From contig CAJWHF010000003.1 in NCBI GenBank assembly GCA_913041275.1, positions 1-55,176 of the forward strand: a stretch of 55,176 nucleotides of DNA. The letters run 5' to 3'. Positions 1 through 55,176 of the stretch are shown here, in pieces. The translations under genes were made by a program, and so were the position numbers. This DNA is from an uncultured Opitutia bacterium. GTDB taxonomy: Bacteria > Verrucomicrobiota > Verrucomicrobiia > Opitutales > Coraliomargaritaceae. The notes beneath the pieces are model-generated. The model made no database searches and was not told the origin of the DNA. It saw only the letters and a program-made list of their open reading frames with translations. Position 1 is the stretch's first letter; each line of letters begins with the position of its first letter.

Positions 1-45
1 GCAATAATTTAGAGCGGGGTAGGGGCTCGCTAGTCTTCCCCTTAC

Positions 46-63
46 TGATGTACAGATACATCA
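46..63. repeat. Short perfect inverted repeat downstream of the secreted beta-helix gene
   Basis: TGATGTA and TACATCA form a 7-bp perfect stem around the 4-base loop CAGA. It lies 17 bases past the stop codon of the minus-strand gene that ends at 80. A transcript from that gene would form the hairpin, but no T-run follows, so a role as terminator is only a guess. Confidence 0.3.
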
Positions 64-79
64 ATTGCCTTCAAAGTAT

Positions 80-2452
80 TTAATCCTGCGGGAATGCGAA
101 GCGATAGAATTCAGTATCTACACTTAGTGGTATCTCAATCTCTACAATATCTTCTGTAACAGCAGTCCAGCTACTGAGGTTAGAGCTACGCTCAATTTGA
201 AGTTCTAATGTAGCAGAGTTGTTCGGTCCTACGTCTAAAACAATCGATCCAGGTCTTAAATCTGTGATTAATTCAGAAATACCTTGTTCGGAATACAGTC
301 CGTAAGAGGTAGGATCGGCTATTACATCGCTATGTCCTGCAACCCTGTTCGAATCAAGTAATGATACAACATATGAAGGACTGTAGAGACCATAACTCAG
401 TGGGCTTGTGACTACATCTTGTTGACCAAGGGTCCGTGAACTTGATTGTGCCGTGGATAAGTCACTAGCGTTGTATAAGCTAAAGGAACTTGGATCCGAA
501 GTAACATCATTTTGACCGGCTGATCGAGCAGACGCAGCCGCTGTATCTACTTGGTCTGCAGTAAAGAGATTAAATGAATTCGGCTCCGAGGTAACATCAC
601 TTTGGCCGGCAAGCCGAGAATCGGATAGGTCATCTGCATCGTATGCACCACTACCTAGGATTTGTACAAAATTGTATAAGGCGCTGTTGTATTGTTTTGG
701 ATCAGTGCCTGAAGCAATTTCTACTGCGTCGTCTACTCCGTCTCCATCATCGTCACTATCTTGATTATCACCCAGTCCATCACCATCGGTATCTAGTGTT
801 TCGCTAGGATCATTAGGGAAATCGTCGTTGGCATCACTGATGCCATCACTATCTGCATCTTCTAGCGGTATGTACTCGTAAGCTCCTAGGTCGATGAGTC
901 CGCCAGTAATACGAGGTTTACCGAGGATATCATATAATTCATAGTCAGCAGCGATTGTTGTTACGTCGATGACCTCAGAGGCCCATTGAGAATTTGGGTC
1001 TAAACGTAAGCCATCATCCTCGGTGAAAGGTTGACCATCTGGACCGAGTGGATCTGAGGAATTAACGAAGGGATCGGGAATGACTAAATCTGGCAATACA
1101 ATGGGCGTTAGCTCTGGCGCGTATGAATCACTATAATTATCCAAAGTACGGCCGTGCATGGATTGCATGCTAGTGAGGAATTCGTCGCCACTTTGTCCGT
1201 TTGACTGTTCTGGACTTAGGAATTCATCTAGTGTCTGTGAAGGGATCTCTGCTTCAAATTTTTTGAAAAAACCAGACTCAAATACGCTACTACCAGCATA
1301 TGGATCTTGGTTTTGTAAGTTGTAGAGTCGAACATATGTTCCATTGCTGTTAGTTTCATCGGAGTTACTTTGAGCGTAACCAAAAATCCCAAAGAATGCG
1401 GATTGTACGGGAAGATTGACCGTCGACTTATAGCCCACGGTCGCACTGTCCAAAATCGAACCCCGCTTGATACCACTACGAAAGAATAAACAGTTACCCA
1501 CGGTGACGCTACCTGATATTTCTGAATCGTTGTATTGATAGTTATAATTATCGATGAAGGTTGAATGTAGCAGCTGTGTATTGTAAGCGTGAATTATAGA
1601 CTTACCTCCAGTAACATTTCGGTAGAGTAGCGAGTTAAACACACTGCCTGGTTGGTAGATCAATGAGTTATCTGCATTACTTACATTAGAAGTCGTCGTG
1701 TTATCGCTGATAAAGCAACGATCGACTGTGCCGGGTCTATATAACATCGCTTTTGTAGAGTTATTATGATTAAAGTAACAGGATTCAAAGTTTCCATATT
1801 GGATTAGGTTACCGCCAGAGGTTTGACATCTTTCAAAACGACAATTTCGAAATAGGACGGTATCGTCGTCGCTCGTAACAATTAGAGTCTGTGTGGATTC
1901 ATTATCCAAGAAATTACACTGTTCAAATGTCGTCTGAATGCGATCTGTTGCGTCAGTAATATTAATTAAGCAGCCGCTTTGATCAGAAGAATTGCTCACC
2001 CTGAAACCCTTTATCAGTAAAGAAGAAGCACCCGCTTCGGTCTCGAGCAGATATGAACTACCTATTCCAGTTGCACCGTATTCTTCAAAAACAAGGCCAG
2101 ACAGTGTGGTCAAGTAGCGTGCTGGGTCAGCTGCATCAGCGGATATCTCTGTGCCTACAAATCCGCCAATGACAGCGGTCACGGTAGAGGGAATTACAAA
2201 TTTACTATTTTGGTCGTCATTCACATACAGATTACCCTCGTCGGTGTAGTATGTCCCTTCTACTATCCATATATGATGCTCTCCTAGACCGATCCCGGCA
2301 TCGCTGAGGGCATCGTTAAGGAACTTATATGCTGAAGACCAGGAAGTTCCGTCTCCACCCTCGGACGCATCTTTGTCTACATATATAATCGTTTGACCAA
2401 CTAGTAGTTGGCATAAAAAAAATAGGGCGATTAATAGATAACCAAACCTCAT
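80..2452 (-). CDS. Secreted parallel beta-helix protein with calcium-binding linker and C-terminal 30-residue repeats
   Basis: The 790-aa product starts with a clear signal peptide (about residues 1-20, ending LLVGQT), so it is exported. Residues 30-420 are rich in short N/S/F-type strands (CLINITD, FEQCNFLDN, FRNCRFERC) typical of right-handed beta-helix proteins in which each coil carries one turn. Around residues 535-580 there is an acidic stretch of DxDxDG-type motifs (DADSDGISD, DTDGDGLGD, DDDGDGVDD) like thrombospondin type 3 calcium-binding repeats. Four repeats of about 30 residues follow (residues 611-730), then a short beta-rich tail (ERSSNLSSW...FYRF) that resembles tails of secreted proteins of marine Opitutae. 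Substrate or partner is unknown. The ATG follows an AT-rich leader without a Shine-Dalgarno sequence. No neighbour is co-directional and close, apart from tRNA-Leu upstream. Confidence 0.75.
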   Translation of the reverse strand: MRFGYLLIALFFLCQLLVGQTIIYVDKDASEGGDGTSWSSAYKFLNDALSDAGIGLGEHHIWIVEGTYYTDEGNLYVNDDQNSKFVIPSTVTAVIGGFVGTEISADAADPARYLTTLSGLVFEEYGATGIGSSYLLETEAGASSLLIKGFRVSNSSDQSGCLINITDATDRIQTTFEQCNFLDNESTQTLIVTSDDDTVLFRNCRFERCQTSGGNLIQYGNFESCYFNHNNSTKAMLYRPGTVDRCFISDNTTTSNVSNADNSLIYQPGSVFNSLLYRNVTGGKSIIHAYNTQLLHSTFIDNYNYQYNDSEISGSVTVGNCLFFRSGIKRGSILDSATVGYKSTVNLPVQSAFFGIFGYAQSNSDETNSNGTYVRLYNLQNQDPYAGSSVFESGFFKKFEAEIPSQTLDEFLSPEQSNGQSGDEFLTSMQSMHGRTLDNYSDSYAPELTPIVLPDLVIPDPFVNSSDPLGPDGQPFTEDDGLRLDPNSQWASEVIDVTTIAADYELYDILGKPRITGGLIDLGAYEYIPLEDADSDGISDANDDFPNDPSETLDTDGDGLGDNQDSDDDGDGVDDAVEIASGTDPKQYNSALYNFVQILGSGAYDADDLSDSRLAGQSDVTSEPNSFNLFTADQVDTAAASARSAGQNDVTSDPSSFSLYNASDLSTAQSSSRTLGQQDVVTSPLSYGLYSPSYVVSLLDSNRVAGHSDVIADPTSYGLYSEQGISELITDLRPGSIVLDVGPNNSATLELQIERSSNLSSWTAVTEDIVEIEIPLSVDTEFYRFAFPQD
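263..622 (-). repeat. Four tandem 90-bp coding repeats
   Basis: Four consecutive units of about 90 bp encode variants of S-R-x-A-G-Q-x-D-V-x-x-x-P-x-S-[FY]-x-L-[FY]. The AGQ/AGH-type element recurs near 332, 421, 511 and 602. The units have diverged at the DNA level, so they are old duplications and not a recent expansion. They sit just before the last 60 residues of the secreted protein. Confidence 0.7.
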
Positions 2453-2513
2453 ATTTCAAATTAAAGGAAATATTTTCATTATGTTCAAATAGAAACAATA
2501 TTAAGTTACAAAA

Positions 2514-2525
2514 TGATAATTATCA
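2514..2525. promoter_or_regulatory. 12-bp perfect palindrome between tRNA-Leu and the secreted protein gene
   Basis: TGATAATTATCA reads the same on both strands. It lies 11 bases beyond the 3' end of tRNA-Leu and 62 bases upstream of the start of the secreted beta-helix gene. It could be an operator; it resembles half of a Fur-type box, but AT-rich palindromes also arise by chance. Confidence 0.25.
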
Positions 2526-2535
2526 GCAGTCTAGA

Positions 2536-2620
2536 TGGTACCCAGAGTGGGGGTCGAACCCACACTCCCGAAGGAACAAGATTTTGAGTCTAGCGCGTCT
2601 GCCAATTTCGCCATCTGGGC
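2536..2620 (-). tRNA. tRNA-Leu (anticodon CAA)
   Basis: The minus strand folds as an 85-nt class II tRNA. The acceptor stem is GCCCAGA/TCTGGGT, followed by an encoded ACCA end. It has a D arm, the anticodon loop CTCAAAA (anticodon CAA), a long variable arm with a TTCG loop, and a T arm with loop TTCGACC. It should read UUG codons. The second pair of the anticodon stem (CTAGA/TCTTG) is a U-U mismatch; the other pairs are normal. The extra arm and anticodon make the leucine assignment firm. Confidence 0.95.
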
Positions 2621-2704
2621 ACAAATATATTTTTAAAAAAGCATCTAATCACGCGAAAGCAAGATTTCCTTACAAAGGATTAAAATTTCAAAGTATTGAA
2701 CCGA

Positions 2705-3547
2705 TTATATTACACGATTTCTTCTATTTGTTATTTTCCAGACGATAATGCCAATTAGTATGATGAAAATTGAGTAAAACTGTCCGCGGCTTATATTCAG
2801 AATTAAAGATGCATCAGGCTGGCGAAATACTTCTCCGATAATTCTTAGGATGCCGTATCCGACAAGGAATTCACTAGCGATTTGTCCCGCTGGTGGAGTC
2901 GTTCTCCAAAAGCGCCACTGTACGTAGAGTAACAATAAGCCTCCTTCTAAAGCGGCTTCGTAGAGCTGCGATGGATGACGCGGTTCTCGGCCATACGTTC
3001 CTAAGGCTGGGTTATAACTATTAGGACTCTGTGGAAAAATTACAGCCCAACTCACATAGCTAACGCGTCCCCATAGCTCGCCATTTATAAAGTTGGCGAT
3101 TCGTCCTAGTAGTAGCCCAATTGGTGCAAGTGTTACAATGACATCGCCAAGGTTCAGGAAACTGTATTCATGTTTTTTAACAAACCAGAACATGGCTACG
3201 GTCACTCCTAGGAAGCCGCCATGACTAGACATCCCACCTTGGTCTACTCGTAAGATTAGCCAAGGGCTCTTTAATAAAGACTCAAAATCGTAGAGTAGCA
3301 TGTATCCAAGTCTGCCGCCGGCTAGAACGCCGATTATAATTGCGGTAATTAGCGTCGCGCGCGCATCGGCGTGAATGGTAAATTTACCTTTAGCATTATA
3401 AAGCTTTAGTAGAAACCAAGCGGCTAGGAAGCTGAGCAGGTAGGAAAGCCCATAATACCGTATCCCATCTAAGCCTAAAGGATTATCAGGAAACTGAATT
3501 AAGAAAGGGCTCCAGTCGTGTAGCCAATATGAGTTTTGTTCAATCAT
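2705..3547 (-). CDS. lgt: Prolipoprotein diacylglyceryl transferase
   Basis: Lgt moves a diacylglyceryl group from phosphatidylglycerol to the lipobox cysteine of prolipoproteins, the first step of lipoprotein maturation in the inner membrane. The 280-aa length is typical. Visible family motifs are the SSHGG segment (about 107-111), the Lgt signature GRIANFINGELWGR (148-161) with its arginine and glutamate, and RHPSQLYE (190-197). At least six or seven hydrophobic helices are seen. Its ATG is preceded by an AT-rich leader. It diverges from the LysM gene at 3637, with 89 bases between them. Several lipoproteins in this window (for example at 8683 and 10044) would be substrates. Confidence 0.96.
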   Translation of the reverse strand: MIEQNSYWLHDWSPFLIQFPDNPLGLDGIRYYGLSYLLSFLAAWFLLKLYNAKGKFTIHADARATLITAIIIGVLAGGRLGYMLLYDFESLLKSPWLILRVDQGGMSSHGGFLGVTVAMFWFVKKHEYSFLNLGDVIVTLAPIGLLLGRIANFINGELWGRVSYVSWAVIFPQSPNSYNPALGTYGREPRHPSQLYEAALEGGLLLLYVQWRFWRTTPPAGQIASEFLVGYGILRIIGEVFRQPDASLILNISRGQFYSIFIILIGIIVWKITNRRNRVI

Positions 3548-3636
3548 CTAGAAAAATGGATATTTCATAATTTATACCTATGTTGACCAACACTTTTCTT
3601 TGACATTTGATGCTGTATTGAAAATCTTGTTATTTA

Positions 3637-4239
3637 ATGAGCAAGTTCTTACTTCCACTTATCGTTTATACAAGTGGCTTAATCGCCTCAAACGGACTGT
3701 TGTTCGCGCAGTCTGATTACTTAAGGGTGACAGTGGCCAATCTCAGTCAAGACCTTAGTCTCCTAAGCCAGCAAGTTAAAACCGTAAGGCTTGAAATGGA
3801 AGAGTTGCGCCGTGAAAATGCACGGCTACGAGTCGAAGTTGCCGCAGCTACTAATGAGGCACAGATGCAAATCGCCAGCCTTTCTTCTTCTATAGACTCC
3901 TTTCGCCAAGATTATAAGAATGCAGATGACGCTCAAAAAGAGCAGATAATTGGTGACTTAAATCGTCAGGTGAATGCTCTTGCTAAGGAGACCCAAAGCG
4001 CGATCAATGCCGTCGCTCGTGTGGTGGACACTCGACCCACAGTCGGACCTAAAGTGCATTTTTCTGATGATTTTCCTAAGACCGGTAAGCCATATGTTGT
4101 ACGCTCTGGTGATACTTTAAGTGGAATTGCGCGTGATAACAACTCCACCATCAAACATATTCAAAACGCAAATAAGATCGTAAACCCCTCACGAGACCTA
4201 AAAGTAGGTGAAACTATCTTTATACCTATTACCCAATAA
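3637..4239 (+). CDS. Exported coiled-coil protein with C-terminal LysM domain
   Basis: The 200-aa product has an N-terminal signal sequence (about 1-25, ending LLFAQ). A helical, probably coiled-coil segment follows (about 35-125, rich in L/E/R/Q). One LysM domain sits at 153-197 (YVVRSGDTLSGIA ... LKVGETIFIP). LysM binds N-acetylglucosamine in peptidoglycan, so the protein likely sits in the periplasm or on the wall and holds or organises something there. No catalytic domain is visible. The stop codon is only three bases from the start of parB, so both are probably one transcript. A fair -35/-10 pair (TTGACC at 3583, TTTGAT at 3606, spacer 17) lies upstream. Confidence 0.8.
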   Translation: MSKFLLPLIVYTSGLIASNGLLFAQSDYLRVTVANLSQDLSLLSQQVKTVRLEMEELRRENARLRVEVAAATNEAQMQIASLSSSIDSFRQDYKNADDAQKEQIIGDLNRQVNALAKETQSAINAVARVVDTRPTVGPKVHFSDDFPKTGKPYVVRSGDTLSGIARDNNSTIKHIQNANKIVNPSRDLKVGETIFIPITQ

Positions 4240-4242
4240 ATA

Positions 4243-5208
4243 ATGTCTAATTCTAAATCCAGACTTGGCAGAGGCTTGAGCGGCCTCATTTCCGGAACAG
4301 AGAGGGCTGATGCCAACCCTTCTAGTGATGCAATTACTGCTTCTACTGTGAAGAAAGTACCCAGTGATAAGGATTTAGGCGACGATGTTGTTTCCAGCAC
4401 TACTTCTAATGCGCTAGGCTACACAGAACTTGAGCTTAAGAGCATTGTTCCTAACCCTTATCAGCCTCGGCGAGAAATTCAGCCTGAACTTATTGAAGAG
4501 TTAGCCAAGAGTATCCAATCCGAAGGACTACTTCAGCCTATTGTTGTTCGCAATAGTAAGGGTGGTGGTTATGAGCTCATCGCTGGCGAGCGCCGTCTGA
4601 CCGCCTACAAGCATCTTAAGTTAAATAAGATACCTGCGCGCATTATAAATGCAAGTGATGCATCTTCGGCGAGCTTAGCATTAATTGAAAATTTACAAAG
4701 AGAGAATCTCAATCCAATAGATGAAGCCCTTGGCTATGCTAGTTTGTTGCAGGACTTTGACCTCACTCAAGAGGCTGTTGCGGAGCGGGTAGCACAAAGC
4801 CGTACTACGGTCGCTAATTCTCTACGTTTATTATCCTTAGACTCAGAAATACAGGGTTTTCTAAGTCGACGACTCATCTCTACAGGCCATGCGAAAGTTA
4901 TTCTAGGACTGAAAAGCACAGAACACCGTAAAATTCTAGCACGTCGTATTATTGAGACAGGTATGAGTGTTCGAGAAGCAGAAGTTCAAGTACGCAATTT
5001 AAAAGTCGGTAAAGTCACTGAAAAAGTCGACAAAAGTAAAGTTTCCGAGGCTGAACAAGCAGCAGTGCGCGATCTCGAAAAAAGGATAGGGGAATATTTC
5101 AACACTCGCGTTGGTGTTCAACACTCATCAAAAAAGGGTCGAATAACAATTGAATATTTTGGTAATGATGATCTTGACCGAATACTTGAGAAACTCGGCA
5201 TAGGTTGA
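4243..5208 (+). CDS. parB: Chromosome partitioning protein ParB
   Basis: ParB binds parS sites near the origin, spreads as a CTP-dependent clamp and helps load SMC and segregate chromosomes. The 321-aa protein shows all parts: the N-terminal RLGRGL box (about 7-12) that in other ParBs contacts ParA, the NPYQPR motif (71-76), the CTP-binding GERR motif (115-118), ENLQREN (149-155), a helix-turn-helix (about 171-196) and a basic C-terminal dimerisation domain. No parA is next to it, which is unusual but not rare. I found no TGTTTCACGTGAAACA-like parS in the window. ScpB (20478) is another chromosome organisation protein in the window, but it is not linked. Confidence 0.95.
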   Translation: MSNSKSRLGRGLSGLISGTERADANPSSDAITASTVKKVPSDKDLGDDVVSSTTSNALGYTELELKSIVPNPYQPRREIQPELIEELAKSIQSEGLLQPIVVRNSKGGGYELIAGERRLTAYKHLKLNKIPARIINASDASSASLALIENLQRENLNPIDEALGYASLLQDFDLTQEAVAERVAQSRTTVANSLRLLSLDSEIQGFLSRRLISTGHAKVILGLKSTEHRKILARRIIETGMSVREAEVQVRNLKVGKVTEKVDKSKVSEAEQAAVRDLEKRIGEYFNTRVGVQHSSKKGRITIEYFGNDDLDRILEKLGIG

Positions 5209-5303
5209 TTTACGAGCCATACAAATAGAACACGTCTAGTTTATTTGCCTTCAGTATTATATCTGAACTCCATCGTCATTTACTAAAATATTCACATATT
5301 ATT

Positions 5304-5774
5304 ATGAATTATTGGTTAATGAAATCCGAGCCTGATGTCTTCTCTTTTGAAGATCTGAAAGCATGTATTAAACAGACAGAACCTTGGGACGGTATTCGTA
5401 ATTACCAAGCCCGTAATTTTATGCGGGACGATATGCGGATCGGGGATTTAATTCTTTTTTATCATTCAAACACTAATCCACCTGGCGTAGCTGGTATCGC
5501 TCAAGTCGCAAGTAAGCCATATCCTGATCCTACAGCATTCGATAAGAAATCGAAATATTTTGATCCCAAAAGTGATCCTAAAAACCCACGTTGGATACTT
5601 GTAGATGTGAGCTTCAAAGCTGATATTGTGCGACAAGTCTCACTCGAAGAAATGAAATCAATGCCTGAGCTTGTTAACATGCGTGCGCTACAGCGAGGCA
5701 ACAGATTGTCTATCATGCCTACGACTCGCTCCGAGTTTCAAGCTATAAAAAAAGCAGGTCAATCGAGCTTATAG
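5304..5774 (+). CDS. EVE domain protein
   Basis: The 156-aa protein is a full-length EVE (PUA-like) domain. Signs are the N-terminal MNYWLMKSEP, WDGIRNYQARNFM, the GDLILFYHSN strand and the PRWILVDV strand. Bacterial EVE proteins of this size resemble human thymocyte nuclear protein 1. Members of the fold bind modified bases in DNA or RNA, so this is likely a modified-base reader, but the ligand is not known. It follows parB after 95 bases and may be co-transcribed. It is cytosolic, with no signal or membrane segment. Confidence 0.9.
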   Translation: MNYWLMKSEPDVFSFEDLKACIKQTEPWDGIRNYQARNFMRDDMRIGDLILFYHSNTNPPGVAGIAQVASKPYPDPTAFDKKSKYFDPKSDPKNPRWILVDVSFKADIVRQVSLEEMKSMPELVNMRALQRGNRLSIMPTTRSEFQAIKKAGQSSL

Positions 5775-5787
5775 ATTTCAGTGAATT

Positions 5788-5883
5788 ATGATTATTGGAG
5801 ATGCTATTTGTTTGTTCGTTAGTGCTAGTTTTATTTTTTGGTTTTTAGCTCTTGGGCTAGAGTATTTGGCTTACGATATTTAG
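5788..5883 (+). CDS. Possible 31-aa single-helix membrane peptide
   Basis: An ATG at 5788 opens a 31-codon frame ending with TAG at 5881-5883. The product is nearly all hydrophobic (ICLFVSASFIFWFLALGL) with acidic ends (D5 near the start, EYLAYDI at the end), as in small membrane subunits. It begins 13 bases after the EVE gene and ends two bases before the convergent DUF983 gene. There is no clear ribosome site, but that holds for most genes here. Evidence is composition and position only, so it may be chance. Confidence 0.35.
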   Translation: MIIGDAICLFVSASFIFWFLALGLEYLAYDI

Positions 5884-5885
5884 TT

Positions 5886-6266
5886 TTATTTATTGTCGTT
5901 GTTGATTGGTAGTTCCTCGGCTTGTACTGTGTAATAAAGCATAATAACAGAGCAAAGAATAATGGGATACAGTGCTAAGAATAGGACAATTGATCCAGTG
6001 ATAGCAATTACCACCCCTATCCATGCTTTTAAAACTTCGAAAATCACGAGGAAACAGACCGGAACGATGACTAATATAATAGCCATAACGTATCCAATCG
6101 AAGTAGTACCTAAGTAAAAGCCAGATTCATCTTTTTCTAGCTCCATTTTACAGTTAACGCAGAGTTTTCTCAGACGAAACCATGTTCGAAATATCCCAAA
6201 ATAACCACAATTTGGGCACCGCCCTGTAAGAGTGCGTCGACAGATCTCCCCACGTGTAACCTTCAT
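5886..6266 (-). CDS. DUF983 membrane protein with zinc-ribbon-like N-terminus
   Basis: The 126-aa protein has two CxxC pairs near the N-terminus (CPNC and CVNC, about residues 18-40), then ESGFYLG and two long hydrophobic segments. This is the usual DUF983 layout. Function is not established for the family. Its ATG overlaps the stop of the upstream 71-aa gene in a TAATG junction, so the two are probably translationally coupled. Together with the DCC-family gene at 6529 they form a small minus-strand cluster. Confidence 0.85.
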   Translation of the reverse strand: MKVTRGEICRRTLTGRCPNCGYFGIFRTWFRLRKLCVNCKMELEKDESGFYLGTTSIGYVMAIILVIVPVCFLVIFEVLKAWIGVVIAITGSIVLFLALYPIILCSVIMLYYTVQAEELPINNDNK

Positions 6267-6481
6267 TATTCAGGAGTAAGCCTGGCATGTTTTATAAGCC
6301 CGCAGAAAACTTTTTTCGTGGCTTCCTTATGGTAACCATTTTTAGTGTTTTTTGTGAGCATTTCTTTATACCTCACTGTTTTCCTATCTAAGTCTACAAT
6401 CCTTAAATAGAGGGTTTTACCCTCGTAACTATGTACTTCAGGTGCTGTCTCCCATATCTGTCCCTGTGCTAATTTCATCAA
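6266..6481 (-). CDS. Uncharacterised 71-aa protein
   Basis: I do not recognise this family. The product is small, basic and soluble-looking, with no signal peptide or membrane segment. The core reads like a small beta barrel (KTLYLRIVDLDRKTVRYKEM). Its reality is supported by the TAATG overlap with DUF983, by the same-strand DCC-family gene 47 bases upstream, and by the absence of a better frame. A role linked to the membrane protein downstream is inference. Confidence 0.65.
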   Translation of the reverse strand: MMKLAQGQIWETAPEVHSYEGKTLYLRIVDLDRKTVRYKEMLTKNTKNGYHKEATKKVFCGLIKHARLTPE

Positions 6482-6528
6482 TATAGGCTACGCAATATTT
6501 CACTTACTTACAATGGCTGATTGTGGAC

Positions 6529-6981
6529 TTAATCTAGGAAGAGTTCTTTTTCTTCCTGTTTTAATAATTGGCATGCACCAACAGGGAAAAGTAAATAGCG
6601 GTATTTTGCTATTAATCGATATGCTCCTTCGCGCAAAAAAAGTGGAATAATACGTAATAATTTCCCTACTATCAGCCATATTCCCCCAACTTCTTTTAGT
6701 ATGGCGCATACAGCACCTGATCGGGTATGTAGACTAGTCTTACCACTATCTTCCTTAAGATAGACAACTGTTGATAGATTGGATGGATCACGTAGCTCTT
6801 TTGGGAGCTTTTTATCGGAGGTACTGCCATTTAGAGGCGCATATTTAATGCGGTTTCGTCTATCGACTTTAATTAAAAAACGTATGCTTCGCGTGCATAG
6901 GCCACATGTCCCATCATAAAATAGAATACGAACTTGTTTTTGTGTATGCACGTTTTGACAACTACTTAACATTTTTACCAC
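6529..6981 (-). CDS. DCC-family (DUF393) thiol-disulfide oxidoreductase-like protein
   Basis: The 150-aa protein carries the family signature near the N-terminus: ILFYDGTCGLC, with the CxxC pair at about residues 27-30. It continues with a strand/helix pattern like thioredoxin-type folds (KYAPLNG). It ends with a hydrophobic helix region and a conserved Y/R-rich segment. DCC proteins are annotated as predicted thiol-disulfide oxidoreductases, but their true substrate is unknown. This is one of the few genes here with a Shine-Dalgarno-like site (AGGTGG five bases before the ATG). It is the first gene of the minus-strand run into the 71-aa gene and DUF983. Confidence 0.85.
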   Translation of the reverse strand: MVKMLSSCQNVHTQKQVRILFYDGTCGLCTRSIRFLIKVDRRNRIKYAPLNGSTSDKKLPKELRDPSNLSTVVYLKEDSGKTSLHTRSGAVCAILKEVGGIWLIVGKLLRIIPLFLREGAYRLIAKYRYLLFPVGACQLLKQEEKELFLD

Positions 6982-7173
6982 CTGTGTATTATTATATTAA
7001 AAAAGAAGCTATGAAATCTAAACAAAAATAAAATGTGTTCTCTTTATCTATCGTATCATGTAAAGGACATGGTACTTCATGTACTTGTAAAACGTAGTGA
7101 GTGGTACTATCAATAGTGGCAATATTTTTGTAAAGTATTTGCAATTCGCTATTTCGCGGTCGATCTTCAGATT

Positions 7174-7818
7174 GTGGATAGTTCTATTAAGATTAAAGTA
7201 TGTGGACTTACTCGAATAGAGGATGTTCAACTCGCTCTTTCGTTAGGTGCGGATTATTGTGGTTTTATTGTTTATCCTAAGTCACCGAGGGCAGTTAGTT
7301 TAGATCGTGCTGCTGAATTGGCTAGCTATGTGCCAGTAGGAAAGCGTGTGATTGTAGATGTTGAAACTGCCCCCGAAGAACTTGATCAAATGCGAGGCTC
7401 ATGCTTTGATTATTTTCAGATACATACTGGTCTACAAATTGGTAGTCCTTCTTTAGCTTCTATGTCTTATCAACTAGGTAAAGAGCGACTTTGGCTTGCG
7501 CCTCGCCTCGACACAAAAGACGAATTCTCAGAGGAGTTTACGACATTTGCCGATACTATACTCCTCGATGCATACCAAAAAGATCTATACGGAGGTACCG
7601 GCCATACCAGTGACTGGCCTCGATTTACTCAGCTCTCCGCTGCTTACCCCAAGACGAAATGGATACTTGCTGGTGGCTTGACTCCTTCCAATGTACTAGA
7701 GGCGCAATCTGCTACCGGCGCACGACAGCTTGACATTAATAGTGGAGTAGAAGTTGAACCTGGAGTGAAAGACGCTGCTAAATTACGTGAAGTATTTCAG
7801 ATTTTGAAACCAAAATAG
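7174..7818 (+). CDS. trpF: Phosphoribosylanthranilate isomerase
   Basis: TrpF converts N-(5'-phosphoribosyl)anthranilate to CdRP in tryptophan synthesis. The 214-aa (beta/alpha)8 protein has the general base cysteine in KVCGLT (C10), the general acid aspartate in LLDA (D132), the GGTGH phosphate loop (140-144), ILAGGL (about 164-169) and the closing DINSGVE motif (187-193). The start is a GTG, which puts KVCGLT at the usual distance from the N-terminus. No other trp gene is near, so tryptophan genes are dispersed in this organism. Confidence 0.96.
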   Translation: MDSSIKIKVCGLTRIEDVQLALSLGADYCGFIVYPKSPRAVSLDRAAELASYVPVGKRVIVDVETAPEELDQMRGSCFDYFQIHTGLQIGSPSLASMSYQLGKERLWLAPRLDTKDEFSEEFTTFADTILLDAYQKDLYGGTGHTSDWPRFTQLSAAYPKTKWILAGGLTPSNVLEAQSATGARQLDINSGVEVEPGVKDAAKLREVFQILKPK

Positions 7819-7846
7819 GTCAGTAGATAATCTATTATATAACTAA

Positions 7847-8449
7847 ATGCGCAGTGATCATAATTGTAGGACATTAGTCCTAAATAGACTTTGGCAACCA
7901 GTTAACATCATTGGTATTGAGCGTGCCTTTAGCTTACTTTTGCAAGATCACGCACAGGCTATCTATACTGGTGATGGGAGTTTCCGTATGATGGATTCTA
8001 GTGCTTGGTTAAAACTCTCTAGTGCAGAAGATAGCCAAGGTAATGAGTCTTATGTGCAGACTGTTAGATTACGAATACGAGTGCCTAAAGTACTGCTCTT
8101 ACGAAAGTACGACAAATTGCCAGCTCAGGAAGTTAAGTTTACTCGTGATAATCTATTTGATCGAGATGACCATCGATGCCAATATTGTGGAGTACGTTTT
8201 GATTCTTCCGATTTAAATATGGATCACGTAATACCGCGAGATAAGGGTGGGCGCACGTCTTGGGAGAATATCGTCACATCATGTGTTAAATGTAATTCGC
8301 GTAAGGCTAATCGATTACCCCATCAAGCAAATATGCATTTAATACGTAAACCGGAACGACCTCGTTGGCGACCATTTGTTAGTACACTTATAGGGCAGAG
8401 TTATGACACAGATTGGGACCACTTTATTAACAACAAGAAGCGGGCTTGA
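7847..8449 (+). CDS. HNH endonuclease family protein
   Basis: The 200-aa protein has an N-terminal domain starting TLVLNRLWQPVNI, and then an HNH domain at about 100-155. That domain shows CQYCG, the DHVIPRDKGG core with the catalytic histidine, WENIV and CVKCNSRKA. The two CxxC pairs should bind a structural zinc. This widespread type is encoded alone in many genomes, and its biological role (repair or maintenance) is not established. It lies 28 bases after trpF on the same strand. No restriction, toxin or phage gene is near. Confidence 0.88.
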   Translation: MRSDHNCRTLVLNRLWQPVNIIGIERAFSLLLQDHAQAIYTGDGSFRMMDSSAWLKLSSAEDSQGNESYVQTVRLRIRVPKVLLLRKYDKLPAQEVKFTRDNLFDRDDHRCQYCGVRFDSSDLNMDHVIPRDKGGRTSWENIVTSCVKCNSRKANRLPHQANMHLIRKPERPRWRPFVSTLIGQSYDTDWDHFINNKKRA

Positions 8450-8529
8450 GTCCACACCTTGTAAGTGCTAAGTATCGGTGTATTTTTAATACTTTGAGTA
8501 CTTGTCGCAAACATGCCTTTTAAAGACAC

Positions 8530-8616
8530 TCAAAATATGTATGTGCCAATCAAAGCGAGTAGTAATATACATAGCAGTATAGATAGGCTTTTTTTCTCTT
8601 GTTTGGTTAATTTCAC
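8530..8616 (-). CDS. Possible 28-aa single-helix membrane peptide
   Basis: A GTG at 8616 opens a 28-codon frame ending with TGA at 8530-8532. The product has a short lysine-rich N-terminus (MKLTKQEKK) and then one unbroken hydrophobic helix (SILLCILLLALIGTYIF). That is exactly the layout of a type I-oriented small membrane protein. The region is otherwise empty between two plus-strand genes. No Shine-Dalgarno site is seen. The evidence is protein layout only. Confidence 0.4.
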   Translation of the reverse strand: MKLTKQEKKSLSILLCILLLALIGTYIF

Positions 8617-8682
8617 AATTTAAAATCTTCGTATAAATATATATAATACAAGCAGCATCGATCTAGTAATACTTTCTTTATT

Positions 8683-9252
8683 ATGAGAATTATAAAATCT
8701 ATAATTTGCGCATTTTTTTTAATTTTCAATGTAGTTTCTTGTATAAGTAATCAGCCTTACTCAGAGTTCGTTAAAACTGTAAATTTCAGTAATTTAGATA
8801 CTTTTACATTTAAGCATACTCTACTAACAGGATTAGAGTTTAGTAAGGTTGACCAGGCTGTACTAGAGAATTTGTCCGAAGATATTATTGCTAGTGAGTT
8901 ATCCTCGCGTGGCTTTCAGTCAGTTCCCAGAAATGCAGGTGCAGATTTTTACGCTGTAGTAACATGGAAAAAGGCGGTTAGTATTTACAGTAATCCTTCT
9001 GACCATATTGATCCTTACGCTGTGGTATTAGCGCGAAAGGATGACAAAGTTGGACGTTTCACTTCTCGCTTGAATCTACAAGTTGAGCTATACGATAGTA
9101 GTACAGATGAGGTTTTCTGGCGCAATGAATTACCTAATATATTCGATGCGCTTCAACTTACAGAGGATCGGGTTCTTAAATCGCTTAAGCTGGCTATTAA
9201 GGGATTTCCTCTACGCATAATTAAAGACCCTAAACTTCCTAGTATTCAGTAG
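8683..9252 (+). CDS. DUF4136-type lipoprotein
   Basis: The 189-aa protein has a hydrophobic leader with a lipobox (NVVSC, cysteine at about 20), so it is probably a lipid-anchored envelope protein. The body resembles DUF4136: a first strand after the leader (SNLDTFTF), a helix ending in SRGFQSV, then DFYAVVTW and a closing helix. Family function is unknown; members sit in the periplasm. It stands alone, convergent with the hydrolase gene that ends at 9261. Confidence 0.75.
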   Translation: MRIIKSIICAFFLIFNVVSCISNQPYSEFVKTVNFSNLDTFTFKHTLLTGLEFSKVDQAVLENLSEDIIASELSSRGFQSVPRNAGADFYAVVTWKKAVSIYSNPSDHIDPYAVVLARKDDKVGRFTSRLNLQVELYDSSTDEVFWRNELPNIFDALQLTEDRVLKSLKLAIKGFPLRIIKDPKLPSIQ

Positions 9253-9260
9253 GGCAGTAA

Positions 9261-10031
9261 TCAGTTTATATTTATTATGAAATCCTTGATAATTTTTGCT
9301 GTCATTTCTGGAAACTCTAGGTGAGGTGCATGCCCTGCTCCTTTAATTATAGCTCTTTGGAATTTGCCCGATTCATAACCTAGGCAGACCTTACTGGCGA
9401 AATCTTGAGCTATTTTCGTGTATTGTGTATCCTGTTCTCCGGTTATTAATAGAGTTGGTAATTTCAAATCTTTCAACCTCGGCCATAGGTTGGGGCAGCG
9501 ACCTTGTCCGAACTGTCGTAAGCTCATGGCTAAGCCCTTTTTTGTGTGTTCCTCGCGAGCTGCTTGCATTACTGTACGCCACTCGGGTGGTATCTTTTTT
9601 TGGCTCTGAATCAAAGCTTTCTGTTGCCAAAATTCTATAAATTTAGGCACGCCGTCACGCATGATTTTCTCTTCAAGTACTGCATCGCTTTCTTGTCGAG
9701 CAAGGAGTTCAAAATTGTCTTCGATTCCTGGTTGGGGACTTACCAAAACCAGAGCATCCCATGCGGCATGATTAGTAAAGACGTGCTGCATGGCAGCACG
9801 TGCACCCATGGAATATCCTAATAGTATCTTTAAACTTTTAGTACTTGGGTAAATGCACCGAGAAATTTCATCCTCTATAAATTTAATAGACGCCTCAGGA
9901 GAGCAGTCTAACAGAGGATTCGGCCCGTGACCTGGTAGGTCTGGGCAATGCCACGCTCCGCCAATAAAATCAGCAATAGCATGAAAATCGCATCCTCTGC
10001 CAGTGAAGCCGTGGAGCGCAAATATATGCAT
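9261..10031 (-). CDS. menH: Alpha/beta hydrolase, MenH-like
   Basis: The 256-aa hydrolase has the oxyanion segment LHGFTGRG (6-13), CPDLPGHG, the nucleophile elbow GYSMGARA (serine at about 73), ITGEQD with the acid residue (about 197), and the histidine in KGAGHAPH. The order and spacing fit MenH (SHCHC synthase) of menaquinone synthesis, which removes pyruvate from SEPHCHC. Menaquinone use would suit the alternative complex III in this window. Other small esterases share these motifs, and no other men gene is present to confirm it. It is the last gene of the pgi operon, 12 bases after the small lipoprotein gene. Confidence 0.6.
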   Translation of the reverse strand: MHIFALHGFTGRGCDFHAIADFIGGAWHCPDLPGHGPNPLLDCSPEASIKFIEDEISRCIYPSTKSLKILLGYSMGARAAMQHVFTNHAAWDALVLVSPQPGIEDNFELLARQESDAVLEEKIMRDGVPKFIEFWQQKALIQSQKKIPPEWRTVMQAAREEHTKKGLAMSLRQFGQGRCPNLWPRLKDLKLPTLLITGEQDTQYTKIAQDFASKVCLGYESGKFQRAIIKGAGHAPHLEFPEMTAKIIKDFIININ

Positions 10032-10043
10032 TTATAAATGCGT

Positions 10044-10214
10044 CTAGTAACCCCTTATGCCAGAGGGGCCACCTTTGAATCCAGGCGCACCACGCTCCCA
10101 GTCAGCAGGGCGGCTCCAAGGAACAGATTGCTCATCAGGACTACTATCGAAACAACCCGTTGTAGTTAGAGTAACTAGAATAACTGCAAAAATAAGTATA
10201 ACTGAACGGCACAT
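10044..10214 (-). CDS. Small 56-aa lipoprotein
   Basis: An ATG at 10214 opens a 56-codon frame ending in TAG at 10044-10046. Residues 1-20 are a hydrophobic signal that ends in TLTTTGC, a good lipobox, with the lipidated cysteine at 21. The mature 36 residues are polar and rich in W, P and G (VPWSRPADWERGAPGFKGG). It fits exactly between the coiled-coil gene (ending at 10236) and the MenH-like gene (starting at 10031), with 21- and 12-base gaps, so it belongs to that operon. Function unknown. Length-limited gene calls miss it, and the opposite-strand frame over it is a shadow. Confidence 0.75.
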   Translation of the reverse strand: MCRSVILIFAVILVTLTTTGCFDSSPDEQSVPWSRPADWERGAPGFKGGPSGIRGY

Positions 10215-10235
10215 AATAATAAGACGAAATAGTTT

Positions 10236-11057
10236 TTAAGGAAGGATTGTTATAGTGCCGCCCGCATTTATGGCACTAGTGTTGGATCCAGGTAGAATAT
10301 TAGCCAGGATCATTTCGTTGTCAGTTTTTACGACTTGTATGGAGCCGATCGCACGCTTTTTTTGAATCATATTTGCCTTTGCACCGGCTACTAGTCCAAG
10401 ATTAGCATTATTTGATAAAACGATGAAGCCATTTTTCATACTCAATATCTCGGTCTCTGGACCAAATACCGATACCGGTTTTGCGGTATCAGAAGGGGTA
10501 CTATAGAGCTCGCTAAGTGAATTGCTACTGACAGCTTGCTCAGAATCTTGGCTTGTGGAGTTATTTTTGGAAACAACATTCTGAAGTGATTCTTCAAGTT
10601 TGGCATTACTCTTATTTAGTTCGGCTATGCGTAGATTAAGATTCTCTATCTCTATGTCATTACTCGCTGAAGCAAGGCTCTGTTCGCTTTGAAGGAGATC
10701 GCTGCGCAGACGCTTTGCGCTCTCCTCTAATCTTTCGATATCATTCTTAGCGATACTGAGTTGTTGTTGCGTTCTACTTACTTCTTGTCTGGCTGTGTAC
10801 ATTTCAGAACGAGTACTCTCTAATTTTCGTTTAGTATCGGAAAGGACTTCTTGTTCTGATTTGAGTCTAGAGTTCAAATCTTCAATTTGATTGTCAGCTT
10901 CCGTAAGCTCTACTTGTATCTCTCTAGAGGCTTTATCTGCCGCTTTTCTAGCAAGTACTTCTTCGGCGAGCTTACCTTTGCTGATGAAAAACAAAATGCA
11001 TGCTGCGCTAGCAGCAATGATTGCAATTATACGAAGTAGGATAGAGAGACGATTCAT
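10236..11057 (-). CDS. Inner-membrane-anchored coiled-coil protein
   Basis: The 273-aa protein has a transmembrane segment near the N-terminus (about 6-27). A long coiled coil follows at about 30-155 (repeated E/L/R/S heptads such as IEDLNSRLKSEQEVL), then a serine-rich linker. A small C-terminal beta domain (about 200-273) has the pattern NLGLVAGA ... IGSIQVVK ... INAGGTI, like SH3/barrel modules at the end of envelope proteins. The coiled coil should project into the periplasm. It follows pgi by 26 bases and precedes the small lipoprotein by 21. I cannot name the family; an envelope scaffold role is inference. Confidence 0.7.
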   Translation of the reverse strand: MNRLSILLRIIAIIAASAACILFFISKGKLAEEVLARKAADKASREIQVELTEADNQIEDLNSRLKSEQEVLSDTKRKLESTRSEMYTARQEVSRTQQQLSIAKNDIERLEESAKRLRSDLLQSEQSLASASNDIEIENLNLRIAELNKSNAKLEESLQNVVSKNNSTSQDSEQAVSSNSLSELYSTPSDTAKPVSVFGPETEILSMKNGFIVLSNNANLGLVAGAKANMIQKKRAIGSIQVVKTDNEMILANILPGSNTSAINAGGTITILP

Positions 11058-11083
11058 TTTACTTTTGGGGTTTGGGAATAATA

Positions 11084-12658
11084 TTATTCGTAATAATAAA
11101 GTGATAGATGGTGAGGGGATCTCAACTCTGTATGTATGTTTCTGTTATTACGTACTAATCTATTTAATAGTTTAAAAATTAATTCAGCCTGCGACTCAAG
11201 GCTCAAGTTTTTGGCGATAGTAGTACAATCTATTCTTACTGCAGCACTTTCTTTTAGGTGAGCTATTACACGCTGCTCTATTTCAAGTACCACTGCTGCA
11301 GCTTTTTTTCCGGCTTCCACGCCCGGTTGGTGATAGGCGTTAATGTTAATTAAACTAGCGTAAAGGCCTACCGCTCTTTCGAATAGTGCAATAAGTTGAC
11401 CTACAGCCTCGGGAGTCACTTCCCCGATTGTAATAGTAATTGACTCTCGTCCATTCTCGTAGAGGGCGTCACGGGTTCCAAGAAAGAAGCCTTGCAAAAA
11501 GTCACCAGAAGTAGCGCCACTGTCTACCTCAATAGATTCACCCTCCCTATCTTTAAGCACTTCGATAAAAGTGACAAAGAAGTTATGCACACCTTCGCGC
11601 AGCTGTTGGACGTAGGCATGCTGGTCGGTTGAGCCTTTATTGCCATACACTGATATGCCTTGGTGGACGACTTTACCATTAAGATCTATTGCCTTACCTA
11701 AAGACTCCATGACTAGTTGTTGTAGATACTTGGAAAACAGCATGAGGCGATCTTTATAAGGTAAGACTACCATATCCTTTGCGCCTTTTGCTTTTGTAGA
11801 GTGGTACCACATTAATGATAGTAGAGCAGCTGGATTCTTCTTGGTCTCTCTGGCACGAGTGGCGATATCCATGGCTGCAGCTCCTGATAGAATGCGGTCG
11901 ATATCTAAGCCTTGGAGTGCGGCTGGTAGTAAGCCTACTGCAGCTAGTTCAGATGTTCGGCCGCCGACCCAATCCCACATAGGCAAACGTGTAATCCAGC
12001 CATCCTCCTTCGCTACTTGGTCAAGTTTAGAAGCTTCGCCCGTAATAGCGATTGCGTGCTCAGAGAATTTAAGTCCTTCACTTTTATAAGCGGCTTGCGC
12101 TTCGAGCATGCCGTTGCGCGTCTCGGCTGTTCCCCCAGACTTAGAGATAACAATTGCAAGGGTCATGCCAAGTTCCCCATCTAAAGATGCTAGTGTTCTG
12201 TCTATTCCATCTGGGTCAGTATTATCGAAAAAATAGAGCTTCATCCTATCGCTTTTTGGTCTGCCCAATGCGTCAGCAACAAACTGGGGGCCCAATGCTG
12301 AACCACCGATGCCAATAATTAGACAGTTTTTAAATGTACCCTTTGATCCAGTAATTACACCGTTATGTATATCTGAGCTTATATTTTTAATTTGCCTTAG
12401 GCATTTTTCAATTTCAGCAGTCTGTTCAACTTCAGGCGCCAGCGTCGGGTTACGTAGCCAGTAATGTCCAACCATACGCCCTTCATCTGGATTAGCAATA
12501 GCACCCGCTTCCAATTCTTCCATAGAATTATAGGCAGATTGCATGAGCGGTTCCATTTCTTTGAAAAAATCGTCGCTAAAGTTCATTCGGCTAATGTCTA
12601 GCGCGAAGTCCAGTTCGTTGATAGATAGATGGTGATTAGTAAATCTCTCCCAAGTCAT
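11084..12658 (-). CDS. pgi: Glucose-6-phosphate isomerase
   Basis: Pgi interconverts glucose 6-phosphate and fructose 6-phosphate. The 524-aa protein shows GIGGSALG (116-123), the phosphate-binding SKSGGTAET (172-180), GGRTS (232-236), the catalytic glutamate in VMESLGK (E318) and histidine in STDQHAY (H347). It ends with a conserved helix region around QPGVEAGKK with the active-site lysine. It leads a minus-strand operon with the coiled-coil protein, small lipoprotein and MenH-like hydrolase. That combination does not follow one pathway. The ATG follows an AT-rich leader. Confidence 0.97.
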
Positions 12659-12927
12659 GATACTGATTTATTTTAGTAAATACGGATAAAAAATAACATG
12701 TACAAAATTATTTCCAATTGGATGCATTAATTACGAGTCTAAACTGGATGCTAATCTTATCATTCAATATTTATATACGAGTAAGCAATTGAATATTATG
12801 TAATTACACATGTTATAAATTATTTCTATCAATAGTATTATTCTCTTACAACAAATTCGACTTATAGATTGTAATGTGAGGGGGTGTAGTACGATTTAAA
12901 CATTTATTATTATCACCCATCTTAGAT

Positions 12928-13620
12928 ATGCCACTACGCTCTACGCCTGATAAATCTGCACTTCGAGTCACAGGTTTATGCAAAAATTTCGGAGAAGTAG
13001 GGGTCCTGCACGATCTAAGTTTAACTATAGGAGCAGGTAAACGTGTAGCTCTGATGGGGCGTAGTGGTAGTGGAAAATCAACTCTCTTGAACTGTATTTG
13101 TGGTATAGAGCAGTTTCATGCAGGTAGTATTGAAATCTGCGGTGAGTTGGTAAATACTATGAACTCTAAGCGTATAGAGCAATTTCGACGCGAGCGTTTG
13201 GGCTATGTATTTCAGAGTTTTCACTTACTTCCTACTCTCACGGCACTAGAGAATGTGGAGTTTCCTGCACAGTTGATACATTCTTCGCGTGATGATATTC
13301 GAAATCGTGCTAGAGAATTATTGCGCTTAGTAGGCATGGAGCATCGTGAGACTCATCGCCCCGATGCACTTAGTGGTGGGGAACTTCAAAGAATAGCATT
13401 AGCTCGAGCTGTCATAAACCATCCACGACTAATTTTGGCTGATGAACCTACTGGCAGTCTCGATTCCACTAGCGGTGATCAAGTGCTTGATTTATTAGAA
13501 CGGATTTCGGACGAAAAACAGATCGCCGTACTATTAGTTACACACGACCGCAATACAGCTCGTATATGTGAGCACGTGTTGAAAATGAAGGACGGATATA
13601 TTATAGGAGATAATAAATGA
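12928..13620 (+). CDS. ABC transporter ATPase of the LolD/AttE type
   Basis: The 230-aa ATPase has Walker A GRSGSGKST (44-52), a Q-loop with FQSFHLLPTLTALENV (about 95-110), the signature LSGGE (148-152), Walker B LILADEP (168-174) and a switch histidine in LLVTHD. The FHLLPTLTA segment is typical of LolD/MacB-type ATPases that drive mechanotransmission and not ordinary transport. Its stop overlaps the permease start by four bases (ATGA). With the permease and AttH-like protein it forms a three-gene operon similar to AttEFGH. Substrate unknown. Confidence 0.93.
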   Translation: MPLRSTPDKSALRVTGLCKNFGEVGVLHDLSLTIGAGKRVALMGRSGSGKSTLLNCICGIEQFHAGSIEICGELVNTMNSKRIEQFRRERLGYVFQSFHLLPTLTALENVEFPAQLIHSSRDDIRNRARELLRLVGMEHRETHRPDALSGGELQRIALARAVINHPRLILADEPTGSLDSTSGDQVLDLLERISDEKQIAVLLVTHDRNTARICEHVLKMKDGYIIGDNK

Positions 13621-16208
13621 TTACGCGCACGTCGCGAGAGGATGTAAAAATAGCTTGGTTACTGCTTCAGCGATCCACACTGCGCCAATGGATTACTAAT
13701 AAGTGGAGTTATCTTCTGATCATAGCGATTGTAGCAATCGGGGTCGGATCAATCAATGGTATCCGCCAGGCGAGTCGTGCGGCGTCCGCTAATTTCGGCT
13801 TATTTAATGAGGCTGTTTCAGGGCGAAGTGAGTTTTTAATAGAAGCGCCTGTAGGGCCTATTCGTGAAGCGCAGTTATTTGATCTCACACTTATTAGCAG
13901 ATCAACCGACTGGCATATGTTTCCTATACTTGAGGGTCCGTTGACACAGCTTAATTCTAAAGGCGAAGTTTTGCGCCAGCTTCGATTGATTGGCTTGGAT
14001 CTAATCTCTGTTGCTAATCTTCCAGATTTTATTAAAAATGACCTTAGTTTCAGTGAGGATCGGAATGATTGGTCCTCTTGGCTGGGGGCTTCGAATCGTG
14101 TTTGGGTTAGCCAGGAATTTTTAGTTCTCAATGATTTGGTGATTGGCGAAGAGTTTGTAGCATCTGTAGCCGGAAATGTACATCGTCTGAGTATTGCGGG
14201 TGTTCTAGGAAATGCTCAAACAGAGGTGCCGGATAATTTAGTCATAGCGGACCTTACTTCGGTACAGGAAATCCTATCGCGTAATCGAGAAATCGATCGT
14301 ATAGAGTTGATACTAAATGATCGATCTCAAGCGAGTGACCCCGATGCACTAGAAAATTTAGAAGCATATCTACGAGCACAATTGCCTCAAGGACTTAGCC
14401 TGAGCGCGACGTCGGATCGCGCGGCTGATCGGGCTGAAATGACAAAAGCATTCCGACTTAATTTGACGATTCTTTCACTAATCGCAATAGTTGTAGGTGC
14501 TTATCTGATTCTTCAAGCGCTTGATTCTTCTGTGGTGCGTCGACGAAGTGAGATAGCTACTTTTAAAACTTTAGGCGTAAGTAGTCGGTCAATTTTAATT
14601 TGTCTACTTTTTGAAGCTAGCTTGATAGGAATATTTGGGTCACTTGTAGGTATTATTTTGGGACATCTGTTTGCTAGTGTCGCGGTACATATTTTAGCAG
14701 ATACTGTGAATGCTCTTTACTTTGCAACATCCGTTGAGTCGATTCAACTAACTTCTTCGGACATGTGGATCGGGGGAGGCGTGGGTTTATTTTTTAGTTT
14801 ATTAGCAGGATGGTTACCTGCGCGTGATGCTATGCTTACGCCGCCAGCTCAAATTTTAACCCGTGGAGATTGGTCTCCTGGATTTAAGTGGCTTCGTACA
14901 CAACAGATAGGTCTTGGGACCTTAATCTTAGGCTCCCTAACTCTTTTGATTCCAGCGCCAATAATATCTGGTGGTTCTCGTCTTCCAATTGGTGGCTTCT
15001 TAACCGCAGGCTTGTGGATTTTTTCAGCTGCTCTCTTATCAGGTGGACTTTTAGTATGTTGTAGTCGTTTTTTGCAGCGTTTTTCGTTTGGTGCTGTTAC
15101 AAAGTTAGCTTTTAGCCGCTTGGCCGATGGATCGAGCCGTCACCGACTAGCTGTAGCAGGTCTAGTAGTGTCAGTGGGCATGGTTACCGGCATGTTGCAA
15201 ATGGTTGGCAGTTTTCGTGGAACGATAGAAAAGTGGTTTGATGTGCGCTTTCAGGCTGAGCTTTATGTTGCAGAAAGAGGTTCGGGCGGTGCTTCAGCTT
15301 TAAATGGAATCGACCCAGTAGTGATAGATTCCCTGTGCCAGCACCCAGATATTATTTACGCTGATACATTGTATCTTACGCATGTTGAAGCTCTAAGTAG
15401 TAAGACTGTTCTAATTGGTATTGATTATGAAGCATGGTCTAATCAGATTCAACATATTTGGCACACTCCTCCAGGAGTGCTAGAAGCTCAAGCTGGTGCT
15501 GAACCTGCTTATGTTAGCGAAACATTTGCGCGTAGGTTTAATGTACTAAATGGTGGAATTGTCAGGTTAAAAACTCCTGTCGGCATCCAACGTGTGAGTC
15601 CAACAGGAATTTATACTGACTATGGTAATGAGTTTGGGGCAGCAGCAATAGATAAAACCCTCTGGAGTGAATGGACGCAAAGTTATCGACCAACCAATAC
15701 CAGTCTTTATCTCAAAGAACCAGAAAGAGCAAATGAGATTCGTGACCTATTAAGACTCCAGTATCCAGGCCTAGACATTCGTAATACCAAGGAATTGCGC
15801 GAGGTCGCCCTAAATATTTTTGAAGATACTTTTCGAGTAACCACGGCGCTAAATGCGATGGCTATTAGTATAGCATTGGCAGGGCTAATTTTGGGAATAA
15901 TTGCAATTTTTGCGGAATCGTCTTCTACATGGCTTACCCTTACACGTCTTGGATTTCCTTTTCCTTATTTTATATGGACCGCTGGATTGGAGTGTGCTGG
16001 TATAGCTTTTATTGCTTGGATTGCTGGGACTGTTGTAGGCCTAGCTTTGGGATGGTTACTCATTTATGTAATAAACGTGCAGTCTTTTGGATGGACACTT
16101 ATTTGGGAATTACCACTTGGATCGATGTTCATTTTTGGAATTTTATTAGTCATTTCTGGCTTGTTTAGTGGTCTTGCTGCTGGTTTTTTTTGGCATAGAA
16201 GACGATGA
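13617..16208 (+). CDS. Two-module FtsX-type ABC permease (AttFG-like)
   Basis: The 863-aa permease has an N-terminal helix (about 30-50), a large periplasmic domain, and a first FtsX module of helices at about 280-400. Central helices lie at 430-525, a second periplasmic part follows, and the last three helices lie at about 745-860. It therefore looks like two FtsX units in one chain, as in YbbP-type permeases or a fused AttF and AttG. The family usually extracts or moves lipids or lipoproteins with its ATPase. It overlaps its neighbours by four bases at each end (ATGA), which implies coupled translation. Confidence 0.9.
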   Translation: MITRTSREDVKIAWLLLQRSTLRQWITNKWSYLLIIAIVAIGVGSINGIRQASRAASANFGLFNEAVSGRSEFLIEAPVGPIREAQLFDLTLISRSTDWHMFPILEGPLTQLNSKGEVLRQLRLIGLDLISVANLPDFIKNDLSFSEDRNDWSSWLGASNRVWVSQEFLVLNDLVIGEEFVASVAGNVHRLSIAGVLGNAQTEVPDNLVIADLTSVQEILSRNREIDRIELILNDRSQASDPDALENLEAYLRAQLPQGLSLSATSDRAADRAEMTKAFRLNLTILSLIAIVVGAYLILQALDSSVVRRRSEIATFKTLGVSSRSILICLLFEASLIGIFGSLVGIILGHLFASVAVHILADTVNALYFATSVESIQLTSSDMWIGGGVGLFFSLLAGWLPARDAMLTPPAQILTRGDWSPGFKWLRTQQIGLGTLILGSLTLLIPAPIISGGSRLPIGGFLTAGLWIFSAALLSGGLLVCCSRFLQRFSFGAVTKLAFSRLADGSSRHRLAVAGLVVSVGMVTGMLQMVGSFRGTIEKWFDVRFQAELYVAERGSGGASALNGIDPVVIDSLCQHPDIIYADTLYLTHVEALSSKTVLIGIDYEAWSNQIQHIWHTPPGVLEAQAGAEPAYVSETFARRFNVLNGGIVRLKTPVGIQRVSPTGIYTDYGNEFGAAAIDKTLWSEWTQSYRPTNTSLYLKEPERANEIRDLLRLQYPGLDIRNTKELREVALNIFEDTFRVTTALNAMAISIALAGLILGIIAIFAESSSTWLTLTRLGFPFPYFIWTAGLECAGIAFIAWIAGTVVGLALGWLLIYVINVQSFGWTLIWELPLGSMFIFGILLVISGLFSGLAAGFFWHRRR

Positions 16209-17341
16209 AAATAGTTATTTTATTTTTTTTAATTGTGCGCTGCGTCTTCTCCGCTGATTGGATACAACCACCTAAGTCCACTGAATTAGGCTACCCAGTA
16301 CCACAACCAGATACAATACCTCTACTTCCACTTGCTCATGCAGCGCATCTAGGTTATGCAATAGAATGGTGGTATTGGGTAGGACACCTTAATTCGCTTG
16401 ATGGTGACCAATCGTATGGCTTTCAGTCTACGGTTTTCCGCCTTGAGGGTGATCCAGGGGTACATCATTCGAAAGACTTTCCCGTTTTTGGCGACCAACA
16501 AATTTTTTTAGCGCACACAGCCCTCAGCGATGTCGCAGGAGGTACTTATATTCATAGTGAACGTATTTACCGAGAAGGCTGGCAGGCACGAGTCTCGACT
16601 GATCGTCTAGATATCGCAGTGGGTGGCATAGTTGCGGAAATATCTCAAGATAGTGAATGTATTAAACTACAGATGGCACTTCCTGAGGGTGGTTTTCTGG
16701 ATATAGAAATGCTTCCTTCTAAGCCGTTGATGGCATTCGGAGAGAGGGGATTGAGCAGGAAGGGCGCAGATCCCGCTGCTGTCAGTTGGTATTGGACCTA
16801 CCCGAGGCTATTGTTAACTGGTACACTTAAACTAGGAGGGGAAAGCATAGAAGTTAAGGGGACTGGATGGATGGATCATGAAATTTCGTCCAGTCAGCTC
16901 AGCAGCAAGTTAGTCGGTTGGGATTGGGCTGCTATTCAACTAAATGATGGCTCAGAGGTTAAGGCTTACCGCTTGCGCAATAAGGATGGAGGCGCGGATC
17001 CTTGGTCTGCAGTTTATTGGATCGATAAGATTGGTGAATCATGCAATGTTTATGCTGATGGTTTCACATGGGAAACAGATAGTATCTGGGAAAGTCGTAC
17101 TACAGGAAACCTTTACCCTACATCAGTCACCATTCGTGCATCTCATCCACTGACAGAAAAAGAAATGATCTATCGCTTAAAACCTTTAATCGATGGACAA
17201 GAATTCGTAGGCAATCGTCCGGAGAATGCTTACTGGGAGGGAGCATGCGAAGTGTTTGGTTCTGACGATCGAGTAATCGGTCGTGCTTATTTGGAGCTGG
17301 CTGGATACGGGGGTGGACTCGCAGATCGTTTAACAAAGTAA
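16205..17341 (+). CDS. Secreted AttH / CrtC-like lipocalin-fold protein
   Basis: The 378-aa protein has a signal peptide (about 1-16, ending CVFS). The family hallmark IEWWYWVGHL follows at about 53-62, then YGFQSTVFR, SWYWTYPRL, GTGWMDHEISS and GWDWAAIQLNDGSE. This layout matches AttH and the hydroxyneurosporene synthase (CrtC)-like family, two lipocalin-like domains. The name carotenoid hydratase is often carried over to such proteins without evidence; in this operon a lipid or hydrophobic ligand carrier for the ABC system is more likely. Its start overlaps the permease stop (ATGA). Confidence 0.88.
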   Translation: MKIVILFFLIVRCVFSADWIQPPKSTELGYPVPQPDTIPLLPLAHAAHLGYAIEWWYWVGHLNSLDGDQSYGFQSTVFRLEGDPGVHHSKDFPVFGDQQIFLAHTALSDVAGGTYIHSERIYREGWQARVSTDRLDIAVGGIVAEISQDSECIKLQMALPEGGFLDIEMLPSKPLMAFGERGLSRKGADPAAVSWYWTYPRLLLTGTLKLGGESIEVKGTGWMDHEISSSQLSSKLVGWDWAAIQLNDGSEVKAYRLRNKDGGADPWSAVYWIDKIGESCNVYADGFTWETDSIWESRTTGNLYPTSVTIRASHPLTEKEMIYRLKPLIDGQEFVGNRPENAYWEGACEVFGSDDRVIGRAYLELAGYGGGLADRLTK

Positions 17342-17438
17342 ATATAAACCTATTTATTTTCATTAATGATATCTTAATATCTAATACGAGTGCCTTATTT
17401 TGTTTTGACGGGTAAATAGTCGTGTTTAACATACATAG

Positions 17439-18605
17439 GTGTCTAGATTTTCTATTCTTATACTTAATTTTAGTTTTTGGTTTTTTCCTTTACTCTGCGT
17501 TGCTTCATTTGACGCTAGTAGTGAGCTAGAAGGTGAATCATTGAATTCAGAGTTCGAATCAATGGTGCTAATACCAGGAGGCACCTTCCAAATGGGTGGT
17601 GACGCTGGGTTAATGGACGGTGATTCTCAATCACACGGTACTTCTTATCCCATCCATACTGTTTCGATTGATTCGTTTTACATGGATATCACTGAGGTGA
17701 CCAATGCCCAATTCGCAGCTTTTGTAGAAGCGACCGGTTATGTGACTTTTGCAGAACGACCACTACCTGAATCGTATATCAATAATATCTTGTCTGCTGC
17801 TGATGCCCAGATTGAACATTTAGAGTCGCTATTGCTGCAGCTTAAAGGTCGCGATAGGGAAGCAGCAATGGACCAGATTGAAAGAATAAGAGAGGCGACC
17901 AAAATGGAGGGTTGCGCTGGTGCCATTGTTTTTGCTCCACCCTCAAAGGAAATATATGAGAAGTACGATCACACTCAGTGGTGGCGCTTGGAATCTAAAG
18001 CGAATTGGCGCACGCCTGACGGCCCCGATTCAAGCTGGATAGGGCGAGAAGAGCACCCTGTCGTCAATGTTAGCCCTGAAGATGCTTCCGCATTTGCGCA
18101 CTGGGCGGGTAAGCGATTACCCACCGAAGCCGAGTGGGAGAGAGCAGCCCGAGGTGGATTAGAGCGCAAACGATATACTTGGGGAGATGATTTTGCTCCA
18201 AATGGTACAGGTGTTTCCATGGCCAATATATGGCAAGGGGTCTGGCCTTACGAAGACACAGCAGCAGATGGCTTTGCTGGGACAGCACCTGTTAAAAGTT
18301 TTCCGCCTAATGCTTATGGAATTTATGATATATCGGGTAATGTTTGGGAGATTGTAGCCGATCGCTATTATGCGGATACTTACCAAGAACGAGCGAATAG
18401 GGTAGTCCACAATCCTAAAGGACCTAGTCCGAGATATTTAACACGATTAGGGCAAAGCCGCCCAATTTTCGTTACACGAGGGGGTTCTTTTCTTTGCTCA
18501 GATACTTGGTGTCGGGGATATCAACCAGGATCTCGCCAGTCGCTGGAAAATGATTCTCCAGCTAGTCACACTGGATTTCGCTGCGTACGAGATATAGCGC
18601 CTTGA
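17439..18605 (+). CDS. Secreted formylglycine-generating enzyme (sulfatase activator)
   Basis: The 388-aa protein has a signal peptide (about 1-21; GTG start). A full FGE-sulfatase domain follows: MVLIPGGTFQMG (42-53), ITEVTNAQF, GKRLPTEAEWERAARGG (224-240), YDISGNVWE (296-304) and GFRC at the end. Aerobic FGEs use copper and a cysteine pair five residues apart, and this protein has C353 and C358 in RGGSFLC / TWC, as in human SUMF1. It should therefore be a real sulfatase activator, for example for the sulfatase at 31337. A 50-residue helical insertion (about 110-160) lies between AERP and GAIVF, where relatives have a short loop. Confidence 0.9.
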   Translation: MSRFSILILNFSFWFFPLLCVASFDASSELEGESLNSEFESMVLIPGGTFQMGGDAGLMDGDSQSHGTSYPIHTVSIDSFYMDITEVTNAQFAAFVEATGYVTFAERPLPESYINNILSAADAQIEHLESLLLQLKGRDREAAMDQIERIREATKMEGCAGAIVFAPPSKEIYEKYDHTQWWRLESKANWRTPDGPDSSWIGREEHPVVNVSPEDASAFAHWAGKRLPTEAEWERAARGGLERKRYTWGDDFAPNGTGVSMANIWQGVWPYEDTAADGFAGTAPVKSFPPNAYGIYDISGNVWEIVADRYYADTYQERANRVVHNPKGPSPRYLTRLGQSRPIFVTRGGSFLCSDTWCRGYQPGSRQSLENDSPASHTGFRCVRDIAP

Positions 18606-18612
18606 AGGCACT

Positions 18613-18638
18613 AAATTGCTTGATAACTAGAGCAATTT
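18613..18638. terminator. Inverted repeat at the convergent FGE / ilvD ends
   Basis: AAATTGCT and AGCAATTT form a perfect 8-bp stem with a 10-base loop. It begins eight bases after the FGE stop and includes the last codons and stop of ilvD on the other strand. The position suggests a bidirectional terminator. The lack of a T-run on either side makes this uncertain. Confidence 0.35.
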
Positions 18639-20342
18639 GTCTGTGACAGCGCCTTCGGATGCAGTGGCAACGAGCGCAGCATATTTGCCAAGAACACCAC
18701 GTTTTTCACCAGCACCGCTAGGTACGTATTCCTTTAGCCTAATGTCGTATTCCTCTTTGTTAATTAGTAGCTCAATTGTGTTTTTTACCGCATCGATTTC
18801 GATGGTATCTCCGCTTTTAACAATACCGATGGGTCCCCCCCTAGCTGCTTCTGGAGTAATATGCCCCACGTCGAATCCATGGCTTCCACCAGAGAATCGC
18901 CCGTCTGTGATTAATGCGACTTCCTTGATTAACCCACGGCCAGCAACTGCACTTGTAGGTGAGAGCATCTCACGCATACCTGGTCCACCCACAGGTCCTT
19001 CATTACGAATGACGACTACATCACCGGCAACTACATCACCGCGTAGGATGCCAACTAAGGCGCTTTCTTCGCCTTCGTAAACTTTAGCTGTGCCTTTAAA
19101 ATATTCTCCTTCTTTTCCTGTGATTTTGCCTACAGCTCCTCCTGGCGCTAGGTTGCCATGGAGAATACGTAGGTGAGTGCTTTTTTTGATTGGTTTGTCC
19201 CAGGGATAGATGATGTCTTGTTCCTCTGGGAATTTCCCATACGGCTGCACATCTTTTAGCGATTCTGCGATTGTTTGTCCCGTTACTGTGAGGCAGTCGC
19301 CGTGCAGTAGGCCGCGAGATAGTAACATTTTCATCATTGGACGGATACCGCCGATCCGTATGAGGTGATTCATACTATATTTCCCGAAGGGTTTTACATC
19401 TGCAAGTAGAGGTATGCGTTCACCGATTTCTTCAAAGTCGTCGATCGATAATTTTACGTCGGCTGAATGTGCTATCGCCAATAAATGAAGAATTAGGTTT
19501 GTAGAGCCGCCTAGGGCTAGACAAGTAGTTATAGCGTTTTCAAAAGCTTTGCGTGTCATGATATCACGCGGTTTTAAATCCTTTTTAAGTAGGTTTAGTA
19601 CAGCTCTTCCCGCTAGCTCACAGTCTTTTCTCTTAGACTCGCTTACAGCAGCCTGAGCGCTGCTTCCAGGCAGACTCATGCCAAGTGCTTCAATCGCACT
19701 GGCCATAGTATTGGCGGTATACATACCCCCGCAAGAACCAGGTCCTGGAATAGCGTATTTTTCGACTTCTCTTAGCTCGCTGTCACTGAGCTCTCCTTTG
19801 GCGTGTTTACCAATGGCCTCGAATACGGAGACAATATCCATGGGATCACACTGCTCTTTTTCATCTTTCGGCTGGAAGCCTGGTAGTATAGTACCTCCAT
19901 ATACGAAAACAGCGGGGCGATTCAATCGCGCAATTGCGATCATGCATCCTGGCATGTTTTTATCGCAACCACCGATCGTAACCATTCCGTCAATTCCTTC
20001 CGCTGCTACTGTTGTTTCGATTGAGTCAGCAATGACATCACGTGAAACTAGACTGTAACGCATGCCCTTCGTGCCCATACTGATGCCATCAGAAACAGTG
20101 ATCGTGCTAAAATTGATTGCCTTACCACCTGCGTCATTAACACCTTCAGTTGCATGCACAGCCAAATCCCCAAGATGCATATTGCAAGGAGTGAGGTCAC
20201 TAGGAGAGCCTACTACTGCAACTTGTGGTTTTTGAAAGTCCTCGTCTGTAAACCCGACTGCGCGTAGCATAGCACGTGCGGCAGCCCTGTCGTTACCATC
20301 GACGACTGTAGAGGAGTGGAGGCGTGGGTTTATTTCTTCCAT
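18627..20342 (-). CDS. ilvD: Dihydroxy-acid dehydratase
   Basis: IlvD dehydrates dihydroxyisovalerate and dihydroxymethylvalerate in valine, isoleucine and leucine synthesis. The 571-aa protein has three conserved cysteines that could ligate its Fe-S cluster: TPCN (C53), GGCDKNMPGC (C126) and GPGSCGGMYTANT (C204). It also has GRFSGGSHG near the C-terminus and HITPEAARGGPIG. Length is normal. It diverges from scpB; a perfect TATAAT lies just upstream. No other ilv gene is adjacent. Confidence 0.97.
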   Translation of the reverse strand: MEEINPRLHSSTVVDGNDRAAARAMLRAVGFTDEDFQKPQVAVVGSPSDLTPCNMHLGDLAVHATEGVNDAGGKAINFSTITVSDGISMGTKGMRYSLVSRDVIADSIETTVAAEGIDGMVTIGGCDKNMPGCMIAIARLNRPAVFVYGGTILPGFQPKDEKEQCDPMDIVSVFEAIGKHAKGELSDSELREVEKYAIPGPGSCGGMYTANTMASAIEALGMSLPGSSAQAAVSESKRKDCELAGRAVLNLLKKDLKPRDIMTRKAFENAITTCLALGGSTNLILHLLAIAHSADVKLSIDDFEEIGERIPLLADVKPFGKYSMNHLIRIGGIRPMMKMLLSRGLLHGDCLTVTGQTIAESLKDVQPYGKFPEEQDIIYPWDKPIKKSTHLRILHGNLAPGGAVGKITGKEGEYFKGTAKVYEGEESALVGILRGDVVAGDVVVIRNEGPVGGPGMREMLSPTSAVAGRGLIKEVALITDGRFSGGSHGFDVGHITPEAARGGPIGIVKSGDTIEIDAVKNTIELLINKEEYDIRLKEYVPSGAGEKRGVLGKYAALVATASEGAVTDKLL

Positions 20343-20358
20343 GGTAAGATTAAATTAA

Positions 20359-20364
20359 ATTATA
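20359..20364 (-). promoter_or_regulatory. Candidate -10 element for ilvD
   Basis: The minus strand has a perfect TATAAT 16 bases before the ilvD ATG, which would give a leader of only about ten bases. The -35 region at a 17-base spacing (CTGCAA) is weak. A very short leader would suit the SD-less starts in this window, but the site rests on the hexamer alone. Confidence 0.3.
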
Positions 20365-20477
20365 TTGCATGCTATTTCTCGTTGCAGGAAAGTTAAGAAT
20401 TCAATGAAATAAGCTTTATATACAATACCCTTTTTACTTCCACCTACGATAAAAATACGATCTAGATACTCTAATAA

Positions 20478-21260
20478 ATGGAATTTGACCTTAAAAAAAC
20501 GCTCGAGGCCCTTTTACTTTCTACTGCGGATCCAATCACTGCGAAGTCAGTAGTTAAGATTTTTGCACGCTACAATCAAGATATCTCCGAGACACAGGAT
20601 ACGTCTAAAGGAGATGATTATGATGAAATACAGGCGCAATTAATGCCGAATCTCTATACTTTTAATCAGGTCCGCGAGGCATTGGTCCAGTTAACGGATG
20701 AGGCAGAAGTCCAAGATAAAGCTTATCGCATAGTCGAGGGTCCGAATGGATATCAAGTTGTCACGGCACCTCAACATGCAGAATTTGTACGCCTATTGCG
20801 TGGGCAGCCACGTCCGATGAAACTTAGCTCTGCGGCATTAGAGACAATGTCAATAATCGCTTATCGCCAACCAGTAACTCGTGGCGAGATGGAAGCGATA
20901 CGCGGTGTTTCTATTGATAGCGCTCTTAACAAGCTAATAGACCTTGAACTAGTCTATGTTACCGGACGCGCTGAGTTACCTGGTCGTCCTATTCAGTACG
21001 GCACTACAGACAAATTCCTTGAGTTTACTGGAATCAAGGATTTGGACGAATTACCAGCATCCGATGTTTTAAGTAATCATCAGATTGACGAATGGATGCG
21101 CCGAAGCGATGAGCCTGAAGAAGTAATCTCAGATGAGGATGTCGGGCTGAAAAAAGAACTAAAATCCGACGAATTACCTTTAGATGAAAAATTTATAGAA
21201 ATAGACTGGCAAAAAGAAAATACCGAGAGTGATGCCGCACCTGGTAAAATTGCTGACTAG
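20478..21260 (+). CDS. scpB: Segregation and condensation protein B
   Basis: ScpB is the winged-helix kleisin-partner subunit of the SMC-ScpAB condensin. The 260-aa protein has the first winged helix at about 1-95, then the signature ALETMSIIAYRQPVTRGEMEAIRG (about 118-141, quoted in part here by position), followed by GRPIQYGTTDKFLEF. The C-terminal 70 residues are acidic and probably disordered, a common variable tail. ScpA and SMC are not in the window. pheA starts 22 bases after its stop, so both are probably one transcript. Confidence 0.94.
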   Translation: MEFDLKKTLEALLLSTADPITAKSVVKIFARYNQDISETQDTSKGDDYDEIQAQLMPNLYTFNQVREALVQLTDEAEVQDKAYRIVEGPNGYQVVTAPQHAEFVRLLRGQPRPMKLSSAALETMSIIAYRQPVTRGEMEAIRGVSIDSALNKLIDLELVYVTGRAELPGRPIQYGTTDKFLEFTGIKDLDELPASDVLSNHQIDEWMRRSDEPEEVISDEDVGLKKELKSDELPLDEKFIEIDWQKENTESDAAPGKIAD

Positions 21261-21282
21261 CTTCTAAGGGCATCAAGTATAT

Positions 21283-22563
21283 ATGAATGCTCAACTCCAA
21301 CGAAATCGTGATGCGATCGATCAAATAGATCAGCAGGTAGTAGAACTGCTGAACAAGCGTGTGCTCCACGATGGAGGAGCAGATGAAGATACGGTATTAG
21401 CTAAAATCCCGCAGTTTAATAACGGCCCGCTTACCGATAATGCGATTCAGTCAATTTATCGCGCTCTTATGACCGCTGGGCTTGATCCAAAGGCTGTTTT
21501 AGTAGCTGTTGATTTTACCGATGCAATTGATGAGAAAATTGTATGCTTGTTAAATCAGAGAGTGCAACACGCTGCTGAAATTGGTAAGATTAAACTTTCT
21601 AATGGCGCTGATTACTATGATCCAACGCGTGAGGCACAGGTAATGGAAAAGATAGCCTCGCTTAATTCTGGTCCAATAACTATCTCGACTTTACAGTCGG
21701 TATACCGTGAGGTTATCTCAGCATCGATCTCATTAGAAAAGCGCCTTATGATAGCTTACCTTGGGCCTGAATCCACATTTACTCATCAGGCTGCTATACG
21801 GAATTTTGGTGTTAGTTTGGAGTACCAAGCTAGCAAGACGATCCCTGACGTATTCACAGAGGTGGAAAATGGTCACGCTGATTATGGCGTTGTGCCGATT
21901 GAGAATTCTACTGAAGGAGCAGTCTTTCATACGATGGATATGCTTGTAGACTCGGACCTACACATTTGCTCGCAAGTGTATCTTCCGATTGAGCATTGCC
22001 TCATTTCACGCTCCTGTGTGACGGAGATAAATGAAGTGCATTCCAAAGACCAGGCGCTGGGTCAGTGTCGGCAATGGCTACATACACATTTGCCAAATGC
22101 CGAATGGGTCGATGTCGTCAGCACTGCTGATGCCGTTCGAAGCGCGAAGGAAAGCCTTGGTATTGCAGCCGTAGCTAGTGAATTATCAGCGCAACACTAT
22201 GGTGTGCCTGTAAAGGTAAGAGGAATTCAAGACCGTGAAGATAATGTGACTAGATTCCTAGTGCTTGGTAAATCACAAGTAAGACCTTATGGTGGAGGGC
22301 GCGATAAGAGCAGTCTGGTTATTTCTCTTAAGGACGAAGTCGGAGCCCTTGAGCGCACCCTTCGAGCGTTCGCAACGCGTGGTATTAATTTAAGTAAAAT
22401 TGAGTCGCGCCCCAGTCGAAAAAAAGCATGGGATTATTATTTCTTCATCGATCTAGTCGGCCATTATGAAGATGACAATGTTCAATCAGCTCTGAGTGAC
22501 TTAAAAGACTATTGCCCTTTTGTTAAATGGCTTGGAAGCTACCCTGAAGTGGGACGAGTTTAG
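21283..22563 (+). CDS. pheA: Chorismate mutase / prephenate dehydratase with a doubled mutase region
   Basis: P-protein makes prephenate from chorismate and then phenylpyruvate for phenylalanine. Of 426 residues, 77-150 are an AroQ-type chorismate mutase (GKIK at 101-104, DPTRE, SVYREVISAS). Prephenate dehydratase runs from about 157 (GPESTFTHQAA 161-171, NVTRF 321-325). A C-terminal ACT domain from about 343 has GALERTL and ESRP motifs for Phe feedback. Residues 6-66 repeat the mutase start and end (IDQIDQQVVELLNKR ... NNGPLTDNAIQSIYR), but lack about 20 central residues and the catalytic lysine. The first copy is thus a degenerate duplicate. Normal P-proteins are about 360-390 aa, so the extra length is explained. 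Confidence 0.95.
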   Translation: MNAQLQRNRDAIDQIDQQVVELLNKRVLHDGGADEDTVLAKIPQFNNGPLTDNAIQSIYRALMTAGLDPKAVLVAVDFTDAIDEKIVCLLNQRVQHAAEIGKIKLSNGADYYDPTREAQVMEKIASLNSGPITISTLQSVYREVISASISLEKRLMIAYLGPESTFTHQAAIRNFGVSLEYQASKTIPDVFTEVENGHADYGVVPIENSTEGAVFHTMDMLVDSDLHICSQVYLPIEHCLISRSCVTEINEVHSKDQALGQCRQWLHTHLPNAEWVDVVSTADAVRSAKESLGIAAVASELSAQHYGVPVKVRGIQDREDNVTRFLVLGKSQVRPYGGGRDKSSLVISLKDEVGALERTLRAFATRGINLSKIESRPSRKKAWDYYFFIDLVGHYEDDNVQSALSDLKDYCPFVKWLGSYPEVGRV

Positions 22564-22704
22564 TACGCAAGTATGAGGTTGTTATATTTTGCGGATCGTA
22601 TGTAGGTAATTGCCTGTTTACATTTATTAAGTTTTAGTTATAGGTGACTAACCTTTAACGAATGAATTTTTACAAGATATAAGAACATTTATAGTTCTCT
22701 TAAT

Positions 22705-23070
22705 ATGGAAATTACGCTTTTAAAATCTAAGCTACTTCGTGCAGAAGTAACAGACCGTGCTCTCCATTATGAGGGAAGCTTAGCGATTGATTCGAATTTA
22801 ATGGAGCAAGTAGGCTTGAAGCCATATGAAAAAATTCTTGTGGCTAATATCGCTAATGGAGAACGCTTTGAAACCTATGCCATCGAAGCTCCTAAGGGAT
22901 CTCATACAATTTCACTTAATGGTGCCGCTGCTCATAAAGGGCAATTAGGAGACTTACTAGTCGTCATGGCTTTTATTCATGTAGATACTGAGGAGGCTAG
23001 TAACTGGAAGCCTAAGGTATTGGTTCTTGCGGAGGGCAATAGACGCACAGTACGGGCTGAAAATACATAG
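22705..23070 (+). CDS. panD: Aspartate 1-decarboxylase
   Basis: PanD decarboxylates aspartate to beta-alanine for pantothenate and CoA. The 121-aa proenzyme has the self-cleavage site at G24-S25 inside HYEGSLAID, which yields the pyruvoyl group. Lys8-Lys9-type residues, R54-region TYAI and [12 protein letters not shown] follow as in the family. Length is normal. It is separated from pheA by 141 bases and stands apart from other pan genes. Confidence 0.96.
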
Positions 23071-23111
23071 ATAATAATGGTACTGCTAACCGAACTCCAT
23101 TAGTGAATCTC

Positions 23112-23135
23112 TTAGAAAATATACGTTTTTTCTAA
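23112..23135. terminator. AT-rich hairpin after panD
   Basis: TTAGAAAA and TTTTCTAA form a perfect 8-bp stem around eight bases, 41 bases after the panD stop. The T-rich right arm could act as a weak rho-independent terminator, but the stem has little GC. Confidence 0.3.
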
Positions 23136-23322
23136 CGAAAAGTATCTTTAGTATTATATTTTATACTTTAAATTCGGTTATTTACCATATTTGGATATTC
23201 TGCTAATTAGCGGGCTGTGTTCACTTTGCCGTGTGCTCGTATCTTTTATAGCTTCTTTAAGATAGAGTAGATAAATACCCTTAGCATTTCTATGTTTAAT
23301 AACCGACTGAAAGTAATGTAGT

Positions 23323-24321
23323 ATGTTGCCTTGGTTTCAAAACGAAATGTTTCCACTCTACCTCGCGCCTATGGCCCGAGTCACGGACATTGTCTTTAGG
23401 CAATTCTGTAAGGAGCAGGGCGCAGATGTGATGGTGACAGAGTTCGTGCAAGCAGATGCACTTATTAGAAATGACCCAAAGCTTTGGGAGACAGTGGATT
23501 TTACTGAAGCGCAGCGTCCAATGGGCGTGCAAATATTTGGTTCTAATCCAGCGTCCATGGGAGAGGCGGCTAAGTTACTGGAAGAGCGCCTACGACCTGA
23601 CTTTATCGACATCAATTTTGGTTGCCCTGCAGACCGTGTAATTTGTATGGATGCCGGTTCCTCATTGCTTCGAAACCCCATGAAAGTTGGGAGAATTACT
23701 GCGGCAGTTGCCAACGCTGTGCCTCGTACCCCAGTTACAGTTAAGATTCGTACCGGTTGGGATGATAGTAACATAGTGGCTAAAGAGGTTGGTAATATTG
23801 TCGAATGTGAGGGAGCGCAGGCCCTAACCATACACGGGAGGACTAAAATGCAGGGTTATAGCGGAGACGCGAATTGGTCGATTATCGCTGATGTAGCATC
23901 TGAACTGAATATTCCTGTAATAGGAAACGGTAATATCTGTTGTGCGCAGGATGTTATACGCATCCGCAAGCAAACAAAATGCGCTGGGCTAATGATTGGT
24001 CGTGCAGCGCTTGGATATCCTTGGATATTCAGAGAGATTAAGCACTATCTAGAACATGGGTTTGTGCCTGATCCACCAAGTTTAGAAGAGCGTTGGGAAA
24101 CTATTATCGAATATACCCGTCGAATTATGGCGCGCCCTTTTAGAGACGAGCGCCACAATGATTTACGATGGATGCGACCTAAGTTCATCGCGCTTACCAA
24201 AGCTATGGAGGGCTCGCGTAGAATTCGTGGCTCTTTGGGAAAGATTAACCAAATCGAAGATCTTGAGCGCGTAGCAGAAGAGCATTTAGAGAACTATTCT
24301 TGCTCTGAAAACTATAAATAA
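23323..24321 (+). CDS. dus: tRNA-dihydrouridine synthase (Dus family)
   Basis: Dus enzymes reduce uridines in the tRNA D-loop with FMN and NADPH. The 332-aa TIM barrel has LAPMARVTD (14-22), [11 protein letters not shown] with the catalytic cysteine (C101), [22 protein letters not shown] and GNGNI with [11 protein letters not shown] for FMN phosphate binding. It resembles DusB more than DusA or DusC. A second ATG at 23350 would give [10 protein letters not shown], also acceptable. It stands alone, 252 bases after panD. Confidence 0.93.
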
Positions 24322-24392
24322 TTAGAGGCACTTGGATGTAGGGCTTGATGCTTCTTATTTTTAGAGATTTACTAGCGAACAGTTAATAAGAT

Positions 24393-25895
24393 TTATTTTT
24401 CAAGCTTGAGTGCTTGCGCGGCTGCGCGGCAAACTTCCTCCTGTCTTTGCGCCATCTCTGCTGATCTAAGATCTTCATCGTAGCTTGGTATTAGCTCCTT
24501 CATCTTTGAGTGTCCAGCATGCGCTTGTAGAATATTTGGAAAGCATTTTTGTATAATGTTCAGGGCAATATTAGTGGAAACAGATGCTCCTGGAGAGGCA
24601 CCTAATAAGGCGGATAACGTTCCTGTATTATTGGTCATTACTTCAGTCCCGAAATGTACAATACCTGCATCACCATCTTCTTTTTTAATAGCCTGAACTC
24701 GTATACCCGCATCTATTAGTTTCCAATCTTTCCCACTAGCAGCAGGGTAAAAACTGCGTAATTCAGTTAATCGGTTTTTCATACTTTGTGTACCTTGACG
24801 AAGTAAGTAGAAAACCAAGGGTATGTTAGATATTCCTACCTTGATAAGTGATAATATATTATCAGCACGAATGGAGAGGGGTAGGTCCAAAACACTACCT
24901 TTTTCGTGGAGAAATTTAGTAGTCCAAGACGCATATGGTCCAAAAAGTAGTGATTTTTTGCCATTTATAATCCTAGTATCGAGATGCGGGACAGCCATGG
25001 TGGGCGCTGATCCTGGCGAAATTCCATACACTTTGGCATTGTGTTGTCTGACTAGGTTAGGCGATTCAGAGACAAGCCACTGGCCTCCAATCGGAAAACC
25101 CGCCAGACCCTTGGCTTGAGGAATTCCTGATTTTTGGAGTAAAGAAAGACTGCCTCCGCCAGCGCCAATAAAAACAAAACCTGCAGTAGTAATAAATTTT
25201 TTACTCTGTTTTAAAGAGGCTACTTCGACACTCCATCTTCCGTTTTTTTCTTCTAAATCTGTGACACGATGCAAGGTAGCGCAACCACAGTTCTTTTGCT
25301 GACTTAACCAGTTTATCAATTCGCTAGCCAAGGCACCAAAATTTACATCTGTACCATTTGGCATTCGAGTCATTGCTACTGCATCGTTGTCTCGGCCTTC
25401 TAAAATAAGTGGTGCCCACTCTCGAATTATTTCTCGATCCTCCGTATACTCCATTTCATTAAAGAAATGATGTTTTTTCATTTGTAGGTACCTAGAACGT
25501 AAAAATTTTACCTGATCTTTGCCGTGGACAAAACTCAGGTGGGGCACTGGGTTTACGCAATCTGTAGGGTGCTCTATGATTCCTTTTCTTGCAGCATAGC
25601 CCCAGAACTGCAGTGAATGCGTAAATTCTTGGAAAATATCTATTGCTTTTTCCACATTAACTTCACCTTCATCGGTATAATCTGGCGTATAGCTAAGCTC
25701 GCATAGCCCTGCATGGCCAGTGCCCGCATTGTGCCAACCATCTGAGGCTTCACAGGCAATACCTTCTGCGGCCTCGTATACCTGTATCTTTAATTCAGGA
25801 TCAAGTTCTTTTAATACTACGCCTAGTGTAGCGGACATAATACCGCTACCAATTAGTATAATATCTGGATCATCTATGTGTTTTTCAGTTTTCAT
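24393..25895 (-). CDS. mqo: Malate:quinone oxidoreductase
   Basis: Mqo oxidises malate to oxaloacetate with FAD and gives electrons to quinone at the membrane surface. The 500-aa protein shows the FAD-binding start ILIGSGIMSATLG (14-26), the family signature DGWHNAGTGHAGLCELSYTP (about 52-71), GAGGGSLSLLQKSG and GASPGAS near the end. Its start lies inside the last 11 bases of rhaB, so the two are read in overlapping frames. That makes coupled expression with the rhamnose kinase likely, an odd pairing. Electrons would feed the Act/cbb3 chain encoded at 40-52 kb. Confidence 0.95.
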   Translation of the reverse strand: MKTEKHIDDPDIILIGSGIMSATLGVVLKELDPELKIQVYEAAEGIACEASDGWHNAGTGHAGLCELSYTPDYTDEGEVNVEKAIDIFQEFTHSLQFWGYAARKGIIEHPTDCVNPVPHLSFVHGKDQVKFLRSRYLQMKKHHFFNEMEYTEDREIIREWAPLILEGRDNDAVAMTRMPNGTDVNFGALASELINWLSQQKNCGCATLHRVTDLEEKNGRWSVEVASLKQSKKFITTAGFVFIGAGGGSLSLLQKSGIPQAKGLAGFPIGGQWLVSESPNLVRQHNAKVYGISPGSAPTMAVPHLDTRIINGKKSLLFGPYASWTTKFLHEKGSVLDLPLSIRADNILSLIKVGISNIPLVFYLLRQGTQSMKNRLTELRSFYPAASGKDWKLIDAGIRVQAIKKEDGDAGIVHFGTEVMTNNTGTLSALLGASPGASVSTNIALNIIQKCFPNILQAHAGHSKMKELIPSYDEDLRSAEMAQRQEEVCRAAAQALKLEK

Positions 25896-27414
25896 TAAAT
25901 TTTATCGTATGTTCCCTAAGTAATAATTTTTTGAATTTCTCCCTAGCAGTCGACCATGCCAGCGATTCGGTTGGTTGATACTTTTTAATAGCCGAAGATT
26001 CTAGTACTAGTTTCCTGCCTTGTTGCAGATTTTCTATACATGAATCTGCGATCATTTGTACTATTATATTACCTAGTCCGGTAGCTTCAATTGGACCAGC
26101 AGTGACTGTTACGCCTATAGCATCTGCTGTGAATTGATTTAGTAAACTATCTTGGCAACCACCTCCGACGACATGCAGTGTTTCTGGAGTGTCCATTGTA
26201 TATTGTATTAAACGATCCCAAACCATTGCGTAACGAAGTGCTAGGCTTTCATAAATACAGCGTATAATTTCTCCTTTCGAATTAGGGACTTCTTGTTTTG
26301 TATCATGGCAGTAGTTCTGGATTTTCTTAGCCATATCGCCACCTTCGGTAAAAAATGCGTTATCTGGATTTATCAGGCTTCTAAATGGCTCTACAGTACT
26401 AGCTAGGGATGCCATTTCTTTGTAGGCAATATCTGTACCTTGGTTAGACCAATCACGCTTGCACTCTTGGATGAGCCAAAGTCCACAAATGTTCTTCAAA
26501 AATCGGATACTTCCATCGACTCCCGTTTCATTAGTAAATGCGTCAGAATACGATTCTGAATTAATTATAGGTTTATCAATTTCTATACCCATTAAGGACC
26601 AAGTGCCACTGCTCAAAAATGCGGGTGTAGGTGACTGGCATGGTACTGCTGCTACTGCGCTAGCAGTATCATGTCCAGCAACACTTATAACTTTTGTATT
26701 TTTTAAACCCGTTTTACTGGCGATAATATCACTTAGTTTTCCCAGCGTAGAGCCAGGATCTGATAAATCCTTAAATAATTTTGGTGGTAAACCGAGCTGT
26801 TTAATTAGATCATAATCCCAGTCTTTTGTGGTGGGATTATAGAGCTGCGAGGTACTTGCAATGCTGCGCTCTTGGCACATTCTTCCGGTTAGCCAGTATG
26901 CAATAAGGTCGGGCATAAACAGTAAGCTTTCGGCATTTTGGATGCGCAAACTACTGTCTTCTAATTCTGACAGAAGCTGGAAACATGTATTAAAAAACAT
27001 AAATTGTATCCCAGTCCTCTCATATATTATGCGCTTGTCTACTAGCGAAAATGCACGCTCCATCATCTGATCTGTTCGTTTATCCCTGTACTGGTAGGGT
27101 AGGTCAAGGAGCTCCCCATTCTGATCTAGTAAAGCATAGTCAACGCCCCATGTGTCGATACCGATACTAACAATTGAATCGCCATATTGTGTAGAAGCTA
27201 TACTGAGACTATTTAATATATTCTCGTATAAATCATGAATGTCCCAATGCCACTGGTTATTTACTTTTATAGGATTATTTTCAAAACGATTTACCTCCTC
27301 TAGCTGGATATGCTTGCCATCATATAAACCTGCCAACGTACGGCCACTACCAGCTCCTAAGTCAATGGCAAGGTACACGGCTATTTTTTTATAAGAGGAT
27401 GTTCTTGTAGGCAT
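25885..27414 (-). CDS. rhaB: Rhamnulokinase
   Basis: RhaB phosphorylates L-rhamnulose to rhamnulose 1-phosphate. The 509-aa FGGY kinase has AIDLGAGSGRTLAG (about 16-29), HWDI, SIGIDTWGVDYALLDQ, an SSGTWSLMG nucleotide loop and VVGGGCQDSLLNQ. The asparagine/glycine pattern of GIDTWGVD is that of RhaB and related kinases, not of glycerol kinase. It starts three bases after the DeoR gene and overlaps mqo at its end. The isomerase RhaA is not in the window. Confidence 0.93.
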   Translation of the reverse strand: MPTRTSSYKKIAVYLAIDLGAGSGRTLAGLYDGKHIQLEEVNRFENNPIKVNNQWHWDIHDLYENILNSLSIASTQYGDSIVSIGIDTWGVDYALLDQNGELLDLPYQYRDKRTDQMMERAFSLVDKRIIYERTGIQFMFFNTCFQLLSELEDSSLRIQNAESLLFMPDLIAYWLTGRMCQERSIASTSQLYNPTTKDWDYDLIKQLGLPPKLFKDLSDPGSTLGKLSDIIASKTGLKNTKVISVAGHDTASAVAAVPCQSPTPAFLSSGTWSLMGIEIDKPIINSESYSDAFTNETGVDGSIRFLKNICGLWLIQECKRDWSNQGTDIAYKEMASLASTVEPFRSLINPDNAFFTEGGDMAKKIQNYCHDTKQEVPNSKGEIIRCIYESLALRYAMVWDRLIQYTMDTPETLHVVGGGCQDSLLNQFTADAIGVTVTAGPIEATGLGNIIVQMIADSCIENLQQGRKLVLESSAIKKYQPTESLAWSTAREKFKKLLLREHTIKFNEN

Positions 27415-27417
27415 ATT

Positions 27418-28182
27418 CTAGGATTTAGCTATCGTTAGATTCACACCATTCGCGCGCATAGAATTAGCTATCTCTGGCATAATTCTACTATCTGTGATCA
27501 CGCGTGTGATTTGATCGGTAGAAGCAAAATAGTACTCTGAATGAGAATTAATCTTACTCGAATCAATTAGTAAGATTACCTCATCTGCTAATTGCACAAG
27601 GCGTTCTTTGTATATTGCTTGTTGCTCAAAGCCTTCGCTAGCTCCGCGCTCGAAATCATACCCAATGCAAGATATATAAGCGGTATGAATTCTGTGGTGA
27701 TTTAAGGTATTTATACTCTCACCACCTACGAAAGTATTTGTTTTGTGATGAAAACTACCTCCAGTAGTTATTAATTCTACTCTATTATAATCTACTAAAC
27801 TTTGTATAACAGCTAAAGAATTTGTAACAACACGGTAGGGTGAGTCTTGTAATAATGAGACGAGCGCTAAAGCTGTTGTGCTACTGTCAAAAGCGTAAGT
27901 ACGACCAGGAGTAACTGTGCTTATAGCATTCTTAGCTATGGCTAGTTTATACTCTGTATTTAAGTTACTGCGCTCCAAAAAAGATTGAAGTTTGGGTTTG
28001 CCCTTAATGGAACTAGCACCCCCATGGATGCGTAAGAGTTGATCGCCCCGTGCAAGGACCTTTAGATCTCTGCGTATTGTTTCGTCGGTTACACCTAAAT
28101 CTGCTGCAACCTCAACTGTCCTTACTGTACCGCACAGCCCAAGTTGGTGCATTATGTGATTATGTCGCTCAACCGCTAGCAT
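27418..28182 (-). CDS. DeoR-family transcriptional regulator of the rhamnose locus
   Basis: The 254-aa regulator has an N-terminal DeoR winged helix (about 5-57; VTDETIRRDLKVLARGDQL) with the family ending LLRIHGGA. A sugar-phosphate-sensing C-terminal domain follows (AFDSSTTALAL, VVTNSLAVIQSL, ELITTGGSF, EQQAIYKERLV, LIDSSK). It heads the minus operon with rhaB and mqo and diverges from the aldolase gene, so it probably represses both and responds to a rhamnose intermediate. Most rhamnose loci use AraC-type RhaR/S; a DeoR type is known in some other groups. Confidence 0.92.
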   Translation of the reverse strand: MLAVERHNHIMHQLGLCGTVRTVEVAADLGVTDETIRRDLKVLARGDQLLRIHGGASSIKGKPKLQSFLERSNLNTEYKLAIAKNAISTVTPGRTYAFDSSTTALALVSLLQDSPYRVVTNSLAVIQSLVDYNRVELITTGGSFHHKTNTFVGGESINTLNHHRIHTAYISCIGYDFERGASEGFEQQAIYKERLVQLADEVILLIDSSKINSHSEYYFASTDQITRVITDSRIMPEIANSMRANGVNLTIAKS

Positions 28183-28234
28183 AACTTGATTAATTAAAAA
28201 CCGAGTAGCTTTGCAATAATTATGTTGTAAAATG

Positions 28235-28264
28235 TTGGTTTAATTGGGATTATATTGCTATTAT
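28235..28264 (+). promoter_or_regulatory. Candidate promoter of the aldolase/dehydrogenase gene
   Basis: TTGGTT (28235-28240) and TATTAT (28259-28264) stand 18 bases apart in the divergent DeoR/aldolase region. The start codon is 32 bases past the -10. The -10 matches five of six bases, the -35 only three. A near-palindrome TTGCAA-N8-TTGTAA (28211-28230) lies just upstream and could be the DeoR operator. Confidence 0.25.
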
Positions 28265-28280
28265 GCCTAATTTTTGCATA

Positions 28281-28290
28281 TAGTTAACTA
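28281..28290. promoter_or_regulatory. Perfect palindrome before the aldolase/dehydrogenase start
   Basis: TAGTTAACTA is self-complementary and lies six bases before the ATG, downstream of the likely transcription start. A repressor bound here would block transcription or cover the start. It is a candidate DeoR site only by position. Confidence 0.25.
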
Positions 28291-28296
28291 CAAAAA

Positions 28297-30486
28297 ATGA
28301 AATCAGACTATAATTTTGTCAGTTACGAGTGGGATGACGCCACCGCAGATAGACTTACGCCAGTAGAGCGCTTGGTTTATAGATCTAATATTTTGGGTAA
28401 TGACCAACGTATTACCAATACAGGTGGGGGTAATACATCCGCTAAAATTATGGAAATAGACCCATTAAATGGCGAAACTGTTGAGGTTTTGTGGGTGAAA
28501 GGGTCAGGCGGTGATTTACGTACAGCTGATTGTTCGAACTTTTCTTCATTATACCAAGATAAGCTCATTGCACTCCAAACTCTATACCTAGGCTCCGAAC
28601 ACAAAGGGGTTAAAACTGCGATTGAAGATCATATGGTGCAGATGTATGCGCATACTACCTACAACCTTAACCCTCGCCCGTCCTCAATCGACACACCATT
28701 ACATAGCTTTATTGGTGCGAAGCATGTGGATCACATGCATCCAATATCTTTTATTTCGATTGCTGCATGTAAAAATTCGGAAGCTCTGACGAAGAAAATT
28801 TATGGTGGTCAATTAGCATATTTACCATGGCAGCGTCCAGGCTTCGATCTAGGTTTGAAGATGCAGGAGGTTTATGAGAATAATAAGAACTGTGTTGGTA
28901 TCAATATGGCTCAACACGGTTTAATTAATTGGGAAGATAATGATAAAGCTTGTTATAAATTAACTCTTGATCTTATAGAAAAAGCAGGCCTGTACATAGC
29001 TTCAAAAGACCGTGGAGATCAGACTTTTGGAGGGCGTAAGTTTGCCTCGCCCAGTGCGTGTGTTGCTAAAGAAATGACGCTTGATTTATTGCCTTTTATG
29101 CGTGGTGAGGTATCGCAGAATAATCGTCTAATTGCTACAGTGCACCGAGACTCGGATGTATTAGAGTTTGTTAATTCTAATGATGCTAAACGCCTAGCAG
29201 AGGTTGGTACTTCCTGCCCAGATCATTTCTTACGTACTAAAATTAAGCCATTGTATATAGATTGGGACCCAGAAAGTAACGACATCGCAGCACTAAAAGA
29301 GCTCATTACGAGCGGACTGGAAAAGTACCGATCAGACTACGAAGATTATTATAATAGCTGTAAGCATCCCGATTCTCCTGCTATGCGTGATGCTAACCCT
29401 ACAGTCTTTTTGATCCCTGGTTTAGGATTAATTTCATTTGGTAGGAACAAATCTGAATCGCGTGTCACTGCAGAATTTTATAATTGTGCGATAGGAGTTA
29501 TGCGCGGAGCAGAAGCAATTGATGAATACATTGGTCTACCTCGCCAGGAAGCCTTTGATATAGAATATTGGCAATTGGAAGAAGCTAAATTGCAACGCAT
29601 GCCAAAGGAGAAAGAATTCGCTCGTAAGGTGGTCGTCGTCATTGGAGCAGGCTCTGGAATTGGTAAAGAAACTGCAATGCGTTTCGCTAAAGAAGGTGCT
29701 CACGTAGTCTGTGCTGATATAGATTTAGAAGCAGCGCAAATTACAGCAGATGAGATATCTAATCTTATTGGTATGGGTATAGGTGTAGGTGGTACAGATC
29801 TCTCAAGTTGTGGTAATGTTATTGCTTGTGGCATTGATATTACAGACGAATCAAGTATACAAGAATGCTATAAATCAGCGGTCTACGCTTATGGTGGAGT
29901 AGATGTGATTGCCTTAACTGCGGGCATCTTCCTTGCGCCGAATGGTGAAGAAGAATTTACAATCAACCAATGGGAGAAGGTCTTCAAAATTAATTCAGTA
30001 GGCCCTTATTTGGTTACTAATGCAGCTAAGGCTATTTTTGAAGAACAAGGTATACATTTGAAGAGTTCTGTCGTAATTACAACTTCGGTTAACGCAGTAG
30101 TGCCCAAGAAGGGCTCCATAGCGTATGATTCATCAAAAGCTGCAACTAACCATATTGTCCGTGAGCTTGCGCTAGAGCTAGCGCCTAATGCTCGTGTCAA
30201 TGCTGTTGCTCCTGCAACAGTTGTCAAAGGCTCTAACATGTTCCCGAGAGATAGAGTTAAGACTTCATTAGGGAAGTATAGTATTAGTTATTCTGAGGAC
30301 GAAACTACAGACGAACTGCGTACAAAATTAGCTAAGTTTTATGCGAATCGTACTTTAACGCGTGAACCGATCACTCCAGCAGATCAGGCCGAAGCTATCT
30401 ATTTCTTAGCAAGTGATCTAGCCTCCAAAACTACTGGACTTGTTTTCAATGTGGATGGTGGTTTATCTGAGGCATTCACCCGGTAG
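28297..30486 (+). CDS. Bifunctional rhamnulose-1-phosphate aldolase / lactaldehyde dehydrogenase (RhaEW type)
   Basis: The 729-aa protein joins two enzymes. The N-terminal class II aldolase (about 1-420) has GGGNTSAK, a zinc site in VDHMHPISF and MAQHGL. The C-terminal short-chain dehydrogenase (about 445-729) has a GAGSGIG cofactor loop, a serine in VITTSVNAV and the catalytic YDSSK. This fusion matches RhaEW (YuxG in Bacillus), which splits rhamnulose 1-phosphate to DHAP and L-lactaldehyde and then oxidises the aldehyde to lactate. It diverges from the DeoR-rhaB-mqo operon. The next gene starts 20 bases after its stop. Confidence 0.93.
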   Translation: MKSDYNFVSYEWDDATADRLTPVERLVYRSNILGNDQRITNTGGGNTSAKIMEIDPLNGETVEVLWVKGSGGDLRTADCSNFSSLYQDKLIALQTLYLGSEHKGVKTAIEDHMVQMYAHTTYNLNPRPSSIDTPLHSFIGAKHVDHMHPISFISIAACKNSEALTKKIYGGQLAYLPWQRPGFDLGLKMQEVYENNKNCVGINMAQHGLINWEDNDKACYKLTLDLIEKAGLYIASKDRGDQTFGGRKFASPSACVAKEMTLDLLPFMRGEVSQNNRLIATVHRDSDVLEFVNSNDAKRLAEVGTSCPDHFLRTKIKPLYIDWDPESNDIAALKELITSGLEKYRSDYEDYYNSCKHPDSPAMRDANPTVFLIPGLGLISFGRNKSESRVTAEFYNCAIGVMRGAEAIDEYIGLPRQEAFDIEYWQLEEAKLQRMPKEKEFARKVVVVIGAGSGIGKETAMRFAKEGAHVVCADIDLEAAQITADEISNLIGMGIGVGGTDLSSCGNVIACGIDITDESSIQECYKSAVYAYGGVDVIALTAGIFLAPNGEEEFTINQWEKVFKINSVGPYLVTNAAKAIFEEQGIHLKSSVVITTSVNAVVPKKGSIAYDSSKAATNHIVRELALELAPNARVNAVAPATVVKGSNMFPRDRVKTSLGKYSISYSEDETTDELRTKLAKFYANRTLTREPITPADQAEAIYFLASDLASKTTGLVFNVDGGLSEAFTR

Positions 30487-30506
30487 TACGAATCATTAAA
30501 AAAGAC

Positions 30507-31271
30507 ATGAAAAATGATCGTTTAGATAATTTAGTCACACTATCGCGTGAGTTTGGGCGTGAAGACCGAGCTTGGGCAATACTGGGTGAGGGTAATACTA
30601 GTACTCTTTCGGGTAAAGGGACCTACTATGTAAAGGCTTCGGGTAGTCGCTTAGGTCAGGCAAGTCGCGAAGACTTTACTGAGATAGATTTAAAAAAAGC
30701 TTTAGAATACATAAAGAAACCATCTTTAAGTGATGAAGAAGTAATGCACGCTCTGGAGTCTATAAAAGTCGACTCTACGGCAAAGTTGCCTTCAGTGGAA
30801 ACGTTTGTACACGCTGTATGCTTATCTGAAGGCGATTGCGAGTGGGTAGGGCACGGGCACCCGGAATCTGTATTATCAATACTTTGTAGCGCGATGGGTA
30901 CAAAGCCTTATACGGAGCATATTTTTCCAGATGCTGTAGTCGTTTGCGGGAGACATTTCGCAGTAGTGCCTTATGTTGACCCTGGCTTTAAATTGGCACA
31001 TGCAGTAAGTGATTCGCTATCTAGATTTAAAAGTGCCCACGGCCGTTCTCCTAAAATTATATTTTTAGAGAACCATGGTCCATTTATTTTAGGACAATCA
31101 CATATTGATGTGATAAATACTATGCAGATGTTAGACAAATGGTCTAAAATCTTGATTGCAAATTATAATTTTGGAGGACCGAAATATCTATCAGAGCTTG
31201 ATTCTGACCGCATTGAAGAGCGCATCGACGAAGCGTATAGGCGTAAGCGCTTACTAGAGTCTAATAAGTAA
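30507..31271 (+). CDS. Class II aldolase/adducin family protein
   Basis: The 254-aa protein has GEGNTSTLSG (about 27-36) and VKASGSRLG in the phosphate/substrate region. A metal-type HGHPES with two histidines and a third in FLENHGPFI follow. These are the landmarks of class II aldolases. Length is usual for a single-domain family member. It follows the RhaEW-like gene by 20 bases and is thus in the rhamnose operon, yet the fused enzyme already has an aldolase domain. It may act on another sugar phosphate or be a second aldolase. Substrate cannot be told from sequence. Confidence 0.85.
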   Translation: MKNDRLDNLVTLSREFGREDRAWAILGEGNTSTLSGKGTYYVKASGSRLGQASREDFTEIDLKKALEYIKKPSLSDEEVMHALESIKVDSTAKLPSVETFVHAVCLSEGDCEWVGHGHPESVLSILCSAMGTKPYTEHIFPDAVVVCGRHFAVVPYVDPGFKLAHAVSDSLSRFKSAHGRSPKIIFLENHGPFILGQSHIDVINTMQMLDKWSKILIANYNFGGPKYLSELDSDRIEERIDEAYRRKRLLESNK

Positions 31272-31290
31272 GTACTAGTTCTTACTTATT
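31263..31290. terminator. Bidirectional terminator candidate between the aldolase and sulfatase genes
   Basis: AATAAGTAAG and CTTACTTATT form a perfect 10-bp stem with an 8-base loop. It spans the stop codon of the plus-strand aldolase and precedes the end of the convergent sulfatase gene (31337). Position and perfect symmetry favour a terminator, though flanking T-runs are short. Confidence 0.45.
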
Positions 31291-31336
31291 TACAAAATTT
31301 CTGCCAGCTCCGCGTCTATTTTTTTCTTCATTGCTA

Positions 31337-32656
31337 TCACTGTGTTTTTAATGAATCGAACTGAGCATAATAATCTAACACGCTCTCCAGCTTTTTGTAG
31401 ATTTTAACTTGTGCAGGGGTCAGCATTTTTATTTTCAACGGCTTTACTTCCATCCTGTCTAATTCGGTGTCATAGAAATCGCCACTCAAGTGCAACTTAT
31501 ATCGCCGATCTCGTGCTGTGGCTTTGGTTTTTCCAGGTTCCATGTCGCGGTTATACCAGCAGTAGACATAGTCGCGCGGTACGCTACTATGACCGAGTAG
31601 TTGCGGTAGAAAGCTTCTACCATCGAGTATGGTATTTTCTTCGTGTAATTTTACTTTTGCGATTTCGCAAAATGTCGGAAGAAAATCGCTAAAGTCTATT
31701 AGGTTTTTATGCACGGAGCTTTTGATTTTCCCTGGACATGATACAATTAATGGAACATGCGTGCCGCCATCGGTCATAGTACCTTTGCGACCGGGGGCAT
31801 TGTAGCCGTTAAAATCAGATACAATGGGTCGATCCGTACCATTGTCTCCTGTAAATATTAGATAAGTGTTATCGATAATATCATTTTCTTCGAGAACCTT
31901 TTCAATTTTTCCAACAAGGTGGTCTACATATTCGACCATGTCGCCAAAATATCGCTCGTCGCCTTTGTAGCTTTCTGAACCGAGACTATCTGGATTCCAA
32001 TTATCGGAATGCGGTGTAGGAACAAACGGGCAATGAGTAAGAATCATTGGGTAGTATACGAGGAACGGTTGTTCTTTATTTTTACGTATGAATTTACTTA
32101 TAAATTCAACCATTAGATCAGGCGCAAACTCACCATTATTATATTCGATATTATTACCGTTTCTTTGTAGTATAGGATTTTCATAGCGTTTGTCTCTGCG
32201 CTTTGAGTCGATGACTTTACGGCCGCTTCCAATGTGTTGCCAAAGTAGTGATTCATCGAAACCAAAATATTGTGGCGCGTCTTTTTCACTGCCGAGTTGC
32301 CATTTACCTGCGATACATGTTGCGTATCCATTCTCTTTAAGCATATGCGCAAAAGTGGTCTCGCTTCGTGGTAGTACGCCGAATTTTGTATAATTTCGTA
32401 CATTATATTTACCCGTCATAATTTGCACGCGAGATGGGGTGCAGATTGGTTGAGAATAACAGTGCTCAAAGCGTGCGCCGTTTTCGGCTAGTCTGTCTAA
32501 GTTCGGCACACGATAGGATGTGCCGCCATAGGAACCCATAGTCTCCAGGCCTAGATCATCTGCCATTATTAGGATGATGTTAGGTCTATTTTCTTTAGAA
32601 TGAAGTAGGCAAGATAGTAAGATCCAAAAAAAGAGTATGTATTTATGAATATTCAT
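31337..32656 (-). CDS. Secreted type I sulfatase
   Basis: The 439-aa enzyme has a signal peptide (about 1-20), the metal-binding IILIMADDLG (27-36) and the formylglycine motif in PICTPSRVQIMTGK. Its cysteine in CxPSR would be converted by the FGE at 17439. TGDNGTD with a second metal pair lies later. It is an S1-family sulfatase, probably periplasmic or secreted, cutting sulfate esters from algal glycans; the exact substrate is unknown. It diverges from the ThuA/Gfo-Idh operon over a 314-base gap. No glycoside hydrolase is near. Confidence 0.94.
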   Translation of the reverse strand: MNIHKYILFFWILLSCLLHSKENRPNIILIMADDLGLETMGSYGGTSYRVPNLDRLAENGARFEHCYSQPICTPSRVQIMTGKYNVRNYTKFGVLPRSETTFAHMLKENGYATCIAGKWQLGSEKDAPQYFGFDESLLWQHIGSGRKVIDSKRRDKRYENPILQRNGNNIEYNNGEFAPDLMVEFISKFIRKNKEQPFLVYYPMILTHCPFVPTPHSDNWNPDSLGSESYKGDERYFGDMVEYVDHLVGKIEKVLEENDIIDNTYLIFTGDNGTDRPIVSDFNGYNAPGRKGTMTDGGTHVPLIVSCPGKIKSSVHKNLIDFSDFLPTFCEIAKVKLHEENTILDGRSFLPQLLGHSSVPRDYVYCWYNRDMEPGKTKATARDRRYKLHLSGDFYDTELDRMEVKPLKIKMLTPAQVKIYKKLESVLDYYAQFDSLKTQ

Positions 32657-32970
32657 GTTTCGGTTTATGTTACAGTTATCAGGTGAATAAGTGACCTACC
32701 TTACGTATTTAGTCTAAATTTTAAAAGGTTGTGTTCGGTGTATTTTGCATTGTTCGAATTAATTAAGGTAATTTACTTGTTCTTAATATACGCAAAGTAC
32801 TCTCAGAATTGGAATCCTTCTTTCATATATTTATACATCTTGCATATTTCTTGGGTCGGAACCTATGTTAATTTGCTATTTAACTTTTTTAATGACTGAC
32901 TAAATAGGTTCTTTTCTGTATCTATTTGATCTTCTTATTCGACACTTCAAAACTAGAAACAAAGTTCCGA
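32657..32970. other. Intergenic region between divergent sulfatase and ThuA genes
   Basis: This AT-rich stretch has no open frame longer than about 12 codons from an ATG on either strand and no tRNA-like fold. It should contain the promoters for both divergent units, but I see no hexamer pair good enough to name. A TTG-started extension of the ThuA frame begins at 32926, but it is unlikely to be used. Confidence 0.5.
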
Positions 32971-33879
32971 ATGCTTAATATAAATAAACTCCTAATCACG
33001 CTCTCTATGTTTAGCATGAGCACTTCAGTAATTTATCTTAATGCTAATGATATAGATAATTTTGAGGATTCCTTAAATGAGGCTATTTCCTCATTGGAAG
33101 TTCAGGAACCAAAAAAAACACGTACTGTACTGATCTATTCTCGCACGCAAGGCTTTCGCCATGACTCTATCCCTTACGGCATTCACTGCTTGACTGAATT
33201 AGGCAAGCGAACAGGCGCTTTTAGTGTAGTCGCAACTGAGGATTCAGAGGTTTTTAAAGATGAGAATTTTATGGATTATGACGGTATCATTATGCTCAGT
33301 ACTACGGGTAACGATGCGATTCCTGAAGGCGAGGCACGGGAGGCATTTGAAAAATTTCTCGAACAGGATCGTGGTCTGATAGGGATTCATGCTGCGACCG
33401 ACTGCCATGCGGATTGGTCCAATTACTTAGAGGCGATGGGAGGTATCTTTGACGGGCATCCTTGGTGGAGACAATCGATGATCTCTCTGTACAATGAAGA
33501 GCCTTCACATCCAATTTGTAAGCACATTCATACTGGCGATCAAATTATGGACGAGATTTATCAATATAAAGATGATGAGCATTTTACCCGCGAGAAACTA
33601 CGTATTCTACTAAGCCTTGACCTGAGTGGGGAAGATATGAAAAGGGAAGGTATGAAGCGAAAAGATAACGACTATGCTGTTTCTTGGATACGAAAATATG
33701 CGGGATCACGTGTTTTTTACTCAAATTTAGGGCACAATAAAGAGACTTTTCATAATAAGATGGCTCTACAGCACTTTCTAAACGGTATACAGTTTGCGTT
33801 AGGTGACCTTGAAGCTGATTCTCGTCCTAGCGCAGAAGTGGGTAATGGTGCAGCACGGCCTCTCCCTGTAGGATTTTAA
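32971..33879 (+). CDS. Exported ThuA-like domain protein
   Basis: The protein is a ThuA-like fold: VLIYSRTQGFRHDSI, GIIMLSTTGND, GLIGIHAATDCHADW, the GHPWW segment and SWIRKYAGSRVFYSNLGH. Such glutamine-amidotransferase-like domains occur in sugar use operons, and their reaction is not known. I chose the ATG at 32971 (302 aa), because it leaves a good signal peptide (MLNINKLLITL ... YLNA). The longer frame from 32926 would begin with TTG and add 15 polar residues before it. It is the first gene of a four-gene exported-protein operon, 31 bases before the Gfo/Idh gene. Confidence 0.9.
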   Translation: MLNINKLLITLSMFSMSTSVIYLNANDIDNFEDSLNEAISSLEVQEPKKTRTVLIYSRTQGFRHDSIPYGIHCLTELGKRTGAFSVVATEDSEVFKDENFMDYDGIIMLSTTGNDAIPEGEAREAFEKFLEQDRGLIGIHAATDCHADWSNYLEAMGGIFDGHPWWRQSMISLYNEEPSHPICKHIHTGDQIMDEIYQYKDDEHFTREKLRILLSLDLSGEDMKREGMKRKDNDYAVSWIRKYAGSRVFYSNLGHNKETFHNKMALQHFLNGIQFALGDLEADSRPSAEVGNGAARPLPVGF

Positions 33880-33910
33880 TTTATTTCCTGATTAATAGAT
33901 ACAATTATCA

Positions 33911-35143
33911 ATGAAGAAAATTTTCCTTACTCGGCGTCATTTTATTAAGACTGCTGGCATCTCGGCAGTCGCTTTCCCTCAGATTATTACCTCAAACGCG
34001 TTGGGTGCAAATGGGGTGCCTGCTGCGAGTAATCGTATCGTAATGGCCGGCTTAGGCATGGGCGGAAGAGGTAGTAAGGTACTCCAAGAATTTTTAAAAC
34101 AAAACGGTATCCAGGTCGTCGCAGTCAATGATGTTCAGCGCAAACAAATGGAAGACGTACAAGGTAGTGTGAACAATCATTATGGTAATAATGATTGTGC
34201 TGCGTATGAAGACTATAGGGAGATACTTGCGCGTAGTGATATCGATATGGTGTTTTGCGCACCTCCAGATCACTGGCATGCTCAGATGATGATTGACGCT
34301 TGCAAAGCTGGTAAAGACGTCATGTGCGAGAAGCCACTAACTTTGACAATTGGTGAAGGGAGAAAGATTGTAGAAACTGCGCGTAAGTATGGTCGTGTAG
34401 CAGCAGGTGGAAGTCAAAGAGTACTGGAAGACTATGGAGCAATGGCTTGCTTAGTAAATAGCGGCCGCTTTGGTAAGGTCCTTGAAGGCAATACAAATCC
34501 AGGTACACATGCGTTCGAGTGTGACCTAGGAGAGCAAGCTGTTCCACCAGGAGTAAATTGGGATATGTGGTTAGGGCCTGCTCCCTGGGCACCGTACCAT
34601 GAACGACGTATATCGGGTAGTTATGATATTGCTGGCAAGATGGGTTGGCGTAGTTGGGTGGATTATTCTGGTGGACTAATGACTGATTGGGGCGGTCACA
34701 AATTTGGTGGCCTTTTGCACGGAATGAAACTCGACCATACGGGCCCAAGTAGAATAGTGCCGCCCAAACTAGGTGAACCAATGCGCTTTGAATTTGCTAC
34801 GGGCCAGTCGATAAATGTACAAAATGGTTCTTTCTACAAATGTGAGGGCGGTTACGTTAATGGTACTAACAATAAAAACGTTAAAATTCCACGCGGCTTA
34901 CGTTGGTATTCAGGTGGAGCAAAAACACTTGTTGAAGATTTTATACACTGTGTTAAGACGCGCCAAAGACCCTTTCGGGATGTCGAGTGTTCTCACCGTA
35001 CAGCTTCGCTTTGCCATCTCGGTAATATCGCAATTAAGCTGAATCGAACACTAAAATGGGATCCAGTTAAAGAGGATTTTATTGATGACATCGAAGCAAG
35101 CTCCTTCGTCGATCGCGCTCGACGTGGTCCATGGCAAATTTAA
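33911..35143 (+). CDS. Tat-exported Gfo/Idh/MocA family oxidoreductase
   Basis: The 410-aa protein starts with a twin-arginine signal (TRRHFIKTAG, about 7-16). A Rossmann domain follows with GLGMGGRGS (about 47-55), then the family motif CEKPLTL with its lysine, and a C-terminal alpha/beta domain. Tat export fits a folded enzyme carrying its bound NAD(P). In this group such proteins act on sugars in the periplasm. Substrate not determined. It sits between the ThuA and HEAT-repeat genes with 31- and 16-base gaps. Confidence 0.92.
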   Translation: MKKIFLTRRHFIKTAGISAVAFPQIITSNALGANGVPAASNRIVMAGLGMGGRGSKVLQEFLKQNGIQVVAVNDVQRKQMEDVQGSVNNHYGNNDCAAYEDYREILARSDIDMVFCAPPDHWHAQMMIDACKAGKDVMCEKPLTLTIGEGRKIVETARKYGRVAAGGSQRVLEDYGAMACLVNSGRFGKVLEGNTNPGTHAFECDLGEQAVPPGVNWDMWLGPAPWAPYHERRISGSYDIAGKMGWRSWVDYSGGLMTDWGGHKFGGLLHGMKLDHTGPSRIVPPKLGEPMRFEFATGQSINVQNGSFYKCEGGYVNGTNNKNVKIPRGLRWYSGGAKTLVEDFIHCVKTRQRPFRDVECSHRTASLCHLGNIAIKLNRTLKWDPVKEDFIDDIEASSFVDRARRGPWQI

Positions 35144-35159
35144 CTAAGTCAGTATTTAA

Positions 35160-37061
35160 ATGATGAAGCTATTTTTACTAGTTCTCTATGGGTTTATACT
35201 ATTTAACCCGTTTATAAACGCAGATGTGTGGACTAATTTATCCGAGTACCAATTAGGTAAGGGAGGTGATGCGACTGTTGTTACTGAGATTGATAAAATT
35301 ATTATTACGACGAATCCCAGTGAAATGGGTTCTGTTGAAGATAAGTTAATATCAGTTTTAGAGTCATCGAATTCAACACTTGATGGAAAGAAACAATCTC
35401 TTCGATTTTTAGACCGAATAGGTACGGAACGTTCTATTACTGTTGTTGCTAATTTATTAGGAGAAAAGGACCTCGCTTTACTCGCGCGACGTCTACTCGA
35501 GAGCCGAAAAGACTCATTAGTCGCTTTTGAAGCTTTGCTTGCTGAACTACCACGCGTAGAGGATTCACTAAAGGTTGGAATCATTGCTACTTTAGCTGAG
35601 CATGGAAATGTTAGCGCGGTGCCTCATATTACTCCTTACATTAAGAGCGATAACTCCATATTAGCTCTGTCGGCCTGTAACGCAATTGGTCGTCTTGGAG
35701 GAGCGCTTGCGTATACACATCCGATCGAGGATGCCGTCGTAGGTACTATTTCGCGCGAGGATAAAATAAGAGCTATCCTTGATACCACTGAATCAATAGG
35801 ATCTGGATATCTAAAATATTATTTAGAAAATGGTGCTAATTGTAGTCTACAAATTCAAGCTTTCGTAAAATTGCATGCCTTAGATGAGTATCAAGCAGAG
35901 AAGTCATTTAAAATTGCTTTTGCAGAAAGTAGCGCTTATCAGCGCCAGGCACTCGTGCGTACTGCTATGGAGTTGGATACTACGTATCAGAGAGAATTTG
36001 TTCGGACGTTCAGTAGCTTATCCATTTCAGATAAATTGACAGTACTAGGTGCAATATCAGAACTCGGCTTGAGTGAGTACGAAGGTGATTTAATTAGTCT
36101 ATTAGTAGATTCTAAGGGCGAGACGTTCAATCAAATCGTCTACGCTCTTGCGTCGATTGGAGGCGAAGCAAGTTTCCATGCTTTATACCATGAATTTCAA
36201 GAGGATGATAGTAATCCTGCGATTACCTATGCGATCACTCAGTTAGAATTGCCATTAGTCGATGAGCATCTTTTGAAAGTTGTCAGTGGGCAATCTACTT
36301 CAGATATTCAAGAGCGAATAGCTGCTATTACGCCACTTGTACTTCGTAATCCTGACGGATCAGCTAGCGTTTTTAGTGACTTAATAGACCCTAGTCAAAT
36401 AGACGTTTTACGCAAGGCAGGCTTTAAAGCTATCGAAGCCGCTGGTGATATAGAGAACTGCAAGAGTTTAGCCAATTTAATAGTATCTAATGATGTTTTT
36501 AAGCGTCAGGCTCAACAATCTCTGAAGAAAGCTGCTTTGCGTATTAACAAAGGAGATGATTTATGGCAAAGCACTTTTGAACCGATCTTAAAATCTTCCT
36601 CTACTACGCTAGAGCAGAAAGAGTCATTAATGGTTATAATCGATGGCATACCTACTGGGGGATCATTAAACTACCTTAAGGAGCAAATCATGCTACCAAC
36701 TAGTCCCCTTCGCTCCCTGGCCATCCGTATGTTAGGGCGATGGCCTAAATACACGGCAGGTGAAGTATGGATCGAACTTGTATTAGATGAATCTTCTACT
36801 GTAGACGATCAAAGGGCAGCCTTAAAGGGTCTAACTCGAATACTAACCCGTGACGAGATCGAACGAAATGCAAATCGTCGTTTAGAATTGGCCGCTAGGG
36901 CAATAAAAACTGCTCCTAATACTAGTTATAAAATTAAGATTTTGGAATGCTTTAAAGATAGTGATGAGTATACCCGTCGCCGCATGAAAGTTCACTTCTT
37001 GCCACTTTTGGATAATTCGGAACTCAGTTCTATTGTGAAGTCTCTTATGGTTAGTGAATAG
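35160..37061 (+). CDS. Exported HEAT-like repeat protein
   Basis: The 633-aa protein has a signal peptide (about 1-21, ending PFINA). After it come repeated paired helices about 30-35 residues long, for example ALLARRLLES, VGIIATLAEHG and ALSACNAIGRLGG. That pattern is an alpha solenoid of the HEAT/PBS type, a protein-binding scaffold with no catalytic site visible. It follows the Gfo/Idh enzyme by 16 bases and precedes the esterase by 30. Membrane-associated sugar proteins of this phylum often carry HEAT repeats, so a role in holding enzymes at the envelope is possible. Confidence 0.8.
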   Translation: MMKLFLLVLYGFILFNPFINADVWTNLSEYQLGKGGDATVVTEIDKIIITTNPSEMGSVEDKLISVLESSNSTLDGKKQSLRFLDRIGTERSITVVANLLGEKDLALLARRLLESRKDSLVAFEALLAELPRVEDSLKVGIIATLAEHGNVSAVPHITPYIKSDNSILALSACNAIGRLGGALAYTHPIEDAVVGTISREDKIRAILDTTESIGSGYLKYYLENGANCSLQIQAFVKLHALDEYQAEKSFKIAFAESSAYQRQALVRTAMELDTTYQREFVRTFSSLSISDKLTVLGAISELGLSEYEGDLISLLVDSKGETFNQIVYALASIGGEASFHALYHEFQEDDSNPAITYAITQLELPLVDEHLLKVVSGQSTSDIQERIAAITPLVLRNPDGSASVFSDLIDPSQIDVLRKAGFKAIEAAGDIENCKSLANLIVSNDVFKRQAQQSLKKAALRINKGDDLWQSTFEPILKSSSTTLEQKESLMVIIDGIPTGGSLNYLKEQIMLPTSPLRSLAIRMLGRWPKYTAGEVWIELVLDESSTVDDQRAALKGLTRILTRDEIERNANRRLELAARAIKTAPNTSYKIKILECFKDSDEYTRRRMKVHFLPLLDNSELSSIVKSLMVSE

Positions 37062-37091
37062 TTTTATTTATCAAAGATTTCATATACTGCC

Positions 37092-37985
37092 ATGATTGCT
37101 CGTTTTCTCTTTCCTCTGTTTTTCCTACTTACTTACATTAATTTTAGTTATGCGCAAATTCTCCAATCAGGGCGTTATGAAATCGTGCAGTCTTGGTCCC
37201 AAGAAAAGAACTTTAATCGCACCTACTGGGTGAAAGTGCCACCTACTGCGAAAGGCAAAGCGCTACCATTGTTTATTTTTCTGCATGGAAACGGCGGAAA
37301 TGCAGAAAAAGCTCAAGGTATAGCGCGTAGGTATAGAAAAATTTCCGACGAATATATTATGGTTTTTGCACAAGGCTATAAGAAGAGTTGGAATATTGTT
37401 TCCGAGCGTTCAAAAGCGCCGGATCGAGAGTTCATCGAAGCTATTGTGACTGATTTAATTAGTTATTCTAATGTTCGAGCAAGTGGTGTCACGCTCATGG
37501 GTAGTTCTAATGGTGCCGCAATGGTCAATCAGATAGCTATTGAGACAAGGCTAGATTGTTTTACTCATTATATTACTTTGGTAAGTCAGCTAAATAATTG
37601 GCAGCATGATGGGGCGGCTTTCAAAGCTAAAGGAGACCAAAACAATTACACTAAAACTGTCCTACCTTTAAAAGGGAAGTTTCTGATGAATGTTTCTGGT
37701 GAAGATGATAAATTAGTCCCTTATGTAGGAGGTCCATCTACTGGAATTAGGGCTAAAGAGGGTAAACTGCATTTCGTTAACGCAGAGCGATCTACTTTTT
37801 TATGGGCTAAGCACTACGGCTTTACTGGTGATCAATTAGAGCAACCCACCGAAGAGAGTAATACATATGATATTTATAGCTATATGGATGGGGTAGTAGT
37901 GCACTATAAGATGAATAAACGCGCTCACAACGCAGGTGGCGCTCTTACTGAGGCGATGCTCGAAGATTTTTTGAGCCAAAAATAA
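37092..37985 (+). CDS. Secreted esterase, polyhydroxybutyrate-depolymerase/CE1-like
   Basis: The 297-aa protein has a signal peptide (about 1-21, ending FSYA), then FLHGNGGNAE (63-72) forming the oxyanion hole and MGSSNGAAM with the nucleophile serine (S139). NVSGEDDKLVP has the acidic residue and KRAHNAGG the histidine. This arrangement fits the LpqC/feruloyl-esterase/PHB-depolymerase-like group, which cuts ester side groups from plant or algal glycans or polyesters. It ends the exported-protein operon. The true substrate is unknown. Confidence 0.85.
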   Translation: MIARFLFPLFFLLTYINFSYAQILQSGRYEIVQSWSQEKNFNRTYWVKVPPTAKGKALPLFIFLHGNGGNAEKAQGIARRYRKISDEYIMVFAQGYKKSWNIVSERSKAPDREFIEAIVTDLISYSNVRASGVTLMGSSNGAAMVNQIAIETRLDCFTHYITLVSQLNNWQHDGAAFKAKGDQNNYTKTVLPLKGKFLMNVSGEDDKLVPYVGGPSTGIRAKEGKLHFVNAERSTFLWAKHYGFTGDQLEQPTEESNTYDIYSYMDGVVVHYKMNKRAHNAGGALTEAMLEDFLSQK

Positions 37986-38011
37986 TTTTTATTATGTCCT
38001 GTATGCCGCGC

Positions 38012-38031
38012 ATGTTTCTCGATAGAAACAT
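38012..38031 (+). terminator. Hairpin after the esterase operon
   Basis: ATGTTTCT and AGAAACAT form a perfect 8-bp stem with the tetraloop CGAT, 27 bases after the esterase stop. The right arm is followed by CTTCAATGC, not by a T-run, so it is a candidate terminator only. The rest of the 37986-38150 gap shows no gene. Confidence 0.4.
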
Positions 38032-38150
38032 CTTCAATGCTTAGTATACGTTATTTCTTTTTCTAAAGTTTTCAGTGCATCTTCAGTTAGGAATTAAATT
38101 CCTGACTTGACCTGAAGGTGCAGTACTAGACATCTTCTGTCTTATTCTTC

Positions 38151-38225
<75 letters not shown>

Positions 38226-38359
38226 TTTAACAATACAAAATAGTAGTGTATTGTTCGTGATTCTTAACCTTACAAATAAGAGCGTTTCGATTATTTATAT
38301 TTTCACGACTTAATTCACCTAAATATTAATTCGGTAAATTAACATATTTTTATAACTTA

Positions 38360-40363
38360 ATGGCCGCTGAGAATAAATCATCGACCTGTATGTCTTGTCA
38401 TACTGTTTCAGAAGATTTCGAGGACTTGGATCTGAAGACTTCTCGTCATTGGTTACGCATTGCAGTAGCTTGTGTATTTGCAGGTCAAGGGATGGTATTT
38501 TCCTTAGCGCTAAATATGACACCGCCTTCTTTTGTCTCTCCCGCGTATCTAATTTTACATGGCGGTCTGATAATCTCGGCATTGGTAGTTATGGGTGTAC
38601 TTGGCCCCCCTTTATTTGTGTCAACTTGGGAGATGTTAAAAGCGCGGCGTATATCGATTGAGGGTCTTTTTACTCTGAGCTTATTGGCTGCCTTTTTAGG
38701 TTCGCTTGCAGGTTCTATAAGCGGGGGGGGAGATGTCTTCTACGAGGTCATAGCAATAGTTATAGCTATTTATACTTTTGGTAGGATCCTAGGTGAACGT
38801 TCCCACTCAAACCTCAAGCGAGAAAGCGAAGTTCTAAAAGATCGCTTCAATTGTGCTATCGTACGTAGTGAAACGGGTCAGTGGGTGGAAAAACATATAT
38901 CCAATATACCAGTCGGAGAATTACTTAGAGTAGATCCAGGAGCTTCTTTTGCTGCGGATGGAGTAATATTGGAAGGAAGTGGTTATGTAGAAGAGACTGC
39001 TTTGACTGGCGAGCCATTGCCAGTTATTCGCCAGCCCGGAGATAAAGTGCGAGCAGGAACATGGTCTGTTGATAGCCGTTTTATTCTTGAAGTTGAGCAG
39101 ACACTGGGTGGTCGTGAATTGGATAAAATCTTAGATGCTTTAGACTCTCCTGATGGTCGACCTTCTATTTTTCAATCAAAAGCGAACGTCTTTATTAGTT
39201 ACTTTCTTCCATTAGTATTAGTAATAAGCGCTGGTACTGCATTGTTTTGGTTTCTAGCAGGTACTTGGGTAGATGCCGTATTAAATAGCATGGCAGTTTT
39301 ACTAGTAGCCTGCCCATGCGCACTGGGTTTAGCTACTCCTGTAGCAATTTCACATGGGCTATTTCGCCTCGCGCAGATGGGTTTAATTAGTCGCGATGGT
39401 GCGTTAATAGATACCTTGGCTCAAACGCGTCAGGTATTTTTTGACAAAACTGGCACTTTGAGTGAATCAAGTCTTCAAGTGGTGGATACTTGGACTAAAG
39501 AACCTCTACCGATTGAACGCATTGCACTGATTTCCTCTATAGTGCAGGCGCAGTCCAGCGTTAAGCATCCGGTTGCCCGTGCCATTAGCCAGTATTTAGG
39601 TGATAATAATATATTTATTGAGGACCAAATTAAAAATTTACGCTTAATTCCAGGTTCAGGTATAGAGTTCTTTTTAAATTATGGAGGTACCTCAAAGAAG
39701 GTCCTCGTAGGAGATGAGGATTTATATGACACGTCTGAATCGATGCAGGAGGTGCTCCATAAGCTGCATGAAAAAAGAGGCAAACGTATTTTTGTTTGGT
39801 ACGACGAAGAACTAGTATTTTGTTTTGTACTACGCGAGCGTCTTCGAAATGGTGTTAGCGAGGTTTGTTGTGACTTAAACGGGCTAGATATTGACGCGAG
39901 GGTCTTAACTGGGGACCCTTCACCAGATATTAAATTTCCAGAAGAAATAGGATTAGAAATAGGACTTACTTCTGCTGATAAAGTTCAATACGTCACTGAT
40001 TCGCGTGCGGACGGAAAGTTTCCATTATTTGTAGGGGATGGAATCAATGACACGGCGGCTATGACAGCTGCTAGTGGATCGATCGCTATGGACAGTGGGG
40101 TGGGGCTAGCGCGATCTGCTGCCATGGCTATTTTATCAGAGGATCGATTAACAGCTATTCCTGAAGCAATTAGATTATCAAGATCCATACACAAACGCTT
40201 GTGGGGTAGTTTGCTCTTTGCGGCATTGTATAACTTGGTTGGAGTTTTTTTGGCAGCAGTAGGAGCCTTAACACCTGTAATCGCAGCTATAATTATGCTC
40301 ATATCTAGTTTTCTTGTGATGTACCGAGCAGTAAGCCAAAATTCTTATATTAAGAAGCGCTAA
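38360..40363 (+). CDS. ccoI: Copper-type P1B ATPase, likely CcoI/FixI for cbb3 assembly
   Basis: The 667-aa pump has the TALTGEP actuator loop, the phosphorylation motif DKTGT, KHPVAR, GDGINDTAAM, and the metal-path motifs ACPCALG, YN and MxxSS in the last helices. These mark a Cu(I) ATPase. It lies 113 bases before the Act/cbb3 cluster that also encodes CcoS, so its job is probably supplying copper to CcoN as in CcoI/FixI. Unlike usual CcoI it has no N-terminal heavy-metal-associated domain; instead a short CMSCH motif (C10-H14) may bind the metal. Cytosolic position makes haem attachment unlikely. Confidence 0.88.
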   Translation: MAAENKSSTCMSCHTVSEDFEDLDLKTSRHWLRIAVACVFAGQGMVFSLALNMTPPSFVSPAYLILHGGLIISALVVMGVLGPPLFVSTWEMLKARRISIEGLFTLSLLAAFLGSLAGSISGGGDVFYEVIAIVIAIYTFGRILGERSHSNLKRESEVLKDRFNCAIVRSETGQWVEKHISNIPVGELLRVDPGASFAADGVILEGSGYVEETALTGEPLPVIRQPGDKVRAGTWSVDSRFILEVEQTLGGRELDKILDALDSPDGRPSIFQSKANVFISYFLPLVLVISAGTALFWFLAGTWVDAVLNSMAVLLVACPCALGLATPVAISHGLFRLAQMGLISRDGALIDTLAQTRQVFFDKTGTLSESSLQVVDTWTKEPLPIERIALISSIVQAQSSVKHPVARAISQYLGDNNIFIEDQIKNLRLIPGSGIEFFLNYGGTSKKVLVGDEDLYDTSESMQEVLHKLHEKRGKRIFVWYDEELVFCFVLRERLRNGVSEVCCDLNGLDIDARVLTGDPSPDIKFPEEIGLEIGLTSADKVQYVTDSRADGKFPLFVGDGINDTAAMTAASGSIAMDSGVGLARSAAMAILSEDRLTAIPEAIRLSRSIHKRLWGSLLFAALYNLVGVFLAAVGALTPVIAAIIMLISSFLVMYRAVSQNSYIKKR

Positions 40364-40476
40364 TACATATTATTTCTACTACTTATCGATATTGTAACAT
40401 GGTGAAAAATCGTCTACATATTGCTCGAAATGATTTGTCATTTTAGTTAAAAACATTAATTAGAATAGTTATAAAT

Positions 40477-40671
40477 ATGTATAACGATTCTAATATTCAT
40501 CGTAAAGGTTTCCTTAAGCGTACAGGAGCAGCAATTGCTGCTATATTTGTAGCTTCTTTCTCGTCCAGATCAGGTACTAATGTTAAAGTAGATTCATCTC
40601 TGGTAAGTGCGCCCAATACCGCTCTTCGGCGTGTCCAAGCAGCTAAAGGAGCTATAGAACGTAAAGTCTAG
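40477..40671 (+). CDS. Small 64-aa protein with Tat-like signal
   Basis: The product starts with HRKGFLKRTGAAIAAIFVASF (about residues 8-28), close to a twin-arginine signal, with RK in place of RR. About 35 polar residues follow, ending LRRVQAAKGAIERKV. It sits 113 bases after the copper ATPase and 42 before ActA. Small Tat-signal proteins occur beside formate dehydrogenases and similar complexes, so it may be a tiny subunit or assembly factor of the ACIII. I do not recognise the family. Confidence 0.55.
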   Translation: MYNDSNIHRKGFLKRTGAAIAAIFVASFSSRSGTNVKVDSSLVSAPNTALRRVQAAKGAIERKV

Positions 40672-40713
40672 AACTCTACACTTTTACATATATATTTTTA
40701 TTAAACTTAAGAC

Positions 40714-41367
40714 ATGGCCAATGTATTTCCCAAGTGGGTCAATACGATTCCTATTAAAGTAGTTGTTGCTGTTATCTTGATAAAGACAGCGGTAATTGCG
40801 GGTTTCACCTACTATGCCACTCCAAAATATACTCGCGTTGGTTATGCTCCTACACAGCCGGTAGCCTTTAGTCATGCGCTTCACTCTGGTCAGTTAGAGA
40901 TTGATTGTCGTTATTGTCATACAAACGTAGATCGATCAGAGCACTCGAATGTCCCTGCTACCGAAGTTTGTATGTCCTGTCACAGTATGGTCCGTAAAGA
41001 CGACCCTATCCTTGCTCCAGTTCGTGAGAGTTACGCTTCAGGGGAGCCCATTCCTTGGGTTCGCATTCACAAAACCCCTGATTACGTATATTTTAATCAC
41101 GCAGTCCATGTTAATCGAGGCATCAGCTGCGTCGAATGTCACGGCCGTGTCGATCAAATGAAAGTAGTACATCATGATAAACCTCTTAGCATGGGTTTCT
41201 GCCTAGATTGTCACCGAAATCCTGAAGAGTATATACGTCCGCCTGAGGAAGTTTATAATTTGGCTTGGGAGAGGCCGAAAACTGAAGAATTTAATGAAAT
41301 GGCTGCCGGATTCGTTCACGACTGGAAAGTTAACCCACCACAAAGCTGCTCTGGTTGTCACCGTTAA
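40714..41367 (+). CDS. actA: Alternative complex III subunit ActA, pentahaem cytochrome c
   Basis: ActA carries electrons within the quinol:cytochrome c oxidoreductase ACIII. The 217-aa protein has an N-terminal membrane anchor (about 15-35) and five haem-binding CxxCH motifs: CRYCH (65-69), CMSCH (86-90), CVECH (139-143), CLDCH (163-167) and CSGCH (212-216). Additional histidines (for example HALH, HKTPDY, HAVH) can act as axial ligands. Five haems are the standard number. ActB follows after 14 bases. Confidence 0.94.
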   Translation: MANVFPKWVNTIPIKVVVAVILIKTAVIAGFTYYATPKYTRVGYAPTQPVAFSHALHSGQLEIDCRYCHTNVDRSEHSNVPATEVCMSCHSMVRKDDPILAPVRESYASGEPIPWVRIHKTPDYVYFNHAVHVNRGISCVECHGRVDQMKVVHHDKPLSMGFCLDCHRNPEEYIRPPEEVYNLAWERPKTEEFNEMAAGFVHDWKVNPPQSCSGCHR

Positions 41368-41381
41368 ATTATATTTAAGTA

Positions 41382-44300
41382 ATGAAAAATTCTGAATACA
41401 CAGGCCCACGCTACTGGAAGAGCCTTGACGATCTGGCAGAAACGCCTGCTTTCAAGGACTGGATGGAACGTGAGTTTCCTTCAGGGGCATCCGAAATTGA
41501 GGGCGTTAACCGTCGCCAATTTATGAAAGTTATGGCTGCTTCTTTCGGACTTGCTGGTCTTGGTATGTCTGGATGCCGTCGCCCAGAGCAAGTTATTTTG
41601 CCTTATTCGAAGGCACCTGAGAACGTTATTCCGGGTATTCCCATTTATTACAGTTCCTCTCAACCTGGCATCCGCGACAATATTCCTGTTATTGTGGAAA
41701 CACATTCTGGACGTCCAACCAAGATAGAAGGAAATCCTAGCTACAAGCCTTATGGTGGTGCGACTACTGTGTACACTCAGGCTAGCATTCTTGACCTTTA
41801 TGATCCTGACCGAGCGACCAAGTCTAGTGTGAGCATTAGTCGGGTGCGAGATCGACTTACTGAAATTCATAAAGCTCATCTTGCTGACCAAGGAGAAGGG
41901 CTTGTTTTTTTAGCAGAGCCTAGTACTTCCCCTAGTCGAGCTTTTCTTGCTGCTTCGATTAAAGAAACATTCCCTAAGGCTTTGTGGGCAGAATATGCTG
42001 CTATAGATAAAACTAACTCAGAGAAGGCTGCCAAGGCGGTTTACGGGAAATCCCTACGCTCAATTCCTGACTTTAGTAAAGCCAAACGTGTTTTGTCACT
42101 AGATGCTGACTTTCTATCAAGTTCTGATGGGCACACCAGTTTTGTACGTGATTACGCTAAGGCCAGAAGAGTAAAAGATTCAAAAGATGCGAAGGATATG
42201 AGTCGCTTGTATTCAGTGGAAAGTGTAATGTCTTCAACTGGAGCTGCTGCAGATCACCGCCTTAGACTTAGCGCATCTCAAATCGGCGCTTTCGCCGCGC
42301 TTATTGCAGTGGATATTCTTGAGCAAAAGAATGGCGACCGCGCGTTAATAAATACTCTCAAAAAAATTGGCGAGTCTCTAGATGTAGATCGTAATTGGGT
42401 GCGAGAGTGTGCCAACGATCTAATAGAGTTTTCTGGTAAGTCTTTGGTAGTTGCAGGTGATGGCCTCTCCAAATCTGCGCATGCTATTGTTTTCGCAATT
42501 AATGAGGCGCTGGAAGCACCGGTAAAGTACGTAGAGGTAGCAGATGCAGAGTTAGGCATACAAGCCGCTGCAAATCGTTTGAACGAGGGTAATGTGAAAA
42601 CTCTGGTCGTGCTGGGTGGCAATCCAGCTTATAATGCACCGGCGAATTTAGATTGGGTTAGTTGCCAAGCTAAGGCCCGCGAGAGTATTTATTTTGGTAG
42701 CGACAAAAACGAAACAGCTAAACTAGCGACCTTCACAATTGCCGCATCCCACTACCTAGAAAGCTGGGGTGACGGTAGGACATTTGACGGTACACTCGTT
42801 CCAGTGCAACCGATGATTGAGCCACTTTTCCCTACTTTCAACGAGTTGGAAGTACTAGCTCTTATTAGTGGATCTGCAGTCCGCGACGCATACTCAATAG
42901 TACAGGAAACCTTTAAAGCTCAGGGCGGATTAGACTTTAATAAATTCCTAAGCGATGGACTACTTGAAGGGTCTAGCTTCAGCCCTTTTTTAGCCGATTC
43001 AGGTAATTATATAAATTCGATAAATATCAGTGAACTTGTGATACCCGAGTTAAGCGCCTCGAGCTTGGAGGTCATTTTTACAGCTAGTTCTCATGCTGGT
43101 GATGGCCGGTATGCAAATAATGGTTGGATGATGGAGTGCCCGGATCCGATGACGAAGCTTACTTGGGATAATGCTATTCTTGTGAGCCCACGTTTGGCTA
43201 AAGAATTGGAAAAAAGGGATGGTATCCAAATATTCCCTAACAAAAAGCCCATGAATAAGGATAGTAAATTCTTTGAAGGGGCAAAGGGTACATTGCAAAC
43301 GAACAAGGCTGAGTTCAAGCGTGGCAAAGAACAAGCCGTAGTTGCCGAGCTTGATCTTAACGGCCGTAAGGTCAAAGGCCCGATTCATGTGCTTCCTGGA
43401 ATGGCTAATTACACAGTAGCATTACCTCTAGGGATGGGTCGTAAAGTTGTAGGCCGCGTAGGGCAGGGCGTAGGCTTTAATGCTTACTCTGTGCGCACCG
43501 CAAAACAATCAGGAGCCCATACAAGTGCTACAATACAATTAACTTCAGAGGTCTATGAACTCGCCAACACACAAGAGCACTGGTCAATGGAGGGCCGCGC
43601 AATTGTTCGTGAAGGTACCGCTGAATACTATGCTAAGCATCCGGACTTTGCTACTAAGATGGGAGTTGAGTCTCATGCACCGGCAAACTACGGCAAGGAC
43701 GAGGGTAAGACTCTTCAAGATAAGTCTACCGGTCAGTATCGTGGTAATTCTGCGTATAAACATCCAAGTTTTGCGGAACCTGCTCCCAATGTAAAAGTAT
43801 GGAAGGGCGATGAGGCTCGTGCTAAATTTCCCGATATTCAACAATGGGGTTTGGCGGTAGATATGAATACGTGCTTCGGTTGCTCTGCTTGCGTCGTTGC
43901 GTGTCAAAGTGAAAATAATACGCCCATCGTTGGAAAAGACCAGGTACTACGTGGTCGCGAAATGCATTGGATGCGCATAGATCGTTATTTTTCTGCAGAG
44001 AAATACGACCAAGAGGAAATCCCAGAAGACGTACAAGTCTCGTTCATGGGTGTTAGTTGCCAGCATTGTGAGAATGCACCTTGCGAGCAGGTTTGCCCTG
44101 TCAACGCGACTGTACATGATAATCAGGGACTAAATACGATGGCTTATAATCGATGTGTTGGCACACGATACTGCGCTAACAATTGCCCCTATAAAGTAAG
44201 AAGGTTTAATTTCTTTGACTGGAATAAGCGCCAGATCGGTGAATTCTATAAAGGTCCTCTAGGTCCTGTGGACGAACCGGAGCTGCATAAAATGCAAAAG

Positions 44301-44738
44301 AACCCTAATGTTACGATACGCATGAGAGGTGTGATGGAGAAGTGCACTTACTGTACCCAGCGTATAGAGGCAGCAAAAATAGACCAGAAGCGTAGAGCAG
44401 GTGCCTCAGGTAATATTAAAGTAAAAGATGGGACTATTAAGACTGCTTGTCAGCAAGTTTGCCCCACTGATGCTATAACATTTGGTGATATTTCTGATCC
44501 TAATTCTGAGGTTTCGAAAATGAAGGCAAGTGACCGTAATTATTCTGTTTTAGGCTACTTAAACGTGCGCCCACGTACTACTTATCTTGCTCGATTACGT
44601 AATCCAAATTCGAAGATGCCTGATGCTTATGAAAAGCCTTACGCATACGCTCAATATAAAGAGCGCTATGGTAGTAGTGGTAAGTACAGTAAAGAGGAGC
44701 ATTCTCCACACATTAAAGAGGCATCACTTACTCATTAA
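41382..44738 (+). CDS. actB: Alternative complex III subunit ActB, molybdopterin-like and Fe-S fusion
   Basis: The 1118-aa protein has a Tat motif ([11 protein letters not shown] at 44-45) and a lipobox-like GMSGC (C65). A molybdopterin-oxidoreductase-type region (about 70-760) follows, and then a ferredoxin-type part (about 820-1060). The latter shows [35 protein letters not shown] and CTYC ... CQQVC, ligands for four Fe-S clusters. In known ACIII the molybdopterin domain has lost its cofactor and the Fe-S clusters pass electrons. Length and layout match ActB. It lies in the periplasm. Confidence 0.94.
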
Positions 44739-44762
44739 TTTTGATACTTTGATCTAATACCG

Positions 44763-46262
44763 ATGACTAGCACGACACAAAATAGTTCTTTGGATGCACC
44801 AGAGGCAGCTTTATTAGCTAGAGTCCAGCCTGCCCAGTTGAAGGACGAACCACTTGTCTCTAATAATCGCGATTTTAATTGGGTGACTGATAAAATTTGC
44901 CGTGTTGTAGAAACAAAGACTCCTTTATGGTGGTGGGTTTGTATGGTGGTAGCACTGATGACTGCTTCTTTTACTGGTATCGGATTAGTTTGGTTAGTTA
45001 GTACAGGCGTAGGTGTTTGGGGTTTGGCTAATCCAATAAATTGGGGTTGGGCGATTGTGAATTTTGTTTTTTGGATTGGTATTGGTCATGCGGGAACACT
45101 TATTTCGGCTGTACTTTGTCTGTTAAAACAAGGATGGCGTACTTCTATTAATCGCGCGGCAGAAGCGATGACAATTTTTGCAGTTGTTTGTGCAGGAGTT
45201 TTTCCTTTGTTCCATGTTGGTAGGGTGTGGTTCGCTTGGTGGTTGTTTCCAATTCCTAATAGTAACGCGATTTGGCCGCAGTTCCGTTCTCCACTAGAGT
45301 GGGATGTATTCGCTGTATCGACTTATGGTACTGTTTCCGTGCTTTTCTGGTACATGGGTATGATACCGGATCTAGCAGTTCTTCGTGATCGTGCAGTACA
45401 AAGACTCAATAAGAATGCTTACGAGAGTGCCGGTGCGTTAGCCAAAGGCATGGATTATTTCCGTAAGAATCTTTACGCAATTTTTGCTATGGGTTGGCGT
45501 AATGCAGGTAATCATTGGCGTAACTATGAAATGGCTTACTTAGTTCTTGCAGGGTTGTCTACTCCACTGGTTCTCTCTGTTCACACCATCGTTTCTTTCG
45601 ACTTCGCTCTAGCAGTACTACCTGGTTGGCACACTACTATTTTCCCCCCTTATTTTGTGGCAGGTGCTATTTTCTCAGGATTTGGTATGGTGCTCACACT
45701 GATGTTACCGCTGCGTGCGCTGTATGGATTACATGATCTTATTACACAGCGCCACATAGATAATATGTGTAAGATATGCCTGGGTACTGGCTCTATAGTC
45801 GGTTATGCCTACATCATGGAGTTCTTTATCGCGTGGTACGGTGCGAACCCATACGAGAGCTTCGCCTTTATTAATCGTGCTTTTGGTCAATACTGGTGGG
45901 CATATCTTATGATGTTCAGCTGTAACGTTTTCACGCCTCAGTTATTTTGGTTCCAGAAGGTACGCAAAAATGCAGCGCTTGTGTGGATTATGTCGATCTT
46001 CATTAATGTAGGCATGTGGTTTGAGCGATTCGTAATCACTGTGACCTCATTAGCTAATGATTTCCTACCTTCTAGCTGGGGATATTATTCACCCACGATT
46101 GTCGACATCCTTACCTTCTTCGGTACATTTGGTCTTTTTACAGTGCTCTTTCTTCTCTTTTTACGCTTCCTGCCTCTTATGCCAATCGCGGAAGTTAAAT
46201 TTGTCATGCCAGCTGCTGATCCGCATGGCCATACCGATCATAGCCAAGGAGATCCCCACTAA
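44763..46262 (+). CDS. actC: Alternative complex III subunit ActC (NrfD/PsrC family)
   Basis: The 499-aa membrane protein has about ten transmembrane helices. Family landmarks include [36 protein letters not shown]-like helices and [10 protein letters not shown]. ActC is one of two NrfD-type subunits of ACIII that bind quinol and may move protons. Its stop overlaps the ActD start by one base (TAATG). The C-terminus is histidine-rich ([12 protein letters not shown]). Confidence 0.93.
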
Positions 46263-46792
46263 TGTCTGATAAATACGGAATCATCGCATCATTTCCTGAC
46301 ACTCCTTCATTATTCCATGCGGCGGAAAAGGTGAGGGATGCTGGTTATAAAAAGTGGGATACTTATTCATCTTTTCCAGTGCATGGTATGCCTGAAGCAC
46401 AAGGGCAACCACGTTCTAAAGTGCCAATCTTTACATTTATTGGCGGTATTACTGGCTTTTCTTTCGGCCTAGTTATGGTCTGGTATATGAATGCTTTTGA
46501 CTATCCTTTGATTGTTCGTGGCCAGCCGTTTTTTAGTCCTGTTTTTCCATTTCCGATAATGTACGAAATGACAATCCTTCTCTCAGCTTTCGGTACACTA
46601 GGTGGTATGTTTATCACTAATTTTCTACCACAGCACTACAGTCCACTTTTTAATAGCGAAACATTTTTGGAAGTTTCAGGCGATAGACTAGTAATCGCTA
46701 TTGAGTCTATCGACGGTCAATACGATCCAGTAGCTACGCGTCAATTTTTAGAGGAAATTGGTGGAAAAGACATAGAGGAGGTCTCCGCTTAG
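46262..46792 (+). CDS. actD: Alternative complex III subunit ActD (DUF3341)
   Basis: The 176-aa protein has a ferredoxin-like N-terminal domain ([28 protein letters not shown]) and two transmembrane helices (about 58-80 and 95-120) separated by [13 protein letters not shown]. This is the DUF3341 layout of ActD. A cytosolic domain followed by the helices anchors it in the ACIII. It overlaps ActC by one base and precedes ActE by nine bases. Confidence 0.92.
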
Positions 46793-46801
46793 GATATTAT
46801 C

Positions 46802-47455
46802 ATGCGTATTTTTTTTGCTATCTTTGTTTTTACTATTGTCGCAACGGTTTCGATCCTTGGGTTCCGTGGATCGCTTAGTAAAAAACCACCACTAGAGGTC
46901 TTTCCGGACATGGACCGTCAGGCTCGCTACAAACCACAAGCTGAAAATGAATTTTTTGACGATGGTCGTAATGATCGCCCGATACCAAGTGGTGCCGTGG
47001 CTCGCGGAAATTATTTTAATCAAAATGAAGTGTTTTCTGAGGATTTTGTCGACCGTCGACTAGGTGATGTAGCCTTTAACAAAGGAAAGCAACCCGATGG
47101 CTCTTTTGTACGTACTTTGCCCACTGATGTTAGCTTCGAGCAAGTAGAGAAGGGTAGGCAAAAGTATGAAATTTTCTGTGTATCTTGCCATGGTTCTGCA
47201 GGTGATGGTAATGGTGTAACTAAGCCCTATGGCGTACTGGCAGCTAGTTACCATGATGACCGTCTTCGTAACGAGGCAGATGGTTATATTTATGATGTAA
47301 TCATGAATGGAAAAGGATTGATGTATGGACTCCGAGATCGTTTGTCTGCGGAAGAAGCTTGGTCAGTAGTACTTTATGTCCGAGCTCTTCAATTCTCCCA
47401 GAACGCTAGTGTAAGCGAACTAACAGCTGCTCAACGCAATGTGTTAGGTTTATAA
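46802..47455 (+). CDS. actE: Alternative complex III subunit ActE, monohaem cytochrome c
   Basis: The 217-aa protein has an N-terminal hydrophobic segment (about 3-20) and one haem site CVSCH (126-130) in the motif FCVSCHGSAGDGNG, with a methionine (MYGL) further on as likely axial ligand. It lacks a lipobox cysteine, so it is held by its N-terminal helix. It is an exit point for electrons in ACIII. ActF starts four bases after its stop. Confidence 0.92.
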   Translation: MRIFFAIFVFTIVATVSILGFRGSLSKKPPLEVFPDMDRQARYKPQAENEFFDDGRNDRPIPSGAVARGNYFNQNEVFSEDFVDRRLGDVAFNKGKQPDGSFVRTLPTDVSFEQVEKGRQKYEIFCVSCHGSAGDGNGVTKPYGVLAASYHDDRLRNEADGYIYDVIMNGKGLMYGLRDRLSAEEAWSVVLYVRALQFSQNASVSELTAAQRNVLGL

Positions 47456-47459
47456 TGTT

Positions 47460-48731
47460 ATGAATGCTAACATATCTAATTCTAAATCAACCAAAGTAGG
47501 CACTATAGCGCTTGTTATTGGAGTAATCGGTACTGCCATCTCACTGTTTGGTTTTAAGCAGGGTTGGAATGTTAGCGAAGTGCGTCCTATTTTAAGCTGG
47601 CTTATAGCAATAGGATTCTGGCTTTCCATTTTGGTTGGTATGCTATTTCTAATTCAAATTTGGTGGGTCTTTCATGCTCGATGGCCCACTATTATTCGTC
47701 GGCAGTGCGAGCACTGTATTGCAGCATTCCCATATTTGCTCATACTTTTTCTACCTCTGCTGGCGATTCCTTTATTTCACGATAATCCAGGCCTTCTTTG
47801 GAAGTGGATGGATGGATACAATGAACTGCCTGGACACGGCACGGTAGCGGAAGACCCGCTTTACGTTTGGAAGTCACCTTTTCTTAACATTCCCTTTTTC
47901 ATCGCACGTGCTGTTGCTATCTTTGCAGTGTTCATTGGGATTTCTACTATTTTACGTAAGTGGTCTTTCGACACTGACGTATCAGGTAATGCCAATAACA
48001 CGCATTGGTCACGTCGTCTTTCTTCCTTAGGGATATTTTTATGTGCTATTGGAGCTACATTTGCATCAATTGATTGGTTCAAGTCTTTAGAGTACCACTG
48101 GTTCTCTACAATGTATGGGGTTTGGTTTTTTGCCGCTTGTATACGTGCGGCATTAGCTTCTATCATCATACTTTGCGTTATTCTTGCGACGAAGGGCTAT
48201 CTAAAGGGAATTCTTAAACAATCCCACCGATACGACATATCTTGCATGATGCTAGCCTTCACAGTCTTTTGGGCATATATCAGTTTTTCCCAGTATTTCT
48301 TAATATATAGTGCCAATATTCCAGAAGAAACCTTTTGGTACAACATGCGTGAGAAAAATTTTGATGGTGAATTAAACAGTTGGTGGTGGGTAAGTATGGG
48401 TTTGATTTTTGGTCATTTCTTGATCCCATTCCTCTTATTACTTTGGTATAAAACTAAAGTAGTTATTTGGCGCACGGTAGGTGTTTCTATATGGATCCTA
48501 TTATTTCATATTCTCGATCTTTACTGGAATATACTACCAGGTAAGCTGATTGTTCCCGATCACGGGGAGGGCTATTTAGTAAGGCAGTTCACTATCACTC
48601 CCTATGATTTTACTGCTTTTATTGGAATCGGTGGATTCTGTATCTTCGCAATGTGCCGTAGTATGAAAAAAACCGAACCTATTCCTATACGTGACCCAAA
48701 TATATTAGAGTCATTAAACTATTCTGAGTAA
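47460..48731 (+). CDS. actF: Alternative complex III subunit ActF (NrfD-like)
   Basis: The 423-aa membrane protein has about ten transmembrane helices, in a pattern related to ActC but shorter. Recognisable parts include AALASIIILCVILATKGY and HILDLYWNILPG. In ACIII it is the second quinone/proton-path subunit. The next gene starts only two bases after the stop, so the cluster is a single operon. Overlap with a cbb3 module just downstream is typical of respiratory clusters of this kind. Confidence 0.91.
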   Translation: MNANISNSKSTKVGTIALVIGVIGTAISLFGFKQGWNVSEVRPILSWLIAIGFWLSILVGMLFLIQIWWVFHARWPTIIRRQCEHCIAAFPYLLILFLPLLAIPLFHDNPGLLWKWMDGYNELPGHGTVAEDPLYVWKSPFLNIPFFIARAVAIFAVFIGISTILRKWSFDTDVSGNANNTHWSRRLSSLGIFLCAIGATFASIDWFKSLEYHWFSTMYGVWFFAACIRAALASIIILCVILATKGYLKGILKQSHRYDISCMMLAFTVFWAYISFSQYFLIYSANIPEETFWYNMREKNFDGELNSWWWVSMGLIFGHFLIPFLLLLWYKTKVVIWRTVGVSIWILLFHILDLYWNILPGKLIVPDHGEGYLVRQFTITPYDFTAFIGIGGFCIFAMCRSMKKTEPIPIRDPNILESLNYSE

Positions 48732-48733
48732 CC

Positions 48734-49117
48734 TTGATGCCTAAAACTCCTATATCTAAAAGTAATTTTCTGCTGACTATTTTGGGTAGCTTGGGAGCGA
48801 TACTTATTTTCGCACTTATTCTCTTTCTATCTTATTTGCCTAACAGACCTGATCCTGTAGATGCTGAAGTCGTGGCTGAACGGCAAGCTAAAGCGGATGA
48901 ATCTCGCGCTGCTGGTATAAAAAAACTTAATAGTTTGGAATTAATAGACCCTATCTCGGGTATCGCACGTGTTCCAATTGATGAAGCGATGCGTCATACT
49001 GTAGAAATGTATAAGACAAAAGAAGTAACACCAATTTTAGGTGAAACGAATGCTGATCCAGATTTAGCTAATGAAACTGCTAGACAAATAAACAACGTGA
49101 ATAATCTGGACCTATAG
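48734..49117 (+). CDS. Uncharacterised membrane protein between ActF and CcoS
   Basis: I cannot name this 127-aa protein. It has one transmembrane helix (about 13-35), then a polar part with a short helical stretch (VVAERQAKADES). A well-ordered core IDPISGIARVPIDEAMRHTV follows at about 74-93, and the tail is acidic. It starts two bases after ActF and ends seven before ccoS, so it is certainly part of the operon. A VPIDEAM-like segment resembles proteins seen next to oxidase clusters in some other phyla; this is recollection, not a search. It may be an extra subunit joining ACIII and the oxidase. Confidence 0.75.
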   Translation: MMPKTPISKSNFLLTILGSLGAILIFALILFLSYLPNRPDPVDAEVVAERQAKADESRAAGIKKLNSLELIDPISGIARVPIDEAMRHTVEMYKTKEVTPILGETNADPDLANETARQINNVNNLDL

Positions 49118-49124
49118 CGACATC

Positions 49125-49328
49125 ATGGACGCAGAAAGCTATACTGATTTAGTTCCCCTGATTTTCATGGGTGTCGTTTTTTTTACTGTAGCAGTTGGAG
49201 CTCTCTATTGGAGCTCTAAAAGAGGTCAGCTCCGCGACTTCGATAAACAAGCTAGGACGATATTTACTGATGAAGAGCCTGAAGGTGAAGTATCTGATTC
49301 ATTCCCAGAAAATAATAAGAAGTTATAA
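49125..49328 (+). CDS. ccoS: cbb3 oxidase assembly protein CcoS
   Basis: The 67-aa protein has one transmembrane helix (about 9-29). The CcoS hallmark follows: W..K.GQL.DF.. with LYWSSKRGQLRDFDK, and an ending of TIFTDEE. CcoS is needed for copper and haem insertion into cbb3 oxidases and works with CcoI. Both are in this cluster. It lies seven bases after the unassigned gene and 83 before ccoN. A CcoQ is not seen separately. Confidence 0.82.
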   Translation: MDAESYTDLVPLIFMGVVFFTVAVGALYWSSKRGQLRDFDKQARTIFTDEEPEGEVSDSFPENNKKL

Positions 49329-49411
49329 GTTATTTACGAAACTACTTATTTTTTTCTAGGTTCTCACATTAAACATATCACAATTTTAAATTTAATTGAT
49401 AACCCCTTAAG

Positions 49412-50881
49412 ATGCCGAATTCTTACAATTCTAGTCCCTACAGTTCTCGCAGTGAATCTGTAAGGGCAGAGCTTAGCGAAATTGATACATCAATTCGCTC
49501 GGCAGCTATATTTTTCGTTATATCTGCAATAGGCTGGCTAATGCTTGGAACTGTTTTTGCTTTGCTTGCAGCGGTTAAGTCTCACTCGCCCGACTTTGCA
49601 GGGGCGTTCGAGTTTCTAACATTCGGGCGTGTTCGTTCAGCACATCTCAATGCCATGGCCTTGGGTTGGGCTAGTAACATAATCTTTGCAGTAGGGCTGT
49701 GGATTATGGCTAGACTTTGCAGAGCACCCATCCAACATAAGGGCATTCTGCTAATTGCTGGTATTTTTTGGAATATCGGCCTTACAATCGGCGTATTCGG
49801 TATACTTAGTGGAGACATGACTTCAGTTGAGTGGTTAGAAATCCCGCGGTATGCCACCCCGTTATTGGCTTTTTCCTATGCATTAATTGGAGTCTGGGGA
49901 GTTATTGCATTCCGTTTCCGTAAAGGTGACCATGTCTATGTCTCCCAGTGGTACATACTTGCCGCGCTTTTCTGGTTCCCGTGGCTCTATGTAGTTGCTC
50001 AGGTCATGATTATATGGTTTCCAGCGCGAGGTGTTGTGCAATCGGTCACTAATTGGTGGTTCGCTCACAATGTGCTAGGGCTTTGGTTCACGCCGATGGC
50101 ACTAGCGACTGCTTACTACCTTATCCCTAAAGTATTAGGGCGTCCTATCTATTCCTACTATCTTTCCGTGCTTGGCTTCTGGTCGTTGGCAATCTTTTAC
50201 AATTGGGCAGGCATCCACCACCTCATAGGTGGTCCGATCCCTGTTTGGCTTATTTCAGCAGGTATTGTGGCCTCAGTCATGATGGTAATTCCGGTCATAG
50301 TAGTTGGCATAAATCACCACATGTCTATAGTCGGGATGCATAAGCAAGTATGGCGTAGTCCGACTTTGCGATTCGTAGTTTTTGGAGCTATTTCATATAC
50401 CTTAGTAAGCATCATCGGTTCCTCTATGGCACTGCGAACAGTAAACGAGATTACGCACTTCACACATTTTACCGTTGGACACGCACATCACGGCGTCTAC
50501 GCATTTTTTACAATGATTATGTTTGGCGGAGTCTATTATATGATGCCGCGACTGCTAAAGTGTGAGTGGCCTTCAGCCGGACTTATAAAAGTTCATTTTT
50601 GGGGATGCGCTATAGGTATCACAATTATGGTTGTTGCACTTCAGGTAGGTGGTTGGATCCAAGGTATGGAAATGAAGAATGCTGAAATCCCTTTTCTGCA
50701 GGTAGTACAAAATACAATTCCTTGGTTAAAGGCGCGCTCTGTATCTGGTCTTTTCTTAACAGTTGGACATTGCGCTTTTGCTTTGAACTTTTTTTGGATG
50801 CTACTTGCTGCTGGCACTTTACGTGCAAAAGAAGGACCCACGCTTTTTGCAAATAAAAGTAAGGAAATCAGTGTAGGATAA
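49412..50881 (+). CDS. ccoN: cbb3-type cytochrome c oxidase subunit I
   Basis: CcoN reduces oxygen to water. The 489-aa protein has about 12 helices. The low-spin haem histidine lies in [12 protein letters not shown], and the copper-B histidines in WWFAHNVLG and WAGIHHL. The nearby tyrosine (YNWAG) and the haem histidines in [13 protein letters not shown] complete the active site. These are the usual CcoN ligands. It overlaps ccoO by one base (TAATG). The 83-base gap upstream may hold a separate promoter, but I see no FNR-type TTGAT-N4-ATCAA. Confidence 0.95.
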
Positions 50882-51558
50882 TGAAAAACTTACCTTTACT
50901 CTTTTGTGGTATTTTCTTTGCCTTAGCATTCTCTTTTGTTGGCTTAGTGCTTACTAGCCACATTCAGTTGGGTAGTTTGACGCGGACTACTGAGACGCTT
51001 GTTCCTTCTGATGATGACCCATCTATCATGGTAGTATCCGAAGGTGATCCGCTTTATCCTCCAAAATCAGTAGGACTGGCGCAGCAAGGAAAGCAGGAAT
51101 ATATTTCCTTGGGATGTATGTATTGCCACAGTCAACAGATACGCCGCGCTGATTTTGGTGCCGATATAGACCGTGGATGGGGTCCGAGGCAGACTGTTGC
51201 GCGAGATTATATCATGCAAGATCGTGTACTTCTAGGTACTATGCGAACTGGGCCAGATTTAGCACATCTTGGTGGCAGATACGCTGGTGATGCAGGGCGT
51301 GATTGGAATCACCTTCATCTTTATAATCCTCAGATTGTATCTAAGGGCTCTACTATGCCACCATTTGCTTTTCTTTACGAGACACGTAAGATTGATAGAG
51401 AAGTTTCTACTGACGCATTAGTGTTTCCTCCAGAATCAAGATATGGACCAGAGGAAGGGTATGAGATAATACCGACCCGACGAGCAGTAGCTTTAGTAGA
51501 ATATTTGTTAAGCTTAAAAATTAACTACAGTTTACCAGAGGCTATTATTCCAGAATAA
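50881..51558 (+). CDS. ccoO: cbb3 oxidase subunit II, monohaem cytochrome c
   Basis: The 225-aa protein has one N-terminal transmembrane helix (about 5-25) and one haem site [10 protein letters not shown] (C79-H83). A methionine in STMPPFAF (M159) is the likely axial ligand. [13 protein letters not shown] is also conserved. It passes electrons to CcoN. It overlaps ccoN at its start and ccoP at its end, each by one base in TAATG. Confidence 0.94.
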
Positions 51559-52301
51559 TGAATAAAAGTGACAAGATCAATAGCTCCAGTTCGGAAAGTC
51601 GTGAATCGATGGAACAGGCTGCAATGCAGGATGAACAGGTCCAGGATGTTCATGCGCAACTTATGCGTGAAAAGGAGGAACCTAAAGAGGGGTTTTCACC
51701 AGTCCCAATTTTCCTTATGTTCTTTTTTGCAGCTTTATGTTTTTGGGGAGGAGTATACCTAGTAGAACATTCAGGTGGCTACAGATGGGACGCATATTCC
51801 CCTGATTTCGACCCTATGGCGGATGCTCCGAAACCAGTAGAAATATCCTTATTCGATCGTGGTGCTAAAATATACCGCAATCAATGTGCCCAGTGTCACC
51901 AAGCTAACGGTAATGGTGTAGCGGGAGTCTATCCTCCATTAGTAGCATCTAGTTGGGTGACAGGTCATCCTGAAGTTGTAGCTCGTATTTTGATTAATGG
52001 TCTTAATGGTCCCTTAATTGTTAAAGGTAAATCATACAATGGAAATATGCCCGCTTTCGGTCCAGGTGGTTTAGGCCTAAAGGAAAAAGACATTGCTGGT
52101 GTAATTACTTATATTCGACAAGAGTGGGGTAATGCAGCACCCGATATGACCGAGCAAATGATTGCGGATTATTCTTCCCAATATAATAGCAGAGCAGCGC
52201 CTTGGTTAGCACTAGAGCTCAAGGAGGACTTAGGGCCTATACCAGAAGTTGTGCCGCTTGAGGAATCCGTTGTAGGTGCCGAAGAAACAGCTGAACTTTA
52301 A
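51558..52301 (+). CDS. ccoP: cbb3-associated cytochrome c with one haem (CcoP-like)
   Basis: The 247-aa protein has a charged N-terminus, one transmembrane helix (about 50-69), and a single haem motif [11 protein letters not shown] (C110-H114). The methionine of NMPAFG (M164) is the probable ligand. Typical CcoP has two haem domains and about 290-310 aa, so this is a short, monohaem version. It may receive electrons from the ACIII haems. The gene is the last of the cluster; no T-rich hairpin follows. Confidence 0.88.
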
Positions 52302-52314
52302 TCAACTTATTTGC

Positions 52315-52731
52315 TTAGGACCAAGCTAGCTCAATTAAATTCGTCAAGTCTTCAGGCGGACGCACGCACTTACTAGCGGAGTCTATAAAACCGTGGGTGG
52401 AATTTCCGGTAGCTAACAATTCCGCATCTCTACATACTTCATATTCGAAGTGTATGCGCGCTCGAGGTTTAGCCTTCATGTATAAGTGAATATCTAGACA
52501 GTCATCGAAACGTGCGGGACTCTTATACTCGGCGCTTATATTCAAGACAGGAAGGAATAGTCCGCGTTTTTCAATCTCACGATAAGGTAATCCTATTTGA
52601 TCGAGCATCTGTATTCTGGCAGTCTCAAACCAAATAAGATAGTTACTATGATATACGACTCCCATGCGATCGGTTTCTGCATATCGGACACGAACTTTGT
52701 TTGTTGTATGGATCATTGTTTCAAGTTTCAC
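52315..52731 (-). CDS. YbgC-type acyl-CoA thioesterase
   Basis: The 138-aa hot-dog fold protein has VRYAETDRMGVVYHSNY (about 15-31) with the catalytic aspartate (D21), LIWFETARI and a C-terminal strand pair. It belongs to the 4-hydroxybenzoyl-CoA thioesterase/YbgC group, which hydrolyses acyl-CoAs and, in proteobacteria, sits with tol-pal genes. No tol gene is here. It ends a minus-strand run that starts with hemL, 35 bases after the second HAD gene. Confidence 0.9.
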   Translation of the reverse strand: MKLETMIHTTNKVRVRYAETDRMGVVYHSNYLIWFETARIQMLDQIGLPYREIEKRGLFLPVLNISAEYKSPARFDDCLDIHLYMKAKPRARIHFEYEVCRDAELLATGNSTHGFIDSASKCVRPPEDLTNLIELAWS

Positions 52732-52766
52732 ACCTTAAAAAAGAGTAGGTGCATAATTTTTTAAAT

Positions 52767-53471
52767 TTAGTTAGGTTCTACGCTGCATATTAGAGGCCTA
52801 ATCAAAGACTCATAAAGACTAGATAGATTATCAAACGTAGTAACAGCACCTGCATCATTTAGCTCTATTTCTGAGTGAGCACCCGTTGCGACGCAGTAGC
52901 AATTCAGGCCTGCTTTTTTCGCTACATCAATGTCTGTAGGTGAATCACCTATAATTATAGTATCTTTTTTACTCACTTTCAATAGACCTAAAACGTGTTC
53001 TGTAAGTTTAATATTTGGCTTGTTCCATATGGTGTCTGAGCTTCCTACGCATATGGGAATATAATTAGAGAATCCAGCGAAACGACTGACTTCTCGTGCA
53101 GTATTACCATCTTTGTTCGTAAATATAGCTTGAGGAATCCGTGCTTTGTACGCGCTTTCTATGCATTTGATTGCGCCTGATATCACAATAATTCCATCAA
53201 ACATTATCTTTGGAAAATTACTTCGAAAAGATGTGCAGGCTATTTTAACGTCTTTAGTATCTACGAATATTTGCATAGTTGAAGATAATGGACCTCCCAA
53301 ACTTCGTTTAATAATATTACAATCAGGCTTTGGATATCCCAGACTTGTAATAACCTCTGTATAGCATCGTACTATGGGAGCCGTTTGATCGATAAGGGTG
53401 CCATCTAAATCCCAAAGTATTGCACTTGGGCGGGCTACTTTTTTATATTCAGGCATTTTAAAATTAAACAA
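52767..53471 (-). CDS. HAD-family phosphatase (Gph-like), second copy
   Basis: The 234-aa protein has motif I LWDLDGTLID (about 19-28), IFTNKDGNTA as motif II (serine replaced by threonine, usual), a lysine near KPNIKL and motif IV in IIGDSPTDIDVAKKAG. It resembles phosphoglycolate phosphatases. The protein is a paralogue of the gene just upstream, with a similar ending (GAHSEIEL). Its ATG lies within the last eight bases of that gene. The substrate is not known. Confidence 0.88.
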   Translation of the reverse strand: MFNFKMPEYKKVARPSAILWDLDGTLIDQTAPIVRCYTEVITSLGYPKPDCNIIKRSLGGPLSSTMQIFVDTKDVKIACTSFRSNFPKIMFDGIIVISGAIKCIESAYKARIPQAIFTNKDGNTAREVSRFAGFSNYIPICVGSSDTIWNKPNIKLTEHVLGLLKVSKKDTIIIGDSPTDIDVAKKAGLNCYCVATGAHSEIELNDAGAVTTFDNLSSLYESLIRPLICSVEPN

Positions 53472-54135
53472 TATACCCTGTCGGTACAGGTAATTTAAAA
53501 GCCTGTGTGCCCAGTTCGTAAAGATTTTTAAAAATTTGGTCTTCGGTTATATATTTAGCCAGCTCTGGACTACTGTGACTACCGGTTGCGACTAAATAAC
53601 AATTCATGCAACCCGCTTCTGATGCAGCTATATCGTATTGAGAATCTCCTACCAGTACAGCTTCCTCGGAGGTACAATTCATTTTTTCTAAAGCATGCGC
53701 GCTAAAAATAGGATCAGGCTTTCTATATGGGCAATCGGATTCACCTGTACCGAGAATCATATCAAAATAGTCCAATAAATCTAAGTGCTTGAGGACGGAT
53801 CGGCTATGTCTGGTGTATTTATTAGTGAAAACCCCAAGCTTAGCACCTCTTTCTTTGAGTGATTTCAAAATCCATTCGGCGCCAGGCAAAGCAAATACAT
53901 CATCGAAAATTATCTCTTCAAAATGTGCGCGGAATATTGGTTCTGCGTTAGCAATATTTTCAGCACCGCATAGTTTACTTAAGGTTACAGGGAGCGATCC
54001 TCCAACTGTGGTTCGGACCGTGGCATAATCACTCTCAGGTAACCCAAGTGTACGCTGTGTGTGGACTATACTCTTAGCAATTGTTGTGAAGTGGTCAATT
54101 AGAGTACCGTCTAAATCAAAAAGTATATTTCGCAT
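53464..54135 (-). CDS. HAD-family phosphatase (Gph-like), first copy
   Basis: The 223-aa protein has motif I LFDLDGTLID (about 4-13), VFTNKYTRHS, the lysine in YRKPDPIF and motif IV LVGDSQYDIAASEAG. It is full length for the phosphoglycolate phosphatase-like group. Its close similarity in layout to the next gene (GSHSSPEL against GAHSEIEL) points to tandem duplication. It follows hemL by 42 bases. Confidence 0.9.
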   Translation of the reverse strand: MRNILFDLDGTLIDHFTTIAKSIVHTQRTLGLPESDYATVRTTVGGSLPVTLSKLCGAENIANAEPIFRAHFEEIIFDDVFALPGAEWILKSLKERGAKLGVFTNKYTRHSRSVLKHLDLLDYFDMILGTGESDCPYRKPDPIFSAHALEKMNCTSEEAVLVGDSQYDIAASEAGCMNCYLVATGSHSSPELAKYITEDQIFKNLYELGTQAFKLPVPTGYIV

Positions 54136-54177
54136 GAGAATTCATTTTAATCGATATTCTTGATTTGGTATACGCTG

Positions 54178-55176
54178 TTATAGTGCAAGTATACCTTGGC
54201 TTAAAACTTCGGCAGCTTGCTCGATATCTGATCCCTCATGCGCAGTAGATATAAAGCATGTTTCGTAAGCCGAAGGTGGTAAGTAGACTCCATGCTCTAG
54301 AGCATACTTAAAGAGTACACTAAAGTGTTTCGTATGGCTAGAAATAGCATCTTGGTAATTACGCACGGGTTGCTCTGCAAAGAAAAGTGCGAACATTGAC
54401 CCTATTTGGGGTATCTGCAGAGAAATACCTTTTGTTTTGGCAGCATCTTTCAAACTATTCCTAATAACTTGTCCCATTTTTTCTAAACGAGAGTAGGGGT
54501 TAGTCGCTTTTAATTTTTTAAGTGATGCAATTCCAGCTGCCATCGCTAGAGGATTTCCGCTAAGAGTGCCTGCCTGATAAACAGGGCCGATAGGGGCCAG
54601 CATATTCATGATTTCAGCCTTACCTCCAAAAGCGCCTACTGGTAGTCCACCACCTATAATTTTACCCATAGCTGTGAGATCTGGAGTGACGCTTACTAGT
54701 TCTTGTACTCCACCCAAAGTGATTCGAAATCCAGTCATAACTTCGTCGTAAATAAGTAAAATATTATTAGCCGTGCAGAGTTCACGCATAAGTTTTAGAT
54801 AGCCTGTCTTTGGCAGAATTAGCCCACAATTAGCGGGGTAAGGTTCGACTATCACAGCTGCAATATCTGCTCCTTGTTGTTCAATTACATCGCGTAGTCC
54901 CTCTGGGTCATTATAATTAAGTACTATAGTCTGGGCGGCTAAGCAGTCGGGTATACCAGCACTATCAGGGTTTCCCAATGTAAGAGCTCCAGAGCCTGCT
55001 TTAACTAGTAGTGAGTCAACATGACCATGATAGCAGCCCGAGAATTTAATGATTTTATCTCGTCCAGTGTAACCTCGTGCAAGTCGTATAGTAGACATTG
55101 TCGCCTCAGTACCTGAATTGCACATACGAACTTTCTCTACCGATGGTACAAGCTCTACAATCAACTCTGCCATCTC
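54178..55176 (-). CDS. hemL: Glutamate-1-semialdehyde 2,1-aminomutase, N-terminus beyond the window
   Basis: HemL makes 5-aminolevulinate from glutamate 1-semialdehyde, with PLP, at the start of haem synthesis. The visible 331-plus residues include [42 protein letters not shown] and the PLP lysine in [12 protein letters not shown]. The first 100 or so residues lie past base 55176, where the frame is still open, so any start codon inside the window is internal. It supplies haem, which the Act/cbb3 complexes need, but the link is only positional. Confidence 0.94.

Follow-up and report, generated by a model that had tools for sequence, protein, structure and literature searches.

Results

An act operon followed by cbb3 oxidase genes

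The window, by which we mean the whole stretch of 55,176 nucleotides analyzed here, carries the genes of an alternative complex III (ACIII) followed by those of a cbb3 oxidase (Table 1). The ORF of interest was confirmed at positions 48734-49117 of the forward strand. Position 48734 is a TTG, one codon before an ATG at 48737. Because this ATG aligns with the start positions of the homologues, it is the best start, and the product read from it has 126 amino acids. Between the end of actF (48731) and the ORF lie 2 bases if the TTG is taken as the start and 5 if the ATG is; downstream, the ccoS-like ORF opens with its ATG (49125) 7 bases after the stop (49117). The close packing between actF and ccoS noted in the preliminary description is confirmed.

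Table 1. Position and assignment of the act and cco genes in the window
Feature	Position	Strand	Basis of assignment
actA, multiheme cytochrome c	40714..41367	+	Pfam Cytochrome_C7 match and act-cluster position
actB (B1-B2, single ORF)	41382..44738	+	Position and sequence
actC (NrfD family)	44763..46262	+	Pfam NrfD, E 1e-17
actD	46262..46792	+	Pfam ActD, E 7.1e-58
actE, monoheme cytochrome c	46802..47455	+	Pfam Cytochrome_CBB3, E 9.4e-12
actF, directly upstream of actG	47460..48731	+	Homologous ActF precedes ActG in 30/30 order loci
actG, ActG subunit (almost certain)	48737..49117	+	Profile match to 8k9e_G, synteny, AF2 model
Parts of the actG product (residues)	TM helix 9-33; helix 43-64; beta hairpin 68-78; helix 81-94; variable tail 95-126
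ccoS-like, cbb3 assembly protein	49125..49328	+	Pfam FixS/CcoS, 28.7 bits
ccoN	49412..50881	+	Pfam COX1 and NCBIfam ccoN
ccoO	50881..51558	+	Pfam FixO, E 6.7e-20
ccoP-like, one CxxCH only	51558..52301	+	Pfam Cytochrom_C; NCBIfam ccoP 8.7e-12, below cut-off

Several neighbours need a comment. The ORF in the actF position received no name of its own from Pfam or NCBIfam; it is homologous to the ORF at the same position in all related clusters. The ccoS-like ORF passed the Pfam FixS/CcoS cut-off of 23.1 bits and failed the NCBIfam ccoS cut-off. Classical CcoP carries two hemes. The CcoP-like protein here contains one CxxCH, and the same holds for its CcoP-like counterparts in related ACIII-cbb3 clusters; a heme chain shortened in this way may fit direct delivery from ACIII. 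Upstream of actA, a P-type ATPase with a CPC motif is encoded at 38360-40363, which by this motif we take to resemble the CcoI/FixI copper transporters.

The AF2 model of the 126-residue protein (pLDDT 85.7) has one transmembrane (TM) helix, at residues 9-33, followed by the helix, hairpin and helix delimited in Table 1. The protein contains no Cys and no redox cofactor motif. In the alignment of the homologues from the order, the single TM helix has near-invariant positions and is accompanied by a conserved core, Y-x-W/V-D/N...G-x-v-r-I-P-I-x-x-A-m-x-L, which the window protein keeps in a slightly eroded version. Both the single membrane helix and the conserved-looking core of the preliminary description are thus borne out. 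In one relative (L008:1495-1740), an in-frame deletion ahead of the final helix removed most of the core strands. No family covering the ORF was found in Pfam or NCBIfam, and a Pfam search at E ≤ 10 likewise returned none.

The ORF encodes ActG

The window protein, used as the query, matched in 52 of the 132 genomes of the order, its own genome counted, at E ≤ 1e-3, which rules out an orphan or chance ORF. A profile of 30 homologues searched against all PDB chains found 8k9e_G, the ActG subunit of Chloroflexus aurantiacus ACIII, at E 0.0019, the next chain being at 0.76. With profile A3, which consists of 53 proteins from the phylum only, was built after the phylum search and excludes heme-bearing forms, the same chain was matched at E 3.8e-8 and the next at 0.066. 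The match spans the TM helix and the core. At E 1e-11 to 4e-9, A3, a Verrucomicrobiota-only profile, also matches ORFs of 102-118 amino acids that follow actF on nine Chloroflexota contigs, among them Chloroflexus. At the level of structure, VIA-align of the AF2 model gave a weak fit to 8k9e_G (Z 4.0, rmsd 11.5, 80 residues), first among the 3 chains aligned, and the best Foldseek hit in the PDB, at E 8.3, was not significant. The ORF is almost certainly the ActG subunit of ACIII. The preliminary description had held that it matches no known subunit; the profile matches to 8k9e_G overturn this, and the protein belongs, as an ordinary member, to a subunit family that is known and poorly understood.

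ActG follows actF throughout the phylum

Thirty loci of the order were kept. In each of them the gene stands directly behind actF and has ccoN on its downstream side; a ccoS-like gene is present in 25. Across 383 genomes of the phylum, profile A1 matched in 90 genomes at 92 places, and ActD was found in 152 genomes. ActD is also present in 89 of the 90 A1-positive genomes; the remaining match (G340) is false, a one-TM protein of another kind with no act gene nearby, and was rejected as ActG. All 92 places were inspected (19 + 73), leaving 91 true ones. The gene directly upstream is actF in 90 of these 91, commonly with an overlap of a few bases. In the exception (G203, loci L087/L233), actF and actG are about 6.9 kb apart and actG adjoins ccoN; some genes in that interval carry heme motifs. 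Among the 72 true places L040-L112, the next recognised gene is ccoN in 58, SCO1 of a caa3 cluster in 13, and none in 1. Two genomes, G035 (L042) and G262 (L055), carry two ACIII clusters: the first is of the cbb3 type, and the second, of the caa3 type, has an actG of its own. Their large frames, considered as fusions, proved to be the ordinary actG of these second clusters in a longer open frame. No relatives were found on the viral contigs searched. Orthologues are therefore not located mainly away from respiratory clusters, and ActG is tied to ACIII whatever oxidase adjoins.

The slot next to actF was also read in genomes with ActD and no A1 match, of which there are 63. Forty-nine were examined, the others being 13 f29/g80 genomes with weak ActD matches and one at a contig edge (G441); 43 were judgeable, with ActF found and sequence beyond it, once L194-L196, L216 and L229 (no ActF in the stretch) and L221 (contig edge) were set aside. 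A one-TM ORF occupies the slot in 41 of the 43 judgeable loci, so that an empty slot is rare; no such ORF stands in L219, and L231 is ambiguous. Some families have a degenerate or cut core, the f33 protein being a TM helix with a Pro/Ala-rich tail and the f60 protein only 87 amino acids long. Since the slot proteins of f60 and f33 are truncated or core-less and the slot of L219 is empty, ActG is not essential everywhere. Four f33 loci (L194-L196, L216) have an ActD gene with no ActE or ActF profile match within about 6.5 kb, unlike L114, L198 and L199 of the same family.

Heme domains on slot proteins follow the neighbouring oxidase

At 29 loci in four families (f19, 4; f29, 15; f48, 8; f51, 2), the protein next to actF carries a C-terminal cytochrome c domain. 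The heme motif is CxxCH, or CxxxCH with three intervening residues in L113, L225 and L226. The ActG profile matches these proteins at E 2e-20 and 8e-8 in f51, 8e-10 to 3e-6 in f19 and 1e-8 to 1e-3 in f48. Homology is weak in f29, at E 5e-8 to 4e-5 and mostly over the TM half, and for three f29 proteins (L205, L206, L214) ActG was absent from the two best profiles; because of this weakness, membership of f29 rests on position.

A maximum-likelihood tree of 94 heme domains, in which the CcoP, CtaC and ActE rows are a scripted subsample and columns are few and branches long, separated a CtaC side from a CcoP side with 100/100 support and placed ActE in a group of its own (99/100). Slot heme domains beside caa3 genes grouped with CtaC in 9 of 9 tested, and those beside cbb3 genes fell on the CcoP side in 17 of 17. 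The heme family on the slot protein was thus that of the neighbouring oxidase in 26 of the 26 tested and that of ActE in none. Three more heme-bearing proteins (L208, L215, L220) were read by eye, outside the tree. Since two heme families are represented, CcoP-type and CtaC-type, the heme-bearing forms arose at least twice, and further origins are possible. We found no heme-bearing ActG in the literature searched, which does not prove its absence.

ActG beyond the phylum

Seventy-one further loci came from scanning named genomes; by record names they belong to Acidobacteria, Chloroflexi, Planctomycetota, Armatimonadaceae, Gemmatimonadetes, Kiritimatiellae and a few others. In 67 of the 71, the end of an ActF-like ORF lies no more than 200 bases ahead of actG, and SCO1 or CtaC comes next in 61; the other 10 are nine Chloroflexota loci and one contig end. 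In Chloroflexus, actG follows actF with no oxidase gene adjoining. The preliminary description had asked whether orthologues always lie between actF and an oxidase: the actF side of this holds (90 of 91 true places in the phylum), and the oxidase side fails in Chloroflexus. None of the 71 loci has the heme-bearing form, the scan having favoured the core motif that heme-less members carry. Three proteobacterial records (L165 and L169, Microbulbifer; L174, Tianweitania) contain ACIII-ActG-SCO1-caa3 clusters, possibly acquired by transfer.

Three Chloroflexales loci (Oscillochloris, OHK40) show another order, with ActE, a five-heme ActA-like protein and ActG followed by SCO1-CtaC-CtaD and with no ActF there. 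The ORF that opens them, of 1026-1054 amino acids, is ActB-like by position only. These loci correspond to the Cr arrangement in the available text of PMC3150298, where the C. aurantiacus Cr operon is given as B, E, A and G, with no C, D or F. The portion of PMC9316378 at hand reports that ActABEG(Cp) peak together and that ActCDF are steadier. The Cr arrangement and this co-variation suggest that ActG goes with the partner-specific peripheral module.

Discussion

Electron transfer from ACIII to its oxidase varies among the species studied, and the available sections of PMC8552683 describe it as unsettled. ACIII adjoining a cbb3 oxidase is known in verrucomicrobial methanotrophs and Opitutaceae, a setting in which the Flavobacterium supercomplex has been mentioned (PMC8498564, in part), and the co-location appears in the accessible text of PMC6688271 as well. 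As far as the consulted portions of the papers go, ActG is called peripheral, absent from some clusters or Chloroflexus-specific. They disagree on its presence: it is specific to C. aurantiacus according to PMC9316378, present in R. marinus according to PMC5928083, where it was seen by mass fingerprinting and not in the map, without a homologue of the R. marinus actG in Melioribacter (PMC3534657), and missing together with ActF in Nitrospirales (PMC12342949). Its absence from the R. marinus map could reflect loose binding, which may account for how poorly ActG is known. The actG assignment completes the act operon of the window and removes one unknown from it.

What would such a subunit do? 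We propose that the N-terminus of ActG is short and cytoplasmic and that its one TM helix leads to a small periplasmic domain made of a helix, a beta hairpin with the G-v-r-I-P-I motif and a second helix. Domains with c-type heme mature on the periplasmic side, so the C-terminus of the heme-bearing relatives should be periplasmic, and by extension that of all ActG probably is. The core would then sit, with less certainty, by the peripheral heme module (ActA/ActE) at the electron exit, where ActG could serve as a structural adaptor that keeps ActA/ActE and the acceptor, here the cbb3 oxidase, in register. In the organism of the window, ActG would do so with no cofactor of its own. In some relatives the adaptor appears to have gained an oxidase-type heme domain and may itself pass electrons; the gain would reveal, again with less certainty, that ActG lies close to the oxidase. 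From the ActE-ActA-ActG loci without actF, the co-variation of ActABEG and the 26 of 26 heme families we infer a partner-side role for ActG, and with it a contact between ActG and the oxidase, in both cases from sequence comparison. The broader idea of the preliminary description, a bridge between ACIII and an oxidase, may hold in this new form and draws indirect support from the oxidase-type heme domains on slot proteins. Taken whole, the statement that ActG is an ACIII subunit acting as an exit-side adaptor seems to us somewhat probable. The adaptor role on the electron-exit side, judged separately, has about even chances. Counting against the statement are the Chloroflexus Cp ACIII, with an ActG and no oxidase neighbour, the weak structural fit to 8k9e_G, the reduced or missing slot proteins of f60, f33 and L219, the weak homology in f29 and the distance between actF and actG in G203.

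A linker or subunit specific to the ACIII-cbb3 pair, comparable to CcoQ or CcoH, would account for the ccoN gene downstream in all 30 order loci inspected, and the preliminary description had proposed a link of this sort. It is too narrow. The same gene precedes SCO1-caa3 genes in 13 of 72 phylum loci and SCO1 or CtaC in 61 of 71 loci across phyla, and it stands with no oxidase adjoining in Chloroflexus; the window protein has no FixQ/CcoQ match, and of the 30 members one matches at E 0.11. Because homologues of the window protein stand in caa3 clusters, we rejected a cbb3-specific linker or CcoQ-like subunit and regard it as very improbable. An assembly or maturation factor of ACIII, rather than a structural subunit, might be expected to be small, with a single TM helix and a variable tail, and sometimes truncated, as ActG is. 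Such a factor is improbable, since a homologue is a chain in the solved Chloroflexus ACIII entries and, in the accessible part of PMC5928083, peptide mass fingerprinting found ActG in the R. marinus ACIII sample.

The strongest competitor is that ActG simply stabilises the interface between the membrane and peripheral parts of ACIII, with no coupling to the oxidase, and that the heme fusions are lineage-specific additions. An ACIII with ActG and no adjoining oxidase gene in Chloroflexus and the lack of a cofactor in most members fit this, as do the missing density of R. marinus ActG and the missing gene in some clusters (PMC5928083, in part). Against it, the family of the fused heme tracks the neighbouring oxidase in all 26 tested loci, and operons that lack actF retain ActG together with the E and A genes, also in the available text of PMC3150298. 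We consider interface stabilisation alone unlikely, less so than the two readings above. Beyond the exit-side adaptor, ActG could be a partner-matching module of ACIII that chooses the docking oxidase, the two or more heme gains being a built-in electron bridge; this we put forward tentatively, at somewhat less than even chances. If it is true, a heme bridge built into ActG would add a second solution to the one in Flavobacterium, where the heme domain of ActA is the mobile part. Because it follows actF in many phyla, is kept with the heme module and sometimes bears an oxidase-type heme, ActG offers a concrete candidate, open to experiment, for the component that links ACIII with its acceptor.

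CcoQ/FixQ and CcoS are small one-TM proteins of cbb3 clusters. The window ORF resembles them in size and in its single helix, has no sequence match to them and, unlike them, has relatives in caa3 clusters as well. The closest known counterpart is ActG of Chloroflexus aurantiacus (8k9e chain G; Caur_0627 in the accessible text of PMC3150298), which likewise comes directly after actF, has one TM helix and has the core (SYG...GKVHIPIDRAMDL) in common with the window protein. It is 112 amino acids long against 126 and, unlike the window protein, belongs to a photosynthetic ACIII with no adjoining oxidase gene and has a longer N-terminal extension; the window protein has instead a 30-residue C-terminal tail and a cbb3 cluster downstream. 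Rhodothermus marinus ActG, predicted as a one-TM, cofactor-free subunit in the available part of PMC5928083, is likened to the window ActG by description only, and the portion of PMC9316378 at hand gives R. marinus as being without the Chloroflexus ActG. In Flavobacterium johnsoniae, an extra N-terminal, membrane-tethered c heme of ActA has been proposed to lie between ACIII and the oxidase (PMC8552683, in part). We propose the same position for the heme of the heme-bearing ActG relatives; in F. johnsoniae it is carried by ActA, whereas the ActG of the window is heme-free.
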